A stretch of 64,000 nt of DNA from Pseudomonas frederiksbergensis (GTDB lineage Bacteria > Pseudomonadota > Gammaproteobacteria > Pseudomonadales > Pseudomonadaceae). The stretch is from the NCBI RefSeq assembly GCF_035751725.1, contig NZ_CP142104.1:3100001-3164000 (forward strand), in the 5' to 3' direction. The translations under genes and the position numbers were made by a program. The notes beneath the pieces are model-generated. The model worked only from the letters and a program-made list of their open reading frames with translations, ran no database searches and was not told the DNA's origin. Below are positions 1 to 64,000 of the stretch, one piece after another (position 1 is the first letter of the stretch; the number at the start of each line of letters is the position of its first letter).

Positions 1-54
1 GTCCAAACGCCGACAGACTGATAAACAGGTCGTGGATTGGGCTACGTAGAAAGT

Positions 55-82
55 TTGACAGTGTGTTTCACTCGGGTATCAT
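55..82 (+). promoter_or_regulatory. sigma-70 promoter of the tRNA-like unit
   Basis: TTGACA at 55-60, a 16-base spacer, then TATCAT at 77-82, placing the transcript start about 13 bases before the tRNA-like sequence at 102. The -35 box is perfect and the -10 box has one mismatch to TATAAT. This is by inspection only. Confidence 0.6.
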
Positions 83-101
83 GACGGCCGCAACGCAATA
101 C

Positions 102-189
102 GAAGGTGGCCGAGTGGTTTAAGGCAAAGGTCTTGAAAAGCGTCGACCCTAACAGGTCCACGAGTTCTAACTCCATCGCATCCGCCTTC
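102..189 (+). pseudogene. degenerate tRNA-Ser(UGA)-like sequence
   Basis: The D-arm region (GCCGAGTGGTTTAAGGC), an anticodon loop reading CTTGAAA (anticodon UGA) and a long variable region match a class II tRNA-Ser. However, the anticodon stem AAGGT/AGCGT has two mismatches, the T-arm (GAGTTCTAACTCC) cannot form the usual 5-bp stem with a TTCGAAT loop, and no CCA follows the acceptor end. GAAGG (103-107 region) can still pair with CCTTC (185-189). Because the promoter and terminator remain, it is probably still transcribed. Likely a decayed duplicate of a functional tRNA-Ser elsewhere; a novel small RNA built from it is the alternative. Confidence 0.6.
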
Positions 190-197
190 TTATTAAG

Positions 198-226
198 TTA
201 AAGCCCTGACTTGTCAGGGCTTTTTC
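198..226 (+). terminator. intrinsic terminator after the tRNA-like unit
   Basis: A perfect inverted repeat AAGCCCTGAC (201-210) / GTCAGGGCTT (213-222) is followed by a run of T residues. It closes the tRNA-like transcript and lies 50 bases before the SPFH gene. Confidence 0.85.
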
Positions 227-276
227 GTGTCTGGCGTTTGAAAAAACAGTGACGGTCTTCACAAAGGAAACAGTGC

Positions 277-1164
277 ATGCCATCTCCTAAACCGCTCAAG
301 GAAAGTAAAGTGACCAGTAAAACCATCGGTTCGATCGGCGCAGCCATTATCGGCGTGGCCCTGTTGTTTGTTTTCTTCGGCAGTTGGTACACGGTTGATG
401 AAACCGAACGCGGCGTGCTTCTGCGCAACGGCGCGCTGGTCGGAGTGGTTGAACCGGGGCTGTCGTTCAAGACGCCATTCATTGAATCGGTGCGCCTGAT
501 CAGCACGCAGAGCCAAGTGACTTCCTACGACGACTTGCAAGCCTACAGCAAGGACCAGCAATCGGCCGAGCTGAAGGTGTCCGTGTCCTGGCACATCGCG
601 CCTTCCGACGTGGCGAAAGTCTATACCCAGTTCAAGGACCTGGAAGGCATTCGCGACCGCATGATCAGCCGGCAGGTGCCAACCCAGGTGGAGAACGTGT
701 TCGGCAAGTTCAACGCTGTCGCCGCGGTGCAGAATCGCGTCCAACTGGTCAACGATATTTCCGCTGCGATCAAATCGACGATTACCGGGCCGGTGATCAT
801 CGACAGCGTCCAGGTTGAAAACATTGACTTCAGTGACGCCTATGAAAAGGCCATCGAAGCGCGCATGGCTGCGGAAGTGCAGGTCAAGACTCGCGAGCAG
901 CAACTCGCCACCGAGCAGGTCCAGGCGCAGATTCGCGTCACCCAGGCCCAGGCGGAAGCCGATTCGCAAGTGGCCCAGGCCAAGGCGGACGCCCTCGCCA
1001 CTGAACTGCGTGGCAAGGCGGAGGCAGAGGCGATCAAGGCCCGCGCCCAAGCATTGTCCAGCAACCAGAACCTGGTGGAGCTGACCAAGGCCGAGCGCTG
1101 GAACGGCCAGCTGCCTACCACTATGCTGCCCAACAGTGCGCTGCCATTCATCGATCTGAAGTAA
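277..1164 (+). CDS. SPFH/prohibitin (band 7) family membrane protein
   Basis: 295 residues. One N-terminal membrane segment at about residues 16-37 is followed by a band-7 domain (about 40-200) with the typical DETERGVLLRNG entry, then a long Ala/Gln/Glu-rich coiled coil (about 195-275: EARMAAEVQVKTREQQL, AQAEADSQVAQAKADALA). Proteins of this family assemble into membrane-anchored rings or scaffolds linked to membrane-protein quality control and lipid microdomains; the exact partner here is unknown. The ATG at 277 is preceded by AAAGGAAA. It stands alone, with no NfeD or FtsH gene beside it, so the HflK/C assignment is not supported; prohibitin-like is the better match. Confidence 0.85.
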   Translation: MPSPKPLKESKVTSKTIGSIGAAIIGVALLFVFFGSWYTVDETERGVLLRNGALVGVVEPGLSFKTPFIESVRLISTQSQVTSYDDLQAYSKDQQSAELKVSVSWHIAPSDVAKVYTQFKDLEGIRDRMISRQVPTQVENVFGKFNAVAAVQNRVQLVNDISAAIKSTITGPVIIDSVQVENIDFSDAYEKAIEARMAAEVQVKTREQQLATEQVQAQIRVTQAQAEADSQVAQAKADALATELRGKAEAEAIKARAQALSSNQNLVELTKAERWNGQLPTTMLPNSALPFIDLK

Positions 1165-1426
1165 CCTCCCCCGGCGCGGTCAATCCTGGCCGCGCCCTCT
1201 ATTTACCCTGCACAGCGCCGGCGAACAGCAACGTCGCCCCGCCCGGTTGACGCTACACTTGGGTCACTGACGACCCGATGTTCACCGTTCGCAGGGAGCT
1301 CTACGTGTATCCAGGCAAAATACCAGCGCAATTGTTTCGCTATCTTCCTTTCCCCGCCGCTCGTCCCGATAAACGTTTTTCATCGCCAAACCCTGCTTCG
1401 GCATTCGTCCTGGACAGGAGAAACAT

Positions 1427-3220
1427 GTGACGGTCCTCATAAAGAAGTACAAGTGGCCCGCGCTGTTGGCCGCGGCCCTGGTTGTTTTCTCTGCGCTGAT
1501 CTTCTTTTTAGTCAAATCCTACACGTACGATTCCGCGACCTATTTCGAATCACGGGACTTCATTCGCCAACTCAAACAAGCCGACGCCAACTGGAATGTC
1601 AAAATCCTCAGGAAGAAGATCGGCGTCAACAACAACCTGTCGCTCACCCCGCCGCCTGAAGCACAGGCTCGCTGGGAGCAATTGGAGCGCCTGAACAATT
1701 CCGGCCCGCTGGCGACCCTCTGGGCGTCGAGACGCCAAGGTTATGTGGACGCAGTCCAGAACAAGCGCTTGCTGGTCGAGCAATTCGAGCAACACAACGC
1801 CAAGCTGCGGGCATCCCTGGACGAAATGCCGACGGTAGAAGATAAGATCCAGACGTTGTTGAACGACATGAAGGCCGACGGAGAAATTGCGCGCTTGACC
1901 GCTGCCTCCAACATCCTCGACCTGACGCTGACGACCCTCGAATACGCGCTTTACGTCACGTCCGACAAAGCACAGGAAGTGCAGGACCAGTTAAACGAAC
2001 TCGAACATCAGATCGAGCAACTGCCCTCCTCCTACCAGCCCACGTTTGTCTCACTGACACAGCACGTCAAGACCATCATCCAGGAACAACCGCGGGTCAA
2101 CGATCTGCTGGATCGCATCAGTGTCATCCCGGTCGCCCAGGAGTTGGACAGCATCAACGAGTTGCTGAACGAAACGCAACGCAGGACTGCCGCCACGGAC
2201 CGTAAATACCATATGTACCTGGCGGTATGCGCGGGCCTGATGGCGCTCTTGATGATTTACCTCGCCGTTCGGCTAGTGCGCAGTTATTCGGTCATCAACC
2301 AGATCAACCGTGAACTGCAGACCGCCAATGACAACTTGGAAGAACGCGTCCAGGAGCGCACCCGCGAGCTGAAAGCCGCCGAACGCGAATTGGTGGATGC
2401 CGCTCGCATGGCAGGCATGGCCGAAATCGCCACGAACGTGTTGCACAACGTCGGCAACGTTCTTAACAGCGTGAATATTTCGGCGGACCTGGTAACCCGC
2501 AAGTTGAAAAACAGCAAGACACAAGGGCTGGGCAAGGCGGTGAAGATGATGAACGAACATGCAACGGACCTGGGCCAGTTCATCACCGAGGACGAAAAAG
2601 GCAAGTTGCTGCCCCGCTACTTCAATGAATTGGTGGACTCTGTCGCCGCCGAACAAGCGTTGCTCATCGACGAACTTGCACAACTGACCAAAAGCATCGA
2701 TCACATCAAGGAAATCGTCACCACTCAACAAACCTATGCCGGGGCTGCGAGGCTGATCGAGCCGCTGAACGTCGCCGATCTGTTCGAAGATGCGCTGCGC
2801 ATGAATTCGGGATCCCTGAGCCGGCATCACGTCACCGTGATCAAGGATTACCAGGACACCCCTGTGATCCTGGGCGACAAGCACCGGTTATTGCTGATCC
2901 TGATCAACCTGATCAGCAACGCCAAGTTCGCCATGTCCAACGTTGAGCATCCACGGGAAATGACGCTAGGGATCCGCATCGTGGACCAGACGACATTACA
3001 CATCAGCGTCCAGGACCGTGGTGAAGGGATCTCCAGGGAAAACCAGGCCAGGATCTTCAATCATGGATTCACCACCCGCAAGGAAGGCCATGGATTTGGC
3101 CTGCACAGCTGCGCCCTGGCAGCCGTCGAGATGAATGGCCGCCTCCAGGCGTACAGCGAGGGCCCAGGACAAGGCGCCCTGTTCACTCTGGAAATCCCCC
3201 TGGAGCTCGCAGGCGCGTGA
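1427..3220 (+). CDS. orphan membrane sensor histidine kinase with a helical sensor domain
   Basis: 597 residues, starting at GTG 1427 with AGGAG at 1416-1420. Membrane segments lie at about 10-29 and 263-284. The roughly 230-residue loop between them is predominantly helical and resembles the DAHL ligand-binding domain. A coiled stretch (NDNLEERVQERTREL) leads to the phospho-acceptor helix with H340 in the motif LHNVGNVLNSV, then a HATPase domain with the N box (NLISNAKFAM), G1 (DRGEGIS) and G2 (GHGFGLH). No response regulator is adjacent, and there is no HAMP or PAS domain. The HNVGN type of acceptor site is found in kinases that control varied processes, so no signal can be named. Confidence 0.85.
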   Translation: MTVLIKKYKWPALLAAALVVFSALIFFLVKSYTYDSATYFESRDFIRQLKQADANWNVKILRKKIGVNNNLSLTPPPEAQARWEQLERLNNSGPLATLWASRRQGYVDAVQNKRLLVEQFEQHNAKLRASLDEMPTVEDKIQTLLNDMKADGEIARLTAASNILDLTLTTLEYALYVTSDKAQEVQDQLNELEHQIEQLPSSYQPTFVSLTQHVKTIIQEQPRVNDLLDRISVIPVAQELDSINELLNETQRRTAATDRKYHMYLAVCAGLMALLMIYLAVRLVRSYSVINQINRELQTANDNLEERVQERTRELKAAERELVDAARMAGMAEIATNVLHNVGNVLNSVNISADLVTRKLKNSKTQGLGKAVKMMNEHATDLGQFITEDEKGKLLPRYFNELVDSVAAEQALLIDELAQLTKSIDHIKEIVTTQQTYAGAARLIEPLNVADLFEDALRMNSGSLSRHHVTVIKDYQDTPVILGDKHRLLLILINLISNAKFAMSNVEHPREMTLGIRIVDQTTLHISVQDRGEGISRENQARIFNHGFTTRKEGHGFGLHSCALAAVEMNGRLQAYSEGPGQGALFTLEIPLELAGA

Positions 3221-3271
3221 GCTGGTTGACCGCACGGCGGACATCCCTGTCCACCTGAAGGAACCGCCAGG

Positions 3272-3463
3272 CTACTTGATGTTCCCGGACGGAGCGCTAC
3301 GGCGTCTCCTGGCAGGCAGCGCAGCGGCATAGGCCAGCGCTTCCTCCCGTGAAGTGAAGGAGCCCAGTCGATCAGCCTGGGTACAGACTCGCCAAGGTCC
3401 ACTGTTTACGCTGAGTACGTCATAGCCATTGATATGCAGTTTCGTCAGCATCGCAGTACTCAT
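3272..3463 (-). CDS. small conserved hypothetical protein (63 aa)
   Basis: The longer in-frame ATG at 3481 would place a perfect ribosome site (AGGAGGT, 3477-3471) inside the coding region. That site is 7 bases before ATG 3463, so the start is 3463 and the protein begins MSTAMLTKLHINGYDV. It has the flavour of small DUF2188-like proteins (GPWRVCTQADRLGSFTSREEALAYAAAL: a short beta region followed by a helix that ends in a basic tail). No function can be given. It stands alone, convergent with the sensor kinase gene. Confidence 0.6.
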   Translation of the reverse strand: MSTAMLTKLHINGYDVLSVNSGPWRVCTQADRLGSFTSREEALAYAAALPARRRRSAPSGNIK

Positions 3464-3576
3464 GGTCATCACCTCCTGCAAAGTACCGGGTTACGCTGCC
3501 TACCTTACTCCCGGTTCGGCGATCGGTGCCTACCGGGCGTCGAGTCATTCGCTGGCACGCTGATCATTCGTGAGGC

Positions 3577-4476
3577 TCAATGGGAGTCCGAATCCCATAG
3601 CCAATCCCACAAACCCGGCAGGCGCACGGGCTGGGAGGTGTCGCGAACCGAGCGAGCCAAGGCCGCTCGCTCAAGGGCCCGGCGGTCGTCGTAGAAAGGC
3701 TTCGCATCGGTCCTGAGGCCGGTCTCCCTCGCGCTGTCGAGAAGGATTTGCAGGTACTCACGGGCGTGACGAGCGGTATAGCGATTGAGGTCGTGAAACG
3801 TCACGACGATGGGTATCACACCGTCCACGGTGGGCAGTTGTCCCCCGGCGATGCGCTCGCGCACTTCGGAAAGCTGGCGGGTCAGGTTCATCCGCCGCCT
3901 CGGGCTCATCGTAATACCCCAGACCTTGCCATCATTGGCGCTCAAGTCCGTCAGCAATACGTGCATACCGTGTCGCTGATAAGCGGCAAACGTGCGCCTG
4001 TCGAAACTCCAGAATGGAGGTCGTACCAGGCTTGGCGGCGCGCCTGTGATCGCAGCGATATCGTTGGCGCCGTTGCCCAGGGACTGCTCCAGTTCTGCCG
4101 GATCCAGGAAGCGATGGTTGGTGTGCCAATGGGTCGCGGTATGAAAGCCCAGCACATGGCCCTGCGAATGCTCGCGATACATGATCGAGCGGCCGATTTC
4201 GCTGCCACCGGCTCGCGGCGCCCGCGTCTGGAGGAAAAATACCGCTTTTATCCCGGGCTGCACCGGGTTCCGCGCCAAGGCGTCCAGCACCTGCATGCTC
4301 GGATTCCAGAACGACGATGCGCTGGGGCCGTCATCGAATGTCAGCAGGAATCGAATGGGGGCCTGGACGCGCAAATGCTGCTCGGTTTGCGGGGTCAATT
4401 CGATGGGCGGGCCAATGCACCCCGACAACGGTACGGCGAGCAGCGCCATGACCAGCGCCCTGGCGAAGTTGTTCAT
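3577..4476 (-). CDS. polysaccharide deacetylase (NodB-type) lipoprotein
   Basis: 299 residues. The N-terminus is a lipoprotein signal with lipobox PLSGC (Cys20), so the enzyme should be anchored in the cell envelope. The NodB homology domain shows motif 1 TFDDG (D48, D49), the metal-binding H112xxxH116 (FHTATHWH) and motif 3 RPPFWSFD. A metal-dependent deacetylation of an N-acetylated sugar polymer is expected; the substrate (peptidoglycan, exopolysaccharide) cannot be told. AAAGG precedes the ATG. The gene is monocistronic. Confidence 0.85.
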   Translation of the reverse strand: MNNFARALVMALLAVPLSGCIGPPIELTPQTEQHLRVQAPIRFLLTFDDGPSASSFWNPSMQVLDALARNPVQPGIKAVFFLQTRAPRAGGSEIGRSIMYREHSQGHVLGFHTATHWHTNHRFLDPAELEQSLGNGANDIAAITGAPPSLVRPPFWSFDRRTFAAYQRHGMHVLLTDLSANDGKVWGITMSPRRRMNLTRQLSEVRERIAGGQLPTVDGVIPIVVTFHDLNRYTARHAREYLQILLDSARETGLRTDAKPFYDDRRALERAALARSVRDTSQPVRLPGLWDWLWDSDSH

Positions 4477-4704
4477 GTCTTGCCTTTATTCAATGCCACG
4501 TTACGTCGCCTTTGATCCCTGGCACCGGTGCTTTCAAGCTCACCTTGGAGAAGGTTACCCGGGTTTGGTTCCACACCGTGAGCACGGTTGTTTCGCCACC
4601 GACAGCGTCCCCTCCCCGGCCCCCGATCTTGACCGTCTGGAAATCAGATGGAATTTTCCGAACGGCTCCGTATCCATCCGTATAGGATCAATTAGGGAGG
4701 ATTT

Positions 4705-4959
4705 ATGGGCGGTCCATCGCTTTACATCATCGACTACATGCTCCATGGCGAGCCCAAGTCTTTCATCATTCGCGCTGAAGTGATGAATAACTCCGAAGCT
4801 TGGCATTGGGCCAGTTGCGACGCGGGTGTTGGGCGCATACCCAAATTCGGCAGGGAGAAGGTCAAGCGGGTTTCCAAACCCATGGCAGAGAAATATGGCA
4901 TTACCGATGTGCGCTGGCGAGCCTCCGTCGCGCCATCCTGGGTCAAGGAGTCCGGCTGA
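4705..4959 (+). CDS. DUF6555-type small protein
   Basis: 84 residues with a good ribosome site (AGGGAGG about 8 bases before ATG 4705). The sequence YIIDYMLHGEPKSFIIRAE..AWHWASCDAGVG is the hallmark of a short protein family I recognise from pseudomonads as DUF6555. It is soluble, with no signal peptide or membrane segment. Function unknown. Confidence 0.75.
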   Translation: MGGPSLYIIDYMLHGEPKSFIIRAEVMNNSEAWHWASCDAGVGRIPKFGREKVKRVSKPMAEKYGITDVRWRASVAPSWVKESG

Positions 4960-5111
4960 ACACGATATGACGCGCTCCGGTGCACCGACTGTCCAGTCGT
5001 GCGCCGGATTTCAACAGAGTCGAAATAATCCAACTACGCTTAATGCAGCGTTACCCGTCCTTGTCGACGGGTTTCGTGCTGGCTCATCCAACCTTGAAAT
5101 GGAGGTGTGAC

Positions 5112-5342
5112 ATGTCCGAAAAAGAGTCCATCACCACCTTGCTCACCTTATTGGAGTCGCGCCAGGCGCGGCTGACAGCCGCCTGCAAGGAAATCGCCGA
5201 CTGGGTCGACCACCAGGGCGGACACCCCGCCGCAGTTCGCATCCGCGATCGACTCAACGACATCGAGAAGGATGCCCCATCGATCCAGAGCGCCCTGTCG
5301 TCACTGAAACCGGTGGACCGTCCGTTGCCCAAGTTTCGTTGA
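5112..5342 (+). CDS. small hypothetical helical protein (76 aa)
   Basis: Starts at ATG 5112 behind GGAGGTG (5101-5107); longer in-frame starts upstream have no ribosome site. The predicted product is highly charged and helical (SEKESITTLLTLLESRQARLTAACKEI) and ends PKFR. The stop codon lies inside a 16-bp tandem repeat. I do not recognise a family. Confidence 0.6.
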   Translation: MSEKESITTLLTLLESRQARLTAACKEIADWVDHQGGHPAAVRIRDRLNDIEKDAPSIQSALSSLKPVDRPLPKFR

Positions 5343-5362
5343 GGATAAGTTTCGTTGAGGAA
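5331..5362 (+). repeat. 16-bp tandem duplication across a stop codon
   Basis: AAGTTTCGTTGAGGAT (5331-5346) is repeated as AAGTTTCGTTGAGGAA (5347-5362). The first copy encodes the last residues and stop of the 76-residue gene, so the duplication leaves the protein unchanged. Confidence 0.8.
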
Positions 5363-5511
5363 AAGCTTAGTGAATGAAACGTTTCGTTAACGACCTGCCA
5401 CACCGGTTGCCCTGAACTCCACCGGCCGTAAAACCGATGGAACGACGGCGTACTTTTGCACCTCGATATTGATAGGTATCGATGCAAGAGCCGTCATAAG
5501 GGAGAACCAAC

Positions 5512-5937
5512 ATGAATGCCAGAGTCCTGCTGCTGATCGCCTGCGCCTGCCCCGCCACTGTGATGGCGCAAGGTTGTGAAGTCATCACCCGATCCCAAAG
5601 CCAGGCAGTAGCGGAAATCGAAACCCGCAGTTGCTATGAATACAAGGGCGTCCCTTCCGAATCCATCGGCTGGTCATGCAGCAACGAAAGCAAAGGAACC
5701 TTGAGCACCGAAAAGAAACCGGTCGAACGGTGTGCCGAGGGCTACGTGGCCACATGCCAGGCGAGGTTGACCCAAGAAGCGCTGGCCAACCCACACTCCA
5801 CCAGCAAGGACCGAAGCGGCGGCTCGGCGAATATCCCGGACAATGCGCAGGTGACTTGGTACTACTACAGTGCGCAACAGGTCCAGCAGGCACAAAAAGA
5901 CTGCGAAACCACCGGCGGCCAATGGAAAAACCGCTGA
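5512..5937 (+). CDS. exported cysteine-containing hypothetical protein
   Basis: 141 residues behind AAGGGAGAA. A clear signal peptide (residues 1-19, ending VMA before QGCEV) points to the periplasm or outside. The mature part has seven cysteines (including CEV, SCYEY, SCSNES, RCAEGY, TCQAR, DCETTGGQW), which suggests disulphide bonds. No catalytic motif is visible and I do not recognise the family. Confidence 0.6.
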   Translation: MNARVLLLIACACPATVMAQGCEVITRSQSQAVAEIETRSCYEYKGVPSESIGWSCSNESKGTLSTEKKPVERCAEGYVATCQARLTQEALANPHSTSKDRSGGSANIPDNAQVTWYYYSAQQVQQAQKDCETTGGQWKNR

Positions 5938-5961
5938 CCGGGTGGTTCGCATTTCAGGGCG

Positions 5962-6189
5962 TCAACCCTTGCTGTGCTCTGGGGACGAAGGCGGATTCTT
6001 GACGCCCCGCGGCCCGGCCACTCCCCAGACGATCAAGCCCAACACAGGCAAGATAATCAGCAGCAGCGCCCATCCCGCCTTGGTACCGGCCGATTTGTCG
6101 CTGCGAAAGACGCTGACGATCGCCCAAAGGTCCACGAGCAATATCAACACGGCAACGGCAATCCAGAAATAACTGGCTAGTTCAGACAT
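5962..6189 (-). CDS. PLDc_N-type small membrane protein
   Basis: 75 residues with two hydrophobic segments (about 8-27, YFWIAVAVLILLVDLWAIVSVF, and 37-56, AGWALLLIILPVLGLIVWGV). The pattern VDLWAIVSVFRS...WALLLIILPVLGLIVWGVAGPRG is that of the PLDc_N (phospholipase D-nuclease N-terminal) family, found as stand-alone small inner-membrane proteins of unknown role. Converges on the preceding exported-protein gene with a 24-bp gap. Confidence 0.7.
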   Translation of the reverse strand: MSELASYFWIAVAVLILLVDLWAIVSVFRSDKSAGTKAGWALLLIILPVLGLIVWGVAGPRGVKNPPSSPEHSKG

Positions 6190-6283
6190 GGCCTCAATCC
6201 TCTTGTCAGTCTATGGATTAGGCATGACCGCGCCAGGTCCGTTCAAAGAATCTGTCTTGCTGTTGCTGTTGACGATCGTGCAG

Positions 6284-6469
6284 CTACACGCGCTCGTTGA
6301 GGTAGGCGACCCATTGTTCATAGGCCTCGTGTTGACGCCGGACAGCCTCGTCCCAGGCCGTCCCGGACATTTGATGGACACAGATCAACGCCATCATTTC
6401 TGATGTGGCTGTATCGAGTTCAACCAAAAGCTCATGGGATTTGACTTTGAAATCTTCAACGGTAGTCAT
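6284..6469 (-). CDS. small hypothetical protein (61 aa)
   Basis: The most likely start is the second ATG of an ATGATG pair (6469), spaced 4-5 bases from GAGGA; starts further upstream have no ribosome site. The product (MTTVEDFKVKSHELLVELD...EQWVAYLNERV) looks helical and soluble. Family not recognised. Confidence 0.5.
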   Translation of the reverse strand: MTTVEDFKVKSHELLVELDTATSEMMALICVHQMSGTAWDEAVRRQHEAYEQWVAYLNERV

Positions 6470-6737
6470 CATTCCTCGCTTCCCCATACCAGGGCCGGCT
6501 CGTCCACCCAACATTGATACGTTTTTTCGGCGCTGATTCATTTTTGGCGATGATCGGTCGTTCGCGCGGCCCTACCTCCAGGTTTTCCAACCGCTCGTGA
6601 AATAAACGAAGCCTTTCCCCTTTCAGGGCGGTCCCATGGACATGAGCGAAAACTATTGGTTTGAACACTCCAAAGGAGCAAGGCTCAAATATTGCAGTTA
6701 TATTGCACTTTAATGACAGTCGAGGCTGGACAAGGTT

Positions 6738-7100
6738 ATGAAGATTCGAGCGACCGTCATCTGCGAAGAAGACCGCCACATTCTGCTGGTGCGAAAACCA
6801 AAAAGCCGCTGGGCGTTGCCAGGCGGAACCGTTGAGCGCGGCGAAACCCACGCCGACGCCGCTCTCAGGGAATTGGCGGAAGAAACCGGACTGAGTGCCG
6901 AGAACCTGCTTTACCTGATGCACGTCAGCGAAGGCGGTACCGAACACCACGTGTTCGAGGCTGCGGTCAATGATTCAACGGCCGCCAGGCCACAGAATGA
7001 GATCAGCGACTGTGTGTGGCACCCGTTGGATGCCATTGCCCAGTTGCAGATGAAGAAAGGCATGCGAGAGATATTAGAGGCGTTTCGGCGCAGATTGTGA
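6738..7100 (+). CDS. Nudix hydrolase
   Basis: 120 residues. The Nudix box is complete: GGTVERGE, seven residues, then RELAEETGL, supplying the metal-binding glutamates. It should hydrolyse a nucleoside diphosphate linked to another moiety; the substrate cannot be inferred. The protein is short and has no extra domain. It is alone, with about 340 bases of non-coding sequence before the tRNA genes. Confidence 0.85.
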   Translation: MKIRATVICEEDRHILLVRKPKSRWALPGGTVERGETHADAALRELAEETGLSAENLLYLMHVSEGGTEHHVFEAAVNDSTAARPQNEISDCVWHPLDAIAQLQMKKGMREILEAFRRRL

Positions 7101-7392
7101 GCGCTGTCGAGCTTGAGTAAGCATGGACTGTAGCGTCGGCCTGACAAAAAACACAGAAGAGCGCACGGCGCAGTCTCTCGTTCTCTTTGTGCGCCATAGT
7201 CTTCGGCCTCTCGTCGCTCATGTATACAAGCGCATGGAATGATGGTGCCAGAAGAATAACCATCACAGGCTACAGCTATGGGTTCTACGTCTGGATGTCG
7301 GCGTTTGTATGGCTGGCGCTCTTGGCGGGCCGAAAATCCCTACAGTCGGAATACTGACAGCACACTCCCCCCAGCAGCCTCCGCCTGAAACG
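7101..7392. other. non-coding stretch
   Basis: Between the Nudix gene and the tRNA-Leu terminator I find no credible gene, no repeat and no clear promoter. Short open frames here lack ribosome sites. Confidence 0.5.
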
Positions 7393-7429
7393 AAAAAGGG
7401 TTTGCATCAGCTTTCGCTCGCAAACCCTT
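7393..7429 (-). terminator. terminator of tRNA-Leu
   Basis: Inverted repeat AAGGGTTTGC (7396-7405) / GCAAACCCTT (7420-7429); read on the minus strand it is followed by a T run. Confidence 0.85.
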
Positions 7430-7438
7430 GATCTTGGA

Positions 7439-7525
7439 TGGTGCCCGAAGCCGGAATCGAACCGGCACGCCCTTACGAGCGGGGGATTTTAAGTCCCATG
7501 CGTCTACCAGTTTCGCCATTCGGGC
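7439..7525 (-). tRNA. tRNA-Leu(UAA)
   Basis: 87 bases on the minus strand, from GCCCGAA to an encoded CCA. The acceptor stem GCCCGAA/TTCGGGC is perfect, the anticodon loop CTTAAAA gives UAA, there is a long variable arm, and the T loop is GGTTCGATTCC. Confidence 0.97.
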
Positions 7526-7675
7526 GGTAGCGCGGTCAAGCCGTGCGACACTGGCAGATAGGCATCTGGCAGGATCGAGGCTGGTGCAACAGAGGGGGAA
7601 ATATATACATCCCTCCCGGGTGAAGCAAGGCGGCCGTTGCCCTTTTCAAGACAAAACCTTTCATTGTCCCGTAAA

Positions 7676-7715
7676 CAAAAAAGCTCTGTAGATCATGAAT
7701 CTACAGAGCTTTTTA
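7676..7715 (-). terminator. terminator of tRNA-Cys
   Basis: Perfect 11-bp stem GCTCTGTAGAT (7683-7693) / ATCTACAGAGC (7699-7709) flanked by A and T runs, so it could work in both directions. It separates the tRNA-Cys transcript from tRNA-Leu. Confidence 0.85.
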
Positions 7716-7719
7716 AAAG

Positions 7720-7793
7720 TGGAGGCCGAAGTCGGAATCGAACCGGCGTAGGTGGATTTGCAATCCACTGCATAACCATTTTGCTATTCGGCC
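7720..7793 (-). tRNA. tRNA-Cys(GCA)
   Basis: 74 bases on the minus strand with encoded CCA. Acceptor stem GGCCGAA/TTCGGCC, anticodon stem GTGGA/TCCAC around loop TTGCAAA (GCA), and T loop GGTTCGATTCC. Confidence 0.97.
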
Positions 7794-8131
7794 TCAATAC
7801 GCCTGATGCAATACAACCACACCCTGCGGATGAAAACTTATCCGGATAAAGCCGCTAATAGCGAGCTATCTCCTTGAAAACATTGAAGTTTTTTACGCCT
7901 CGATGCATTCGATGGGCGCAATTATGTACTCATTTGCCTAGGCTGACAACCCCTTGATTTCAAAAAAAATTTGCCAGGCGGTCGACCCCTGGGATGTTTT
8001 TCCCAGCGCAACACGGCGAGCCGAAACCAGCGGCCTCCGGCTCATCGGGAAACCCGTGCCCCCAACGGAACAACCTCCTTCGCCTCGGTTCATTCGTTAT
8101 GTCGTCCCCTGGATCAGCAAGGAGAACCATC
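7794..8131. other. non-coding stretch upstream of tRNA-Cys and the SRPBCC gene
   Basis: Must hold the divergent promoters of tRNA-Cys (minus) and the 8132 gene (plus), but I cannot place convincing -35/-10 boxes. In many pseudomonads tRNA-Gly and pgsA lie next to tRNA-Cys/tRNA-Leu; neither is here. Confidence 0.4.
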
Positions 8132-8971
8132 ATGACTGAACGACCACACTTGGTGGCGAGCCGCGCTCCGGTGCCCACCTCTTCACACCCCAATCTCGGC
8201 ACGCCGGAGCGACTGGTCTCGTTGGCGGCCGGAACGTTATTGCTTGCCAACGGACTGCGCCAGGGAGGGCTCAAGGGTTGGTCGCAAGTGATGTTTGGCG
8301 CATGCGCGGCCTGGCGTGCCTACTCCGGCACATGCAGGGTCAAGCAGGCGCTGACGCATAGCCCCTTCGAGCAGACGTTCGAACAGGACCGCGATTGGGA
8401 CGGCAGCAAGGTGATATCCCGCAGCATCACGGTGGGCAAGCCGAGGGATGAGGTCTATGGGTTTTGCAGCAACCCGGCCAACCTGGGTGCTCTCATGCCC
8501 TGGGTGGACGCCATCGAGCAGATTGGCGAACGAACTTATCGCTGGGTCGCCCATGGGCCGATGGACAAGACGCTGCACTGCGACATCGAACAGTGCGAAC
8601 CCAAGGAAGGCCGCAAGCTGCACTGGATAGCCGGCCCTGACAGGCGCTTCAAACACGATATCCAGATGCATTTCAGCGATGCGCCGGCCGGTCGCGGTAC
8701 GCAGATCAAAGTCATCGTGGCATGCGAAACGCCCCTCGGCACGGCCGGCTATGCCCTCGCCGCCGCCATCTCCCGGTTCTCCGACAAAGCCCTTTTGAAC
8801 GTGCTGCGCAGCATCAAGCAGCAGTTGGAAACAGGCGAAATCAGCACCAACAAGATGCGCGATCCACAGACGAAGGATTTCCTCTTCGTGCACCCGGCGT
8901 CCAGCGCGACGCGAGCATCGGCCAATGACTCATCCACTGACAAAACCGAACTTGATGGAGGTACCGTCTGA
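8132..8971 (+). CDS. SRPBCC-domain protein with N-terminal hydrophobic segment
   Basis: 279 residues from ATG 8132 (AAGGAGAA at 8119-8126). The N-terminal region (about 23-70, TPERLVSLAAGTLLLANGLR...GWSQVMFGACAAWRAYSGTCRV) resembles the DUF2892/YgaP-like hydrophobic unit. It is followed by a START-like SRPBCC domain (about 90-235, SRSITVGKPRDEVYGFCSNPANLGALMPWV) of the type that binds lipids or other hydrophobic ligands. The C-terminal 40 residues are Ser/Thr-rich and probably disordered. Its stop overlaps the start of the dehydrogenase gene (TGATG), so the two are translated together and probably work together; I recall the pair in other proteobacteria. The ligand is unknown. Confidence 0.75.
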   Translation: MTERPHLVASRAPVPTSSHPNLGTPERLVSLAAGTLLLANGLRQGGLKGWSQVMFGACAAWRAYSGTCRVKQALTHSPFEQTFEQDRDWDGSKVISRSITVGKPRDEVYGFCSNPANLGALMPWVDAIEQIGERTYRWVAHGPMDKTLHCDIEQCEPKEGRKLHWIAGPDRRFKHDIQMHFSDAPAGRGTQIKVIVACETPLGTAGYALAAAISRFSDKALLNVLRSIKQQLETGEISTNKMRDPQTKDFLFVHPASSATRASANDSSTDKTELDGGTV

Positions 8972-10143
8972 TGCGCGCATTGACGTGGCAAGGCCCCAAT
9001 AAACTGCAAGTCGAGACGGTCGACGACCCGTCCATCCTCAACCCCCGCGATGCCATCGTCCGGGTGATCCTGTCCTCGGTGTGCGGCTCGGATTTGCACC
9101 TGTTGGGCGGCTACGTGCCAACGATGCAGGCCGGCGACATCATTGGACATGAGTTCATGGGCGAAGTGGTTGAAACCGGCTCGGCTGTCACGCAAATCAA
9201 GAAAGGCGACCGGGTCGTCACGGTGTCGATTGTCGGCTGCGGCGAATGCGAGCATTGCCAGCGCTCGGACTTTTCCTGCTGCGACAACTCCAATCCGAAC
9301 CCTACCGCCACCGACATCGCCTACGGTCAACCCGCCTGCGGCATCATTGGCTACAGCCATGCGTTCGGCGGTTATGCCGGCAGCCATGCCACCTATATCC
9401 GGGTGCCTTTCGCCGACGTCAACCTGTTCACCATTCCCGAAGGCGTCAGAGACGAACAGGCTGTGTTCGTCTCCGATGCGGTGCCCACTGGTTTCTTTGC
9501 CGCCGACAACGCCGATATCCAGCCCGGCGATACGGTGGCGGTCTGGGGGTGCGGCGGGGTCGGGCTGATGGCGATGTCCAGTGCCTACCTGCTCGGCGCC
9601 GAGCGGGTGATCGCCATTGACCGCTTTGCCGATCGCCTGCGCCTGGCCGAGGAAAAGGCCGGCGCCATCGCCCTCAATTACGAAACCACGGATGTGCACG
9701 CCGCCCTGCTGGAATTGACTGGCGGCCGCGGACCGGATCGCTGCATCGATTGCGTCGGCATGGAAGCCCACGGCACCGAAGTGGATTATTTCTATGACAA
9801 GACCAAGCAGATGCTGCGCTTGCACACCGAGCGCGGAACCGTGCTGCGCCAGTCGATACGCGCGTGTCGCAAAGGTGGGACCGTGTCGGTGGTCGGAGTG
9901 TACGGCGGCTTGCTGGACAAGTTCCCGATGGGGGCGATTGTCAACAAGGCACTGACCCTGCGTTCCGGCCAGCAACCGGGACAGCGCTACGTGAAGCGGC
10001 TGTTCGAACACATCCAGAAAGGCGAACTGGACCCCTCCTATCTCCTGACTCATCCCATGGGCCTGGAGCAATCGGTTGAGGGCTACGCGATGTTCAAGGA
10101 GAAACGCCAGGATTGCCTGCGGGCGGTGTTTCGGCCGGAGTGA
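8971..10143 (+). CDS. zinc-dependent alcohol/formaldehyde dehydrogenase-like MDR enzyme
   Basis: 390 residues. Medium-chain dehydrogenase with catalytic zinc ligands around C38 and H60-E61 (VCGSD, GHEFMG), structural zinc cysteines C90, C93, C96 and C103/C104, and a Rossmann glycine motif WGCGGVGLMAMSSAYLLGAERVIAID. The length and the insert after the zinc lobe (NPNPTATDIAYGQPACGIIGYSHAFGG) fit the glutathione-independent formaldehyde dehydrogenase/threonine dehydrogenase-like branch. The real substrate is unknown. Coupled by a 1-base overlap to the upstream SRPBCC gene. Confidence 0.85.
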   Translation: MRALTWQGPNKLQVETVDDPSILNPRDAIVRVILSSVCGSDLHLLGGYVPTMQAGDIIGHEFMGEVVETGSAVTQIKKGDRVVTVSIVGCGECEHCQRSDFSCCDNSNPNPTATDIAYGQPACGIIGYSHAFGGYAGSHATYIRVPFADVNLFTIPEGVRDEQAVFVSDAVPTGFFAADNADIQPGDTVAVWGCGGVGLMAMSSAYLLGAERVIAIDRFADRLRLAEEKAGAIALNYETTDVHAALLELTGGRGPDRCIDCVGMEAHGTEVDYFYDKTKQMLRLHTERGTVLRQSIRACRKGGTVSVVGVYGGLLDKFPMGAIVNKALTLRSGQQPGQRYVKRLFEHIQKGELDPSYLLTHPMGLEQSVEGYAMFKEKRQDCLRAVFRPE

Positions 10144-10151
10144 AGGGCGAT

Positions 10152-10185
10152 CCCGTGGCGAGGGTTTAGGCTCCCTCGCCACGGA
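10152..10185. repeat. REP palindrome (GTGGCGAGGG type)
   Basis: CCGTGGCGAGGG (10153-10164) and CCCTCGCCACGG (10173-10184), a perfect 12-bp inverted repeat with an 8-base loop. It sits just after the dehydrogenase gene and may also stop transcription, though no T run follows. Confidence 0.8.
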
Positions 10186-10283
10186 TTTGACGGGCTTATG
10201 GACAGTCGCGGTGCGCCGTCATAATCGGTAACATACCGGCCTTTCCCGCAGCCTTTCTGCGCCCTGCCAAATAAGCCCATTCC

Positions 10284-11063
10284 ATGCCTTTTGAACTCAG
10301 CGTCGACCTTTCCACCCTCGCTATCCTGGCCGTCGTGGCGTTCATCGCCGGCTTCATCGACGCCATTGCCGGCGGTGGCGGCCTGCTCACCACACCGGCC
10401 CTGTTGACCGCCGGCCTGCCGCCGCATCTGGTGTTGGGCACCAACAAGCTCAGTTCAACCTTTGGCTCGGCCACGGCCAGCTTTACTTTCTACAAGCGCA
10501 AACTGTTTCACCCGCGACAGTGGACCCACGCGCTCGTCGGCACGCTGATCGGCGCCTTGGCCGGTGCCGTCGTCGCCCATTACCTGCCCGCCGAGTGGCT
10601 GAACAAGATGTTGCCGGTGATTGTCTTTGCCTGCGGCCTGTACCTGCTGTTCGGCGGCACGCCCAAGGCACCGCTGGACAGCAACGCGCCGATCAAGAAA
10701 ACCTGGCAGTCGCCGCAGGGCTTTACCCTTGGCTTCTATGACGGCGTCGCCGGTCCGGGCACTGGCGCGTTCTGGACCGTCAGCAGCCTGCTGCTCTACC
10801 CCATCGATCTGGTCAAGGCCAGTGGCGTGGCCCGCAGCATGAACTTCGTCAGCAACATCGCGGCGCTGTCGGTGTTCATCTTCTCGGGCCAGGTGGATTG
10901 GATCATCGGCTTGAGCATGGGCATGTCGGTGATGATCGGCGCGTTCTTCGGCGCGCGCACCGCCATCAGCGGCGGCGCGAAATTCATCCGCCCGGTGTTC
11001 ATCACCGTGGTGCTGGCCCTGACCGTACGCCTAGCCTGGCAACACTGGTTCAGCATGGCCTAA
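10284..11063 (+). CDS. TSUP family (TauE/SafE-type) permease
   Basis: 259 residues, about eight membrane segments in two repeats. The N-terminal motif [20 protein letters not shown] and the second-half [16 protein letters not shown] are typical of the sulfite/sulfonate exporter family. Transport of a sulfur- or carbon-containing anion across the inner membrane is the family expectation; direction and substrate are unknown. No good ribosome site precedes ATG 10284. Its 3' end overlaps nudC (convergent) by 33 bases. Confidence 0.85.
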
Positions 11064-11861
11064 GCGACGGGCCACGTAGAGGTCGATCAAATACCGGGCA
11101 ATCGAGCGCGAGGCTGGAAGCGGTGGCAGGTCGCGGACATTGAACCATTGCGCGTCTTCGATCTCGTCTTCCTGGGGCACAATGTCACCGCTGGCGTATT
11201 CGGCGTGGAAGCCCAGCATCATCGAGTGCGGAAACGGCCAACACTGGCTGCCCACATATTGGATGTTCTTCACTTCGATACTGACTTCCTCGCGGACCTC
11301 GCGAACAAGGCAGTCCTCGGCCGACTCGCCCGGCTCGGCAAACCCTGCCAAGGTGCTGTAGACGCCCGTGACGAAACGGGGCGAACGTGCCAACAGGACT
11401 TCATCGCCACGAGTGATCAGCACGATCATGCTAGGTGAGATCCGCGGATAATGCCGCAGCTCGCAGGCATCGCAATACATCGCCCGCTCTCGCGGGACCT
11501 GGCTCATGCGCTGGCCGCAACTGCCGCAAAAACGATGCTCGCGAGCCCAAGTGCCGATCTGCGCCGCGTAGCCCAACACCTTGAACAGCGTGTGGTCGTC
11601 TTCGAGCATGAACGCCCGCAAGCCTTTCCAATTACAGCCGGGAATGTCCAGGGCGCTGTGCAGTTCCAACAGATAGACCGGCTCGCCATCGAGATGGCCG
11701 ATACCGTGCTCGGCAAGGATCGACAGGTCCTGGCGCTTGAGCCAGTCGCGGGGAAACAGCGCGCCGTTGTCATCGTACAAAAAACCTTCCGGGCTGCGGG
11801 CCACGGCCCAGCCGCCGGGAAGGTCGGTGTCGAGTACTGCGGTGGTCCAGCGTGAAATCAT
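11031..11861 (-). CDS. nudC: NADH pyrophosphatase / NAD-RNA decapping enzyme NudC
   Basis: 276 residues. N-terminal domain, then a four-cysteine zinc site (C112, C115, C130, C133), the Nudix box [25 protein letters not shown] (split here: [10 protein letters not shown] and REVREEVS) and the NudC signature at 205-211, which reads SQCWPFP instead of the usual SQPWPFP. The enzyme hydrolyses NAD(H) and removes NAD caps from RNA. It lies 6 bases after a crotonase gene on the same strand, so they may share a transcript. The Pro-to-Cys change in the signature is unusual but next to the conserved residues rather than among them. Confidence 0.92.
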
Positions 11862-11867
11862 GATCGA

Positions 11868-12680
11868 TCAATCCAGAAATTCGGGTTTCTGTTTGCTCAT
11901 ATGGGCGGCCATGGCCAAGCGCAGATCATTGGATTGCAGCATGGCGGCGTTCCACGTGGCGACGTATTCCAAGCCGTCGTCGATGCGGTGGTCGCGCATG
12001 TAGCTGATCATTTCCTTGGTGCCGGTAACGGCGATCGGCGACTTGGCGGCGATGTCCCGGGCGATGCCCATCACACCTTCGAGCAAGCTGGCGGTATCGC
12101 TGTAGACACGATTGACCAGGCCAATACTGCGCGCTTCGTCGGCACCGAAGGTGCGCCCCGTATAAGCGAGTTCACGCAGCATGCCGTCCCCGATGATCCG
12201 GGGCAAGCGTTGCAAGGTGCCAACATCGGCCGCCATGCCGATGTCGATTTCCTTGATCGAGAACTGCGCGTCCTCGGCGGCGTAGCGCATGTCGCAGGCG
12301 GAAATCAGGTCGATGGCACCACCCAGGCAATAGCCCTGGACCGCCGCGAGGACCGGTTTGCGACAGTTGTCCACGGCATTGAACGAAGCTTGCAGCTGCA
12401 GGATCTTGCGCCGCAGTACCCGGGCGTTACGGCCCACATCCTTGCCCAACTCGTTGGCCACGCCGGCCAGCATCATCAGGTCGATGCCTGAAGAGAAATG
12501 CTTGCCGGCACCGCTCAAGACCACCACTCGCACTTCGTCGGTCTCGTCGATCCATTGGAAAATGTCGACGATTTCGCTCCAGAACGCCGCGTTCATGGCG
12601 TTGATCTTGTCCGGTCGATTGATTTGCACATGGGCGATGTTGTCTGCAAGTTCGACGTTGAACGCTTGGTATTGCGACAT
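11868..12680 (-). CDS. enoyl-CoA hydratase/isomerase, dienoyl-CoA isomerase type
   Basis: 270 residues with the crotonase fold. The oxyanion-hole residues lie near SGAGKHFSSGIDL and QGYCLGGAIDL. Three acidic residues match the catalytic set of delta(3,5)-delta(2,4)-dienoyl-CoA isomerase: D124 (GAIDL), E144 (KEIDIG) and D152 (GMAADVGTLQRLP). The motif ADVGTLQRLP is characteristic of that branch (ECH1-like). It should shift double bonds of unsaturated acyl-CoAs during beta-oxidation. Placed just upstream of nudC. Confidence 0.85.
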   Translation of the reverse strand: MSQYQAFNVELADNIAHVQINRPDKINAMNAAFWSEIVDIFQWIDETDEVRVVVLSGAGKHFSSGIDLMMLAGVANELGKDVGRNARVLRRKILQLQASFNAVDNCRKPVLAAVQGYCLGGAIDLISACDMRYAAEDAQFSIKEIDIGMAADVGTLQRLPRIIGDGMLRELAYTGRTFGADEARSIGLVNRVYSDTASLLEGVMGIARDIAAKSPIAVTGTKEMISYMRDHRIDDGLEYVATWNAAMLQSNDLRLAMAAHMSKQKPEFLD

Positions 12681-12788
12681 GGCAGTGTCCTTTGACCGGT
12701 TGTAAGAAGCCTGAACTATAACAAGCGATCGCGACTGGACGTAGGCAGTGCATCGGCCAAAAGCGGGACTGGCGGCCTGCGAGTAACC

Positions 12789-12882
12789 TGTGGCGAGGGA
12801 GCTTGCTTGCGCTTGAGTGCGCAGCGCTCATAAATTAGGGGGCCGCTACGCAGCCCAGCGGGAGCAAGCTCCATCGCCACAA
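12789..12882. repeat. REPIN-like pair of REP palindromes downstream of opmB
   Basis: TGTGGCGAGGGAGCTTGC at the left and GGGAGCAAGCTCCATCGCCACA at the right (given in parts) face each other around a central stem (GAGTGCGCAGCGCTC). The same arrangement, nearly identical in sequence, recurs at 17512-17602. Confidence 0.85.
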
Positions 12883-12895
12883 AAGCCTGATGCGA

Positions 12896-14377
12896 TTACC
12901 GCTTGTCATCCACCTCCAATTGCCCATCCCAACCACCGCCCAATGCGGCAATCAACTGCGCACTGGCAATCAACCGGCTCTGTTGCAGGCTCAGCACGCT
13001 GCGCTCGTTGCTCAGGGCAGTGGCCTGGACGGTGACCACGTCGAGGTAGCCGATCAGCCCTGCCCTGTACTGGTTCTGCGTCAGGCGCAAAGACTCGCGC
13101 GCCGCGTCCAGGGCTTCCTGGCGGACGCGGGCTTCGTCCTCGAGCACCTTGAGCTGGATCATGTAGTTTTCGACTTCGCGGAAGCCGTCGAGCACGGTCT
13201 GGCGATAGGTGGCGACGGTCTGGTCATAGGCGGCGACGCTGCGGTCGACCTCCGCCGAGCGCTGGCCACCGTCGAACAAGGTCATCGCCAGTTGCGGGCC
13301 GACCGACCAGAAGCGGTTTGGCACGCTCACCCAATTATCGTAGGTGCTGCTGCTATAGCCTCCACTCAGGCTCAAGGTCAGGTCCGGATAATAGGCCGCC
13401 TTCGCCACCCCGATGTTGGCGTTGGCGGCCATGACCGAGCGCTCCGCCGACGCGATGTCCGGGCGGCGTTCGAGCAATTGCGACGGTACTGCAACCGGGA
13501 CCTGCGGCAGCGCCGGGATGTCCTGGGTCTCGGCCAGGCTGAACTCGGCGGGCGGCAGGCCGATCAGCACGGCGATGGCGTTTTCGAACTGCGCGCGCTG
13601 CCAGATCAGGTCGATCAGGTCGGCCTGGGTGGTCTTGAGCTGGTTCTGCGCCTGGGCCACCGCGTCCTTGCCGGATACGCCGGCGCGGTACTGGTTTTCG
13701 GTCATTTTCAGCGAGCGTTGATAGTTGTCGACCGTGGTCTGCAACAAACGCTTCTGCTGGTCGATCACCCGCAATTGCAGGTAGTTCTGCACCAGCTCCG
13801 ATTGCTGGCTCAGGCGCATCGCCGCCAGGTCGGCAAAACTGGCTTGCGCGCTGGCTTCGTCGGCTTCAAGCGTGCGGCGCAATTTGCCCCACACGTCCGC
13901 TTCCCAGCTCACGCCGGCCTGGGCGCTGTAGGTGTCGCGAATGCCGCTGGAAGAACTGCTCAGGCTCGAACTGCTGCTGCCGGTGCCCTGGCTGGAACGG
14001 GTCTTGCCAACCGTGAGATCGACCGTCGGAAAAAATGCCCCGCGCGCACTGCGCGCCAAGGCCTGGGCCTGGCGGTACTGGGCTTCGGCCTGGGCCACGG
14101 TCTGGTTGGAGGCGTTGAGTTTTTCCACCAGCTCGTTGAGACGGGTGTCAGCGTACAGCTCCCACCAGGCGCCACGGGCCAGGGCGTCGCTAGGGTTGGC
14201 CTGGCGCCAGCCTTGGGCTTCCTTGTACTGCACCGGTGCGGTGGCCGACGGGCGCTGATAATCCGGACCGATAGCGCAGGCACTGAGCAGTGCCACGCAC
14301 AGCGCCAGGCTCAGGACACGCGAGCCACGGGCGGTCGCCAACGGTGCGACAAGGTTGAACAGCGTACTATCGGTCAT
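12896..14377 (-). CDS. opmB: outer membrane channel lipoprotein of the MuxABC efflux pump
   Basis: 493 residues of the NodT/OprM family. Lipobox LLSAC (Cys34) followed by the typical AIGPDYQRP. Two internal repeats of helical hairpins are visible (ANPSDALARGAWWELYAD, LLERRPDIASAERSVMAANANIGVAKAAYYPDL). A Ser-rich loop (GTGSSSSSLSSSSSG) near residues 131-145 is an oddity. It is the last gene of the four-gene operon, with ATGA overlap to muxC, and forms the trimeric exit duct in the outer membrane. Confidence 0.88.
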   Translation of the reverse strand: MTDSTLFNLVAPLATARGSRVLSLALCVALLSACAIGPDYQRPSATAPVQYKEAQGWRQANPSDALARGAWWELYADTRLNELVEKLNASNQTVAQAEAQYRQAQALARSARGAFFPTVDLTVGKTRSSQGTGSSSSSLSSSSSGIRDTYSAQAGVSWEADVWGKLRRTLEADEASAQASFADLAAMRLSQQSELVQNYLQLRVIDQQKRLLQTTVDNYQRSLKMTENQYRAGVSGKDAVAQAQNQLKTTQADLIDLIWQRAQFENAIAVLIGLPPAEFSLAETQDIPALPQVPVAVPSQLLERRPDIASAERSVMAANANIGVAKAAYYPDLTLSLSGGYSSSTYDNWVSVPNRFWSVGPQLAMTLFDGGQRSAEVDRSVAAYDQTVATYRQTVLDGFREVENYMIQLKVLEDEARVRQEALDAARESLRLTQNQYRAGLIGYLDVVTVQATALSNERSVLSLQQSRLIASAQLIAALGGGWDGQLEVDDKR

Positions 14378-17300
14378 AGCGGAGTTTCCAGGGCAGCATC
14401 AGTGCGCACCCCACGCCAGCGGTTGAAACGATGGCGCAGGTTATCGAGATAGAGGTAGACCACGGGGGTGGTGTAAAGCGTCAGGACTTGGCTGAACACC
14501 AGCCCGCCGATGATCGTCAGGCCCAGTGGCTGGCGCATTTCCGAGCCTTCGGCACCGCCGAGCAACAGCGGCAAGGCACCGAGGATCGCCGCCAGGGTGG
14601 TCATCAGGATCGGCCTCAGCCGCAACAGGCAAGCACTGCGGATCGACTCCAACGACGTTTGGCCGGCGCGCTCCAATTGCAGCGCGAGGTCGATCATCAG
14701 GATGGCGTTTTTCTTCACCACCCCGATCAACAGGAACAACCCAAGCAGCGAGATCAGGCTGAACTCGCTGCCCAGCACGTAGATCGACAGCAACGCGCCC
14801 ACCCCGGCAGAGGGCAAGGTGGACAGGATGGTCAGCGGATGTATGTAGCTCTCGTAGAGCACGCCCAGCACCAGGTACACCGCCAGCAACGCCCCGAGGA
14901 TCATGAAGGGCTGGCTTTTCTGGGTCGCGGCGAATGCATCGGCGGTGCCGGCCATTTTTGCGATGACATCCTCGGGCATCCCGAGCTTGGCAATCGCCCG
15001 CTCGATCGCCGCGGTGCCCTGCTCCACCGTGACGCCTTCGGCCATGTCGAACGAAATACCTTCGGACGCGAACTGGCCTTCGTGGCTGACGCGGTCGTCT
15101 TCCAGGCTGTTTTCATAATGGGCAATCGCCGACAGCGGCACTCGCGCGCCGTCGGCGGTGATCACCTGGACCTGCTCGAGCGTATTGGGGTCCTGGGCAT
15201 ATTTGGGATTGACCTCCATCACCACCTGATACTGGTTGAGGCTGTCGTATATGGTCGAGATCTGCCGCTGACTGTACGCGTTGTTCAGCACCGAAGTGAC
15301 CATGTCCATGTCGATGCCCAGGCGCTTGGCCTGGTCGCGGTCCACCACCAGCGTCACCTGCTGCGCCCCGCCACCGTCGCGGGCGTCGATCGCGGTCAGC
15401 TCCGGCAAGGCGCGGAAAGCGGCGACGACCTTGGGGTACCAGGTGCGCAGCGACGCCAGGTCCGCACTTTGCAGGATGTAGGAATACTGCGACGTGGTCT
15501 GCTCACGCCCGCCACCGAACTGCAGATCCTGGTCGGCCATCAGCATCAATTGGCCGCCGGGCACCTTGGGCATTTCCTTGCGCAAGCGCTCGATGACTTT
15601 CTGAGCGGAGATCCCGCGTTCCTTGATCGGCTTGAGGCGCACCAGCATGAAAGCGTTATTGGTGCCGTTGTTGCCGCCGATGAACCCCGCCACGCTCTGC
15701 ACCGCTTCGTCCTTGAGCACAGCGCGACGGAAGATTTCCATCTTCGGCTGCATCACGTTGAACGACAGCCCGTCGTCGCCGCGCACGAAACCGATCAACT
15801 GGCCGGTGTCCTGCTGCGGCATGAAGGTTTTTGGCACCACCACATACAGCGCAATGTTCACTCCGATGGTCACCAACAGGCTGAACAAGGTCAGGCGACG
15901 ATGGCGCAGCACCCAGTCCAGGCTACGGGCGTAACCCCGGACCATGCGCTCATTGAGGCCATGACTCCAGCGCTGCAAGCGGTTTTCCTGCCCCGGCACA
16001 TGAGGCTTGAGCCATCGCGCGCAGAGCATCGGCGTGAGGGTCAGGGACACCACCAGCGAGACGACAATGGCAGCCGCCAGGGTGATGGAAAATTCGCGGA
16101 ACAGACTCTCGACGATGCCGCCCATGAACAGGATCGACAGGAACACCGCCACCAGCGAGGCGTTCATTGACAACAAGGTAAAGCCCACTTCCTCGGCGCC
16201 GAGGTAGGCCGCTTTCATCGGCGGCACGCCTTCATCGATGTGCCGGGAAATGTTTTCCAGCACCACGATGGCATCATCCACCACCAGCCCCGTGGCGAGG
16301 ATCAACGCCATCAGCGACAGGTTGTTCAGCGAGAATCCATAGACGTACATCACCGCGAACGTGCCCACCAGCGACACCGGCACCGCCAGCGTCGGGATCA
16401 GCGAAGCGCGGAAATTGCCGAGGAACAGGAACACCACCAGCACCACCAGGGCAACGGCGATCAGCAGGGTCATTTCCGCTTCGTGCAGGGTGGCCTTGAT
16501 TACCGGCGAGCGGTCCATGGCCAGGTCCAGCTTGACGCTGGCGGGCAGTACCGCTTGCAGGGCGGGCAGTTGGTTCTTGATCTCGTTGACGGTCTCGATG
16601 ATGTTGGCGCCGGCCTGGCGATTGATCACCAATAGCACGGCGGCGTCATTGTTGAAGAATCCGCTGTTATAGCGGTCCTCGACGCCATCGCTGACCTTTG
16701 CCACGTCCTTGAGCCGCAATACCGAGCCATCCTGGTAACGGATGACCAGTGTTTCGTAGTCCTTGGCTTTCTCCAACTGGTCGTTGGCCTGCACTTGCCA
16801 CATGCGCTTGTCGTCTTCGACCGACCCCTTGGGTCGGCGCACATTGCTATTGGCGATCGCAGTGCGTACGTCGTCCAGCGCCACGCCGTACTGGTTGAGC
16901 AATTGCGGCTCCAGCTCGATGCGCACCGCCGGCAAGGAGCTGCCGCCAATCTGCACCTCACCGACACCCGCCACCTGGGACAGGCTCTGGGACAGGATCG
17001 TCGAGGCCAGGTCATAGAGCTGGCCTTTCTCCAACACATCGGAGGTCAGCGAAAGCACCATGATGGGCGCCTGGGACGGGTTGACCTTCTTGTAGGTGGG
17101 CATGCTGCGCATGCCGCTGGGCAGCAAGTTCCGCGAGGCGTTGATGGCCGCTTGCACCTCCCGGGCCGCGCCGTTGATGTCGCGGTCCAAGTCGAATTGC
17201 AGGATCACCCGCGTCGAGCCCTGGCTCGAGCGGCTGCTCATGGTGTTGACCCCAGCGATGGCGCCGAATGAGCGTTCCAGCGGCGTCGCCACCGTGGAAG

Positions 17301-17478
17301 CCATCACCTCGGGGCTTGCCCCCGGTAGGTTGGCCTGGACCACGATCACCGGAAAATCCATTTGCGGCAACGGCGAAACCGGTAGCAAGCCAAAGCACAC
17401 GCCGCCGAGCAGCATGATGGCGAAGCTCAGCAGCATGGTTGCTACAGGACGACGGATGAAGGGGCCGGAGAGGTTCAT
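14374..17478 (-). CDS. muxC: RND efflux pump subunit MuxC (MdtC-like)
   Basis: 1034 residues. Inner-membrane proton-driven RND transporter: N-terminal membrane segment after MNLSGPFIRRPVATMLL, two large periplasmic loops, the proton-relay Asp pair in VVDDAIVVLENI, and the C-terminal GVVKKNAILMIDLALQLER. In Pseudomonas aeruginosa MuxB and MuxC form a heteromultimeric pump with MuxA and OpmB (E. coli MdtABC). The gene is separated from muxB by 151 bases holding a REP pair, unlike the other junctions of the operon, which overlap. Confidence 0.9.
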   Translation of the reverse strand: MNLSGPFIRRPVATMLLSFAIMLLGGVCFGLLPVSPLPQMDFPVIVVQANLPGASPEVMASTVATPLERSFGAIAGVNTMSSRSSQGSTRVILQFDLDRDINGAAREVQAAINASRNLLPSGMRSMPTYKKVNPSQAPIMVLSLTSDVLEKGQLYDLASTILSQSLSQVAGVGEVQIGGSSLPAVRIELEPQLLNQYGVALDDVRTAIANSNVRRPKGSVEDDKRMWQVQANDQLEKAKDYETLVIRYQDGSVLRLKDVAKVSDGVEDRYNSGFFNNDAAVLLVINRQAGANIIETVNEIKNQLPALQAVLPASVKLDLAMDRSPVIKATLHEAEMTLLIAVALVVLVVFLFLGNFRASLIPTLAVPVSLVGTFAVMYVYGFSLNNLSLMALILATGLVVDDAIVVLENISRHIDEGVPPMKAAYLGAEEVGFTLLSMNASLVAVFLSILFMGGIVESLFREFSITLAAAIVVSLVVSLTLTPMLCARWLKPHVPGQENRLQRWSHGLNERMVRGYARSLDWVLRHRRLTLFSLLVTIGVNIALYVVVPKTFMPQQDTGQLIGFVRGDDGLSFNVMQPKMEIFRRAVLKDEAVQSVAGFIGGNNGTNNAFMLVRLKPIKERGISAQKVIERLRKEMPKVPGGQLMLMADQDLQFGGGREQTTSQYSYILQSADLASLRTWYPKVVAAFRALPELTAIDARDGGGAQQVTLVVDRDQAKRLGIDMDMVTSVLNNAYSQRQISTIYDSLNQYQVVMEVNPKYAQDPNTLEQVQVITADGARVPLSAIAHYENSLEDDRVSHEGQFASEGISFDMAEGVTVEQGTAAIERAIAKLGMPEDVIAKMAGTADAFAATQKSQPFMILGALLAVYLVLGVLYESYIHPLTILSTLPSAGVGALLSIYVLGSEFSLISLLGLFLLIGVVKKNAILMIDLALQLERAGQTSLESIRSACLLRLRPILMTTLAAILGALPLLLGGAEGSEMRQPLGLTIIGGLVFSQVLTLYTTPVVYLYLDNLRHRFNRWRGVRTDAALETPL

Positions 17479-17511
17479 CGGCCACAGCCCCTTGCTTCAA
17501 CGGACAGGCTT

Positions 17512-17602
17512 TTGTGGCGAGGGAGCTTGCTTGCGCTTGAGTGCGCAGCGCTCACAAAAGGGGCCGCTAAGCGACCCAGCGGGAGCAAGCTCCCTCGCCA
17601 CG
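17512..17602. repeat. REPIN-like pair inside the mux operon
   Basis: TTGTGGCGAGGGAGCTTGC at 17512-17530 faces GGGAGCAAGCTCCCTCGCCACG at 17581-17602 (given in parts), with GAGTGCGCAGCGCTC between. It fills most of the muxB-muxC gap and is nearly the same sequence as the element at 12789-12882. Confidence 0.88.
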
Positions 17603-17629
17603 AAGAGCCTTGGCATGGCAAAAAAGCCG

Positions 17630-20600
17630 TCATACCCGCACCTCGTCCGCCTCAGGCCTGGCAAACCGACGCCCCAGGCGATCGAAGTACAGGTAGATCA
17701 CCGGCGTGGTGAACAGCGTCAACACCTGGCTCACCAGCAACCCGCCCACCATCACCAGGCCCAACGGCTGGCGCAATTCGGCGCCGGAGCCGGTGGCAAG
17801 CATCAGCGGCACAGCGCCGAACAGCGCCGCCAGGGTGGTCATCAGGATTGGCCGGAAGCGCAACAGCGCGGCCTGATAGATGGCGGTCTGCGGGTCCATG
17901 CCCTGGTTGCGCTCGGCGTCGAGGGCAAAGTCGATCATCATGATCGCGTTCTTCTTGACGATGCCGATCAGCAGGATGATGCCAATGATCGCGATCATGC
18001 CCAGGTCGTTACCGGTCAGCATCAACGCCAGCAACGCGCCAATGGCGGCCGAGGGCAAGGTGGAAAGAATCGTGATTGGATGGATGTAGCTCTCATAGAG
18101 CACGCCCAGCACGATGTACATCGTCACCACCGCCGCCAGGATCAGCAACAAGGTGCTCGACAGCGAAGCCTGGAAAGCCTGGGCCGCGCCCTGGAATTCG
18201 GTCTGCACGCCGACTGGCATGCCGATGTCCTTCTGGACCTTCTCGATGACATCGACGGCGTGCCCGAGGGCCACGCCTGGCGCCAGGTTGAACGACATCA
18301 TCACCGCTGGGAACTGGCCGATGTGGGCAATTGCCAATTGCGCCTGGCGCTCCTCCACCCGTGCCAGGCTCGACAGGCGAACTTGCCCGCCGTCAGTGGT
18401 CTTGACGTGGATCTGGTCCAGCGCCTGCGGGCCGATCTTTTCCCCGGCCTGGGCTTGAAGCACCACGCGGTACTGACTGGCCTGGGTGTAGATGGTGGAA
18501 ATCTGCCGCTGGCCGAAGGCGTCGTAGAGCGCATCGGTAATGTTCGACACCGACACACCCAGGCGCGATGCGGCGTCACGGTCGATCACCAAGTAGACCT
18601 GCAAGCCCTTGTCCTGCAGATCACTGGCGACGTCGGTGAGTTCCGGCTGTCGGACCAGGGCTTCGACGAGCCGTCCGCTCCAGAGGCTGAGCAACTCGGC
18701 ATCCGGCGACGACAGGCTGAACTGATACTGGGTGCGGCTGACCCGATCTTCGATGGTCAGGTCCTGCACCGGTTGCATGAACAGCCGGATCCCCACCAGC
18801 CGGTCCAGCTGCGGTTGCAGGCGGGCGATGATCTCGCTGGCGCTGTCGTCACGTTCGCTGTGGGGCTTGAGGTTGATCAGCAGCCGTCCACTGTTGAGCG
18901 TTGCGTTGTCGCCGTCCACGCCGATGTAGGAAGAGAGACTCTGCACCGCTGGATCGGCGAGGATGACCTTGGCCAATTGCTGCTGGCGCTCGCCCATGGC
19001 GGCGAAGGAAATCGATTGCGGCGCCTCGGAAATGCCCTGGATCACGCCCGTGTCCTGCACCGGGAAAAAGCCCTTGGGCACGGCCAGGTACAACACCACC
19101 GTCAATACGAGACTGCCCACCGCCACCAACAGCGTCAGCGGCTGGTGCTTGAGCACCCATTGCAACTTGCGTCCGTAGGCGGCGATCAACCAGTCGATCC
19201 AGGCGCCGCTGGCGCGGTAGAAGCGGCCCTGCTCCTCTTCCTTCGGCTCACGCTTGAGCAGCCGGGCGCACATCATCGGCGTCAGGGTCAGGGACACCAG
19301 CAGCGAAATCAGGATCGCCACCGCCAGGGTGATGGCGAATTCGCGGAACAGACGACCGACCACGTCCGCCATGAACAACAGCGGGATCAGCACCGCAATC
19401 AACGACAGTGTCAGGGAAATCAGGGTGAAGCCAATCTGCCTCGCGCCCTTGAGCGCTGCCTGCATCGGGCTCTCGCCCTCTTCGATATAGCGGGCGATGT
19501 TCTCCAGCATGACGATGGCATCGTCCACCACGAAACCGGTGGCGATGGTCAGGGCCATCAGGGTCAGGTTGTTGATGGAGAAGCCGGCCAGGTACATGAC
19601 GCCGAACGTACCGATCAACGACAACGGCACGGCCACCGACGGAATGATCGTGGCGCTGACCCGACGCAGGAACAGGAAGGTCACCATGACCACAAGGGCG
19701 ATGGCGATGAGCAATTCATGCTGAACGTCGGTGACGGAAGCACGGATGGTCTGGGTGCGGTCGGTCAGCACGGCAACGTCCAGGCCGGCCGGCAGGTTGT
19801 CGGTGATGCTCGGCAACATGGCCTTGATCCGGTCCACCACTTCGATGACGTTGGCCCCGGGCTGGCGCTGGATATTCAGGAGCACGGCCTGGTTTTCATT
19901 GGCCCAGGCGGCGAGGCGCTCGTTCTCTGCGCCATCGACGATCTCTGCGACGTCCTTGAGTCGCAGCGGCGCACCGTTGGCGTAGGCCAGGATCAACTCG
20001 GCGTAGTCCTTGGGCGAGGTCAACTGGTCGTTGGCATCGAGCATGGAGACCCGGGTCGGGCCGTCGAAATTGCCCTTGGGCTGGTTGACGTTGGAAGCGC
20101 CGATCAAGCTGCGCACGTCCGCCAGGTTCAAGCCAGCGGATGCCAGGGCTTGCGGGTTGACCTTGATCCGCACAGCCTGGCGCTGGCCACCGGCGATGGT
20201 CACCATGCCGACGCCGCTGATCTGGGCGATCTTCTGCGCCATGCGCGTGTCCACCAGGTCATTGAGCTTGGGCAACAGCATGGTCTTGGAAGTAATTGCC
20301 AGGGTCAGCACCGGGGTGTCGGCCGGGTTGACCTTGTTGTACACCGGCGGCGCCGGCAAATCGTCGGGCAGCAGATTGGTCGCCGCGTTGATCGCGGCCT
20401 GCACCTGCTGCTCGGCAACGTCCATGTTGATGTCCAGGTTGAAGCGCAGGGTAATCACCGAGGCGCCGCCGGAGCTGGTGGACGCCATCTGTGTCAGGCC
20501 GGGCATTTGTCCGAACTGGCGCTCCAGGGGCGCGGTCACGGCGCTGGTCATCACGTCAGGGCTCGCGCCCGGGTACAGCGTCATGACTCGGATGGTCGGG

Positions 20601-20725
20601 TAGTCGACCTGGGGTAATGCAGACACCGGCAGCAACCGATAGGCAATCAGGCCTGCCAGGACAATGGCCAGCATGCTCAGCGTGGTGGCGACCGGGCGAA
20701 GGATGAACAGTCGCGAGAGATTCAT
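17630..20725 (-). CDS. muxB: RND efflux pump subunit MuxB (MdtB-like)
   Basis: 1031 residues, same architecture as muxC: start [16 protein letters not shown], proton-relay motif [21 protein letters not shown]-terminal [19 protein letters not shown]. Paralogous to muxC and presumably arose by the same ancient duplication seen in mdtB/mdtC. Its start overlaps the end of muxA (4 bases), so MuxA and MuxB are translationally coupled. Substrates of the pump in P. aeruginosa include aminocoumarins, macrolides and tetracycline. Confidence 0.9.
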
Positions 20726-22038
20726 GCGCCGCCCTTTTTCGCCTTGTCGGCCACGGCCGGCTCAGTCGGGGCCGCGGCGGTCTTGCCTTGCAAGTGCTCG
20801 GTCGGCGTGGTCGGCACTTGCTGGCTGTCGTTGACCACCTCCACCTCGCTGCCCTCTTTCAAGCGGTCGGTGCCTTCGAGCACCACCCGGTCGCCGGCGG
20901 CGAGGCCTTCGGTAACGACGGTCTTGTCGCCATCGCTGGCGCCGATCTTGAGCTTCTTGATGGTGACTTTCTTGTCGCCATCCAACGCATAGACGAACGT
21001 GCCGTTGGTGCCGAACTGAATCGCAGCGGTCGGCGCGAGGACCACGCCTTTCAGCGTGTCCGCCAGCAGGCGCACGTTGACAAACTGATTGGGAAACAGC
21101 GACTGGTCGCGGTTCTCGTAGCGGGCCTTGAATTTCAAGGTGCCTGTGGTGACATCGATCTGGTTGTCCAGGCTTTGCAAGACGCCGCTGGCCTGGAGCT
21201 TCACATCGCCACGGTCCCAGGCCTCGACGGGCAGTTTCGCCCCGCTGCGATAGCGGGCGAGTACGGTTTCGAGGTTGTTTTCCGGCAGCGTGAAGGCGAC
21301 GCTGATGGGTTGGGTCTGGGTTATGACGGCCAAGGCCGTGGTGTCGTTGGCCGCTACCAGATTGCCGACGTCCAGTTGACGCAAACCTACGCGGCCGCTG
21401 ATCGGCGCGCGGATCCTGGTGAATTCCAGGTTGAGCTTGGCGTCGTTGACCGCCGCCTGGTTGGTCTTGACCGTGCCCTGGTATTGGCCCACCAGCGCAG
21501 CCGCGGTGTCGAGAGTCTGCTTGGCGATGCTGTCTTCAGCGTACAGGCCGCGATAACGCTCGAGGTCGACCTGGGCGTTCTTCAACTGGGCCTGGTTTTG
21601 CAGCAAGGTGCCTTCGGCCTGGAGCAAAGCGTTCTGGTACGGACGCGGATCGATCTCGGCCAGCAGATCCCCGGCCTTGACCATCTGCCCTTCTTCGAAC
21701 GCGATCTTCACCAACTCGCCGCCCACGCGGCTGCGCACGTTGATGGTATTGAGCGCCGTGACCGTGCCCAGCGCCTTGTAATACAGCGGAAAATCCCCGG
21801 TGACCGCCGTTGCCACCCGAACCGGAATCGGCCCCGTCGCACCACCAAAGCCCGGTCGCATGCCGCCCGAGCGCCCCGCCTGTCCGGCCGCGCCCTTCTG
21901 CCCGGCTTCATTTTTCGAGTCGGTGCCGGCAGGCCAGAATTTCCAAGCCAGCAAGGCAACGGCCAGCACAATGAGCAGGCCGAACAGCCAGCGACGTGAT
22001 TTGCGGGAAACGGAGGATTGCATTGAATGGTCAACCAT
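20722..22038 (-). CDS. muxA: periplasmic adaptor MuxA (membrane fusion protein)
   Basis: 438 residues. An N-terminal anchor (about 16-33) is followed by a Gly/Arg-rich linker, the lipoyl half-motifs ([30 protein letters not shown], in part, and [21 protein letters not shown]), a helical hairpin, and beta-barrel domains. It bridges the MuxBC pump to OpmB. First gene of the operon. No clear ribosome site precedes either ATG 22038 or the in-frame ATG 22023, so the exact start is uncertain. The ~190 bases upstream hold the operon promoter and the tpx terminator. Confidence 0.88.
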
Positions 22039-22167
22039 TGGGCGCGTGGGGTTCTTCTACAGGAGGCTGAACGATAAGCACTGGCGGATATTTAGCAAAG
22101 CGCCTTTACCGGCAATTTACCTTGCGCTTACCTTTCGCCTACTCGGCTAAGGCTTTGAAACACAAAT

Positions 22168-22198
22168 GAAAACGGCCTGGTCAGGCCAGGCCGTTAAC
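22168..22198 (-). terminator. terminator of tpx
   Basis: AACGGCCTGG (22171-22180) / CCAGGCCGTT (22186-22195), a perfect 10-bp stem; on the minus strand it ends in TTTTC. Confidence 0.85.
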
Positions 22199-22228
22199 AA
22201 TTGTAATAAATACTTTGTTTCGGAACAG

Positions 22229-22729
22229 TTATTTCAGGACCGCGAGCGCCGCATCGTAGTTCGGCTCTTCAGCGATTTCCTTGACCAGCTCGCTGTGCAG
22301 TACGGTGTCGTTTTCGTCCAGCACCACCACGGCGCGGGCAGTCAGGCCTTTGAGCGGGCCGTCGGCAATCGCAACACCGTAGTTCTCGATGAACTCGGCA
22401 CCGCGCAGGGTGGACAGGTTCTGTACGTTCTCAAGGCCTTCGGCACCACAGAAACGGGCCTGGGCAAACGGCAGGTCGGCGGAAATGCACAGCACCACGG
22501 TGTTATCCAGGTCGTTGGCCTGGGCGTTGAACTTGCGTACGGAAGTGGCGCAGGTCGGCGTGTCGACGCTTGGGAAAATATTCAGCACCTTGCGCTTGCC
22601 GGCGAAGTCCTTCAGGGAAACGTCCGACAGATTGCCGGCAACCAGGGAAAAGGCTGGCGCCTTGGAACCGGCTTGTGGCAGTTGGCCGTTGACTTGGACA
22701 GGGTTGCCTTTGAGGGTGACTTGAGCCAT
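22229..22729 (-). CDS. tpx: thiol peroxidase Tpx
   Basis: 166 residues from ATG 22729 (AGAAGGAA upstream; a longer frame to 22810 lacks support). Atypical 2-Cys peroxiredoxin: peroxidatic Cys60 in [15 protein letters not shown] and resolving Cys94 in ARFCGAEGL. Reduces hydrogen peroxide and lipid peroxides with thioredoxin. Monocistronic, with its own terminator. Confidence 0.95.
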
Positions 22730-22835
22730 GAACGGATTCCTTCTGACAGGTTTGAAAATAGTGAGGCCGGAGTTAACCATGAAATGGTGCTCCGACCTAT
22801 GCCTGTACACAAAAAGTCACGAGTGACGGCGCCCG

Positions 22836-23507
22836 TTATTTAGCCTTGAGCTGCAAAAACGACTGATGCAGATCCGCAGCCCAGCCATCGATAACTCCTT
22901 TGACATCATCGGCCTTCATGACCTGCGACTCGTTGGATAAAGGCTTACCCGTCCCCTTGCGCACCACCTGGGCGATCACCGCGTTGTTGCCGCCGTCGAG
23001 AAACACCGCCTCGGTGCCCAACGTGGTTTCTTGATCACGAATGCCGCTGGCCGTACTGACCGCGGCAGCCACCAAGGCAATCGGAATCACCTCATAAGGC
23101 TTCAACCCCTCGGTCTTGCTGCTGACGGCGGTAATGGCCGCCCGCACCACCAATACGCCCGGCCCGGGACTGGTCGCCAAAGGCAAGGACTTGCCCGCCT
23201 CCCGCTTGAGCGCCTGGTCGTAGTAGCTGGTGATACCGGCCAAGGTGCCGGCGGGAATCTTCACGGTCGGTTGGGGCTTGGGGAAAAGCTGCGTCGGCTC
23301 GATATACACGCTGGAGTATTTGGCCAGATCGATCTTCGGATCGACCCATCGCATCACCTCGGCCCCCGACGGCGACTTTTCTTCCTTGAGCCGGCTGTAG
23401 TCTCCCAGGAAGCCGGAGTACTCGTCCGGCTGGGTGACTTTGCTGGAGCAACCCATCAACGCGAGCGAAGCGATGCAGACAGTGCCAATCATGGAGGCGA
23501 ATTTCAT
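22836..23507 (-). CDS. DUF3313 family lipoprotein
   Basis: 223 residues from ATG 23507 (AGGAG 8 bases before). Lipobox LALMGC (Cys20) marks an envelope lipoprotein. The body (DEYSGFLGDYSRLKE...WVDPKIDLAKYSSVYIEPTQLFP) is the recognisable DUF3313 pattern, a beta-rich domain of unknown function often induced or secreted in pseudomonads. Confidence 0.8.
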   Translation of the reverse strand: MKFASMIGTVCIASLALMGCSSKVTQPDEYSGFLGDYSRLKEEKSPSGAEVMRWVDPKIDLAKYSSVYIEPTQLFPKPQPTVKIPAGTLAGITSYYDQALKREAGKSLPLATSPGPGVLVVRAAITAVSSKTEGLKPYEVIPIALVAAAVSTASGIRDQETTLGTEAVFLDGGNNAVIAQVVRKGTGKPLSNESQVMKADDVKGVIDGWAADLHQSFLQLKAK

Positions 23508-23562
23508 GCTGTTACTCCTGTGGACCACACCCGACGGGGGCGGAACTACAGGTATAGCCTGC

Positions 23563-24060
23563 TCAACGCAGCCGCGCCATCGCCAGGGTGTCGACCCAGC
23601 GCCCGTCACGCACGGCGTAGTCGCGCAACAAACCTTCCGTTTCGAAGCCGAATTTGCGGTATAGGCCAATGGCCGCTTCGTTGTCGGCATATACCGTCAA
23701 TTCAACCCTTCGCAGGTTCATCCAATTGTCCGCCACGTCCAGCGCGGCGGCCAACAGCATCGACCCCACCCCCTTGCCCTGCCAGGCAACCGCGACGCCC
23801 ATGCCCAGGTTGGCGCAGTGAGCGCGACGGATACGGGCAAACTGCTCCAGGCCAAGATTGCCGATGACGTCGCCTTCATGCAGGGCCACCAGTTTCAACT
23901 GGCGCTCGTCGTTTGTTGCCAGACGCTGACGCCAGACTTCCGTGGACTGAAAAGGCATCTGCAATACCTGGCGGGTGACGGCAGGGTCGTTGTAGAGCGC
24001 GGTGACGCCGGGGATATGAGCTTCAGTGAAACGTGCAAGAGTGATCGAGGACTCGGACAT
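23563..24060 (-). CDS. GNAT N-acetyltransferase (AaaT/YhhY-like)
   Basis: 165 residues. GNAT fold with motif A VAWQGKGVGSMLLAAALD (Q/RxxGxG) and the C-terminal ELTVYADNEAAIGLYRKFGFETEG. The overall sequence follows E. coli YhhY/AaaT (acetylation of some L-amino acids) closely, including the DNWMNLRRVELTV stretch. Substrate otherwise unproven. Monocistronic or read with the lipoprotein downstream (55-bp gap). Confidence 0.8.
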   Translation of the reverse strand: MSESSITLARFTEAHIPGVTALYNDPAVTRQVLQMPFQSTEVWRQRLATNDERQLKLVALHEGDVIGNLGLEQFARIRRAHCANLGMGVAVAWQGKGVGSMLLAAALDVADNWMNLRRVELTVYADNEAAIGLYRKFGFETEGLLRDYAVRDGRWVDTLAMARLR

Positions 24061-24176
24061 TCGGGCTCCTTCCTGGAGACGTTGGGATGACTAGCTACTA
24101 TAAGTGGCTGATCGTCCATGACGCGAACTGGCGATCGAGATTCTCAAAGGATGGGCTGTCGAACATGAAGCTCTCA

Positions 24177-24237
24177 GCGCGAGCAAGCTCGCTCCCAAAG
24201 TGGATCGAATCCTGTGGGTGTGGGCTTGCTCGCGATG
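24177..24237. repeat. REPIN-like pair (GCGAGCAAGCT type)
   Basis: GCGCGAGCAAGCTCGCTCCCA at the left (in part) faces GGGCTTGCTCGCGATG at the right around GTGGATCGAATCCTGTGGGTG. Lies just after the transglutaminase gene. Confidence 0.75.
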
Positions 24238-24258
24238 AAGACCTTCAAGACTGATCGA

Positions 24259-25056
24259 TTACTGATGCTGCACCTGCACCATCGAACTCACCTGCACCCG
24301 CGCCTGCATCTGCTCCGCCCCGCCCCCCCGGCGCATGCCGCGAACCGGGCAGGCGTCGAGGTAATCCAGGCCAACCGCCAGTTTCAGGTGACGGTCGGGG
24401 CGGGTCAGCCGATTGGTCACGTCGAAGCTGTACCAGCCGTCATCCAGCCAAGCCTCAGCCCAGGCGTGGCTTGCCAGATGGTTCTCGTCCTCGGTGCACA
24501 GGTAGCCGGACACATAACGCGCCGGCACGCCCAGGCTGCGGGCACAGGCCACAAACGCATGGGCATGGTCCTGGCAGACGCCGGCGCCACCGGCAAACGC
24601 CTCGGCGGCCGTGCTGCTGACGGCGGTCGCGCCGGGGCTGTAGGGCATGCGATCGGCGAGGCCATTCATCAAGTCGCTCAAACCCGCGCGATCACGTCGT
24701 GTTCCGCATTGCGCCACGGCAAAGGCGCTGAGGCTGTCATCCGCCTGGGTAAGGCGACTGTGACGCAAGAATGGCAATGGTGATTGATCATCGGGCTCCA
24801 TCTCCACCGATTGATGGATCTGCACCTCGCCATAAGCCGTCAATATCAGTGCGCCGTGGGGTTCGTCCATGGTCATGACGTGCAGGATATTGCCGTACGG
24901 ATCGAGTTGGCTGCGCACCAGGCGCGGCAATTCCAAGTGCCATTGCAGGATGGTCTGGCGCGGAGTGTCCTTGGGCGTCAGGCGCAGGAACTGGATGCTG
25001 GTGCAAACCTCGTCGGCGTAGCTATAGGTCGTATCGTGGCGTATGGACAGTTTCAT
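24259..25056 (-). CDS. transglutaminase-like cysteine peptidase of the ATP-grasp operon
   Basis: 265 residues. N-terminal beta domain typical of bacterial transglutaminases (MKLSIRHDTTYSYADEV) and a papain-like core with a complete triad: C161 (GAGVCQDHAHAF), H197 (SHAWAEAWL) and D212 (YSFDVTN). Cytosolic, without a signal peptide. It is the last gene of the operon and overlaps the alpha-E gene by ATGA. Families of this kind act as peptidases or amidases in peptide-modification operons; the substrate is unknown. Confidence 0.88.
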   Translation of the reverse strand: MKLSIRHDTTYSYADEVCTSIQFLRLTPKDTPRQTILQWHLELPRLVRSQLDPYGNILHVMTMDEPHGALILTAYGEVQIHQSVEMEPDDQSPLPFLRHSRLTQADDSLSAFAVAQCGTRRDRAGLSDLMNGLADRMPYSPGATAVSSTAAEAFAGGAGVCQDHAHAFVACARSLGVPARYVSGYLCTEDENHLASHAWAEAWLDDGWYSFDVTNRLTRPDRHLKLAVGLDYLDACPVRGMRRGGGAEQMQARVQVSSMVQVQHQ

Positions 25057-26003
25057 ACGACCTCCAGATAAGATTCATGGACGGTCTGGCCCAGATGGCG
25101 AATCTGGCCAATCAGTTCGGTCAGCCACTGGTGCAGGCCCGAGGCGAGGATCTCGTCAATCCCGGAATACCGCAGCCGCGCATTCAATTCCGCAGCCAGG
25201 CGCTGGGCAGGTCGGCCGTTGTTGCCCGGCAGGCTGGCGAGGATATGGTCCAGTTCTTCGATGCAGGCATGCAGCGAGCGTGGCACGTCGGCCCGCAGCA
25301 GCAACATCTCCGAGACCTGCTCGGCGTTGGGTGCGTTGCGGTAGATCTCGTTGAAGGCTTCGAACGACGACAATGCCCGCAGCAACGCACTCCATTGGTA
25401 ATAGCCGCGCGCCGAGTTGTCGCTGACCTCCTCCGATTCTTCGCCGAACATTTCGTAGCGCGCGTCCAGCAACCGCAAGGTGTTGTCGGCGCGCTCGATG
25501 AACGTCCCCAGGCGAATGAAACAGTAGGCATCGTTGCGCATGATCGTACCCGACGTCGCGCCACGGAACAGGTGCGAGCGCTCCTTCACCCACTCGCAGA
25601 AATGACTGATGCCGTAGCGACCCAGGCCGTTGCTGGCGATGTTGCGCATTTCCAGCCAGGTGGCGTTGATGTTCTCCCACATGTCCGCAGTGATGCGTCC
25701 GCGCACCGCATGGGCATTGGTCCGCGCCGCCCGAAGGCAGCTGTAGATACTGCCCGGATTTGTTTCATCCAAGGCGAAAAAATGCAGCATGCGCTCGGTG
25801 TTGAGCGCGTCATAACGGGCGTTGTAATCATCCAGCGTACCGGCCGCCAGCAGCGACATCGCCAGCTCGGCCTGGCCGTCGCCGCGTCCGGCCTGGGGCA
25901 TCAGCGACAGCGAATAACTGACTTCGAGCATGCGCGCCAGGTTTTCGGCGCGCTCCAGGTAGCGGGACATCCAATAGAGGTCCGAAGCGGTTCTTGAAAG
26001 CAT
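25053..26003 (-). CDS. alpha-E domain protein
   Basis: 316 residues of the all-helical alpha-E family (start MLSRTASDLYWMSRYLERAENLARMLEVSYSL, in part). The family is known almost only from operons with a circularly permuted ATP-grasp enzyme and a transglutaminase, as here. No catalytic residues are assigned. Three bases separate it from the ATP-grasp gene. Confidence 0.88.
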   Translation of the reverse strand: MLSRTASDLYWMSRYLERAENLARMLEVSYSLSLMPQAGRGDGQAELAMSLLAAGTLDDYNARYDALNTERMLHFFALDETNPGSIYSCLRAARTNAHAVRGRITADMWENINATWLEMRNIASNGLGRYGISHFCEWVKERSHLFRGATSGTIMRNDAYCFIRLGTFIERADNTLRLLDARYEMFGEESEEVSDNSARGYYQWSALLRALSSFEAFNEIYRNAPNAEQVSEMLLLRADVPRSLHACIEELDHILASLPGNNGRPAQRLAAELNARLRYSGIDEILASGLHQWLTELIGQIRHLGQTVHESYLEVV

Positions 26004-26006
26004 GTC

Positions 26007-27416
26007 TTAGTCCTCCACTACCCAAGTGTCTTTGGTGCCGCCGCCCTGGGACGAGTTCACCACCAGCGAGCCTTCGCGCAGCGCCACGCGGGTCAGGCCG
26101 CCGGGCACCAGGCGGGTTTCCTTGCCGGACAGCACGAAGGGACGCAAGTCGATGTGACGAGGGGCGATGCCGCTTTCGACAAAGGTCGGACAGGTAGAAA
26201 GGCTCAAGGTCGGCTGGGCGATATAGGCCTCCGGACGGGCCTTGAGGCGAGCGCGGAAATCTTCGATCTCCGCTGCGGTGGCCGCCGGCCCGACCAGCAT
26301 GCCGTAGCCGCCGGAGCCCTGGGTTTCCTTGACCACCAGGTCTGGCAGGTTCGCCAGCACGTGGGACAGATCCTGGGGCTTGCGGCACTGCCAGGTGGGC
26401 ACATTCTTCAGGATCGGCTCCTCGGTCAGGTAGAAACGGATCATGTCGTCGACGTAGGGGTAGATCGACTTATCATCCGCCACGCCCGTGCCGACGGCGT
26501 TTGCCAACACCACATTGCCTGCACGGTAAACCGCGATCAGCCCCGGAACGCCGAGCATGGAATCTGGATTGAAAGACAGCGGATCGAGGTAGGCATCGTC
26601 CAGGCGACGGTAGATCACATCCACCTGCTTGGGCCCCGCGGTGGTGCGCATATAGACGTGGTCGTCACGCACGAACAGGTCCGCGCCCTCCACCAGTTCC
26701 ACGCCCATCTCACGAGCCAGGAAGGCATGCTCGAAATACGCGCTGTTGAACCGTCCGGGAGTCAGGACCACGGCAGTCGGGTTGTCCAACGGGCTCGAGC
26801 TCTTGAGGGTGTCGAGCAACAGGTTCGGATAATGATCGATGGGCGCCACGCGCTGGGCAGCAAAAAGCTCAGGGAAGAGCCGCATCATCATCTTGCGATC
26901 TTCGAGCATGTAGCTCACGCCGCTGGGGGTGCGCAGGTTGTCTTCCAGCACGTAGTAGCTGCCATCGCCATCACGCACCAGGTCAACGCCTGCAATGTGG
27001 GCGTAGATGCCCCGGTGCAGGTCCAGGCCCTGCATCGCAATCTGGTAGCCCTCGTTGGCGAGCACTTGCTCGGCCGGGATGATGCCTTCCTTGAGAATGC
27101 GCTGGCCGTGGTAAATATCGGCCAGGAACATGTTCAGGGCCTGGACCCGCTGGATGCACCCACGCTCGACCATTTGCCATTCGCTGGCCTTGATGCTGCG
27201 GGGGATGATATCGAATGGGATCAAGCGCTCGGTGCCCTGCTCGTCCCCATAAAGCGTGAAGGTGATGCCCGCCCGGTGAAACAGCAGGTCGGCTTCACGG
27301 CGGCGTTGTTCCAGCAGCTCCAGCGGAGTGTCCGCCAACCAGCGCGAGAAGGCTTGGTAATGCGGGCGGCAGTCACCCTTCGCGTCGTACATTTCATTGA
27401 AAAAAGCGTGGGGCAT
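26007..27416 (-). CDS. circularly permuted ATP-grasp protein
   Basis: 469 residues (DUF404/DUF407 type). Glycine-rich ATP-binding motifs are present (KETQGSGGYGMLVGP and the C-terminal SSQGGGTKDTWVVED). Proteins of this class are predicted to form an amide bond on a peptide or small amine using ATP. First gene of the three-gene operon; the 560-base gap upstream holds its promoter. Reaction not established. Confidence 0.9.
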   Translation of the reverse strand: MPHAFFNEMYDAKGDCRPHYQAFSRWLADTPLELLEQRRREADLLFHRAGITFTLYGDEQGTERLIPFDIIPRSIKASEWQMVERGCIQRVQALNMFLADIYHGQRILKEGIIPAEQVLANEGYQIAMQGLDLHRGIYAHIAGVDLVRDGDGSYYVLEDNLRTPSGVSYMLEDRKMMMRLFPELFAAQRVAPIDHYPNLLLDTLKSSSPLDNPTAVVLTPGRFNSAYFEHAFLAREMGVELVEGADLFVRDDHVYMRTTAGPKQVDVIYRRLDDAYLDPLSFNPDSMLGVPGLIAVYRAGNVVLANAVGTGVADDKSIYPYVDDMIRFYLTEEPILKNVPTWQCRKPQDLSHVLANLPDLVVKETQGSGGYGMLVGPAATAAEIEDFRARLKARPEAYIAQPTLSLSTCPTFVESGIAPRHIDLRPFVLSGKETRLVPGGLTRVALREGSLVVNSSQGGGTKDTWVVED

Positions 27417-27928
27417 AGCCTACTCCCAGCCGTGTCGTACACGGCATTTCTTATTACGTCGTCATTCCACCAATGCGGCCTTGCCTTGTTTATGAGCCCT
27501 GGTTCTTCGAGTACCTCGTCAGGCATGGGTCTCTGATCAGGCCTTTGCGTCTGGATGACGTGCGCCCCTTTTTTGTCTTACGTATCGAAGTTCCTGTCTA
27601 CTGGGTTGTCGTGGAGTCGAAGCAAGGGCTGTGCCTAATTACGGCGGACCAGGCCATTGCTGGAAAAACCGGCGCGAAACGCTGAAAAAGCGAAATTTCT
27701 TTTCGATTATGCGACGCAGACAGATTTGCAGGCTGAAACGTTTACCCCAGTTTCGGGCGCCAGCTCCACAAACGGGTCGAATCGGTGCAGACAGGCGGGA
27801 AGTCGAGGACGAACGCCCCGAAAAGGGGAAATTAATACTCACCGCTCAAACGCTTCGCTTGGTTCAACCATAGCTCAGGCGCGAAGACTTCACAGGAAGA
27901 ACGGCACGTTGGGGGGAAAGTGCAGCCG
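27417..27928. other. non-coding stretch between two minus-strand genes
   Basis: Holds the promoter region of the ATP-grasp operon. I see no gene with a ribosome site, no REP element and no structured RNA I recognise; a few A-rich runs occur near 27680-27720. Confidence 0.4.
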
Positions 27929-27963
27929 AAAAAAATGCCCGGACGTTGCTGTCCGGGCATTTC
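27929..27963 (-). terminator. terminator of the TonB receptor gene
   Basis: AATGCCCGGAC (27934-27944) / GTCCGGGCATT (27951-27961), flanked by A and T runs, 17 bases after the receptor stop codon. Confidence 0.88.
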
Positions 27964-27979
27964 TGGTGGAGCGCCGTGA

Positions 27980-30112
27980 TCAGAACGTCACGCTGGCACT
28001 CAACCTGGCGGTACGTGGCTCGCCGACGTTGACTTGCAACTGGCTGCCGGTGGACGACGGGTAATACTGCTTGTCGAACAGGTTGTCGACGTTCAACTGC
28101 AGCGAGGTCTTTTGTCCGAACACCGGCGACTCCCAGCGCAGGAAAGCGTCGGCGACGGTGTAGCTGCTGAGCCAGAAATCGTTGGCGGCGTTGGCGGCGC
28201 GCTCGCCGACATAACGCGCACCGGCACCGGCATGCCAGGCGCCGAACTCGGCCGGGACGTTCAGGTGGTGCGACAGGTACAGGCTGGCGGTGTGCTTGGG
28301 AGCGTCGGGCAGGCGGTGGCCTTCGTTTCGAGGGTCGTCGAGAATTTCGGTGTGGGTGTAGGCGTAGGTGCCGATCAGGTCCCAGCGTTCGGCGAGGCGA
28401 CCAGTAATGTCGAGTTCGAGGCCTTGGGAGCCAACTTTGCCGGCGGCTTCTGCCAGCGTGACGCCGTTGACTGTCGAAGACGTCACGACATTTTTCTTCT
28501 CGATATCGAACAGCGCGAGATTGATGTTCAAGCCTGGCAGCGGATCGTATTTGGCGCCGATTTCATAGCTTCGGCCCTCTTCCGGCTTGAAGGTACTGAG
28601 GTTGTCATCAACGGTATCGTTGGGTTTGAACGAGCGACTGTAGTTGCCGTACAGCGACAATTCTTCGGTGGCTTTGTAGACCAGGCCCAGGAACGGGACG
28701 AAGGCATCGCCGTTGTCGTCGCGGACCGGCACGCTGGTGACCAACCCTTGCTTGGCGAACTGATCGTAATGCTGGTAGCGGCCACCAAGGACCAGGATCC
28801 AGCGCTCATCCAAGTGCCAATTGTCCTTCAGGTACACCGAACTGGAGGTCAGCTGGTTGCTCAGGTTGCTTTGGGTCGGGCTGATGACGCTGGGCTCGCC
28901 CAGGCCGCCGTACACCGGCGCAGTGATATCGAAGCCTCCTCTTACAGGCCCACGGTAAGTCTTGCCACGGTATTGGTCCGACACTTGGTTATCGACGCCG
29001 ACCAACACGTCATGGCGTTGGCCGAACAGCTCCTGCCTGCCGATGAAATCCCAGCTGGCGTAACGGGTTTCATCATCGTAATGGGCGCCGTTGGCGGCTC
29101 GACGCAGGTTGTTGCCCACCAGCGAGTTGGGCTGCGCAATCGACAGACTGTACCGGTCATTGTTCCAGCCATAGGTCACCCGCGTCTTCCACGCATCGCT
29201 CAGCTCATATTCGAACCGAGCGGTGGCCGTCTCGCGAATCCCTACGCTCTTGGCCCAAGGCTCGTCCAGGCGCTTGTCATAGTCGATATCGGCCGGATGC
29301 CCGTTTTTGAACACCGTGCCACGGTCAAACGGATTGGAATATTCGTTGTACTCATAACTCAGATTCAACGAAGCCCGCTCGCCGGTCCAGGCCAGCGACG
29401 GCGCCACGAGTGTGCTTTCGTTGACCCCATAGTTGCGCCAGTAGTCCTCGTGGCCGCGTTCGGCGATCAGGCGATAGGCCAGGCCGGTGTCGCCCAAAGG
29501 CCCAGTGGTGTCCAGGGCCATGGTGCCGCCACCCTCGCTGTAGGCGGAGCCGCTCAACGTGGTGCTCTGGGTGTATTCGGGTTTCTTGCTGATGACGTTG
29601 ATCAACCCGCCGGGCTCCAGCGCGCCGTACAGCATCGAGGCCGGGCCCTTGAGCACTTCGACCCGCTCGGTGGTGGCGCTGAAGTTGTGGCCCAGATTCG
29701 AACGTACGCCGTCGCGCAGGATCGAGCCGTCGTCGTTGGTGCCGAAACCGCGTTTGACCAGCGAGTCCCGCGAGCCGCCCAGGGTGTTGCCCTGGCTGAC
29801 GCCGCTGACGAATTTCATCGCGTCCCCCAGCGAGCGCACCTGATAGTCCGCCAGGGTCTGCTGGGTCACCACGTTGATCGATTGCGCTTCTTCCTTGATC
29901 GGTACATCGCTCTTGCTCGCCGTGCTGGCTTGCGTCGCCGTGTAGCCTTCGTCCTGAATGATCCGACTGCCTTGCACATCCGTAGTGGGCAGTTCGAGAG
30001 TGTCCTGTGCCTTCACGGGGCTTGCCATGAAGCAGCAGGACAGCGCAGGTAAAACGCATTTGACGAGGGCATTGCGGTAGGCGAAAGGGGTGGAACGATT
30101 CAAGACGCGCAC
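27980..30112 (-). CDS. TonB-dependent siderophore receptor
   Basis: 710 residues. Signal peptide of about 35 residues ending in KAQ, then the plug domain (about 70-180, SINVVTQQTLADYQVRSLGDA; RVEVLKGPASMLYGALEPGG) and a 22-strand barrel ending in RLSASVTF. There is no N-terminal STN signalling domain, so it is a plain transporter and not a FpvA-type transducer. Imports a ferric siderophore, type unknown; it resembles ferrichrome/hydroxamate receptors in the plug. A Fur-like site lies just upstream. Confidence 0.9.
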   Translation of the reverse strand: MRVLNRSTPFAYRNALVKCVLPALSCCFMASPVKAQDTLELPTTDVQGSRIIQDEGYTATQASTASKSDVPIKEEAQSINVVTQQTLADYQVRSLGDAMKFVSGVSQGNTLGGSRDSLVKRGFGTNDDGSILRDGVRSNLGHNFSATTERVEVLKGPASMLYGALEPGGLINVISKKPEYTQSTTLSGSAYSEGGGTMALDTTGPLGDTGLAYRLIAERGHEDYWRNYGVNESTLVAPSLAWTGERASLNLSYEYNEYSNPFDRGTVFKNGHPADIDYDKRLDEPWAKSVGIRETATARFEYELSDAWKTRVTYGWNNDRYSLSIAQPNSLVGNNLRRAANGAHYDDETRYASWDFIGRQELFGQRHDVLVGVDNQVSDQYRGKTYRGPVRGGFDITAPVYGGLGEPSVISPTQSNLSNQLTSSSVYLKDNWHLDERWILVLGGRYQHYDQFAKQGLVTSVPVRDDNGDAFVPFLGLVYKATEELSLYGNYSRSFKPNDTVDDNLSTFKPEEGRSYEIGAKYDPLPGLNINLALFDIEKKNVVTSSTVNGVTLAEAAGKVGSQGLELDITGRLAERWDLIGTYAYTHTEILDDPRNEGHRLPDAPKHTASLYLSHHLNVPAEFGAWHAGAGARYVGERAANAANDFWLSSYTVADAFLRWESPVFGQKTSLQLNVDNLFDKQYYPSSTGSQLQVNVGEPRTARLSASVTF

Positions 30113-30147
30113 TCACAGAGGATTGGAAATGAGAGCGAATATACTTT

Positions 30148-30162
30148 GAGAATGATTCCCAG
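30148..30162. promoter_or_regulatory. Fur-box-like site upstream of the TonB receptor
   Basis: GAGAATGATTCCCAG at 30148-30162, 36 bases before the start codon; it matches the GAGAATGATT half of Fur sites well and the other half loosely. Consistent with iron repression. Confidence 0.65.
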
Positions 30163-30202
30163 TAAATCTTTCTAACATTTCCACCCTTGACTCTGAATGC
30201 GA

Positions 30203-30237
30203 TCAAGGGCGCCGGATGATGAATCCGGCGCCCTTGA
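30203..30237 (-). terminator. hairpin after the symporter gene
   Basis: Perfect 15-bp stem TCAAGGGCGCCGGAT / ATCCGGCGCCCTTGA with a 5-base loop, 24 bases after the symporter stop. No strong T run follows on the minus strand, so termination is plausible but not typical. Confidence 0.6.
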
Positions 30238-30260
30238 GGATTGCCCTTCCCGTCTGAAGA

Positions 30261-32030
30261 TCAGTGATCGATGGCGGCGCCGGCCCCCCTCGGTACGCGG
30301 ATGTCCTCGACCAGGTGCTGGATGTGCTCGGGGGGCGGCGCGGTGAAGCGCGACACTACCAAGGCTGCCAGGAAGTTGAAGACCATCCCCAATGTGCCGA
30401 TACCTTCGGGGGATACACCGAGCCACCAATGTTCAGCCGTGTTCATCGTCGGGTTGATGAATTTGAAGTAGACGATGTAGGTGAACGTGAAGGTCAGCCC
30501 GACGATCATCCCGGCAATCGCGCCTTCGCGGTTCATACGCTTGGAGAAGATCCCCATGACGATGACCGGGAAGAAGGACGACGCCGCCAGCCCGAAGGCG
30601 AACGCCACCACTTGGGCGACGAACGCGGGTGGATAGATGCCGAACAAGCCGGCAATCAACACCGCCACGCCGGCCGCAATCCGTGCCGCGAGCAGCTCCT
30701 GCTTCTCGTTGATCCTGGGCATGATGTTGCTTTTGAGCAGGTCATGGGAGATCGACGTAGAGATCACCAGCAGCAGCCCCGCAGCCGTGGAAAGCGCGGC
30801 CGCCAAGCCACCGGCGGCGATCAAGGCGATTACCCATCCTGGCAGGCCGGCGATCTCGGGGTTGGCCAACACCATGATGTCGTTGTCGACATAAAGCTCG
30901 TTGGGCACCGGCGAGAGCTGGTTCTTGAGCAACCGCTGCTCATGCGTCCCGCGCTCGCCGGTAAAGCTCGGCGCGCCGACCAGCGCTGCGCCCGGGCTGT
31001 ACTGGATGATGCCGTCGTTGTTCTTGTCCGCCCAGGCAATGAGCCCGGAATTTTCCCAGGCCTTGAACCAGGCCGGCGCGGTGGCATAACTGACGTTGGG
31101 GATGGAGGTCAGCAGGTTGGTCCGGGCGAAGGCGGCCACGGCCGGTGCGGTGGTATAGAGAATCGCGATGAACAGCAATGCGTAGCCGGCTGACTTGCGC
31201 GCATCCCGCACAGTAGGCGTGGTGAAGAACCGCACGATCACGTGGGGCAAGCCCGCCGTGCCGACCATCAGCGCCATGGTGATGAAAAACACGTCCATGG
31301 TCGATTTGGTGCCATCGGTATAGGCAGCAAAGCCCAACTCGGCGCCCAGGCCGTTGAGCCGTTCGATCACGCTCTGCCCCGAGCCGGCAGCTTCACTGAT
31401 GAAGCCCAACTGCGGGATCGGATTGCCCGTGATCATCATCGAGATGAAGATTGCCGGCACCATGTAGGCAAAGATCATCACGCAGTACTGCGCCACCTGG
31501 GTGTAGGTGATGCCCTTCATGCCGCCCAGCACCGAGTAGAAGAACACGATGGCCATGCCGATCATGACGCCGGTGTTGATATCCACTTCCAGGTAACGGG
31601 AAAAGACGATCCCGACGCCGCGCATCTGCCCTGCGACATAAGTGAAGGAGATGAAGATCACGCAGATCACCGCCACCACCCGCGCCGTCTGCGAGTAATA
31701 ACGCGCCCCGACGAACTCGGGCACGGTGAACTTGCCGAACTTACGCAGGTACGGCGCCAGGCACATCGCCAGGAGCACATAGCCGCCGGTCCAGCCCATC
31801 AGGTAGACCGAGCCGTCGTAACCCGCGAAGGCGATGATTCCCGCCATGGAAATGAACGACGCCGCCGACATCCAGTCGGCACCGGTGGCCATGCCGTTGA
31901 GGACGGGATGTACGCCCTTACTGGCAATATAGTATTCGCTGGTGGAACCGGCCCGAGTCCATATGGCAATACCAATGTACAGGGCAAACGAGGCACCGAC
32001 GAACAAGTAGATCAGCGTTTGGGTATCCAT
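30261..32030 (-). CDS. sodium:solute symporter, VC_2705 subfamily (large subunit)
   Basis: 589 residues, about 13 membrane segments, SSS family (FVGASFALYIGIAIWTRAGSTSEYYIASKGVHPVLNGMATGADWMSAASFISMAGIIAF, in part). A roughly 60-residue hydrophilic stretch (PNVSYATAPAWFKAWENSGLIAWADKNNDGIIQYSPG) near the middle is a feature of the VC_2705 branch. Paired with the small DUF4212 subunit, 11 bases upstream, it probably takes up short carboxylates such as acetate. Substrate unproven. Confidence 0.88.
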   Translation of the reverse strand: MDTQTLIYLFVGASFALYIGIAIWTRAGSTSEYYIASKGVHPVLNGMATGADWMSAASFISMAGIIAFAGYDGSVYLMGWTGGYVLLAMCLAPYLRKFGKFTVPEFVGARYYSQTARVVAVICVIFISFTYVAGQMRGVGIVFSRYLEVDINTGVMIGMAIVFFYSVLGGMKGITYTQVAQYCVMIFAYMVPAIFISMMITGNPIPQLGFISEAAGSGQSVIERLNGLGAELGFAAYTDGTKSTMDVFFITMALMVGTAGLPHVIVRFFTTPTVRDARKSAGYALLFIAILYTTAPAVAAFARTNLLTSIPNVSYATAPAWFKAWENSGLIAWADKNNDGIIQYSPGAALVGAPSFTGERGTHEQRLLKNQLSPVPNELYVDNDIMVLANPEIAGLPGWVIALIAAGGLAAALSTAAGLLLVISTSISHDLLKSNIMPRINEKQELLAARIAAGVAVLIAGLFGIYPPAFVAQVVAFAFGLAASSFFPVIVMGIFSKRMNREGAIAGMIVGLTFTFTYIVYFKFINPTMNTAEHWWLGVSPEGIGTLGMVFNFLAALVVSRFTAPPPEHIQHLVEDIRVPRGAGAAIDH

Positions 32031-32041
32031 GCTCGCCGCCC

Positions 32042-32308
32042 TCAGTCTTCGTGGACGTCATATTTGCGGTCGAGCTGATTCATCTTCCAGACATAGAAGA
32101 AAATCTCGAGCACAAAGACGTAGATGGACCCTTGCTGGGCAAACCAGAACCCCAGGGGCGTGCCGAAAAAGCTGATGGTGTTGAGTGAGTCGACCAGCAA
32201 GATGCCGAACCCGAACGACACCACGAACCAGATGGCCAGTAACACCAGCATCCAGCGTAGGTTTTCCGTCCAGTAGGCACGCGCAGCCTGTTGCTTTTCA
32301 GTGGACAT
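32042..32308 (-). CDS. DUF4212 symporter small subunit
   Basis: 88 residues from ATG 32308 (AGAGGGCGG upstream; the longer 100-residue frame has no ribosome site). Two membrane segments (MLVLLAIWFVVSFGFGILLV and WFAQQGSIYVFVLEIFFYVW). This small partner is always found beside the VC_2705-type symporter, as here. Confidence 0.88.
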   Translation of the reverse strand: MSTEKQQAARAYWTENLRWMLVLLAIWFVVSFGFGILLVDSLNTISFFGTPLGFWFAQQGSIYVFVLEIFFYVWKMNQLDRKYDVHED

Positions 32309-32551
32309 GAAGCCGCCCTCTTGTTTGTTGTTATTGTTTTGCACTTCAAACCGTAGCAGTCGCCGGGCAAGGCGCTAGTACGACTTTCGTCTAATTCGTA
32401 ACAGCGGGTATTGACATCGCTGTCGCACCGAAAAGACGGGGCCAACCCGCACTGGAATTCAAGGGTGATATCAAATCGCCCAAACCGCCTAAAGCTTTGC
32501 CGTTATCGGTCGAATGTATGCCATCGAATCTTTTTTTCCCCTGGAGCTGTG

Positions 32552-34348
32552 ATGCAGACGTTAAAGGCCTTGTATGAGTCTATCGAGATGCAATTTTTCG
32601 ATACCCTCACAAAAAAGCTTTCAAGCCTTTTCCTGTTGGTTGCGGTCAGTGCCTTGCTTTATTGGGTGGCGCTCAGCGCCCGCGCCGACATCGTCCTGCA
32701 ACTGCGGGCGGCCCAACTCGATGGCGCGTTGCTGGGACAGATCGAAGGCCGCCTCGACAGCCTCACCCACGCCCTGCTCTTCGGCGCGCTGCTGACGCTG
32801 GGCATGGTCAGTTTCATGGTCTGGTACTTCCGCCACCTCATCGTGCGCCCCGTCACCGTCATGACCAAGGCCCTGGAAGAGATCGCCAACGGCGAAGGTG
32901 ACTTGTCCAAGGACCTGCCGCTGGTCACCCACGACGAGATCCGCACCCTGGCCGCTACGTGCAACCGCTTCCTGGCCAAGCAGCGCGAGATCATCAGCAA
33001 TGTGCAGGCATTGACCGTGCACATTGCCGTCGAATCGGCCCGTTCGCTGAAGAACATCAGCGACTCCAGCGACAGCGCGACCCACCAGGCGCGCTTCGCC
33101 AAGGAAGTGATGGAGCAGAGCAATACCGCCGTTGGCCGTATCGAAGAGGTGTCGCGCCAGACGCAGGGCATTTCCGGCACCACCGCGCAAAACCTGAGCA
33201 TGGCCCGTGACTCCTACGCCGAACTGTTGGAAGTGACCGGCAACATCAGCGAGATTTCCAGCAGCCTCGGCGAATTCGCCACGCTGGTGGACGCCCTCAA
33301 CCAACGATCCTCGAGCATCAAGTCGATTGTCGGGCTGATCCAGCAGATTTCCGCCCAGACCAACCTGCTGGCCCTCAACGCCGCCATCGAAGCGGCGCGT
33401 GCCGGGGAAAGTGGCCGTGGCTTTGCGGTGGTGGCCGATGAAGTGCGCACCCTGGCGCAGAACGTCAGCCGGGCCACCGACGACATCTCGCGCAACATCG
33501 ACGCCATGCTCCAGGAAGTCAGTTCGACCCACGAACAGACCACCCAGATCAGCCACAGCGCCCGGGAAACCCAGAAGGTGGTGGAGCGCGCATCCGGTCA
33601 TTTCGAGAGCATGATCGTCGACTTCGAGTCCACCAACGGCAAGCTGGCCGACATCGCCGACCATATCCAACAGTTCGCCGATGCCAATACCGGCATCAAC
33701 GAACGCGTCACCCAGATCCACGCCGACAGCCAGTCGATCGACCAGCGTATGCAACAATCGGCCACCGCCACCCGCGACCTGTCCGGCGTGGCCGAGAAAG
33801 TCCAGACGCTGTTGGGCCGCTTCGTGCTTGGCCACGGCAAGCTGGACGCCGCCATCACCCGCGCCAGCGAATGCCGCGACACGCTGCAGGTTCATCTGCA
33901 GGCATTGCAAGACGAAGGCATCAACCTGTTCGACCAGAATTACCAGTTGATTCCGGGCACCGATCCCAAGCAGTACATGACCAGTTATACCGAACGTTTT
34001 GCCCGGGTCTGCCAGGAGGAATGCGACAAGCTGACCCGCAGCACGCCGGGCGGCAAGGTCTCGTTCATTGTCGACACCAAGGGCTATTGCCCGGTCAACA
34101 ACAGCTGGGTCTCCAAGCAACCCACCGGCGACCGCGCGGTCGACCTGCCAGTGTGCCGCAACAAGCGGATCTTCAACGACCCGATCGGCCTGCGCGCCGC
34201 TGGCAACGTCCAGCGCTTCCTGCTCCAGACTTACCTGCGCGACACCGGGGAAATCATGACCGAGATCGACGTGCCGTTCTTCTTCGGCGGCCGTCACTGG
34301 GGCAACTTGCGGGTGGGCTTCGATGCGGCGGTGTTGCTGGCCGACTGA
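32552..34348 (+). CDS. methyl-accepting chemotaxis protein with C-terminal sensory domain
   Basis: 598 residues from ATG 32552 (GGAGC). Membrane segments at about 24-42 and 75-96 enclose a periplasmic loop of only about 30 residues, too small for a normal ligand domain. HAMP follows (about 97-150), then the signalling hairpin with its conserved tip (about 255-302, [41 protein letters not shown], in part). After it comes a C-terminal domain of about 170 residues ([53 protein letters not shown]) that resembles a Cache-like sensor placed in the cytoplasm. So the signal is likely internal. No chemotaxis genes adjoin. Confidence 0.88.
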
Positions 34349-34377
34349 TCCACAAGGCAGTAAAGCCAGGCAACTGC

Positions 34378-34501
34378 CCGTGGCGAGGGAGCTTGCTCCC
34401 GCTCGGCTGCGCAGCAGTCGCAGGACCGGTTGATGCGGTCGGCCTGAAGTACCGCTGGGCCTGCTTCGCACGCCAGCGGAAGCAAGCTCGCTCGCCACAA
34501 G
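34378..34501. repeat. REPIN-like pair after the chemoreceptor gene
   Basis: CCGTGGCGAGGGAGCTTGC (34379 on) and GAAGCAAGCTCGCTCGCCACAA (to 34500, in part) frame a 100-base centre including GCTGCGCAGCAGTCGC and GCTTCGCACGCC. Confidence 0.8.
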
Positions 34502-34543
34502 CAATTTGTGGCGCATGCAAATCCTGAAACCACTCCAAAAACA

Positions 34544-34571
34544 ACTGTGGGAGCGAATTCGCTCCCACAGT
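34544..34571. repeat. 28-bp perfect palindrome
   Basis: ACTGTGGGAGCGAA (34544-34557) and its exact reverse complement TTCGCTCCCACAGT (34558-34571) meet with no loop; a GTGGGAGCGA-type REP element. It is 13 bases downstream of the ybdD stop codon and may serve as its terminator. Confidence 0.85.
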
Positions 34572-34583
34572 CATCACCTCAAT

Positions 34584-34781
34584 TCAACAACACTTGGGCC
34601 CACCCTTGCCGCCGTAGCGGGCCTCCTGGCGCTCTCGGAAGAACGCCTCGTAGTCCATCAGCGGCTTGTCCGGGTGCTTGGTTTGCATGTGCTCGACATA
34701 ATTGTCGTAGTCGGGCATGCCGACCATCAGGCGCGCGGCCTGACCGAGGTATTTACCGAGGCGACTCAAGTCATTGAACAT
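34584..34781 (-). CDS. ybdD: YbdD/YjiX family small protein
   Basis: 65 residues, soluble, ending in PKCC with the ARYGGKGG...CC tail typical of this family. It is found next to cstA-type genes and is thought to support peptide or pyruvate uptake by the CstA-family carrier. 15 bases separate it from cstA. Confidence 0.9.
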
Positions 34782-34796
34782 CGTTGCAATCCTCTA

Positions 34797-36857
34797 TCAA
34801 GCGTCCGGCAGGGCCTGGAATGGCGCTTCTTTGTCCGTGCGCTCTTTCGTGCCCCAGGCGGCGATGCCGACCTTGAGCGCGTAGAACAGGATGCTGAAGA
34901 CCACGAACAGGAACAACACCGTCAGCGTTGCGTTGGTGTAGGCGTTGAACACCACGTGCTGCATCTGCTCGATGCTCTTGGCCGGGGCCAGGATCTGGCC
35001 GGCGGCCAGGGCATCGTTGTATTTGCGCGCCAGGGCCAGGAAGCCGATCGCCGGGTTGGCGTCGAACAGCTTGATCAGGCCCGCGGTGGTGGTGCAGATC
35101 AGCAGCCAGCTCGCCGGCAGCAGCGTGACCCAGACGTAGCGCTGGCGCTTCATCTTGATCAGCACCACGGTGGCGAGCATCAGGGCGATACCGGCCAGCA
35201 TCTGGTTGGAGATGCCGAACAGCGGCCACAAGGTGTTGATGCCGCCCAGCGGATCGATCACGCCCTGGTACAGCAAGTAGCCCCACAGCGCGACGCAGCC
35301 GGCGGTGGCGATCAGGTTGGCGGTCCAGGATTCGGTGCGCTTGAGGGCCGGCACGAACGAGCCGAGCAGGTCCTGCAGCATGAACCGCCCGGCACGGGTG
35401 CCGGCGTCCACCGCGGTGAGGATGAACAGCGCTTCGAACAGGATCGCGAAGTGGTACCAGAACGCCATGGTGTTTTCACCCGGCAGCACCGAGTGCAGGA
35501 TCTGCGCGATACCGACCGCCAGGGTCGGCGCACCGCCGGCACGGGCCAGGATGGTGGTCTCGCCGATGTCCTTGGCCACCGCTTGCAGCGCGTCGGGGGT
35601 GATTGCAAAGCCCCAGCTGCTGACGGTTTGGGCCACGGCCACCACGTCGGTGCCGACGATCGCCGCCGGGCTGTTCATGGCGAAGTACACGCCCGGCTCG
35701 ATCACCGAGGCGGCGACCATGGCCATGATCGCCACGAAGGACTCCATCAGCATGCCGCCGTAACCGATGTAGCGGGCGTTGGTTTCGTTATCCAGCAGCT
35801 TGGGCGTGGTGCCCGAGGAGATCAGTGCGTGGAAACCCGAGACCGCGCCGCAGGCGATGGTGATGAACAGGAACGGGAACAAACCGCCCTTCCATACCGG
35901 CCCGGTGCCGTCGGTGAACTGGGTCAGCGCCGGCATTTTCAGTTCGGGCATGGTGACCAGGATGCCGATCGCCAGGGCGACGATGGTGCCGATCTTGAGG
36001 AACGTCGACAGGTAGTCCCGTGGCGCCAGGATCAGCCACACCGGCAGCACCGCCGCGACAAAACCGTAGCCGATCAACATCCAGGTGATCTGGATCCCGG
36101 TGAAGGTGAAGGCCTTGGCCCAGACCGGATCGGCGGCGATCTGCCCGCCCAGCCAGATCGAACCCAGCAGCAACAGCACGCCGATGATCGAGATCTCACC
36201 GATGCGGCCCGGGCGGATGTAGCGCATGTAGATGCCCATGAACATCGCGATCGGGATGGTCGCCATCACCGTGAAGATGCCCCACGGGCTCTCGGCCAGG
36301 GCCTTGACCACGATCAGCGCCAGCACCGCGAGGATGATGATCATGATCAGGAAGCAACCGAACAGCGCGATGGTGCCAGGGATGCGGCCCATTTCCTCGC
36401 GCACCATGTCGCCCAAGGAGCGACCGTTGCGGCGCGTTGAGAGGAACAGGACCATGAAGTCCTGCATCGCACCGGCCAGCACCACGCCGGCGATCAGCCA
36501 GAGCGTGCCGGGCAGGTAGCCCATCTGCGCCGCCAGCACCGGCCCGACCAGCGGCCCCGCGCCGGCAATGGCCGCGAAGTGGTGGCCGAAAAGGATGTGT
36601 TTGTTGGTCGGGACGTAGTCCAGGCCATCGTTGTTGAGCACGGCAGGCGTGGCCCGGCGCGCATCGAGTTGCATCACGTTGTTGGCGATGAAAAGGCTGT
36701 AGTAGCGGTAGGCGACCAGGTAGATGGCCACGGCTGCGACGACGATCCAGAGGGCGTTGATCGGCTCTCCGCGGCGCAAGGCCACGACGCTTAGCGCACA
36801 TGCTCCCAGAACAGCCACGGCAAACCAGGCGAGGTGTTTAACCAGACGGGTTGTCAT
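34797..36857 (-). CDS. cstA: carbon starvation protein CstA (peptide/pyruvate transporter)
   Basis: 686 residues from ATG 36857 (AGGAGA upstream; an in-frame extension to 36935 lacks support). About 17 membrane segments, including FAAIAGAGPLVGPVLAAQMGYLPG and VNRPTN-like loops of the family. In E. coli CstA and BtsT take up peptides and pyruvate under carbon limitation. Divergent from a Cache kinase/NarL regulator pair with a 320-base gap that holds a palindrome, so that two-component system is a candidate controller. Confidence 0.92.
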   Translation of the reverse strand: MTTRLVKHLAWFAVAVLGACALSVVALRRGEPINALWIVVAAVAIYLVAYRYYSLFIANNVMQLDARRATPAVLNNDGLDYVPTNKHILFGHHFAAIAGAGPLVGPVLAAQMGYLPGTLWLIAGVVLAGAMQDFMVLFLSTRRNGRSLGDMVREEMGRIPGTIALFGCFLIMIIILAVLALIVVKALAESPWGIFTVMATIPIAMFMGIYMRYIRPGRIGEISIIGVLLLLGSIWLGGQIAADPVWAKAFTFTGIQITWMLIGYGFVAAVLPVWLILAPRDYLSTFLKIGTIVALAIGILVTMPELKMPALTQFTDGTGPVWKGGLFPFLFITIACGAVSGFHALISSGTTPKLLDNETNARYIGYGGMLMESFVAIMAMVAASVIEPGVYFAMNSPAAIVGTDVVAVAQTVSSWGFAITPDALQAVAKDIGETTILARAGGAPTLAVGIAQILHSVLPGENTMAFWYHFAILFEALFILTAVDAGTRAGRFMLQDLLGSFVPALKRTESWTANLIATAGCVALWGYLLYQGVIDPLGGINTLWPLFGISNQMLAGIALMLATVVLIKMKRQRYVWVTLLPASWLLICTTTAGLIKLFDANPAIGFLALARKYNDALAAGQILAPAKSIEQMQHVVFNAYTNATLTVLFLFVVFSILFYALKVGIAAWGTKERTDKEAPFQALPDA

Positions 36858-37177
36858 TGCGTGTCTCCTGCCGATATCCAATGGATTGCGGCGATTGTTT
36901 TTATAGTGTGCCCCGGCTATTCGGAGCCGGCCCAATATCCCTGCATGCCGTCAATAAATAAATCCGTAGTACTACGTAGATGCGCCCGTCCCCCTGTGTG
37001 AGCGAGCTTGCTCGTGAATACGGAGTATCCGTCAATGATGATTTGCCTGACGCACCGCCTTTGCGAGCAGGCCTCCACAGTTTCGAGCCTCATATCCGGT
37101 AGGATTGTTGAGCGCCCACGGGTTTGGCATATGATGCCCGCCATCCACCTCCCCGCCGAGCCAGGACTGGAGTAAAG
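36858..37177. other. divergent promoter region of cstA and the Cache kinase
   Basis: 320 bases holding the palindrome at 36965-36976, a single REP half at 36998-37020 (GTGAGCGAGCTTGCTCGTG), and otherwise nothing I can identify. No gene is visible. Confidence 0.5.
36965..36976. promoter_or_regulatory. candidate operator CGTAGTACTACG
   Basis: Perfect 12-bp palindrome about 108 bases upstream of cstA. Its size and position suit a NarL/LuxR-type regulator such as the one encoded nearby, but this is inference. Confidence 0.4.
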
Positions 37178-38539
37178 ATGCTGCTCAAACACAAGATCGT
37201 CGCCCTCGGGATCCTGCCGCTGGTCCTGGCGATTGCCGTCATCGGCGCCTTGGTGATCTCACTCAACCGCCAGTTGGGCGATCAACAGGCGCAACTGATC
37301 GAAGACAGCATCCTGGCGAGCAAGCGCGCCGAGTTGAAAAACTATGTCGAGATGGCGCAGAGCCTGATCGCCCCGCTGTACGACGACGGCAAGGGTGACG
37401 CGCGGGCGCAACAACAAGTGCTCGAAGAGCTGCGCAAGCTGAGTTTCGGCATCAATGGGTACTTCTTTGTGTACGACCGCCAGGGTCGCAGCCTGATGCA
37501 CGCCCGCCAGTCGGAACTGGTAGGGCAATACCTCTGGGACATGAAGGATCCCCAAGGCTTGCCGGTCATCCAGGCATTGCTCAAGAGCGCCGAATCGGGT
37601 GAAGGCTTCCAACGTTATGCCTGGAACAAGCCGTCCTCCGGCCAGGTAACCGACAAGCTGGCCTATGTCGTGATGCTCGATCGCTGGGGCTGGATGCTCG
37701 GCACCGGGATCTACCTGGAAGACGTCGAGCGCGCCACCCAACAGGCCCGCGACGAAGTGGCCCAAGGCATCCACACCACGATGCAGGCGATCGCCGCCAT
37801 CGCACTGATCGCGGTGCTGCTGGTGTTTGCCGGCGGCATCACCCTCAATGTCAGCGAGCATCGCCTGGCCGACAAGAAGCTGCAGCGCCTCAACCAGCGC
37901 ATTGTCAGCCTGCAGGAAGAAGAGCGCTCCCGAGTATCGCGCGAGCTGCATGACGGCATCAGCCAACTGTTGGTGTCGATCAAGTTCCAGTTCGAACTGG
38001 CTAGCCACGTCATCGAGAACGGCCAGGAAAACGGCCTGGGCATCCTGAAGAACGCCACGGACCGGCTGGGCGAAGCCATCGGTGAAATCCGCAGCATCTC
38101 CCACGACCTGCGCTCCTCTCTGCTCGACACCCTGGGCCTGCCGGCCGCCATCGGCCAGCTTGCGGCCGAGTTCGAGCAACGCAGTGGCCTGGAAGTGTCC
38201 TATCGAAGCAACGAGTTCGACTGTCGCCTGGAAAACGGCGCACCGGTCTCGCTGTTCCGCATCGCCCAGGAGGCGCTGACCAACATTGAGCGTCACGCCG
38301 GGGCGAAACGTGTCGCCATCACCCTGTTCGGCTCCGGCCAGTCCTTGCGCCTGACTGTGGTAGATGACGGGATGGGCTTCAACGTCCCGCAGGTCGAACG
38401 TGGCCATACCGGCATTGGCCTGCGTAATATCCGCGAACGGGTCGAGCATTTCGGCGGGCGACTGGACATGACATCGGTGCCAGGACGAAGCGAACTGGAT
38501 ATCCTGCTGCCCATGACCATGCCAGCCAGGGAAAGCTGA
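37178..38539 (+). CDS. sensor histidine kinase with periplasmic single Cache domain
   Basis: 453 residues from ATG 37178 (GGAGTAAAG). Membrane segments at about 8-28 and 204-224 flank a Cache domain (about 30-200, FGINGYFFVYDRQGRSLMHARQSELVGQYLWDMKDPQG, in part) of the sCache_2 type that binds small carboxylates. A HisKA_3 domain follows, with H258 in RVSRELHDG, then HATPase (NIERHAGAKRVAI; DDGMGF; GIGLRNIRERV). Paired with the NarL-type regulator 31 bases downstream. Divergent from cstA, so sensing of an organic acid and control of its uptake is a fair guess. Confidence 0.9.
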   Translation: MLLKHKIVALGILPLVLAIAVIGALVISLNRQLGDQQAQLIEDSILASKRAELKNYVEMAQSLIAPLYDDGKGDARAQQQVLEELRKLSFGINGYFFVYDRQGRSLMHARQSELVGQYLWDMKDPQGLPVIQALLKSAESGEGFQRYAWNKPSSGQVTDKLAYVVMLDRWGWMLGTGIYLEDVERATQQARDEVAQGIHTTMQAIAAIALIAVLLVFAGGITLNVSEHRLADKKLQRLNQRIVSLQEEERSRVSRELHDGISQLLVSIKFQFELASHVIENGQENGLGILKNATDRLGEAIGEIRSISHDLRSSLLDTLGLPAAIGQLAAEFEQRSGLEVSYRSNEFDCRLENGAPVSLFRIAQEALTNIERHAGAKRVAITLFGSGQSLRLTVVDDGMGFNVPQVERGHTGIGLRNIRERVEHFGGRLDMTSVPGRSELDILLPMTMPARES

Positions 38540-38570
38540 TCCGCGCCCATTTCAATAAGAGCACCTGCCG

Positions 38571-39203
38571 ATGAACCGCCCCACCACCATACGCGTCGCG
38601 TTGGTCGATGATCACGCCTTGGTCCGCGACGGCATCCGCGCCCTGCTGTCCGTCATGCCCCGGCTGGACGTGGTCGGCGAGGCGGAGAACGGTGTCCAAG
38701 CGATTGAGATGGTCGGGCACTGCCAACCGGACTTGCTGCTGATGGACATCGGCCTCAAGGACATGAATGGCCTTGAACTGACCCGGCTGCTGGGCAAGCA
38801 ACACCCCCGCCTGAAGATCCTGATCCTCAGCATGTACGACAATCATGAGTACGTCAGCGAATCCGTGCGCGCCGGCGCCAGCGGCTATGTCCTGAAGAAC
38901 TCGCCGTCCAAGGAAATCATCGCCGCCATCGAAGCCATCATCGGCGGCGGCACCTTCTACAGCGCCGAGATAGCCCAGCGCCTGGCCACCGACCCAAACA
39001 CCGACAGCGAGCTGACACCACGCGAGAGCCAAGTCCTGGCAAAAATGGTCCAGGGACTCAACAACAAGGAAATGGCCCGCGAGCTGGATATCAGCGTACG
39101 CACCGTCGAAACCCACCGCCTCAGCATCCGCCGCAAGCTCAACATCGACAAACCTGCGGCCCTGGTGAAATACGCGATCGACCACGGGATCATTCCGCGC
39201 TAG
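38571..39203 (+). CDS. NarL/LuxR-family response regulator
   Basis: 210 residues. Receiver domain with acidic pocket D13-D14 and phospho-acceptor D59 (LLLMDIGL), conserved Ser and Lys (LSMYDN; LKNS), and a C-terminal GerE helix-turn-helix (about 145-205, LTPRESQVLAKMVQGLNNKEMARELDISVRTVETH, in part). Transcribed with the kinase at 37178 and its expected partner. Confidence 0.92.
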   Translation: MNRPTTIRVALVDDHALVRDGIRALLSVMPRLDVVGEAENGVQAIEMVGHCQPDLLLMDIGLKDMNGLELTRLLGKQHPRLKILILSMYDNHEYVSESVRAGASGYVLKNSPSKEIIAAIEAIIGGGTFYSAEIAQRLATDPNTDSELTPRESQVLAKMVQGLNNKEMARELDISVRTVETHRLSIRRKLNIDKPAALVKYAIDHGIIPR

Positions 39204-39218
39204 GCCCAACTTACCCTT

Positions 39219-39248
39219 GTGGCGAGGGGATTTATCCCCTCCCCACGG
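39219..39248. repeat. REP palindrome (GTGGCGAGGGGATTTATCCCC type)
   Basis: TTGTGGCGAGGGGA and TCCCCTCCCCACGG flank a short loop between the converging regulator and SDR genes. Could act as a two-way terminator. Confidence 0.75.
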
Positions 39249-39252
39249 TTGA

Positions 39253-40119
39253 TCATCCAGCGTAGTAATCAGGATGTTCAAGATCCGCCAACAACCCCGG
39301 CCCGCTCGGCACCCAACCCAACAAACCGCGGGTGTACTCGCTGGACACCGCCATGTTCGCGCTCGCCATATGAGCGAACCAACCGAAATGCTCGCGATCC
39401 CTTGATTCAACCGGCATTCCCAGGCCATGCCCGATCGCCTGGGCGATGTCCTTGAACGGCACCGCCTCGTCCGCCACGGCGTGGTAGACGGACTGAGTCA
39501 CGCCCTGTTCCAGCGCCAGTCGATAGACCCGTGCCGCATCCAGCCGATGCACGCCCGACCAGCAATGGCTACCGTCACCGGGGTACGCCGATATGCCCTT
39601 GTCCCGGGCCAGACGAATCAGGATCGGTACGAATCCATAGTCGCCGGCACCATGGACCGAGGGCGCCAGCCGGACAGTTGCCACCCGCACGCCACGCTCG
39701 GCCAGATCCCTCGCCGTGGCTTCGGACTTGCGGGGCGACGCCGGGCTGACCACTTCCAGCTCACTGGCGCCCGGCGACAATCCGAACAAGCCCGAGGTCA
39801 CCAATAGAGGCCGCTCGGAGCCTTGCAACGCGCCGCCCAATGCCAGAATCGCGCGGCGGTCTTGTTCGGCATTTTCGGCAAATCTTGAAAAATCATGATT
39901 GAACGCGGTGTGGATCACCGCATCCGCCGCCGAGGCCGCTTGATGCAAAACATCCAAGTCATCCAACGTTCCTCGAACCACTTTCGCGCCGATGCTCGCC
40001 AGCGCGCTGCCCTTTTCCTGGCAACGGGCCAGGCCGGTGACCTGATGCCCGGCGCCGAGCAACTCCCCAACCACGGCCGACCCAACCCACCCAGTGGCAC
40101 CCGTAACGAATACGTGCAT
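39253..40119 (-). CDS. SDR-family NAD(P)-binding oxidoreductase/epimerase
   Basis: 288 residues from ATG 40119 (AGGAGC). Rossmann N-terminus VFVTGATGWVGSAVV (GxxGxxG), NAD(P)-binding atypical/extended SDR. It resembles the group annotated as NAD-dependent epimerase/dehydratase that many pseudomonads keep beside regulators. The catalytic Tyr-x-x-x-Lys is not obvious, so the reaction is uncertain. It lies 59 bases after the MFS gene on the same strand and is probably co-transcribed with it. Confidence 0.75.
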   Translation of the reverse strand: MHVFVTGATGWVGSAVVGELLGAGHQVTGLARCQEKGSALASIGAKVVRGTLDDLDVLHQAASAADAVIHTAFNHDFSRFAENAEQDRRAILALGGALQGSERPLLVTSGLFGLSPGASELEVVSPASPRKSEATARDLAERGVRVATVRLAPSVHGAGDYGFVPILIRLARDKGISAYPGDGSHCWSGVHRLDAARVYRLALEQGVTQSVYHAVADEAVPFKDIAQAIGHGLGMPVESRDREHFGWFAHMASANMAVSSEYTRGLLGWVPSGPGLLADLEHPDYYAG

Positions 40120-40178
40120 GAACAACGCTCCTGTCTGAAAAAAGCGAGATCGAAAGTCTTCTATAACCTGAACACGGC

Positions 40179-41408
40179 TCAGGATTTGTATTGAACTTGT
40201 ATTTCCCGGCCCCTGAGCAGCATCAAGGCCACCCCGAACGACAACGCAACGGCGATGGCGCCGGCCAGGTAAACCGCCTCGATACCCCAACCACTGGCCA
40301 ACACACCGGCCAGCGGGCTGGTGATGCCCAGGGAAATATCCAGGAACGCAACATAGGCGCCCATGGCGAGGCCGCGAGCCTGTGGCGGCGCACGGCGCAC
40401 TGCTTCGACGCCAAAGCCGGGGAATGCCAGGGAATACCCGAAGCCAGTTAACGCCGCTCCGAGATAGGCGAGGATTGCCGTATCGGCGCTCCAGATGAAC
40501 AGCAGCCCAACGGCCTCGATCACCACGCAGACCAACGCGACACGTGCGCCACCGATCTTGTCCGGAAGGTGCCCGAACAATAGCCGCGCGCCGATGAAGG
40601 CCAGGCCGAACGCCGTGAATGCCAACGAAGCGTTGCCCCAATCCCTCGCCGCAAATAACAAGGCAATGAACGCTGTGACGACACCAAAGCCGACGCTGCA
40701 AAATGCCAGGCCCATGCCTGGAACCCATACGGCACCGAGCATCTTGTAGAACGGCGTACGCTGGTTCGCCGTAGGAGCGACTGCGCGGACGCCGGCGACC
40801 ACCGCCAAGGCCAACAGCGGGATGAACACCGATGCCACAACGGCGCCCATGAATCCCCAGCCCGAATTGAGCGCCACGCCAAGCGGAGCGCCCAACGCGA
40901 ATGCGCCGTACATGGCAATGCCATTCCACGCCATGACCTTGCCGGCATGCTGCGGCCCAACCCGGCCGATGCCCCATCCCAACGCGCCGGTGACGACAAG
41001 GCTTTCGCCAACCGCCAGCAACACGCGGCCCACCAACAATAGCCAGACCGACAACACCGGCGTGGACAGTAACGCCAGGGACAGCAGATACAGCAACGCG
41101 GAGACCGCCGCCGTCACCAGCCCGACCATGACCGCTCGCTTGCCCCCGCGCATGTCAGCGAAATTGCCGGCCCAGGCCCGCGATAGCAGTGCCGCGGCGA
41201 ACTGGGCGCCGACCACCAGGCCAATCACCAGCGTGCCCATCCCCAGCGTGTCATGCAGGTGAAGCGGCAAGACCGGCAGTTGCAGGCCGACGGTGAGGAA
41301 CCCGATGAACACGGTCAACGTGAGCGGCAACAACTTGAACGCCGGATTGGCCTCGACAGTTGCCCGGGGCGCCACAGAGGCGCCCAGATGAATATTTTCT
41401 TGAGTCAT
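40179..41408 (-). CDS. MFS transporter (YfcJ/YhhS-like, arabinose-efflux type)
   Basis: 409 residues from ATG 41408, twelve membrane segments, with the MFS motif A-type loop RAWAGNFADMRGGKRAVMVG and the second half GHLPDKIGGARVAL. Likely an exporter of small molecules. Divergently transcribed from a TetR gene with paired operator-like sites between, so it is probably repressed by it and induced by its own substrate. Confidence 0.88.
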   Translation of the reverse strand: MTQENIHLGASVAPRATVEANPAFKLLPLTLTVFIGFLTVGLQLPVLPLHLHDTLGMGTLVIGLVVGAQFAAALLSRAWAGNFADMRGGKRAVMVGLVTAAVSALLYLLSLALLSTPVLSVWLLLVGRVLLAVGESLVVTGALGWGIGRVGPQHAGKVMAWNGIAMYGAFALGAPLGVALNSGWGFMGAVVASVFIPLLALAVVAGVRAVAPTANQRTPFYKMLGAVWVPGMGLAFCSVGFGVVTAFIALLFAARDWGNASLAFTAFGLAFIGARLLFGHLPDKIGGARVALVCVVIEAVGLLFIWSADTAILAYLGAALTGFGYSLAFPGFGVEAVRRAPPQARGLAMGAYVAFLDISLGITSPLAGVLASGWGIEAVYLAGAIAVALSFGVALMLLRGREIQVQYKS

Positions 41409-41477
41409 AACCCTACCCATGGAAAGGGACGCGAAGTGAAGTTGAACGCTGTTTGTGGAGACGACTAGAATGTGATC

Positions 41478-41515
41478 AATTCGTCGCATTCAAGATACGA
41501 ACAATCCGTCGTATT
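41478..41515. promoter_or_regulatory. paired TetR-type operator-like sites
   Basis: Two 13-bp near-palindromes AATnCGTCGnATT: AATTCGTCGCATT (41478-41490) and AATCCGTCGTATT (41503-41515), 25 bases apart, in the gap between the divergent MFS and TetR genes. An overlapping inverted repeat ATACGA (41495-41500) / TCGTAT (41509-41514) also occurs. Confidence 0.65.
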
Positions 41516-41551
41516 TCCTATTCGCATTCCTTTTCCGAGGTCTACGGCTTT

Positions 41552-42199
41552 ATGTCCGAGCGCCCGAGCCCGCAGATTTCCTCGCGCAAACAGCCAAAAC
41601 AGGCCCGCTCCACCGAGCTCGTGGCAGCGGTCCTGGAAGCGGCTGTTCAGGTTTTGGCGAGCCACGGCGCCCAACGCTTTACCGTTGCCCGCGTTGCCGA
41701 GCGTGCGGGTGTGAGCGTCGGGTCGGTGTATCAATACTTTCCAAACAAGGCTGCGATCCTGTTCCGGCTGCAAAGTGATGAGTGGCGGCAGACCAGCGAT
41801 ATGTTGCGAGACATTCTGGAGGATTCCGCCAAGCCGCCCCTCGCCCGGTTACGAACCCTTGTGCAGGCGTTCATCCAGTCCGAGTGCGACGAAGCGCAGA
41901 TTCGCATCGCGCTCAACGATGCCGCGCCGCTCTATCGGGACGCTCCCGAGCATCAGGCGGCACGCATGTCGGTGCAGGCATCAGTGGACGCGTTCATGCA
42001 GCAAGTGCTGCCGGATGCCGACGTGCACACCCGCGCCCTGGCCGGTGAGCTGGTCATCGCCACCCTCAGTTCCGTGGGTAAACGGTTTTCGGCAACGCCT
42101 CGCACTTGGCAAGAAGTCCAGACGTATGCCGATGCGATGGCCGATATGTTCTGCGCCTACCTGGAAAACCTGCGGGCGGTCGATCGCACTTCGGGCTGA
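41552..42199 (+). CDS. TetR family regulator
   Basis: 215 residues from ATG 41552 (GAGG 11 bases before). N-terminal HTH (about 20-65, ARSTELVAAVLEAAVQVL; FTVARVAERAGVSVGSVYQYFPNKAAILFRL, in part), variable ligand domain after it. Probable repressor of the divergent MFS transporter and perhaps of itself through the two sites just upstream. Confidence 0.88.
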   Translation: MSERPSPQISSRKQPKQARSTELVAAVLEAAVQVLASHGAQRFTVARVAERAGVSVGSVYQYFPNKAAILFRLQSDEWRQTSDMLRDILEDSAKPPLARLRTLVQAFIQSECDEAQIRIALNDAAPLYRDAPEHQAARMSVQASVDAFMQQVLPDADVHTRALAGELVIATLSSVGKRFSATPRTWQEVQTYADAMADMFCAYLENLRAVDRTSG

Positions 42200-42290
42200 C
42201 TGATCGTCTCGACGTCCAAGTGACAGCCCGTTGGCAGTTTTACTACACTCCCCCGTCTTGTCCCCTTCCCTTGCGAGACGTCCCATCCTT

Positions 42291-43082
42291 ATGAAAACCA
42301 TAACAAGCACGATGACGTTCTGTGGCCTGCTGGTGCTCTGCGGCAGTGCATTGGCCGAGCCAGCGCCTTCGCACCTGGACAAAGTGATCCAGCAAGGTGA
42401 ACTGCGGGTGTGCACCACCGGCGACTACAAGCCCTACACCTACAAGGCCGAATCGGGGGAATACGAAGGCATCGACATCGACATGGCGCGCTCACTCGCC
42501 ACCAGCCTGGGCGTCAAGGTGCAATGGGTCCAGACGACTTGGAAAACGTTGATGCCAGACATGCTCGCCGGTAAGTGCGACATCGGGATGGGCGGAATTT
42601 CCGTCACCCTGGAACGGCAGAAGAAGGCCTATTTCAGCAGCACCCTGGACGTCGACGGCAAAATCCCGCTGGTGCGCTGCGAAGACCAGTCGCGCTACCA
42701 GACCATCGAGCAGATCAACCAGCCTTCGGTGCGCCTCGTCGAGCCGGCCGGCGGCACCAACGAAGCTTTCGTGCGGGCTTTCCTGCCAAAGGGCCAGTTG
42801 GCCTTCCACGATAACGTGACGATTTTCCAGGAGCTGCTGGACAACCGCGCCGACGTGATGATCACCGACGCCTCGGAAGCGCTCTACCAGCAAAAACTCA
42901 AGCCGGGCCTGTGCGCCGTCAATCCGACCCGCTACCTGCAATACGGCGAGAAAGCCTACCTGCTGCCCCGTGACGACAATACCTGGAAAATGTTCGTCGA
43001 CCAGTGGCTGCACCTGAGCAAGGCCAATGGCAGCTACCAGAAGGTGATTGGGCAATGGCTGGCGGTGCCTGAAGCCCAATAA
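42291..43082 (+). CDS. periplasmic cyclohexadienyl dehydratase-like protein (PheC family)
   Basis: 263 residues. Signal peptide of about 22 residues (ending ALA before EP). The mature protein has the periplasmic binding protein fold and follows PheC of P. aeruginosa closely: LRVCTTGDYKPYTYKAESGEYEGIDIDMA and PAGGTNEAFVRAF, with the glutamate (E158) that PheC needs for dehydration of arogenate/prephenate. A plain amino-acid binding protein is the alternative, but there is no ABC permease or ATPase gene nearby. Monocistronic; 95 bases separate it from the next gene. Confidence 0.75.
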   Translation: MKTITSTMTFCGLLVLCGSALAEPAPSHLDKVIQQGELRVCTTGDYKPYTYKAESGEYEGIDIDMARSLATSLGVKVQWVQTTWKTLMPDMLAGKCDIGMGGISVTLERQKKAYFSSTLDVDGKIPLVRCEDQSRYQTIEQINQPSVRLVEPAGGTNEAFVRAFLPKGQLAFHDNVTIFQELLDNRADVMITDASEALYQQKLKPGLCAVNPTRYLQYGEKAYLLPRDDNTWKMFVDQWLHLSKANGSYQKVIGQWLAVPEAQ

Positions 43083-43177
43083 CGAACCGGCGGCCGTACA
43101 CGCTCGCATTCCGGGGTTTGTGTGCGGCGCCATGGTCTGGCATGTTGGGCCTTCCAACAGAACTGTCACGAGGCCCC

Positions 43178-45055
43178 ATGCAGATCGAATTACTGGAAAT
43201 CAGTGAGCATCTTCATCGTTTTCCGCCATTCGATGCCCTTCCCCAGGAGACCTTGGAGGATATTGCCCGGCGCGTCGAGGTCGCTTATTTCAAGGCCGGA
43301 AGTCCGATCCTCGAAGCGGGGGCGGACATCCATGATCTGCACTATGTACGCAGCGGCGCCGTCGAGATTTATCGGCGAAACGGCGAACTGTATAACCGGC
43401 TGGTCGAGGGCGATATCTTCGGTCAGGCGGGCCTGCTGCGCAGCAACCGGGTGCGCTTCCCGGCCAAGGCCCTGGAAGACAGCCTGATCTATTTCATTCC
43501 GGCGGATGTATTCGCAAGGTTATGCGAGCGGCACGACAGTTTTGCCGATTTTGTCGAGGCCGAAGGACATTCCAGGCTCAAGTCAGCTGTCGAGGCCCAA
43601 GGGCGTGCAAGCGAGCTGATCCAACTCAAATCCCGCGCATTGATTTCCCGTGACCTGGTCTGGGTAACGCCGCAAACCAGTGTCCGTGAGGCCGCCCAGT
43701 TGATGACCGAACGAAGCGTCTCCTGTGTCGTGGTCCTTGAGCCGGCCGGGAAGACCCCCGAGCAGATGCTCGGCATCGTGACCGACCGGGACCTGCGCAC
43801 TCGCGTTGTGGCCACCAACCGCAGTGGCGACACCACGATTGGCGAAGTCATGTCGATCGATCCGGTAGCCATCCAGGCCGATGACTCGTTGTTCGAGGCG
43901 ATGCTGTGCATGCTCAGGAGCAACATCCACCACCTTCCAGTAGTGGACAAGGGCCGTACGCTCGGTTTGATCAATCTGTCGGATATCATCCGGCACGAGT
44001 CCCAGAGCAGCCTGTACCTGGTAAACAGCATCTCCAACCAGACCAGCGTCGAGGGTCTTCGCTCACTGCTGCGCGATTTGCGCGGTACCTACATTCGCAT
44101 GGTCCGCGACGGCGCCACCGCGCACATGATCGGCAGCGCGATCTCGGGCATCGGCCGTGCCTTCACACAGCGTCTGCTTGAACTGGCCGAACGCGAACTG
44201 GGACCACCACCGGTTCCGTATTGCTTCATGGTGCTGGGCTCGATGGCCCGTGACGAACAATTGCTCGTGACGGACCAGGACAACGCGCTGGTGCTGGATG
44301 ACCGGTTCGACCCAGCCCTGCATGACGATTACTTTCGCAAGCTGGCCGCGTTCGTCAGCGACGGGCTCGCTCAATGCGGCTACAGCTACTGCAAGGGCGG
44401 GATCATGGCGACCAACGTCCAGTGGCGTCAGCCATTGCGGGTGTGGCGTGGCTATTTCAGCCAGTGGATCGAGAAACCTAACGCCGCCACCCTGCTCAAC
44501 AGCTGCATCTTTTTTGACCTGGACGGGGTCTATGGCGCGCTGGACATGGTCGAATCACTCAAGGCGCTGTGTGCGCAGAAGTCCAGGGATACTCCGGCTT
44601 TCCTGGCAGCGATGGCGCGCAACGCATTGAATCGCACGCCGCCGCTGGGTTTCTTTCGCACATTTGTCATGGAAACGGACGGGGAACAAAAACAGATTAT
44701 CAACCTCAAGGGCCGGGGCACGGCGCCCCTCACCGACCTGATCCGCATCCACGCGCTGGCGTGTGGCACTACGGCGCAAAACTCCTTTGATCGGCTGGAT
44801 GCCATCGGCCATACGCGGTGGGTACAGCCCGAGGCCATCGAGCATCTGCGCTACGCATTGGAGTTCCTGTCGATGGTGCGCATTCGGCACCAGGCCGATG
44901 CCATCGAACAGGGGCGCAAACCGAATAATTACATCGAGCCCGAGCGTTTCTCCACCACTGAGCGGCACAACCTCAAGGAAGCGTTCCAGGTGTTGAGCAA
45001 TGCCCAGAAATTCCTGCGTTTCCGCTATCCCGGTCACGCCCGGCCCGCCCGATGA
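43178..45055 (+). CDS. cNMP-binding / CBS / DUF294 nucleotidyltransferase-like protein
   Basis: 625 residues from ATG 43178 (GAGG). Cyclic-nucleotide-binding-like domain (about 10-130, FFKAGSPILEAG-type), a CBS pair (about 165-290), a DUF294 nucleotidyltransferase domain with the core GSMARDEQLLVTDQD (about 353-368), similar to GlnD/GlnE uridylyl- or adenylyltransferases, and a C-terminal helical DUF294 domain. It likely attaches a nucleotide to a protein in response to a bound ligand, but the target is unknown. ATGA overlap with the exonuclease downstream. Confidence 0.88.
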   Translation: MQIELLEISEHLHRFPPFDALPQETLEDIARRVEVAYFKAGSPILEAGADIHDLHYVRSGAVEIYRRNGELYNRLVEGDIFGQAGLLRSNRVRFPAKALEDSLIYFIPADVFARLCERHDSFADFVEAEGHSRLKSAVEAQGRASELIQLKSRALISRDLVWVTPQTSVREAAQLMTERSVSCVVVLEPAGKTPEQMLGIVTDRDLRTRVVATNRSGDTTIGEVMSIDPVAIQADDSLFEAMLCMLRSNIHHLPVVDKGRTLGLINLSDIIRHESQSSLYLVNSISNQTSVEGLRSLLRDLRGTYIRMVRDGATAHMIGSAISGIGRAFTQRLLELAERELGPPPVPYCFMVLGSMARDEQLLVTDQDNALVLDDRFDPALHDDYFRKLAAFVSDGLAQCGYSYCKGGIMATNVQWRQPLRVWRGYFSQWIEKPNAATLLNSCIFFDLDGVYGALDMVESLKALCAQKSRDTPAFLAAMARNALNRTPPLGFFRTFVMETDGEQKQIINLKGRGTAPLTDLIRIHALACGTTAQNSFDRLDAIGHTRWVQPEAIEHLRYALEFLSMVRIRHQADAIEQGRKPNNYIEPERFSTTERHNLKEAFQVLSNAQKFLRFRYPGHARPAR

Positions 45056-45771
45056 ACGCCCCACGAGTGCCCGTTGAACGGACGATGCCGGACTGGACGA
45101 CGCGCTTCGAGCAACTGGCGCGACAAGCACAGCATCCCCTTCTGCAGCGTTTCTACGAGGCCGGGGTGATCAACGGCCAGACCGCGCTGGAACAGGTCGA
45201 GTTGCTGGCAATGGACCTGGAAACCACCGGTTTGAACGCCCGCAGCGACAGCATCGTCAGCATCGGCCTGATGCCTTTCACCCTGAAGCGAATACGGTGC
45301 GGCGAAGCCCTGTACTGGGTCATCAAGCCATCCACGCTGACCCATGAGTCGGTGGCATTTCACCGCATTACCCACGCTGACATACGTCATGCCCCGCGCC
45401 TGCCGGACATCATGGACAATCTGCTGCAAGCAATGGCGGGAAGAATCATGGTGGTGCACTACCGGGCCATCGAACGCAACTTTCTGGACGAGGCGTTTCG
45501 GCGCCACCTTGGAGAGGGCCTACAGTTTCCAGTCATCGACACGATGCAGCTGGAGGCATGGCGAGTCAGGGGGCGTCGCCGTTGGTTGGACAGACTGTTG
45601 CGCCGCCCGCCTGCCTCCATCCGGTTAGCCGATACTCGCCAGCGTTATCGACTGCCGACCTATCACGCCCACCATGCATTGACCGACGCACTGGCCACGG
45701 CCGAGCTGCTGCAAGCGCAGGTGGCCACTCATTACAGCCCGTGCGTCGCGGTCGGGCAGCTCTGGGATTGA
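45052..45771 (+). CDS. DnaQ-like 3'-5' exonuclease
   Basis: 239 residues. DEDDh exonuclease with Exo I (AMDLETTGL, D55 and E57), Exo II (VVHYRAIERNFLDEAF) and Exo III (HHALTDALATAELL). A longer N-terminal helical segment (MNAPRVPVERTMPDWTTRFEQL) precedes the core. Stand-alone; not the replicative proofreader. Translationally coupled to the DUF294 gene, a pairing I recall from other proteobacteria near acetate-transport genes. Confidence 0.88.
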   Translation: MNAPRVPVERTMPDWTTRFEQLARQAQHPLLQRFYEAGVINGQTALEQVELLAMDLETTGLNARSDSIVSIGLMPFTLKRIRCGEALYWVIKPSTLTHESVAFHRITHADIRHAPRLPDIMDNLLQAMAGRIMVVHYRAIERNFLDEAFRRHLGEGLQFPVIDTMQLEAWRVRGRRRWLDRLLRRPPASIRLADTRQRYRLPTYHAHHALTDALATAELLQAQVATHYSPCVAVGQLWD

Positions 45772-45809
45772 ACGCTGGGGCGTGCCTCGCCCCAGACAAC
45801 TTCAGGCGA

Positions 45810-47480
45810 TCAGGATCGCGGTTCCGACATCAGTCCCTTCACCAGGGAAATGCAGCCCAGCAGCAGCACAATGGCAAAGGGCAGCCCGGTAGAAACCGCC
45901 ATGGCCTGCAAGGCGATCAGCCCACCGCCCAACAACAGCGCGATGGCGATCACACCCTCGATGACTGCCCAGAAAACCCGTTGAGGAACGGGCGCATCGA
46001 CCTTGCCGCCGGCAGTGATGGTATCGATCACCAGCGATCCGGAGTCCGACGAAGTGATGAAGAAGACGATCACCAGCACGATGCCCAGCAACGATGAGAT
46101 TTCCTTGAGGGGCAGCGCTTCCAGCATCGCGAACAGCTTGAGTTCCAGCACCGCATCCTTGACCCCGCTCAATCCTTGCAAGGTGGCCTGGTCGATGGCC
46201 GTCCCGCCAAAGGTGGTCATCCAGAGCACCGACACCAGCGAGGGCACCAACAGGACAGAAATCAGGAACTCGCGGACAGTCCGGCCACGGCTGACCCGCG
46301 CAATGAACATGCCTACAAATGGCGACCAGCTGATCCACCAGGCCCAGTAGAACGCCGTCCAGCCCTGGGTGAACTCGGCGTCGGTACGACCGAAAGGGTT
46401 GGACAATGCAGGCAGGTATTCAACGTACGTCACCACGTTCTCGAAGAAGCCGGTAAGAATGGCCAGGGTGGGACCGACGACAATGATGAAGAGCAGCAAC
46501 AGGAGCGCCAGGCCCATGTTGATTTCGGAGAGCAGCTTGACGCCCTTCTCCAGCCCGGCCAGTACCGACCACAGGGCAATCAGCGTGATACCGATGATCA
46601 GTACCACCTTGCTGACGTTGGAGGATGGGATGCCGAACAGATGTTCAATCCCCGCCGCAGCCTGCTCGGCACCGATACCCAGCGAGGTCGCAAGCCCGAA
46701 CAGGGTGGCGAACACCGCCAGGATGTCGATGATGTGCCCTGGCCACCCCCAGACACGCTCCCCCAGCAACGGATAGAAAATCGAGCGAATCGACAGCGGC
46801 AACCCTTTGTTGAACGAGAACAGCGCCAAGGATAACGCTACGATCGCGTAGATAGCCCAGGGATGCAGTCCCCAGTGAAAAATCGTCGCAGCCATCGCCA
46901 GGTCCGCAGCGCCTTTCATGTCGCCCGCTGCGCCATCGAGGGGGGCCCAGTCCGTGCGTACCCCGCTAGGATCGAGCGTCACGCCCCCCATCGCAGCGGC
47001 GTAATGCGACATGGGCTCTGCCACGCCGTAGAACATGAGCCCGATCCCCATCCCGGCAGCGAACAACATGGAGAACCAACCCAGATAGGTATGATCCGGC
47101 GTGGCGTCGCGGCCGCCCAATCGCACCTTTCCCAGCGGTGAAACAATCAACGCCAGGCACAACAACACGAAAACATTGCCTGCGCTCATGAAGAACCAGG
47201 CCAGGTTTCGGGTCAACCAACCGCGCATAGCGCTGAAAAGCGGCTCGACTTCATTTTGGAGAGCCAGCGTCACGATGACGAACAACAGAACGGTGGCGGC
47301 GGAGATCAGAAAGACTTTGCCATGGATATCCAGGGAGAAAGAAAACTCCCCGCGGAAATTGTCCTGTCCGATGACATAGTCTGTTTCGATGAGATTTGCC
47401 TCGCCGCTGGGGGCTGGTATCCCCTCCGTACCGGGCGCCTGGGATTTTCCTGATAGATCGTCTACAGGATCTTTACCCAC
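45810..47480 (-). CDS. BCCT family betaine/choline/carnitine transporter
   Basis: 556 residues from GTG 47480, which follows AAGGAGG by 5 bases; the in-frame ATG at 47570 has no ribosome site. About 12 membrane segments and the family motifs GMGIGLMFYGVAEPMSHY and the aromatic betaine-box helix ending WAWWISWSPFVGMFIARVSRGRTVREF. A hydrophilic N-terminal tail (about 1-40) precedes the first segment. Imports a quaternary-ammonium compound, most often glycine betaine, carnitine or choline; the substrate is unknown. Confidence 0.9.
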   Translation of the reverse strand: MGKDPVDDLSGKSQAPGTEGIPAPSGEANLIETDYVIGQDNFRGEFSFSLDIHGKVFLISAATVLLFVIVTLALQNEVEPLFSAMRGWLTRNLAWFFMSAGNVFVLLCLALIVSPLGKVRLGGRDATPDHTYLGWFSMLFAAGMGIGLMFYGVAEPMSHYAAAMGGVTLDPSGVRTDWAPLDGAAGDMKGAADLAMAATIFHWGLHPWAIYAIVALSLALFSFNKGLPLSIRSIFYPLLGERVWGWPGHIIDILAVFATLFGLATSLGIGAEQAAAGIEHLFGIPSSNVSKVVLIIGITLIALWSVLAGLEKGVKLLSEINMGLALLLLLFIIVVGPTLAILTGFFENVVTYVEYLPALSNPFGRTDAEFTQGWTAFYWAWWISWSPFVGMFIARVSRGRTVREFLISVLLVPSLVSVLWMTTFGGTAIDQATLQGLSGVKDAVLELKLFAMLEALPLKEISSLLGIVLVIVFFITSSDSGSLVIDTITAGGKVDAPVPQRVFWAVIEGVIAIALLLGGGLIALQAMAVSTGLPFAIVLLLGCISLVKGLMSEPRS

Positions 47481-47658
47481 GTGAACCTCCTTTGATTTTG
47501 CAGCACGCACACGCGCGTGATGGTCTGAAAAGCCCCGCTGTTCAAAGTGAAAACGAGATGTAAGTGCCATAGCCTAACAAGTCTGGAGGCATGCCTGTGA
47601 CATCGACCGGCCATGACTGTTCCACAAACGGCCTCAGGTTGGCCTATAGCCAGGCAAA

Positions 47659-47695
47659 ACGAAGGGCGCCGGGACAGTGTCCGGGCGCCCTTCAT
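47659..47695 (-). terminator. hairpin after the TRAP binding-protein gene
   Basis: GAAGGGCGCCGGGA (47661-47674) pairs with TCCGGGCGCCCTTC (47680-47693) with one mismatch; the minus-strand tail reads CGTTTTG. Lies 30 bases after the dctP-type gene. Confidence 0.75.
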
Positions 47696-47722
47696 ATGGA
47701 CCGTCCGCAGGGTTGCTTCAAT

Positions 47723-48739
47723 TCACTGTGCACGCACCTTGCTGATTTCGTCGTACATCATCCTCACCAGTTCCCCATCCAACGATTTGGCAAACTTGTC
47801 GATCACCGGCTGCACGCGCTCGCGAAAGCGGTCTTTCTCGGCCGGGGTGATTTCGTTGATGGTCATCGCACCGGCCAGCGTGGCCTTGGCCTTGTCCATG
47901 CTTGTCGCGGTGACTTCGCGCTGGAACGCCTGCGCCTCGGCTGCGGCGGCGCGGATCATCACCTTTTCATCATCGTTGAGACGGTTCCAGGTTTTCTGGC
48001 TGATGATCAACGACTGCGGATTGAAGATGTGGCCGGTGACGGAAAGATACTTCTGTACCTCGTAGAACTTGTTGCCTTCAATCACCGTGAAAGGATTTTC
48101 CTGGCCGTCGATGGTGTGCTGCTCAAGGCCTGTGTAGACCTCGGGGAACGCCATCGGCACTGGGTTGGCGCCCAGGGCAGTGAAGGTTTCCAGGTAGATC
48201 GGCGATTGGATGACGCGCAGTTTCAAGCCCTGCAGGTCTTCGAGCTTGGTCACCGGGTGCTTGCTGTTGGTCAGGTGACGGAACCCCAGGTCCCAATAGC
48301 CCAGCCCTACCAACCCCTTGCTGTCCAGTTGCGCCGCCAGTTTCTGCCCGACCGGGCCATCGATGACCGCGTGCGCTTCCTCGACGTTGTTGAACAGGAA
48401 AGGGAAATCGAGCATGGCGTAATCCGGTGCCTGGGCGGCCAGGATGCCGGAGTTGAGCACGGTGATGTCCAAGGTCCCGCCCTGCAATGCCGACACCGTT
48501 TGCACGTCGCCGCCCAGGGTTCCGCCGGGGAACAGGCGGACCTTGATCTTGCCGCCGCTCTTTTCGCTGAGCAGGTCGGCGAACTTCTGCGCGCCCTGGC
48601 CCTGGGGATGTTCCTTGACGTTCTGGAATGCGAATCGCAAGGTTCGCTCGCGTATCTCATCCGCGTGGCTGGCTACGCCGGTCAGCAGCAATCCCGTCGC
48701 GCACGCCCCGGCCAGCAAGGTTTTCATCAGTTTTCCCAT
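47723..48739 (-). CDS. TRAP transporter substrate-binding protein (DctP)
   Basis: 338 residues. Signal peptide (about 1-26, ending SHA before DEIRE) and the DctP fold (TLRFAFQNVKEHPQGQGAQKFADLLSEKSGGKIKVRLFPGGTLG, in part), with the conserved Arg of the binding site (LKLRVIQSPIY). It carries a carboxylate ligand to the DctQM membrane subunits encoded upstream. GGAGAG precedes the ATG. Last gene of the operon, 52 bases after dctM. Confidence 0.9.
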   Translation of the reverse strand: MGKLMKTLLAGACATGLLLTGVASHADEIRERTLRFAFQNVKEHPQGQGAQKFADLLSEKSGGKIKVRLFPGGTLGGDVQTVSALQGGTLDITVLNSGILAAQAPDYAMLDFPFLFNNVEEAHAVIDGPVGQKLAAQLDSKGLVGLGYWDLGFRHLTNSKHPVTKLEDLQGLKLRVIQSPIYLETFTALGANPVPMAFPEVYTGLEQHTIDGQENPFTVIEGNKFYEVQKYLSVTGHIFNPQSLIISQKTWNRLNDDEKVMIRAAAAEAQAFQREVTATSMDKAKATLAGAMTINEITPAEKDRFRERVQPVIDKFAKSLDGELVRMMYDEISKVRAQ

Positions 48740-48791
48740 GTCACTCTCCGATCGTTATTGTTTTTAAAGGTCGAGCCAGCGAGCACCGCTG

Positions 48792-50072
48792 TCATCCGGT
48801 GAAGAATTTCAACGGTCCCATGACCAGTTGCGGAAACAGGACCAACAGCAACAGCACCACAAACTGCGCAATCATGAACGGCCAGACCCCGCGGACGATT
48901 TCCTCGAAGTCCAGCTTTGCCACTCCGCACACGACGTTGAGCACCGTGCCCACCGGGGGCGTGATCAGGCCGATGGCCGTGTTGATCAGGAACAACACGC
49001 CGAAGTACACGGGATCGATACCGGCCTGGATGACGGCCGGCATCAGCACCGGGGTGAGGATGAGAATGGTCGGGGTCATGTCCATGACCGTGCCCACCAG
49101 GATGATCAACGCCATCATCACCAGCAACAGGAGGGTCTGGTTATCCATGAACGGCGCCAGCAGGTCCGCCAGTTGGCCCGGCAGGTCGGCGATCGTCACC
49201 AGCCACGATGAAACCATGGCCGCCGCCACCAGCAGCATCACCACCGAGGTGGTCCTGGCCGAGGACAGGATCACTTCGTACAACTGACTGATCTTCATTT
49301 CCCGGTAGATCACCAGGGACACGAACAGCGAATAGACCGCCGCGACCACCGCCGCTTCCGTCGGGGTGAAGATGCCAAACTTCAGGCCCAGGATGATGAT
49401 CAAGGGCAGGCCCATCGCCCAGCTGCCGTCGAGCAGTGTGCGCATGACTTCGGCACGGGAACGCTTGGGCGCCGTCGCCACGTTCTCGCGCCGGGAGATC
49501 AGCCACCAGGCGATGGCCAGCCCGACACCCAGCATCACCCCAGGCACGATACCGGCCAGGAACAGCTTGGAAATCGACACACCGGAGGCCACGCCGAAGA
49601 CGATGAAGCCGATGCTGGGCGGAATCACTGGTGCAATGGTGCTGCCGGCGGCGATCAGCCCGGCCGAGCGCCCGCGGTTGTGTCCGGCCAGTACCATCAT
49701 CGGCACGAGCAACGCCGCCAAAGCCGCCGCATCGGCCACGGCCGAACCGGACAACGACGCCAGCAGGCACGAGGCGATGATCGCGACGTAACCCAGGCCG
49801 CCGCGCTTGTGTCCCACCAGCGCCATGGCAATGTTGACGATGCGCTTGGACAGGCCACCGACGTTCATGACCTCGCCGGCCAGCATGAAGAACGGCACGG
49901 CCATCAGCGGAAAGCTGTCGGCGCCATTAAGCAGGTTTTGCGCGATGATCTGTGCGTCGAACAGGTCCAGGTAGACCATCAACGCCACGCTGACCACCAG
50001 CAAGGCAAAGGCAATCGGGATGCCCAGCGCCATGCTGCCCATCAGCGAGCCGAGGAAAATAGCCAGCGTCAT
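48792..50072 (-). CDS. TRAP transporter large permease (DctM)
   Basis: 426 residues, about 12 membrane segments of the TRAP-TM large subunit (LMGSMALGIPIAFALLVVSV, FFMLAGEVMNVGGLSKRIVNIAMALVG, in part). Forms the sodium-coupled channel for the substrate. ATGA overlap with dctQ. Confidence 0.92.
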   Translation of the reverse strand: MTLAIFLGSLMGSMALGIPIAFALLVVSVALMVYLDLFDAQIIAQNLLNGADSFPLMAVPFFMLAGEVMNVGGLSKRIVNIAMALVGHKRGGLGYVAIIASCLLASLSGSAVADAAALAALLVPMMVLAGHNRGRSAGLIAAGSTIAPVIPPSIGFIVFGVASGVSISKLFLAGIVPGVMLGVGLAIAWWLISRRENVATAPKRSRAEVMRTLLDGSWAMGLPLIIILGLKFGIFTPTEAAVVAAVYSLFVSLVIYREMKISQLYEVILSSARTTSVVMLLVAAAMVSSWLVTIADLPGQLADLLAPFMDNQTLLLLVMMALIILVGTVMDMTPTILILTPVLMPAVIQAGIDPVYFGVLFLINTAIGLITPPVGTVLNVVCGVAKLDFEEIVRGVWPFMIAQFVVLLLLVLFPQLVMGPLKFFTG

Positions 50073-50623
50073 GGGCGCGTACTCTTGAGGGTGTCAGGGT
50101 TGAAGCTGGCGGCGTCGCTTTGCTCGACCAACAAAGGATCGTCATCGCGCAGCTTGCCGAACAACGCCAGGTACAATTCGTACAGCAGGATGGCCGTTGC
50201 GCTGACTCCGAACACCAGCCCCGCGGCGTAGAACAACGCCATCGACAGGCCGGACGCCGGCGCGACCACATTCAGGTTGATCACCGCCTGCTGCCAACTG
50301 CCGCTGACAATCAATCCGCAAATGTAGAGCATCAGCAAATGCCCGATGACCAGGCAGGCACGCTTGCCTGCTGGCGGCAAGCGCTTGACCAGGCTGTTCA
50401 TGCCCAGGTGCGCGCGGTCCTTGAGTGCCACCAGTGCACCGAGAAAGATCATCCAGACGAAGAACCAGCGCGACAGCTCCTCCGACACGCTGATGCCCGA
50501 GTTGAAGGCATAGCGCAGCACCACATTGCCGAACACCAGCACGATCATCGCGACCATGCACAGCACGATCAGCAGCTTGAGCAGCTTGAAATACAGATCG
50601 ACGACTTTTGTCATCTTGAACAC
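50069..50623 (-). CDS. TRAP transporter small permease (DctQ)
   Basis: 184 residues, four membrane segments. Conserved core SVSEELSRWFFVWMIFLGALVALKDRAHLGMN. First gene of the dctQ-dctM-dctP operon. Probably C4-dicarboxylate, sugar acid or related uptake; the actual ligand depends on DctP. Confidence 0.9.
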   Translation of the reverse strand: MFKMTKVVDLYFKLLKLLIVLCMVAMIVLVFGNVVLRYAFNSGISVSEELSRWFFVWMIFLGALVALKDRAHLGMNSLVKRLPPAGKRACLVIGHLLMLYICGLIVSGSWQQAVINLNVVAPASGLSMALFYAAGLVFGVSATAILLYELYLALFGKLRDDDPLLVEQSDAASFNPDTLKSTRP

Positions 50624-51113
50624 CTCACAGATTGATCCAGGCGCAGGCCTGCTGCCGGCGCGACAGGGCGGGCGCTATCGGGTCGCTGGAATATCCCGGA
50701 GGGCCCCGGATCTGAAGGTAGGTAATGAGGACGAGTTCTGTTGACGGGCACGCATGAGGGGATCCTCTGTTTTTATTATGGCCTCGCCTGGGCATGGCAA
50801 GGCTGGGTGACCGCTAAAATGTACTACCCAGTTAATTCGGTCAATAACCTTACGCGCCGGGATGCCCCGAACCGATCGAACTTGCGTGCGATTATCGGCC
50901 ACAACCCAGTGACACCTGCGGCCTGCCGACCCGATGGGAAGTTATTTGAAGGCGTTTTGTATCGCTGTGTATATGAGTAGCCCATTGATACGAATCCGCT
51001 GATCTTGCGCCTTTGCGGCACACACCCTCGATACACCTGCGCGTTTAACTGCACACACCGGACAGCAGCACACCGCTGCACTGGCCCACTCAATCAAGCG
51101 CAGGAGAAACACC
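50624..51113. other. non-coding divergent region
   Basis: 490 bases that hold the promoters of the TRAP operon (minus) and the repeat-protein gene (plus). I see no credible gene, hairpin or known operator. The plus-strand end carries CAGGAG (51102-51106 region) as ribosome site for the repeat-protein gene. Confidence 0.4.
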
Positions 51114-51566
51114 ATGTTCAATTTCTCGAAACTCTCGTCCCTGGCAATCGCCCTCACCTTGGTTGGCGGCGCCACGCTGTCGAACATCGCCGCGGCCGAC
51201 AGCGCATCGTCGTCTTATGACCAGGCTGCACATCAACTGGCTGAAGGTGGCTCCGATCGCCTGATCCAGAATCGCGTGGCTGAAGGCGGCTCCGATCGCT
51301 TGATCCAGAATCGCGTGGCTGAAGGCGGCTCCGATCGCCTGATCCAGAATCGTGTGGCTGAAGGCGGCTCCGATCGCCTGATCCAGAATCGCGTGGCTGA
51401 AGGCGGCTCCGATCGCCTGATCCAGAATCGTGTGGCTGAAGGCGGCTCCGATCGCTTGATCCAGAATCGCGTGGCTGAAGGCGGCTCCGATCGCCTGATC
51501 CAGAATCGCGTGGCTGAAGGCGGAGCTGATCGGTTACAGGAGCTGCGCGAACGCAGCACTGTGTGA
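51114..51566 (+). CDS. exported protein made of seven 13-residue tandem repeats
   Basis: 150 residues. Signal peptide 1-28 ending in AAA before DSASS. After a short spacer (SSYDQAAHQL) come seven copies of AEGGSDRLIQNRV, then a diverged eighth unit (AEGGADRLQELRERSTV). Each copy is 39 bases (51240-51512) and nearly identical in DNA, including synonymous positions, so copies were recently homogenised or expanded. Each unit has one negative patch (AE/SD) and two basic residues (R, R) in regular spacing. No cysteine, no membrane segment. I recall similar short repeat proteins in pseudomonads, sometimes annotated as phage-infection or heme-related, without firm evidence. Monocistronic, with a terminator behind. 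Confidence 0.8.
   Translation: MFNFSKLSSLAIALTLVGGATLSNIAAADSASSSYDQAAHQLAEGGSDRLIQNRVAEGGSDRLIQNRVAEGGSDRLIQNRVAEGGSDRLIQNRVAEGGSDRLIQNRVAEGGSDRLIQNRVAEGGSDRLIQNRVAEGGADRLQELRERSTV
51240..51512 (+). repeat. seven direct repeats of 39 bp within the repeat-protein gene
   Basis: Units start at 51240, 51279, 51318, 51357, 51396, 51435 and 51474. Differences among them are few and mostly synonymous (for example CGCCTG or CGCTTG for Arg-Leu, CGCGTG or CGTGTG for Arg-Val), which is what slippage or gene conversion would leave. Confidence 0.9.
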
Positions 51567-51574
51567 TAGCGGTG

Positions 51575-51608
51575 CTTGTGGCGAGGGGATTTATCCTCTC
51601 GCCACAAG
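51575..51608. repeat. REP palindrome after the repeat-protein gene
   Basis: CTTGTGGCGAGGGGA / TCCTCTCGCCACAAG with a short loop; same type as at 39219 and 57370. Confidence 0.8.
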
Positions 51609-51647
51609 AACACACTCTTCGATGCCCGATCTGAAAACATCGCCCAT

Positions 51648-51684
51648 AAAAAAAACCCGCATCTCTCAATGCGGGGTTTTTCTT
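51648..51684. terminator. two-way terminator between the repeat-protein gene and gdhB
   Basis: AAAACCCGCAT (about 51653-51663) / ATGCGGGGTTTT (about 51669-51680) with A and T runs on both sides; it serves both converging genes. Confidence 0.88.
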
Positions 51685-51695
51685 TCAACGGTGGA

Positions 51696-54600
51696 TCAGT
51701 TGGCCGTGACGACCGCCTGACCACTCAGTGCCAGGTCCAGCAGCTCGCGGTTGGCAACCGCGTACATGGCGTAGTCAGTGCCACTGGCGGCACGGATGTC
51801 CACCAGCATGGCGCGCCAGCGCTCGACCATTTCGTGATGCTGCTCAAGCCACAGCGCCAGGCGGGTTTCGACGTCCTGGGTCGCGTCGCCGTCCTGCAGG
51901 ACCGAGATAGTGATCGCCCGTTGCTGCCAGTCGATGTCATCGCGGAAGGCTTCACGGGCCAGGGCCTGCCAGTTGTTTTCCACTGGCAGTGCGCTGATCT
52001 GTTGCAGGTACCAGGTGATGTCCAGGGCGCTGCCCACGGCGAAGTAAGCCTTGGCCACATCGGCGGCGTTCTGGCCGGTAACGTCGGCAGCCTCGATGAT
52101 TGGCAACAAGGTGTACAGATGCGAGGTGCCGGCAACCATGCGTGCCAGCAACTCCGGCACGCCAGCGGCCACGTAGGCCTGGTAGCGGGTCTGCCAGCCT
52201 TCACGGGTCGGGCCTTCCAGCAATTCGTCGAGCTTGAGACCCAACGCCGCCAGGTGCGGACCGAAGTGAGCGACGTCACGGGCAGCGTTCTGCTCGTTGC
52301 GGCGGCTGCGCAGGAACCAGCGCGTGGCGCGACGGCCCAGGCGCATCAGCTCGTCCATCAGCTCCAGTTGCACGTCGGCCGAGACCTGGTGGTCCAAGGC
52401 TTCGATCTGACGGAACCAATGCGGGAGATGGAAGATGTCCCGAACGATCACATAGGCACCGGCCACGTTCGCCGGGCTCATGCCTGTCGACTCTTTCAAC
52501 CGTTGGACGAAGGTAATGCCCATGTGGTTGACCAGGTCGTTGGCGATCTGGGTGCTGACGATCTCGCGTTTCAGGCGATGGCGACGCATGGCTTCGGAGA
52601 ACTTGCTCACCAGGGTCGGTGGGAATGCGGTCTCCATGTCACGGGTCAGGTAATCGTCGTCCGGCACCAAGGAATTGAGCAGCGATTCCTTGAGGTCGAT
52701 CTTGCTGTAGGAGATCAGCACCGACAGCTCGGCACGGGTCAGGCCGTGGCCCGCCGCGACACGTTCGGCCAGCTGTTCTTCGGTCGGCAGGAACTCGATG
52801 GCGCGGTCCAGCTTGCCACGGGCTTCCAGGTCGTTCATCAGGCGCTTGTATTCGGCGATCCGCACGAAGGCGCGACGGGCCGCCAGGGACAAGGCCTGGG
52901 TCTGCTTATAGTTGTTGCCCAACACCAGGCCACCGACTTCGTCGGTCATGCTCGCCAGCAACTGGTTGCGCTGCTTGTCGGTCATGTCGCCGGCCTGCAC
53001 CACTTCGTTGAGCAGGATCTTGATGTTCACTTCATGGTCGGAGCAGTCCACGCCACCGGCGTTGTCGATGAAGTCGGTGTTGGTGGCGCCGCCATGCAGG
53101 CCGAACTCGACGCGACCCAGTTGGGTCATGCCCAGGTTACCGCCCTCGCCCACGACTTTGCAGCGCAGTTCGTTGCCGTTCACGCGCAGCGCATCGTTGG
53201 CCTTGTCGCCGACATCGGCGTGGCTTTCGGTGCTCGCCTTAACGTAGGTACCGATACCGCCGTTCCACAACAGGTCTACCGGTGCCTTGAGCAAGGCGTT
53301 CAGCAGTTCGGTCGGGGTCAGCTTGTCAGCCTTGATGTCGAAGCGCTCTTTCATCTGCGGCGAAATCGCGATGCTCTTCGCGCTGCGCGAGAAGATACCG
53401 CCGCCTTCGGACATGATGCTGGCGTCGTAGTCGGTCCAGGCCGAACGCGGCAGGTCGAACAGGCGCTTGCGCTCGGCGAAGCTGCTGGCCGGCTCCGGGT
53501 TCGGGTCGACGAAGATGTGCAAGTGGTTGAAGGCCGCGACCAGTTGCAGCTTGTCGGACATCAACAAGCCGTTGCCGAACACGTCGCCTGCCATGTCGCC
53601 AACGCCCACCACGGTGATGCTGTCTTGCTGGACGTTGATGCCGCGCTCGCGGAAGTGGCGCTGCACGCCGACCCACGCGCCCTTGGCGGTGATGCCCATT
53701 TTCTTGTGGTCGTAGCCGGCCGAGCCGCCGGAGGCGAACGCATCGCCCAGCCAGAAGCCGTAGTCGATGGCGATACCGTTGGCGATGTCGGAGAAGGTCG
53801 CAGTGCCCTTGTCCGCCGCGACCACCAGGTACGGGTCATCGTCGTCATGACGCACGACGTTGGCCGGCGGTACCAGCGCGCCGTCCTTCAGGTTGTCGGT
53901 GATGTCCAACAGGCCCGAAATGAAGATGCGGTAGCAGGCGATGCCCTCGGCCGCGATCTCGTCCCGGCTGCCGCCCAACGGCAGGCGACGTGGCAGGAAA
54001 CCGCCCTTGGCGCCCACCGGCACGATTACCGAGTTCTTCACCTGCTGGGCTTTTACCAGGCCCAGCACTTCGGTGCGGTAGTCTTCTTCACGATCGGACC
54101 AGCGCAGGCCGCCACGGGCAACGTTGCCGAAGCGCAGGTGCACGCCTTCGACCCGTGGCGAGTAGACGAAGATTTCGAATTTCGGCACCGGCTTCGGCAG
54201 TTCCGGAATCAGGTGCGGGTTGAACTTGAAGCTGAAGTAGGACTTGTTCTGGCCGTTGGCGTCGGTCTGGTAGAAGTTGGTCCGCAGGGTCGCCTTGATC
54301 AGGTCAAGGTAGCGACGCAGGATGCGGTCTTCGTTGAGCACCTGGACGTCATCCAGGGCCGACAGGATCGCCTGCTCCAGACGCAGCTGTTTGTCTTCCA
54401 GGTCGTCGCCGGTCAACTTGCGCGCCAGGTAGAAGCGGGTCTTGAACAACCGGGTCAACTCGCGTGCGATGTCGGTGTGGTTGTTCAGGGTGCTGGCGAT
54501 ATAGCCGAGGTCGAAGCCCAGGCGGATCTGCTTCAGGTAACGGGCGTAGGCACGCAGCAACGCCACGTCGCGCCACGGCAGGCCGGCGGTCAGCACCAGG

Positions 54601-56564
54601 CGGTTGAACGCGTCGTTCTCGGCATCGCCGCGCACGATGTGGACGAACGCGTCCTGCAAGGTGTCGTTGAGTTGCTGGATATCGAGGTCCAGGCCTTCGG
54701 CGGCGGTGAAGGCAAAGTCATGAATCCAGAATTCGCGGCCATTGGTGTGGCGCAGGCGGTACGGGAATTCACCCAGCACCCGCAGGCCGAGGTTCTCCAG
54801 GATAGGCAGCACGTCGGACAGCGCCAGCGGCGTGTCGGCGTGATACAGCTTGCAGTGCAGCTCGCGCTGGCCGGACACCTGGCCCAGCGGCTGGTAGAAG
54901 CTCATCACCAGCGGGTTCTTTTCGTTCAGGCTCAACAGGTGCTGCATGTCGACCACGGCCGAGTGCGCGGCAAAGCGCTCGCGGTAGCCGGCCGGGAAGC
55001 CTTTCGGGAAGTCCGACAGCACGTTGGTGCCCTGGGCTTCGCCGAAGCTCTCGATGACCAGGCTGGCATAGTCGTCCTTCCAGCTGCGGCAGGCCTGTAC
55101 GACTTCTTTTTCCAGTAGCAACGGGTCGATGTCGATGCGGTTCTTCGGGTCCACCCGCAGGATCAACTGCACACGGGCCAGTACGGATTCGGAGAAGAAG
55201 GTCCAGAACTCGCAATCCGACGCTTTCAGGCGCTCCATCAGCACCTGCTGGATCTTCTGGCGCACTTCGGTGGAATAGATATCGCGCGGCACGTAGGCCA
55301 GGCAGTAGCAGAAACGGCCGTATGGGTCTTTGCGCAGGAATACGCGGATCTTGTTGCGTTCCTGGATCTGCACGATGGACATGACGGTGCTGAACAGCTC
55401 GTCCACCGGGGTCTGGAACAAGTCGTCGCGAGGCAGCACTTCAACCACCTGGGCCAGTTCCTTGCCCAGGTGCGCCTTGGCCTGGAAACCGGAGCGACGT
55501 TCGATTTCCGCGACCTTGCGACGGATGTACGGGATGACCCGCACGCTCTCGCCATACACCGAAGAGGTGTACAGGCCCATGAAACGGCATTCCTTGATGA
55601 CCTTGCCGTCGGCGTCGATTTGACGGATCGAGACATAATCCGGATAGGCCGGGCGGTGGACACGGCTCGGGTGCGCGGCCTTGGCGAACGACAACACAGT
55701 CGGTTCGCGCAGGTAATTGACGGCGTAGTCTTCGATGCGCAGGTCTTCGGCGGTCAGGCCGGCGCGCAGCAATTTGGTCAGGCCGAGGAAGGACTCGGAG
55801 TCGTACTCGATGTGACCGCCATCGGCTTCATCACGGACCACGAACTCTTCGTAGCCCAGGAACGTAAAGTGGTTACCCACCAGCCATTCCAGGAAGCTCT
55901 TGATTTCGGCTTTTTCATCGGCGTCGGTGGCGTAGGCACTGTTGTCCAGGCTCGCGAGGATTTCCTGGACCTTGGCCTTCATTGGCTCGAAATCGGCCAC
56001 GGCGACGCGCACTTCGCCCAACACCTGCTCAAGTTCCTTGCTCAGGACGTTGAGTTCGGCGGCGTTGGCGCAGCGGTCGATCTCCAGATACATCAGCGAC
56101 TCTTGCAGCACGTCGTCGCCCTGGGTGCCCTTCGGCAGGATCTCCAGCAACTCGCCCTTGCTGCCGCGACGCACGCTCAGGACGGTGGTTTGCAGGGTAT
56201 GGATGCTGTAGCCGCGACGGTTCAGCTCGGTGCGGACCGAATCCACCAGGAACGGCAAGTCATGGTGCAGCACTTCGACGGCGGTGTGGGTCGACTGCCA
56301 GCCGTGGCGTTCGTAATCGGGGTTGTAGACGCGCACCTGCGGTTGCGCGTGGTCAAAGCGCTCAAGCAGGCGCCAGGCGGACAGCGTGCAGCCGGCGAGG
56401 TCGGACAACCGGCGCTGGGTGAGTTCATCGAGGGAAATGATGCCGAAGAATTGTTCAGCGAACAGCGCCACTTGTGGCAGTGCCTGTTCACTGATGTGCT
56501 GCGCCAGTGCCGCTTGCAGTTGATGCTGGAAGTCGGCTTTGCTGGCTGCGGTGAAGAACGCCAT
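51696..56564 (-). CDS. gdhB: NAD-specific glutamate dehydrogenase, 180-kDa class
   Basis: 1622 residues, the size of the large NAD-GDH of P. aeruginosa. The N-terminal half carries regulatory ACT-like domains ([23 protein letters not shown]). The catalytic core is recognisable by [39 protein letters not shown] (in part) and the nucleotide-binding [15 protein letters not shown]. It turns glutamate into 2-oxoglutarate and ammonia with NAD, feeding amino-acid carbon to the citric acid cycle. GGAG precedes ATG 56564. Monocistronic. Confidence 0.95.
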   Translation of the reverse strand: [1622 protein letters not shown]

Positions 56565-56994
56565 CTGTGGTACTCCGCTTGGGCTTGTTATTGATGAAAG
56601 CGTCGCGTGCAGCCCCTTTCGGGGCCGTCGGCCATCCCGTTCCTGATTCTCGGGCAGAGGAAACAGGATGACAGGTGGGTGAAGCTGGACGCGACCCGCA
56701 GGTCACATCCTTTTCCAGGTAATTTCAATCGGATGACCACCTGCAAAAAACACTCCGCGATGCCCTTTGCAGGTGCACATCCGTTGCGCAGCTTAACGAG
56801 TGCGACAACGTGACTGCTTGCAGCGCTGCGACATATTCGGTCATCGGCTAGCGTTATAGCCCTCATGCACCGAACAACCCTAGCAGCCTTGGGGCCAAAC
56901 GGCACCTCGCGGTGGTAATCCAGCAGGAATTCGCCGGGACTGGCAAAATTCCGCTTTTCCACCCGCAAGGCTCACCGGAGCCAGGACCCCTCAC
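56565..56994. other. non-coding divergent region of gdhB
   Basis: 430 bases between gdhB (minus) and the small gene at 56995 (plus). Presumably two promoters; I see no clear gene, REP element or operator. Confidence 0.4.
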
Positions 56995-57348
56995 ATGAAA
57001 ATGACCACCGCCCTGCTGATCGCCAACCCAAGCGATGAAGAAGAAGACAACATGGCCATGCTCTGTTGCCACAGCGCGCAGGGCGAGATGTTCCTGATGA
57101 CCCGCTACCCGGACGAAGACGAGCTGGAGATCACCCTGGACGGCGAGCCCTCGACACTGGACGACGTCAAGGTCACCCTCGGCCCGACCCTGCTGAAGAT
57201 CGAGATCGGCGCGGCGGATGCCGACGCGCTCAATGGCGATGATGTGTTGGAGATTACCTACGACCCCAAGGTGACGGACGTGGCCGAAGTGGAGCGGACC
57301 TTGCGTAACATCCTCGACGGGACCGGGACATACGTCAGCGAGCTCTGA
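56995..57348 (+). CDS. conserved hypothetical acidic protein
   Basis: 117 residues, strongly acidic (SDEEEDN, YPDEDELEITLDGEPSTLDD), no signal or membrane segment. Compact alpha/beta features (CHSAQGEMFLMTRYPDEDELEI). I do not recognise a named family; the ORF is well formed and codon use is normal for the genome. Next to gdhB, but divergent. Confidence 0.6.
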   Translation: MKMTTALLIANPSDEEEDNMAMLCCHSAQGEMFLMTRYPDEDELEITLDGEPSTLDDVKVTLGPTLLKIEIGAADADALNGDDVLEITYDPKVTDVAEVERTLRNILDGTGTYVSEL

Positions 57349-57369
57349 TCCCCGCCAAGGCAGGACTCT

Positions 57370-57401
57370 TTGTGGCGAGGGGATTGATCCCCTCGCCACA
57401 A
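57370..57401. repeat. REP palindrome
   Basis: TTGTGGCGAGGGGATT / GATCCCCTCGCCACAA; perfect stem of about 14 bp, 21 bases after the acidic-protein gene. Confidence 0.85.
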
Positions 57402-57482
57402 TTCGCGTGATACTTGTTATTTCACCGCCGGTCGCTCCTGTCGCACATCACCCTTGACGGCCGGACGAATTCTGGTGTTTCC

Positions 57483-57496
57483 TGAAACCGGTTTCA
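57483..57496. promoter_or_regulatory. PtxS operator upstream of ptxS
   Basis: TGAAACCGGTTTCA, a perfect 14-bp palindrome, the known PtxS recognition sequence. A partial copy AGGTTTCA follows at 57520-57527. Placed 36 bases before the GTG start, so it serves autorepression. Confidence 0.9.
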
Positions 57497-57531
57497 GAAC
57501 CTCAATAAATCCAATAAACAGGTTTCAATCC

Positions 57532-58557
57532 GTGAATTCTTTCTCCGCCGCCCAGCGCAGCCGCGTGACCATGCTCGATGTCGCCGAACGCGCCGGGGTC
57601 TCCAAGGCCAGTGTCTCGCGCTTCATCGGCGAAGACCGTGCCCTGCTCTCCGAGGCTATCGCTCGGCGTATCGAGCAGGCGATCAGCGAGCTGGGCTACC
57701 GTCCAAACCAGATGGCCCGTGGCCTCAAGCGCGGGCGCACGCGCCTGATCGGCATGCTGGTGGCCGATATCCGCAACCCTTATTCGATTGCCGTGATGCA
57801 TGGCGTGGAAACCGCCTGCCGTCGCCATGGCTACAGCCTGGTGGTCTGCAACACCGATCGCGACGATGAGCAGGAACGCCAGCACCTGGCGCTGCTGCGT
57901 GCCTACAACATCGAAGGGCTGATCGTGAACACGCTGGGGCATCACCGCGACGAACTGTTCGAGCTGCGCAGCGAGATGCCGATGGTGCTGGTGGATCGCA
58001 AGGTCGATCGGCTCGAAACCGACTTGGTCGGATTGGACAATCCGGCGGCCATCGAAATGGCCCTCGATCACCTCGAACAGCGTGGCTACCGCGATTTGCT
58101 GCTGGTGACCGAGCCATTCGATGGCACCAGTTCGCGGATCGAGCGGGTCGAAAGTTTCAAGGCCGGCATCGAGCGACGCCCTGCCCTGGCCGGCGCCGTG
58201 GTGGAAACTTGCGAGCAACTGCTCCCGCGCATCAAGACCTTTCTCGCCCAGCCGGACCGTGGTCCCAAGGCGCTGTTCTGTGCCAACGGCATCGCCGCCC
58301 TGGCGGCGACCCGCGTACTCCGCGATTTGGGTTGTCACTTGTTCAATGACATCGGCCTGATCGCCCTCGACGACCTGGACTGGTACCCCTTGGTGGGCAG
58401 CGGCATCACTGCCCTCGCCCAGCCCACCGCCGAAATCGGCGCCAGCGCCTTCGAATGCCTGCTCAAGCGCCTGCGGGGAGACAACGGGCCGGTGCAGACC
58501 CTGGATTTTGCCGCGCGTTTGATCGAGCGTGGGTCGACGCATGGGAGGGCGCGGTGA
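57532..58557 (+). CDS. ptxS: LacI-family regulator PtxS
   Basis: 341 residues. Start taken at GTG 57532 (VNSFSAAQRSRVTM); the upstream ATG at 57454 would put the operator inside the coding region. N-terminal HTH (VTMLDVAERAGVSKASVSRFIG) and a periplasmic-binding-like effector domain (RGRTRLIGMLVADIRNPYSIAVMHG). It represses ptxS and the kgu operon and is released by 2-ketogluconate in P. aeruginosa and P. putida. Two identical operators (57483 and 58616) support the identity. Confidence 0.92.
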   Translation: MNSFSAAQRSRVTMLDVAERAGVSKASVSRFIGEDRALLSEAIARRIEQAISELGYRPNQMARGLKRGRTRLIGMLVADIRNPYSIAVMHGVETACRRHGYSLVVCNTDRDDEQERQHLALLRAYNIEGLIVNTLGHHRDELFELRSEMPMVLVDRKVDRLETDLVGLDNPAAIEMALDHLEQRGYRDLLLVTEPFDGTSSRIERVESFKAGIERRPALAGAVVETCEQLLPRIKTFLAQPDRGPKALFCANGIAALAATRVLRDLGCHLFNDIGLIALDDLDWYPLVGSGITALAQPTAEIGASAFECLLKRLRGDNGPVQTLDFAARLIERGSTHGRAR

Positions 58558-58615
58558 TCGGGCTTGCTCGCGAACAGCGCCTCGAGCACACCGACTAAAT
58601 TTTTTTGACCAAAAC

Positions 58616-58629
58616 TGAAACCGGTTTCA
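58616..58629. promoter_or_regulatory. PtxS operator upstream of kguE
   Basis: TGAAACCGGTTTCA, identical to the site before ptxS, 15 bases before kguE. Confidence 0.92.
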
Positions 58630-58643
58630 GAGGTACAACAACA

Positions 58644-59426
58644 ATGAACAAACCACCCGTTTCCATCAGCCTCTCCAGCTACGGCGCCGACCTGGTGCGC
58701 CAACGCGGTCAGGGCAGTTTCATCGACCTGCTGACCGCCGCCGGCGCTTCGCGTATCGAATGGCGCGAGGAGCTGCTGACCACCGAGCGACCCGCCGAGC
58801 TGGCCGCTGGCGCACGGGGCCAGGGCTTGGAAAGCGTCTACTCTTCACCACTCGAACTCTGGCTCCCCGGCCAGCCCGGGCCCAATCCCGCCCTGGCGGC
58901 CACCTTGCAACGTTGCGAGGCATTCGGCTCGGCGTGGTTGAAGGTTTCCCTCGGCCACTTCACCGACTCCCACGACGTATCGCCCCTGGCAGACGCCCTC
59001 GCGGCAAGCCCGGTGCAACTGCTGGTGGAGAACGATCAGACCTTGCAAGGCGGACGGATCGAACCTCTGCAACGCTTCTTCGCTGCGGTCCAAGCACACG
59101 GTTTACCCATCGCCATGACCTTCGACATCGGCAACTGGCAATGGCAGGACCAATCAGCCACCGCCGCCGCCCGACAGCTCGGACGGCATGTGGCGTATGT
59201 GCATTGCAAGGCCGTGGCCCGGCGCGCCGATGGCAAGCTGGTCGCCGTGCCGCCAGCCGCGACCGACCTGCACCTGTGGGAACAATTGCTCAAGCACATG
59301 CCGGTCGGCGTGATGCGCGCCGCCGAGTACCCGCTACAAGGCGATGACCTGCTGCAATTGACCGCTGAACACGTTGCCCTCCTGTCCCGCCTCGGGCAAT
59401 CGCACCGGGAGACTGCCCATGCCTGA
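58644..59426 (+). CDS. kguE: KguE, TIM-barrel epimerase-like protein of 2-ketogluconate use
   Basis: 260 residues from ATG 58644 (AGAGGT). Sugar phosphate isomerase/epimerase (xylose isomerase-like) fold: [10 protein letters not shown] and TFDIGNWQW carry metal-binding residues. Its exact step in 2-ketogluconate catabolism is not settled. First gene of the kguEKTD operon; overlaps kguK by 8 bases. Confidence 0.88.
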
Positions 59427-60429
59427 GTTCGATGTACTGTCGTTCGGCGAAACCATGGCGATGCTGGTCGCCGACGAAACTGGCGACCTGGCTGGCGTCA
59501 ACCGGTTTCACAAACGCATCGCCGGCGCGGACAGCAACGTGGCCATCGGCTTGTCGCGGCTGGGTTTCCAGGTGGGGTGGCTCAGTCGGGTCGGCGCCGA
59601 CTCCCTGGGTCGCTTCGTGGTGCAGGCGCTGGAAAAGGAAGGCCTGGATTGCCGTCATGTGGCCGTCGATCCGGCACACCCCACCGGCTTTCAGCTCAAG
59701 TCCCGCACCGACGATGGCAGCGACCCGCAAGTCGAATATTTCCGTCGTGGTTCGGCCGCCAGCCATCTGTCGATCGACTCCATCACCCCGACGCTGCTCA
59801 CCGCTCGTCATCTCCACGCCACCGGCATCGTGCCAGCGCTGTCGATGACTGCACGGCAAATGTCCTTCGAATTGATGACCCGCATGCGCGAGGCCGGACG
59901 CAGCCTGTCGTTCGACCCCAACCTGCGTCCGAGCCTGTGGGCCAGCGAAGCACTGATGATCCGCGAGATCAACCGCCATGCGGCCCTCGCCCACTGGGTC
60001 TTGCCGGGGCTTGGCGAAGGTCGGCTGCTGACCGGCTTCGATGACCCTGCCGACATCGCGGCGTTTTATCTGGACCAGGGTGCCGAGGTGGTGGTGATCA
60101 AGCTCGGCCCGGACGGTGCTTATTACCGCACGGCGCTGGGCGAGGGATTCGTCGCCGGCGTGCCGGTGGCCCAGGTAGTGGACACGGTGGGCGCTGGCGA
60201 CGGCTTCGCCGTCGGCCTGATCAGCGCGTTGCTCGAAGGCCTCGACGTCACCGAGGCCGTACGGCGCGCGAACTGGATAGGCAGCCGCGCGGTGCAAAAC
60301 CGGGGAGACATGGAAGGACTGCCGACACGCAATGAGTTACTGGCTGAATTCAATGAAGCCAATCGCGAGCAAGCTCTCGCCCACAGGGCTGGCACGAATC
60401 CGTGTGGGCGCGAGCTTGCTCGCGAATGA
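59419..60429 (+). CDS. kguK: 2-ketogluconate kinase
   Basis: 336 residues from ATG 59419. PfkB-family kinase: N-terminal [34 protein letters not shown] (substrate loop), and the catalytic [13 protein letters not shown] with the anion hole and base Asp. Phosphorylates 2-ketogluconate to its 6-phosphate. The last about 22 codons (residues 315-336, [12 protein letters not shown]...RELARE) lie inside a REP pair and add to the protein; without them the length would be about 315, the usual size. Confidence 0.9.
60362..60427. repeat. REPIN-like pair overlapping the 3' end of kguK
   Basis: ATCGCGAGCAAGCTCTCGCCC (left, in part) faces GGGCGCGAGCTTGCTCGCGAAT (right, in part), joined by ACAGGGCTGGCACGAATCCGT. 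It lies within the kguK reading frame and supplies the TGA stop just past its end. Confidence 0.88.
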
Positions 60430-60481
60430 GGCAACCGAAAACACCTGCTGCATAAAAACAACAAGCTCAGGAGTCACAGAC

Positions 60482-61777
60482 ATGCAGACGCTCAACCTCG
60501 CCACCCGCCGCTGGTGGTACATCATGCCCATCGTCTTCATCACCTACAGCCTCGCCTACCTCGACCGGGCCAACTATGGCTTCGCCGCGGCCTCGGGCAT
60601 GGCCGAAGACTTGATGATCACGCCAGGCCTGTCGTCGCTGCTCGGCGCGCTTTTTTTCCTCGGCTACTTTTTCTTCCAGGTGCCGGGTGCGATCTACGCG
60701 CAGAAGCACAGCGTGAAGAAGCTGATCTTCGTCAGCCTGATCCTCTGGGGCTCGCTGGCTACCCTCACCGGCGTGGTCTCCAACGCGTACTGGCTGATCG
60801 TGATCCGCTTCATGCTCGGCGTGGTGGAAGCGGCCGTGATGCCGGCGATGCTGGTCTACCTCTGCCACTGGTTCACCCGGGCCGAACGCTCACGCGCCAA
60901 CACGTTCCTGATCCTTGGCAACCCGGTCACGATGCTATGGATGTCGGTGGTCTCGGGGTACCTCGTCGAGCAATTCGACTGGCGCTGGATGTTCATCATC
61001 GAGGGCCTGCCGGCGGTGCTCTGGGCGTTTGTCTGGTGGCGCCTGGCGGACGATCGTCCAGCCCAGGCCAAGTGGCTCAGCGACCAGGAAAAACACGACC
61101 TTGAAACGGCGCTGGCAGCCGAGCAGGTCGGCATCAAGGCGGTGAAGAACTATGCCGAGGCCTTCCGCTCGCCCAAGGTGATCATCCTGGCGTTGCAGTT
61201 CTTTTGCTGGAGCATCGGCGTCTACGGTTTTGTGCTGTGGTTGCCGTCGATCCTCAAGGCGGGCCTGAAGATGAACATGGTCGAAGCCGGCTGGCTGTCA
61301 TCGCTGCCGTACCTGGCGGCCGTGATCGCCATGCTGATCGTGTCCTGGGCGTCGGACAAGGTGCAGAAACGCAAGCGTTTCGTCTGGCCGCCGCTGCTGA
61401 TCGCCTCTATCGCGTTCTATGCCTCCTACCTGCTCGGCGCTGAGCATTTCTGGTGGTCCTATGCCTTGCTGGTGATTGCGGGCGCTTGCATGTACGCGCC
61501 CTACGGGCCGTTTTTCGCCATCGTCCCGGAGATCCTCCCGGCGAACGTGGCTGGCGGCGCGATGGCGCTGATCAACAGCATGGGCGCACTGGGATCGTTC
61601 GGCGGCTCGTACCTGGTGGGTTACCTCAACGGTTCTACCGGCTCCACCGGCATGTCCTTCCTGTTAATGAGCGGTGCGCTGCTGTTGTCGGTGGTGCTGA
61701 CCCTCGCTCTCAATCCCGGTGCCAGCGACCGGGTCGTGCCCAAGACTGCGACACCCCATCCGGCGCCTGTCCGTTAA
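60482..61777 (+). CDS. kguT: 2-ketogluconate transporter (MFS, ACS family)
   Basis: 431 residues from ATG 60482 (AGGAG upstream). Twelve membrane segments (RRWWYIMPIVFITYSLAYLDRANYGFAAA, in part), family motif GYFFFQVPGAIYAQKHSVKKLIF, and SWASDKVQKRKRFVWPP in the middle loop. Proton-coupled uptake of 2-ketogluconate. Third gene of the operon, 52 bases after kguK. Confidence 0.9.
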   Translation: MQTLNLATRRWWYIMPIVFITYSLAYLDRANYGFAAASGMAEDLMITPGLSSLLGALFFLGYFFFQVPGAIYAQKHSVKKLIFVSLILWGSLATLTGVVSNAYWLIVIRFMLGVVEAAVMPAMLVYLCHWFTRAERSRANTFLILGNPVTMLWMSVVSGYLVEQFDWRWMFIIEGLPAVLWAFVWWRLADDRPAQAKWLSDQEKHDLETALAAEQVGIKAVKNYAEAFRSPKVIILALQFFCWSIGVYGFVLWLPSILKAGLKMNMVEAGWLSSLPYLAAVIAMLIVSWASDKVQKRKRFVWPPLLIASIAFYASYLLGAEHFWWSYALLVIAGACMYAPYGPFFAIVPEILPANVAGGAMALINSMGALGSFGGSYLVGYLNGSTGSTGMSFLLMSGALLLSVVLTLALNPGASDRVVPKTATPHPAPVR

Positions 61778-61793
61778 CGAATCGGGAAATCCT

Positions 61794-62771
61794 ATGAAAA
61801 AGCACGTGGTGTTGTACAAGAAACTGTCAGCGCAACTGATGGAACGCCTGCAAGCGAAGGCCCAGGTCACCCTCATCGAACGTCTCGACGCCCGGGGCCT
61901 GGTGCAACTGCGCGATGCCCTGCCCAGCGCCCATGCGCTGTTGGGCGCAGGCCTCAAGCTCGATGCGTCGCTGCTGGACCTGGCGCCCCACCTCGAGGCG
62001 ATCGCCAGCGTTTCGGTGGGCGTCGACAATTACGATATCGACTACCTGACCGAACGGCGGATCATGCTCACCAACACGCCCGATGTACTGACCGAAACCA
62101 CCGCCGACACCGGCTTCGCCCTGATCCTAGCAACCGCCCGGCGCGTGGTGGAACTGGCCAATCTGGTCCGCGCAGGCGCTTGGCAACAGAGCATCGGCCC
62201 CCAACATTTCGGCAACGACGTCCACGGCAAGACCCTGGGCATCGTCGGCATGGGCCGCATCGGCGAAGCCTTGGCCCAACGCGGCCACTTCGGCTTCGGC
62301 ATGCCGGTGCTGTACCACAGCCATTCTCCGAAACCCGCTGTCGAGCAACGTTTCAACGCGCGGTACTGCGACCTCGACACGCTGCTGCAACAAGCGGATT
62401 TCATCTGCTTGACCTTGCCCTTGACCGCCGAGACAGAAGGTCTCATCGATGCACGGGCGTTTGCTCAGATGCGCCCCGGAAGCATCTTCATCAACATCGC
62501 CCGGGGCAAGGTCGTCGACGAAACCGCGCTGATCGAGGCCCTGCGCAGCGGACAGATCCGTGGCGCCGGCCTGGACGTTTTCGAGCACGAGCCTCTGAAC
62601 GCGGATTCACCACTGTTGCAGATGGATAACGTAGTGGCGACGCCGCACATGGGCTCGGCTACGCATGAGACTCGGGAAGCGATGGCGCGTTGTGCGGTGG
62701 AGAACCTGCTGGCGGCGTTGGCGGGGGAACGGCCGGTGAATCTGGTGAACGCGGGGGCGTGGACGCTCTGA
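61794..62771 (+). CDS. kguD: 2-ketogluconate 6-phosphate reductase
   Basis: 325 residues from ATG 61794. D-2-hydroxyacid dehydrogenase: NAD(P) site GIVGMGRIGEALAQRG, the NIARGKVVDETAL region with the catalytic Arg, and catalytic His in TPHMGSATHETR. Reduces 2-keto-6-phosphogluconate to 6-phosphogluconate, which enters the Entner-Doudoroff pathway. Last gene of the operon. Confidence 0.9.
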   Translation: MKKHVVLYKKLSAQLMERLQAKAQVTLIERLDARGLVQLRDALPSAHALLGAGLKLDASLLDLAPHLEAIASVSVGVDNYDIDYLTERRIMLTNTPDVLTETTADTGFALILATARRVVELANLVRAGAWQQSIGPQHFGNDVHGKTLGIVGMGRIGEALAQRGHFGFGMPVLYHSHSPKPAVEQRFNARYCDLDTLLQQADFICLTLPLTAETEGLIDARAFAQMRPGSIFINIARGKVVDETALIEALRSGQIRGAGLDVFEHEPLNADSPLLQMDNVVATPHMGSATHETREAMARCAVENLLAALAGERPVNLVNAGAWTL

Positions 62772-62791
62772 CATTGCCGCCTTCAAAATGT

Positions 62792-62819
62792 GCCATCGCA
62801 AGCAAGATCGCGATGGCAA
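62792..62819 (+). terminator. hairpin after kguD
   Basis: TGCCATCGC (62792-62800) / GCGATGGCA (62811-62819), 20 bases after the kguD stop. It resembles a REP half (GCAAGCAAGATCGCGATGGC), so it may be a repeat remnant that works as a terminator; only a short T-rich tail follows. Confidence 0.55.
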
Positions 62820-62870
62820 CTGTATTCATTTAGATGTGCACGCAACGCTAACTTTCCGGGCACAGCCACC

Positions 62871-62999
62871 TTAGAACGCCGCTGCCAGATTATCCTTTTG
62901 ATCCTTTCTTAAAATAATATAAACATCCCAAACGGCGCAAACAGTAGAGAAAAACCACGCTTCCAGCAAAGCAGCTACATTCCTACATCTCCCTCCTAC
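62871..62999 (-). pseudogene. protein-like remnant on the minus strand
   Basis: An open frame of 42 codons without a proper start (a TGA stop lies just upstream at 63000-63002) encodes a membrane-like tail: about NVAALLEAWFFSTVCAVWDV then YIILRKDQKDNLAAAF and stop. The amphipathic/hydrophobic pattern reads like the C-terminus of a small membrane protein. Probably a decayed gene; chance cannot be excluded. Confidence 0.35.
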
Positions 63000-63078
63000 T
63001 CAATGGCAAGAACAAACCTACGTCAGCCTAGGAAGTCACGCAATAGCCTTCACATCACCCCAATGCTATTAATTAATC

Positions 63079-63098
63079 ACTTGCGAACAAACGCAAGT
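63079..63098. promoter_or_regulatory. inverted repeat upstream of the ABC exporter gene
   Basis: ACTTGCG (63079-63085) / CGCAAGT (63092-63098) around AACAAA, in the AT-richer stretch before the exporter. It could be an operator or a short hairpin. Confidence 0.35.
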
Positions 63099-63142
63099 TG
63101 GGCGCGTCGCGAGGCCCATTAACTACATTGGAGTAAATCGAC

Positions 63143-63283
63143 ATGGGCAGGAAACGCCCTGAAATAAAACGGTCGCCTGGTTGTGCCTCAGTACGTGTTA
63201 TGCGGTTGAATTATCGAAAACAAAACAACCAGGAGCGAGTATATGCACAGCATCCGGGCAATGATAAAAAACGCCTATAGAAA
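63143..63283 (+). CDS. possible small ORF overlapping the exporter start
   Basis: 46 codons from ATG 63143 with GGAG 9 bases before. The product is basic and unrelated to known families as far as I can see (MGRKRPEIKRSPGCASVR...NDKKRLY). It ends 41 bases inside the exporter gene in another frame, so it could be a leader for translational coupling, or not real. Confidence 0.3.
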
Positions 63284-64000
63284 ACACACCAAACTTCTAG
63301 CAATAACTATAACCACAATCATCGCACTTAAACTGATTACACTTGCCCCTCCACTGTTACTCGGAACCATCATCGACACCCTGCAAGGCAATAGAAATCC
63401 AGCATCCAGCACCCTGCTCGCACTGACGACAGGCCTAATTGTCGCTGGATGTATTCATGCCATCATCACTCCTCTGCAACTCCATGCGCTGTCCAAGCTG
63501 GTACAGGGCATTATCATGAACGCTTCCATTGAGTGGATCACCGAACTTATAGGCAAAGAGTTTTCGTCATTCAGTTCCTGGAGAATCGGCCACTTTATAA
63601 AGTCGGTCGAGCGCGGAATTACCGCTCACGAACAACTGCTCATTTTCATTGTAATCATTGCGCTTCCCGTACTCCTGGAGTTCATAGTTGTTGGGGGGAC
63701 TTTTATTTACATAGGGGGCGGTGAAATTTTTTTGAGCATGACGGCGGCCGGAGTTATCTATCTGGCTACCACCCACCAAATTATCAAATGGCGAAGAAAG
63801 CACATCGATGCAGTCAATGAACAGGAAGATGAGTTAAGCGCACTTCTCTACAACACCCTCAACGCGGCGAAAAACATAAAACTGGAAGGTGCCATACCTA
63901 CTGCCCTGCATCCTTTGAACGCGGCGTTCAGACGTTATGCCGGCGCTGCTGTGACTACGGCATCCTCTGGCGGCCTGCTGAGCACCGCCAAGATATTGTT
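63243..64000 (+). CDS. ABC exporter (partial, runs off the window)
   Basis: At least 252 codons from ATG 63243 (AGGAG 7 bases before), cut off by the window end with no stop codon. The start MHSIRAMIKNAYRKHTKLLA leads into membrane segments (about 18-40 ITITTIIALKLITLAPPLLL; 60-80 LTTGLIVAGCIHAIIT; 135-155; 160-185) with FSSWRIGHFIKSVERGITAHEQLLIF, typical of the type-1 exporter membrane domain of half-size ABC transporters. The ATP-binding domain would lie beyond the window. Codon use (many ATA, AGA, CTA, TTA) differs strongly from neighbours, which suggests recent transfer. Confidence 0.75.
   Translation, partial: MHSIRAMIKNAYRKHTKLLAITITTIIALKLITLAPPLLLGTIIDTLQGNRNPASSTLLALTTGLIVAGCIHAIITPLQLHALSKLVQGIIMNASIEWITELIGKEFSSFSSWRIGHFIKSVERGITAHEQLLIFIVIIALPVLLEFIVVGGTFIYIGGGEIFLSMTAAGVIYLATTHQIIKWRRKHIDAVNEQEDELSALLYNTLNAAKNIKLEGAIPTALHPLNAAFRRYAGAAVTTASSGGLLSTAKIL

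Follow-up and report, generated by a model that had tools for sequence, protein, structure and literature searches.

The window, a 64-kb stretch of the Pseudomonas frederiksbergensis genome, contains a gene for a repeat protein that is predicted to be exported (Table 1). This array gene stands by itself: judged by their translations, its neighbours are a TRAP-transporter operon on one side and a gene for glutamate dehydrogenase on the other. A short linker separates its leader, which is hydrophobic and conserved in the MFNFSK-type relatives, from seven core units and a diverged eighth unit, AEGGADRLQELRE. Tandem Repeats Finder reports a single 39-bp array at 51238-51523 (7.3 copies, 96% matches, score 537), the remaining three rows in the 64-kb window scoring 67, 69 and 56. 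A sequence-only reading of this DNA had described the open reading frame at 51114-51566 as seven near-identical 13-residue repeats plus a diverged end unit, with 39-bp copies that agree even at silent positions. Both descriptions hold: the core units are identical in protein, their DNA varies solely at three silent positions, and its mean pairwise identity is 0.968 (96.8%). Within the end unit, DRL.ELRER is invariant in all 12 aligned sequences.

Table 1. Features of the array gene and its flanks (positions within the window).
Feature	Position	Strand	Basis or remark
Putative direct-repeat operator, TGTATCGCTGTGTAT	50958..50972	+	TGTATC and TGTAT invariant in 11/11
Third half-site GATACG, 14 bases past the direct repeat	50987..50992	+	Invariant in 11/11
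Fourth half-site GATACA, 37 bases past GATACG	51030..51035	+	Spacing conservation
Possible -10 region (role inferred), GTTTAACTG	51043..51051	+	Invariant in 11/11
Probable ribosome-binding site AGGAG, seven bases 5' of ATG	51102..51106	+	Sequence
Array gene, exported repeat protein, 150 aa	51114..51566	+	ORF list; homologues across leader and array
Leader, probable Sec signal peptide, about residues 1-28	51114..51197	+	By eye
Seven core 39-bp units, each AEGGSDRLIQNRV	51240..51512	+	Tandem Repeats Finder and unit comparison
Diverged end unit and C-terminus, AEGGADRLQELRERSTV	51513..51563	+	Alignment
Palindrome, 15-bp stem, right behind the stop codon	51575..51608		Fold of 51567-51700
Terminator-like hairpin CCCGCA...TGCGGG and T run	51656..51682		Sequence, fold

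Two reverse-strand open reading frames across the array (51154-51669 and 51233-51724) were not taken as genes, because a stop-free frame of a 39-bp repeat stays open. Downstream, the stretch 51567-51700 as a whole folds with a z of -5.24; the palindrome within it is presumably REP-like, and the terminator-like hairpin precedes a convergent gene at 51696-56564. Three segments of the window (51576-51607, 39217-39246 and 57370-57401) all match one piece of another locus, L093. No Rfam family reached its gathering score between 50600 and 51750. A C-terminal tail ending in GSKYQRY, which the window gene lacks, occurs in 25 of the 37 public array loci among the matches listed and also in L092-L097, L099 and L100.

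Comparison with relatives shows that the number of units varies. The matching locus of P. frederiksbergensis SI8 (L153) is 98.45% identical to the window across 8080 aligned columns. Its array gene begins with 96 bases identical to those of the window gene and has five core units, two below the window, giving 124 vs 150 residues. Three database proteins with 98-100% identity across the covered part have four (P0003), three (P0001) and two (P0004) core units. Eight of the 37 public array loci that carry the promoter described below have the DctQ neighbour of the window (among the matches listed); one of these is cut off (L175), one is SI8, and the six others have one to five core units each; in the five loci with several units, the mean identity between units of a gene runs from 0.67 to 0.92. 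Among all sequences compared, the range is 1 to 7. Judged by these unit counts in relatives, the array of the window has expanded recently, by gain or loss of entire units. The sequence-only reading had expected an array that is young or homogenised and variable between strains. The relatives bear this out: near-identical sequences carry 2, 3, 4, 5 and 7 core units, and more distant loci at the same place carry one to five less alike ones. A constant copy number with old units would have spoken against expansion; the fewer and less alike units of relatives are what expansion in the lineage of the window predicts. At the site adjacent to gdhB, the array is present in the host genome and absent in 29 others (30 loci, drawn from the 40 genus genomes that have the gdhB end), while some named relatives (L153, L137) also have it there; the place of the gene is thus clade-specific.

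Pairs of units within genes give a pN/pS of 0.29 (37 genes, 148 units), a value lowered somewhat by the fixed positions of the unit-collecting motif, which permits certain letters alone at positions 2-8 and 12, so that invariance there is partly built in. The 37 genes are that of the window and 36 from the 37 public array loci among the matches listed, a length limit of 60 aa leaving out the 52 aa of L175. Hence, the repeat unit appears to be under constraint. This bears on the idea of a largely neutral array, whose units would slip without restraint and do little, while its leader and promoter are simply passed on. The wide range in unit number and the lack of a predicted fold would both accord with it, but the low pN/pS between units of one gene, promoter bases that are invariant across 11 genomes and the presence of a family member in nearly all sampled genomes of the genus make it unlikely.

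The mature chain, cut by eye after residue 28, contains 13% Gly, no Cys, no Met and one His, and has a GRAVY of -0.84 and a net charge of -3. AlphaFold2 (44 sequences) reached a pLDDT of 48.9 and a pTM of 0.14, and in this low-confidence model helices of about 9-11 residues, broken at Gly-Gly, run through most of the array. A fibrous or solenoid fold, as had been proposed from the letters of the DNA, finds no backing in these values, which neither show nor exclude assembly. From the fold model, the composition and the constraint on the unit, we infer a flexible, multivalent exported protein. The sole Pfam match up to E = 10 was DUF7263, with 16.6 bits vs a cut-off of 27. RTX repeats are nine-residue calcium-binding units of the form GGXGXDXUX; they were set aside on the period of 13 residues and the lack of an RTX match in Pfam. 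Hydrophilins are delimited by Gly above 6% and a mean hydropathy below -1, and the array protein passes the first limit with its 13% and misses the second with its -0.84. In properties, rather than in sequence, it resembles LEA/hydrophilin-type proteins, being likewise hydrophilic, rich in Gly and, in the low-confidence model, made of short helices; it differs from them in GRAVY and in its 13-residue unit.

One match to a named model is to PtrA (NF041599; PA2808 in P. aeruginosa), a Pseudomonas family whose NCBIfam N-terminal model scores 71.5 bits vs a cut-off of 31 by matching the AEGG-type motif of the array protein. PtrA is described as a periplasmic copper-tolerance protein of P. aeruginosa (PMC7922089, PMC8872213), and a periplasmic copper-handling protein of this kind might be read from the score. 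However, this score adds up eight stretches. The motif recurs eight times in the window protein, each unit covers 9-10 of the 46 model positions with 9.5-10.9 bits, and no single copy follows the model along its full length, the best stretch spanning positions 20-29 of 46. Copper binding by analogy with PtrA was rejected on this ground. The mature protein also offers little of the usual copper ligands (Cys, Met, His), and a reading by eye of the ORFs at 46000-57000 revealed no copRS-like pair. Moreover, the array promoter motif differs from the CzcR motif GAAAC-N6-GTAAT (PMC8025907). We therefore regard a copper-handling role as improbable, and the metal binding put forward by the sequence-only reading fares no better with a chain of this composition.

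Relatives of the array protein are found throughout the genus. Of 119 genomes sampled in the genus, 113 have a family match (E 1e-5 or better), often several, and one genome has as many as 11. When 293 genomes were drawn from across the order, eight matched, namely 7 of the 8 genomes listed from the same genus and 1 of the 285 others, the latter a weak match (E 1.1e-9) on both strands of one place. Among plasmid records, 1 of 72,556 has a relative, P. asturiensis pCC1524 (L280), where methyltransferase and glycosyltransferase genes are annotated nearby. Database searches gave 509 hits; among the best 120, those that have a name are mostly called 'phage infection protein' or hypothetical protein. 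In a small sample of open-licence papers, searches on the family name, on 13-residue repeat proteins and on the motif found no description, in agreement with the earlier remark that no family function is established.

The public-record name of some homologues might point to a phage receptor or an anti-phage protein, and phage binding had also been suggested from the sequence alone. The name is the sole hint: none of 50,697 phage records matches, the protein has no Pfam family above cut-off, and the 9 weak matches in PHROGs (best E 0.00047) include no stretch passing alone and are all of unknown function. The unit is furthermore constrained and not fast changing. A role in phage infection or defence is thus highly improbable.

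Besides the array gene of the window, at 3151 kb, the host genome has four more, which lie at 20 kb, 681 kb, 1286 kb and 3728 kb. The 20-kb paralogue (L003) has another leader and units identical in protein to AEGGSDRLIQNRV; gene conversion or common origin of the two arrays is possible. The arrays at 1286 kb (L004) and 681 kb (L005) have other units, AEDGFDRTNGNTV and AADGSDRTPGQTL, which have a D/G-G-x-D-R core in common with the window unit. In a further genome (L102 of G023), five tandem array genes lie within about 4.5 kb (3430-7903). Their unit, for example AQDGSDRTMNRV, has 12 residues, and each gene contains 6 to 14 matches to the motif. When the ORFs around the four other host-genome arrays were read by eye, no common neighbour was obvious.

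Many paralogues are of the MKRQ type, and their promoters are different. A conserved block, AATGAArTTCTC, lies 73-84 bases 5' of the start codon in 36 of 37 such genes (L061-L089 and L101-L108), and 29 of the 37 have a GATGGTCACCATC-like element. A longer pattern of this promoter (up to 3 mismatches) has its sole host-genome copy at 3727883-3727906, before the array gene at 3728 kb. Since many MKRQ-type paralogues use this different promoter, the family as a whole is not tied to the regulon discussed below. Many MKRQ-type units also contain an Arg-Arg pair. Peptide precursors look like head-to-tail identical units, as the array does, and the array protein could be a precursor cleaved to 13-residue peptides that act outside the cell. 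The window unit has no dibasic pair, however, the diverged end unit is kept in relatives, and inspection by eye of the unannotated ORFs that surround the window gene and the remaining four host arrays brought up no dedicated peptidase, so that we consider a peptide precursor very unlikely.

By sequence comparison, the principal new result is regulatory: the array gene has a conserved promoter, a feature that the sequence-only reading had missed. In an alignment of 11 MFNFSK-type sequences from 11 genomes, the invariant upstream blocks are TTTGTATC-N2-T-N-TGTAT, GATACG, CACACA, CGATACA and GCGTTTAACTG. The putative operator is laid out as TGTATC-N4-TGTAT, with half-site starts 10 bases apart, about one helical turn. 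The exact core motif occurs at three places in the 6.0-Mb host genome, namely 3150958, the site of the array gene, and 97367 and 3001050, both of which precede DUF2790 genes (PF10976; 67 and 60.6 bits vs a cut-off of 27). Both DUF2790 sites keep the spacings: GATACG follows after 14 bases, and another GATAC comes 36 or 37 bases further on. With one mismatch allowed, the host genome has three further sites vs two in a reversed control, which counts against a regulon. DUF2790 proteins are small Pseudomonas proteins that have this promoter in common with the array gene and often a regulator gene next door, but they form a different sequence family without the window repeat.

A scan of the species-genome collection with a longer pattern (18 fixed letters) found at least 119 loci, which are not a random sample. 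The gene downstream, among the loci listed, encodes a DUF2790 protein in 64 and an array protein in 37; an alpha/beta-hydrolase or epoxide hydrolase follows in 10, another gene in 4, and 4 are cut off. The hydrolases have leader-like starts. A further GATAC at 36 or 37 bases is present in 115 of 119 complete sites among the matches listed, a set that includes the three host-genome sites and omits three too near a locus end. The array gene thus has its promoter in common with genes of small exported proteins and hydrolases. This company, together with the isolated position of the gene between its two flanks, does not favour a surface or matrix polymer, adhesin-like or a biofilm component, whose length would tune contact. 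Many surface repeat proteins are exported, repetitive and variable in copy number, and the array protein, itself predicted to be exported, is likewise repetitive and variable, but no cell-wall or outer-membrane anchor is evident by eye in its sequence; we deem such a polymer unlikely.

Which regulator might act at these sites is suggested by gene order, and the loci listed show a linkage to a regulator gene. At 52 of the 64 DUF2790 loci, a gene for an OmpR-family response regulator of about 246 residues runs divergently from the site; at 20 of the 37 array loci, this gene lies directly upstream in the same orientation. It is missing from the other 12 DUF2790 loci and 17 array loci of this set, 8 of these 17 being the DctQ loci, and this counts against the linkage. 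The host genome has two regulator copies, at 97.5 kb and 3076 kb, which are 89% identical, and each is followed by a histidine kinase and has a DUF2790 gene divergent from it. For the 97.5-kb copy, the closest NCBIfam model is OmpR, below cut-off. The second copy of the two-component system (3075-3078 kb, L286) lies outside the window; around its regulator are genes for DoxX, for a membrane protein that is ferric-reductase-like (29.4 bits vs a cut-off of 28) and for a protein whose thioredoxin-type domains score above cut-off and whose DsbD domains score just below. The DUF2790 gene beside the 3076-kb regulator, the third of the host genome, has only a degenerate site, TGTATT-N4-TGTATC, which again counts against the assignment. 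These arrangements suggest direct control of the array gene by an OmpR-family two-component system.

Similar arrangements occur outside the genus. A close regulator, of 87-92% identity, is present in three of five sister-genus genomes; in these three, a DUF2790 gene diverges from it, the site is related, and a DsbD-like gene lies near the regulator. Of the remaining two, one has a 56% relative and one has no match at E 1e-60. No array match was found in the five sister-genus genomes, which makes it look as if the regulon is the older of the two and the array genes joined it later. In Trinickia fusca (L161), of the Burkholderia group, a matching operator occurs with a kinase 55% and a regulator 79% identical, and a hydrolase and an Ohr peroxidase lie beside them. 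This locus suggests an old or transferred regulon.

The site resembles that of BfmR of P. aeruginosa, whose ChIP-seq motif is TACAA-N3-GATACA (PMC8025907). The reverse complement of the array operator, TACAC-N3-GATACA, is one letter from it, and the footprinted BfmR regions have GATACA in common (PMC4148453). Moreover, PA4103, which adjoins bfmRS, has a ferric-reductase-like component, so that a gene of this kind stands both beside bfmRS (PMC4148453) and beside the second system of the host. Another published BfmR motif, CGTAC-N0/5-CGTAC, does not fit the array operator (PMC10924945). The likeness is one of site and neighbour genes.

Neighbours and co-targets of the regulator suggest envelope redox or chemical stress as the inducing signal, because they include thioredoxin-type, DoxX and ferric-reductase-like genes, hydrolases and, in Trinickia, the Ohr peroxidase. 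Expression data from other strains may be relevant and point both ways. In favour, a gene named 'phage infection protein' was up 32.4-fold in P. fluorescens In5 with Rhizoctonia solani and not induced by Pythium (-1.1), and the Rhizoctonia solani list also has DoxX, cytochrome b, a histidine kinase and, at 239.5-fold, an alpha/beta-hydrolase (PMC5557065). Against it, a gene of the same name is listed as up-regulated by InvF, a type III regulator, in P. fluorescens 2P24 (PMC8490769); the In5 and 2P24 genes carry a name given to family members and may be of any array type. Lanthanides elicit a response from four of the seven DUF2790 genes in P. alloputida KT2440 (PMC11520305). No description of an array/DUF2790 regulon was seen in a small sample of open-licence papers.

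Most likely, the array gene belongs to a two-component regulon and its product is a flexible stress protein that is exported. Our preferred reading, held with about as much confidence as doubt, is that of a small, exported, multivalent envelope protectant that is switched on by an OmpR-family two-component regulon through a four-half-site promoter. The sensor kinase and the response regulator would switch the gene on via the four half-sites, and like promoters would drive the genes for DUF2790 proteins and leader-bearing alpha/beta-hydrolases. With the regulator genes near thiol-redox genes, this would be a response to envelope redox or chemical stress. The protein would be exported, probably to the periplasm, where its mature chain would form a string of short amphipathic helices with Gly-Gly hinges and would hold or shield other molecules during stress. 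Unit number would grow and shrink by unequal recombination without destroying the gene; in a flexible, multivalent protectant it would therefore be free to change without loss of the gene.

A wider reading is decidedly more tentative. The 13-residue-repeat proteins might form a genus-wide exported family with at least two separate promoters, the array being the output of an undescribed OmpR/EnvZ-like regulon and its unit number an adjustable dose of a disordered, multivalent envelope protectant that differs between close relatives. That regulon, equally speculatively, might comprise the array protein, DUF2790 proteins, exported alpha/beta-hydrolases and the thiol-redox neighbours.

For the biology of the genus, tying one branch of the family to a promoter, a regulator gene and DUF2790 would turn two unknown protein families into one testable regulon, whose sensor, operator and set of exported proteins under common control now each have candidates. 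Moreover, the change by whole units between near-identical sequences would provide a natural system in which to ask if the strength of an envelope stress response depends on the number of repeats.
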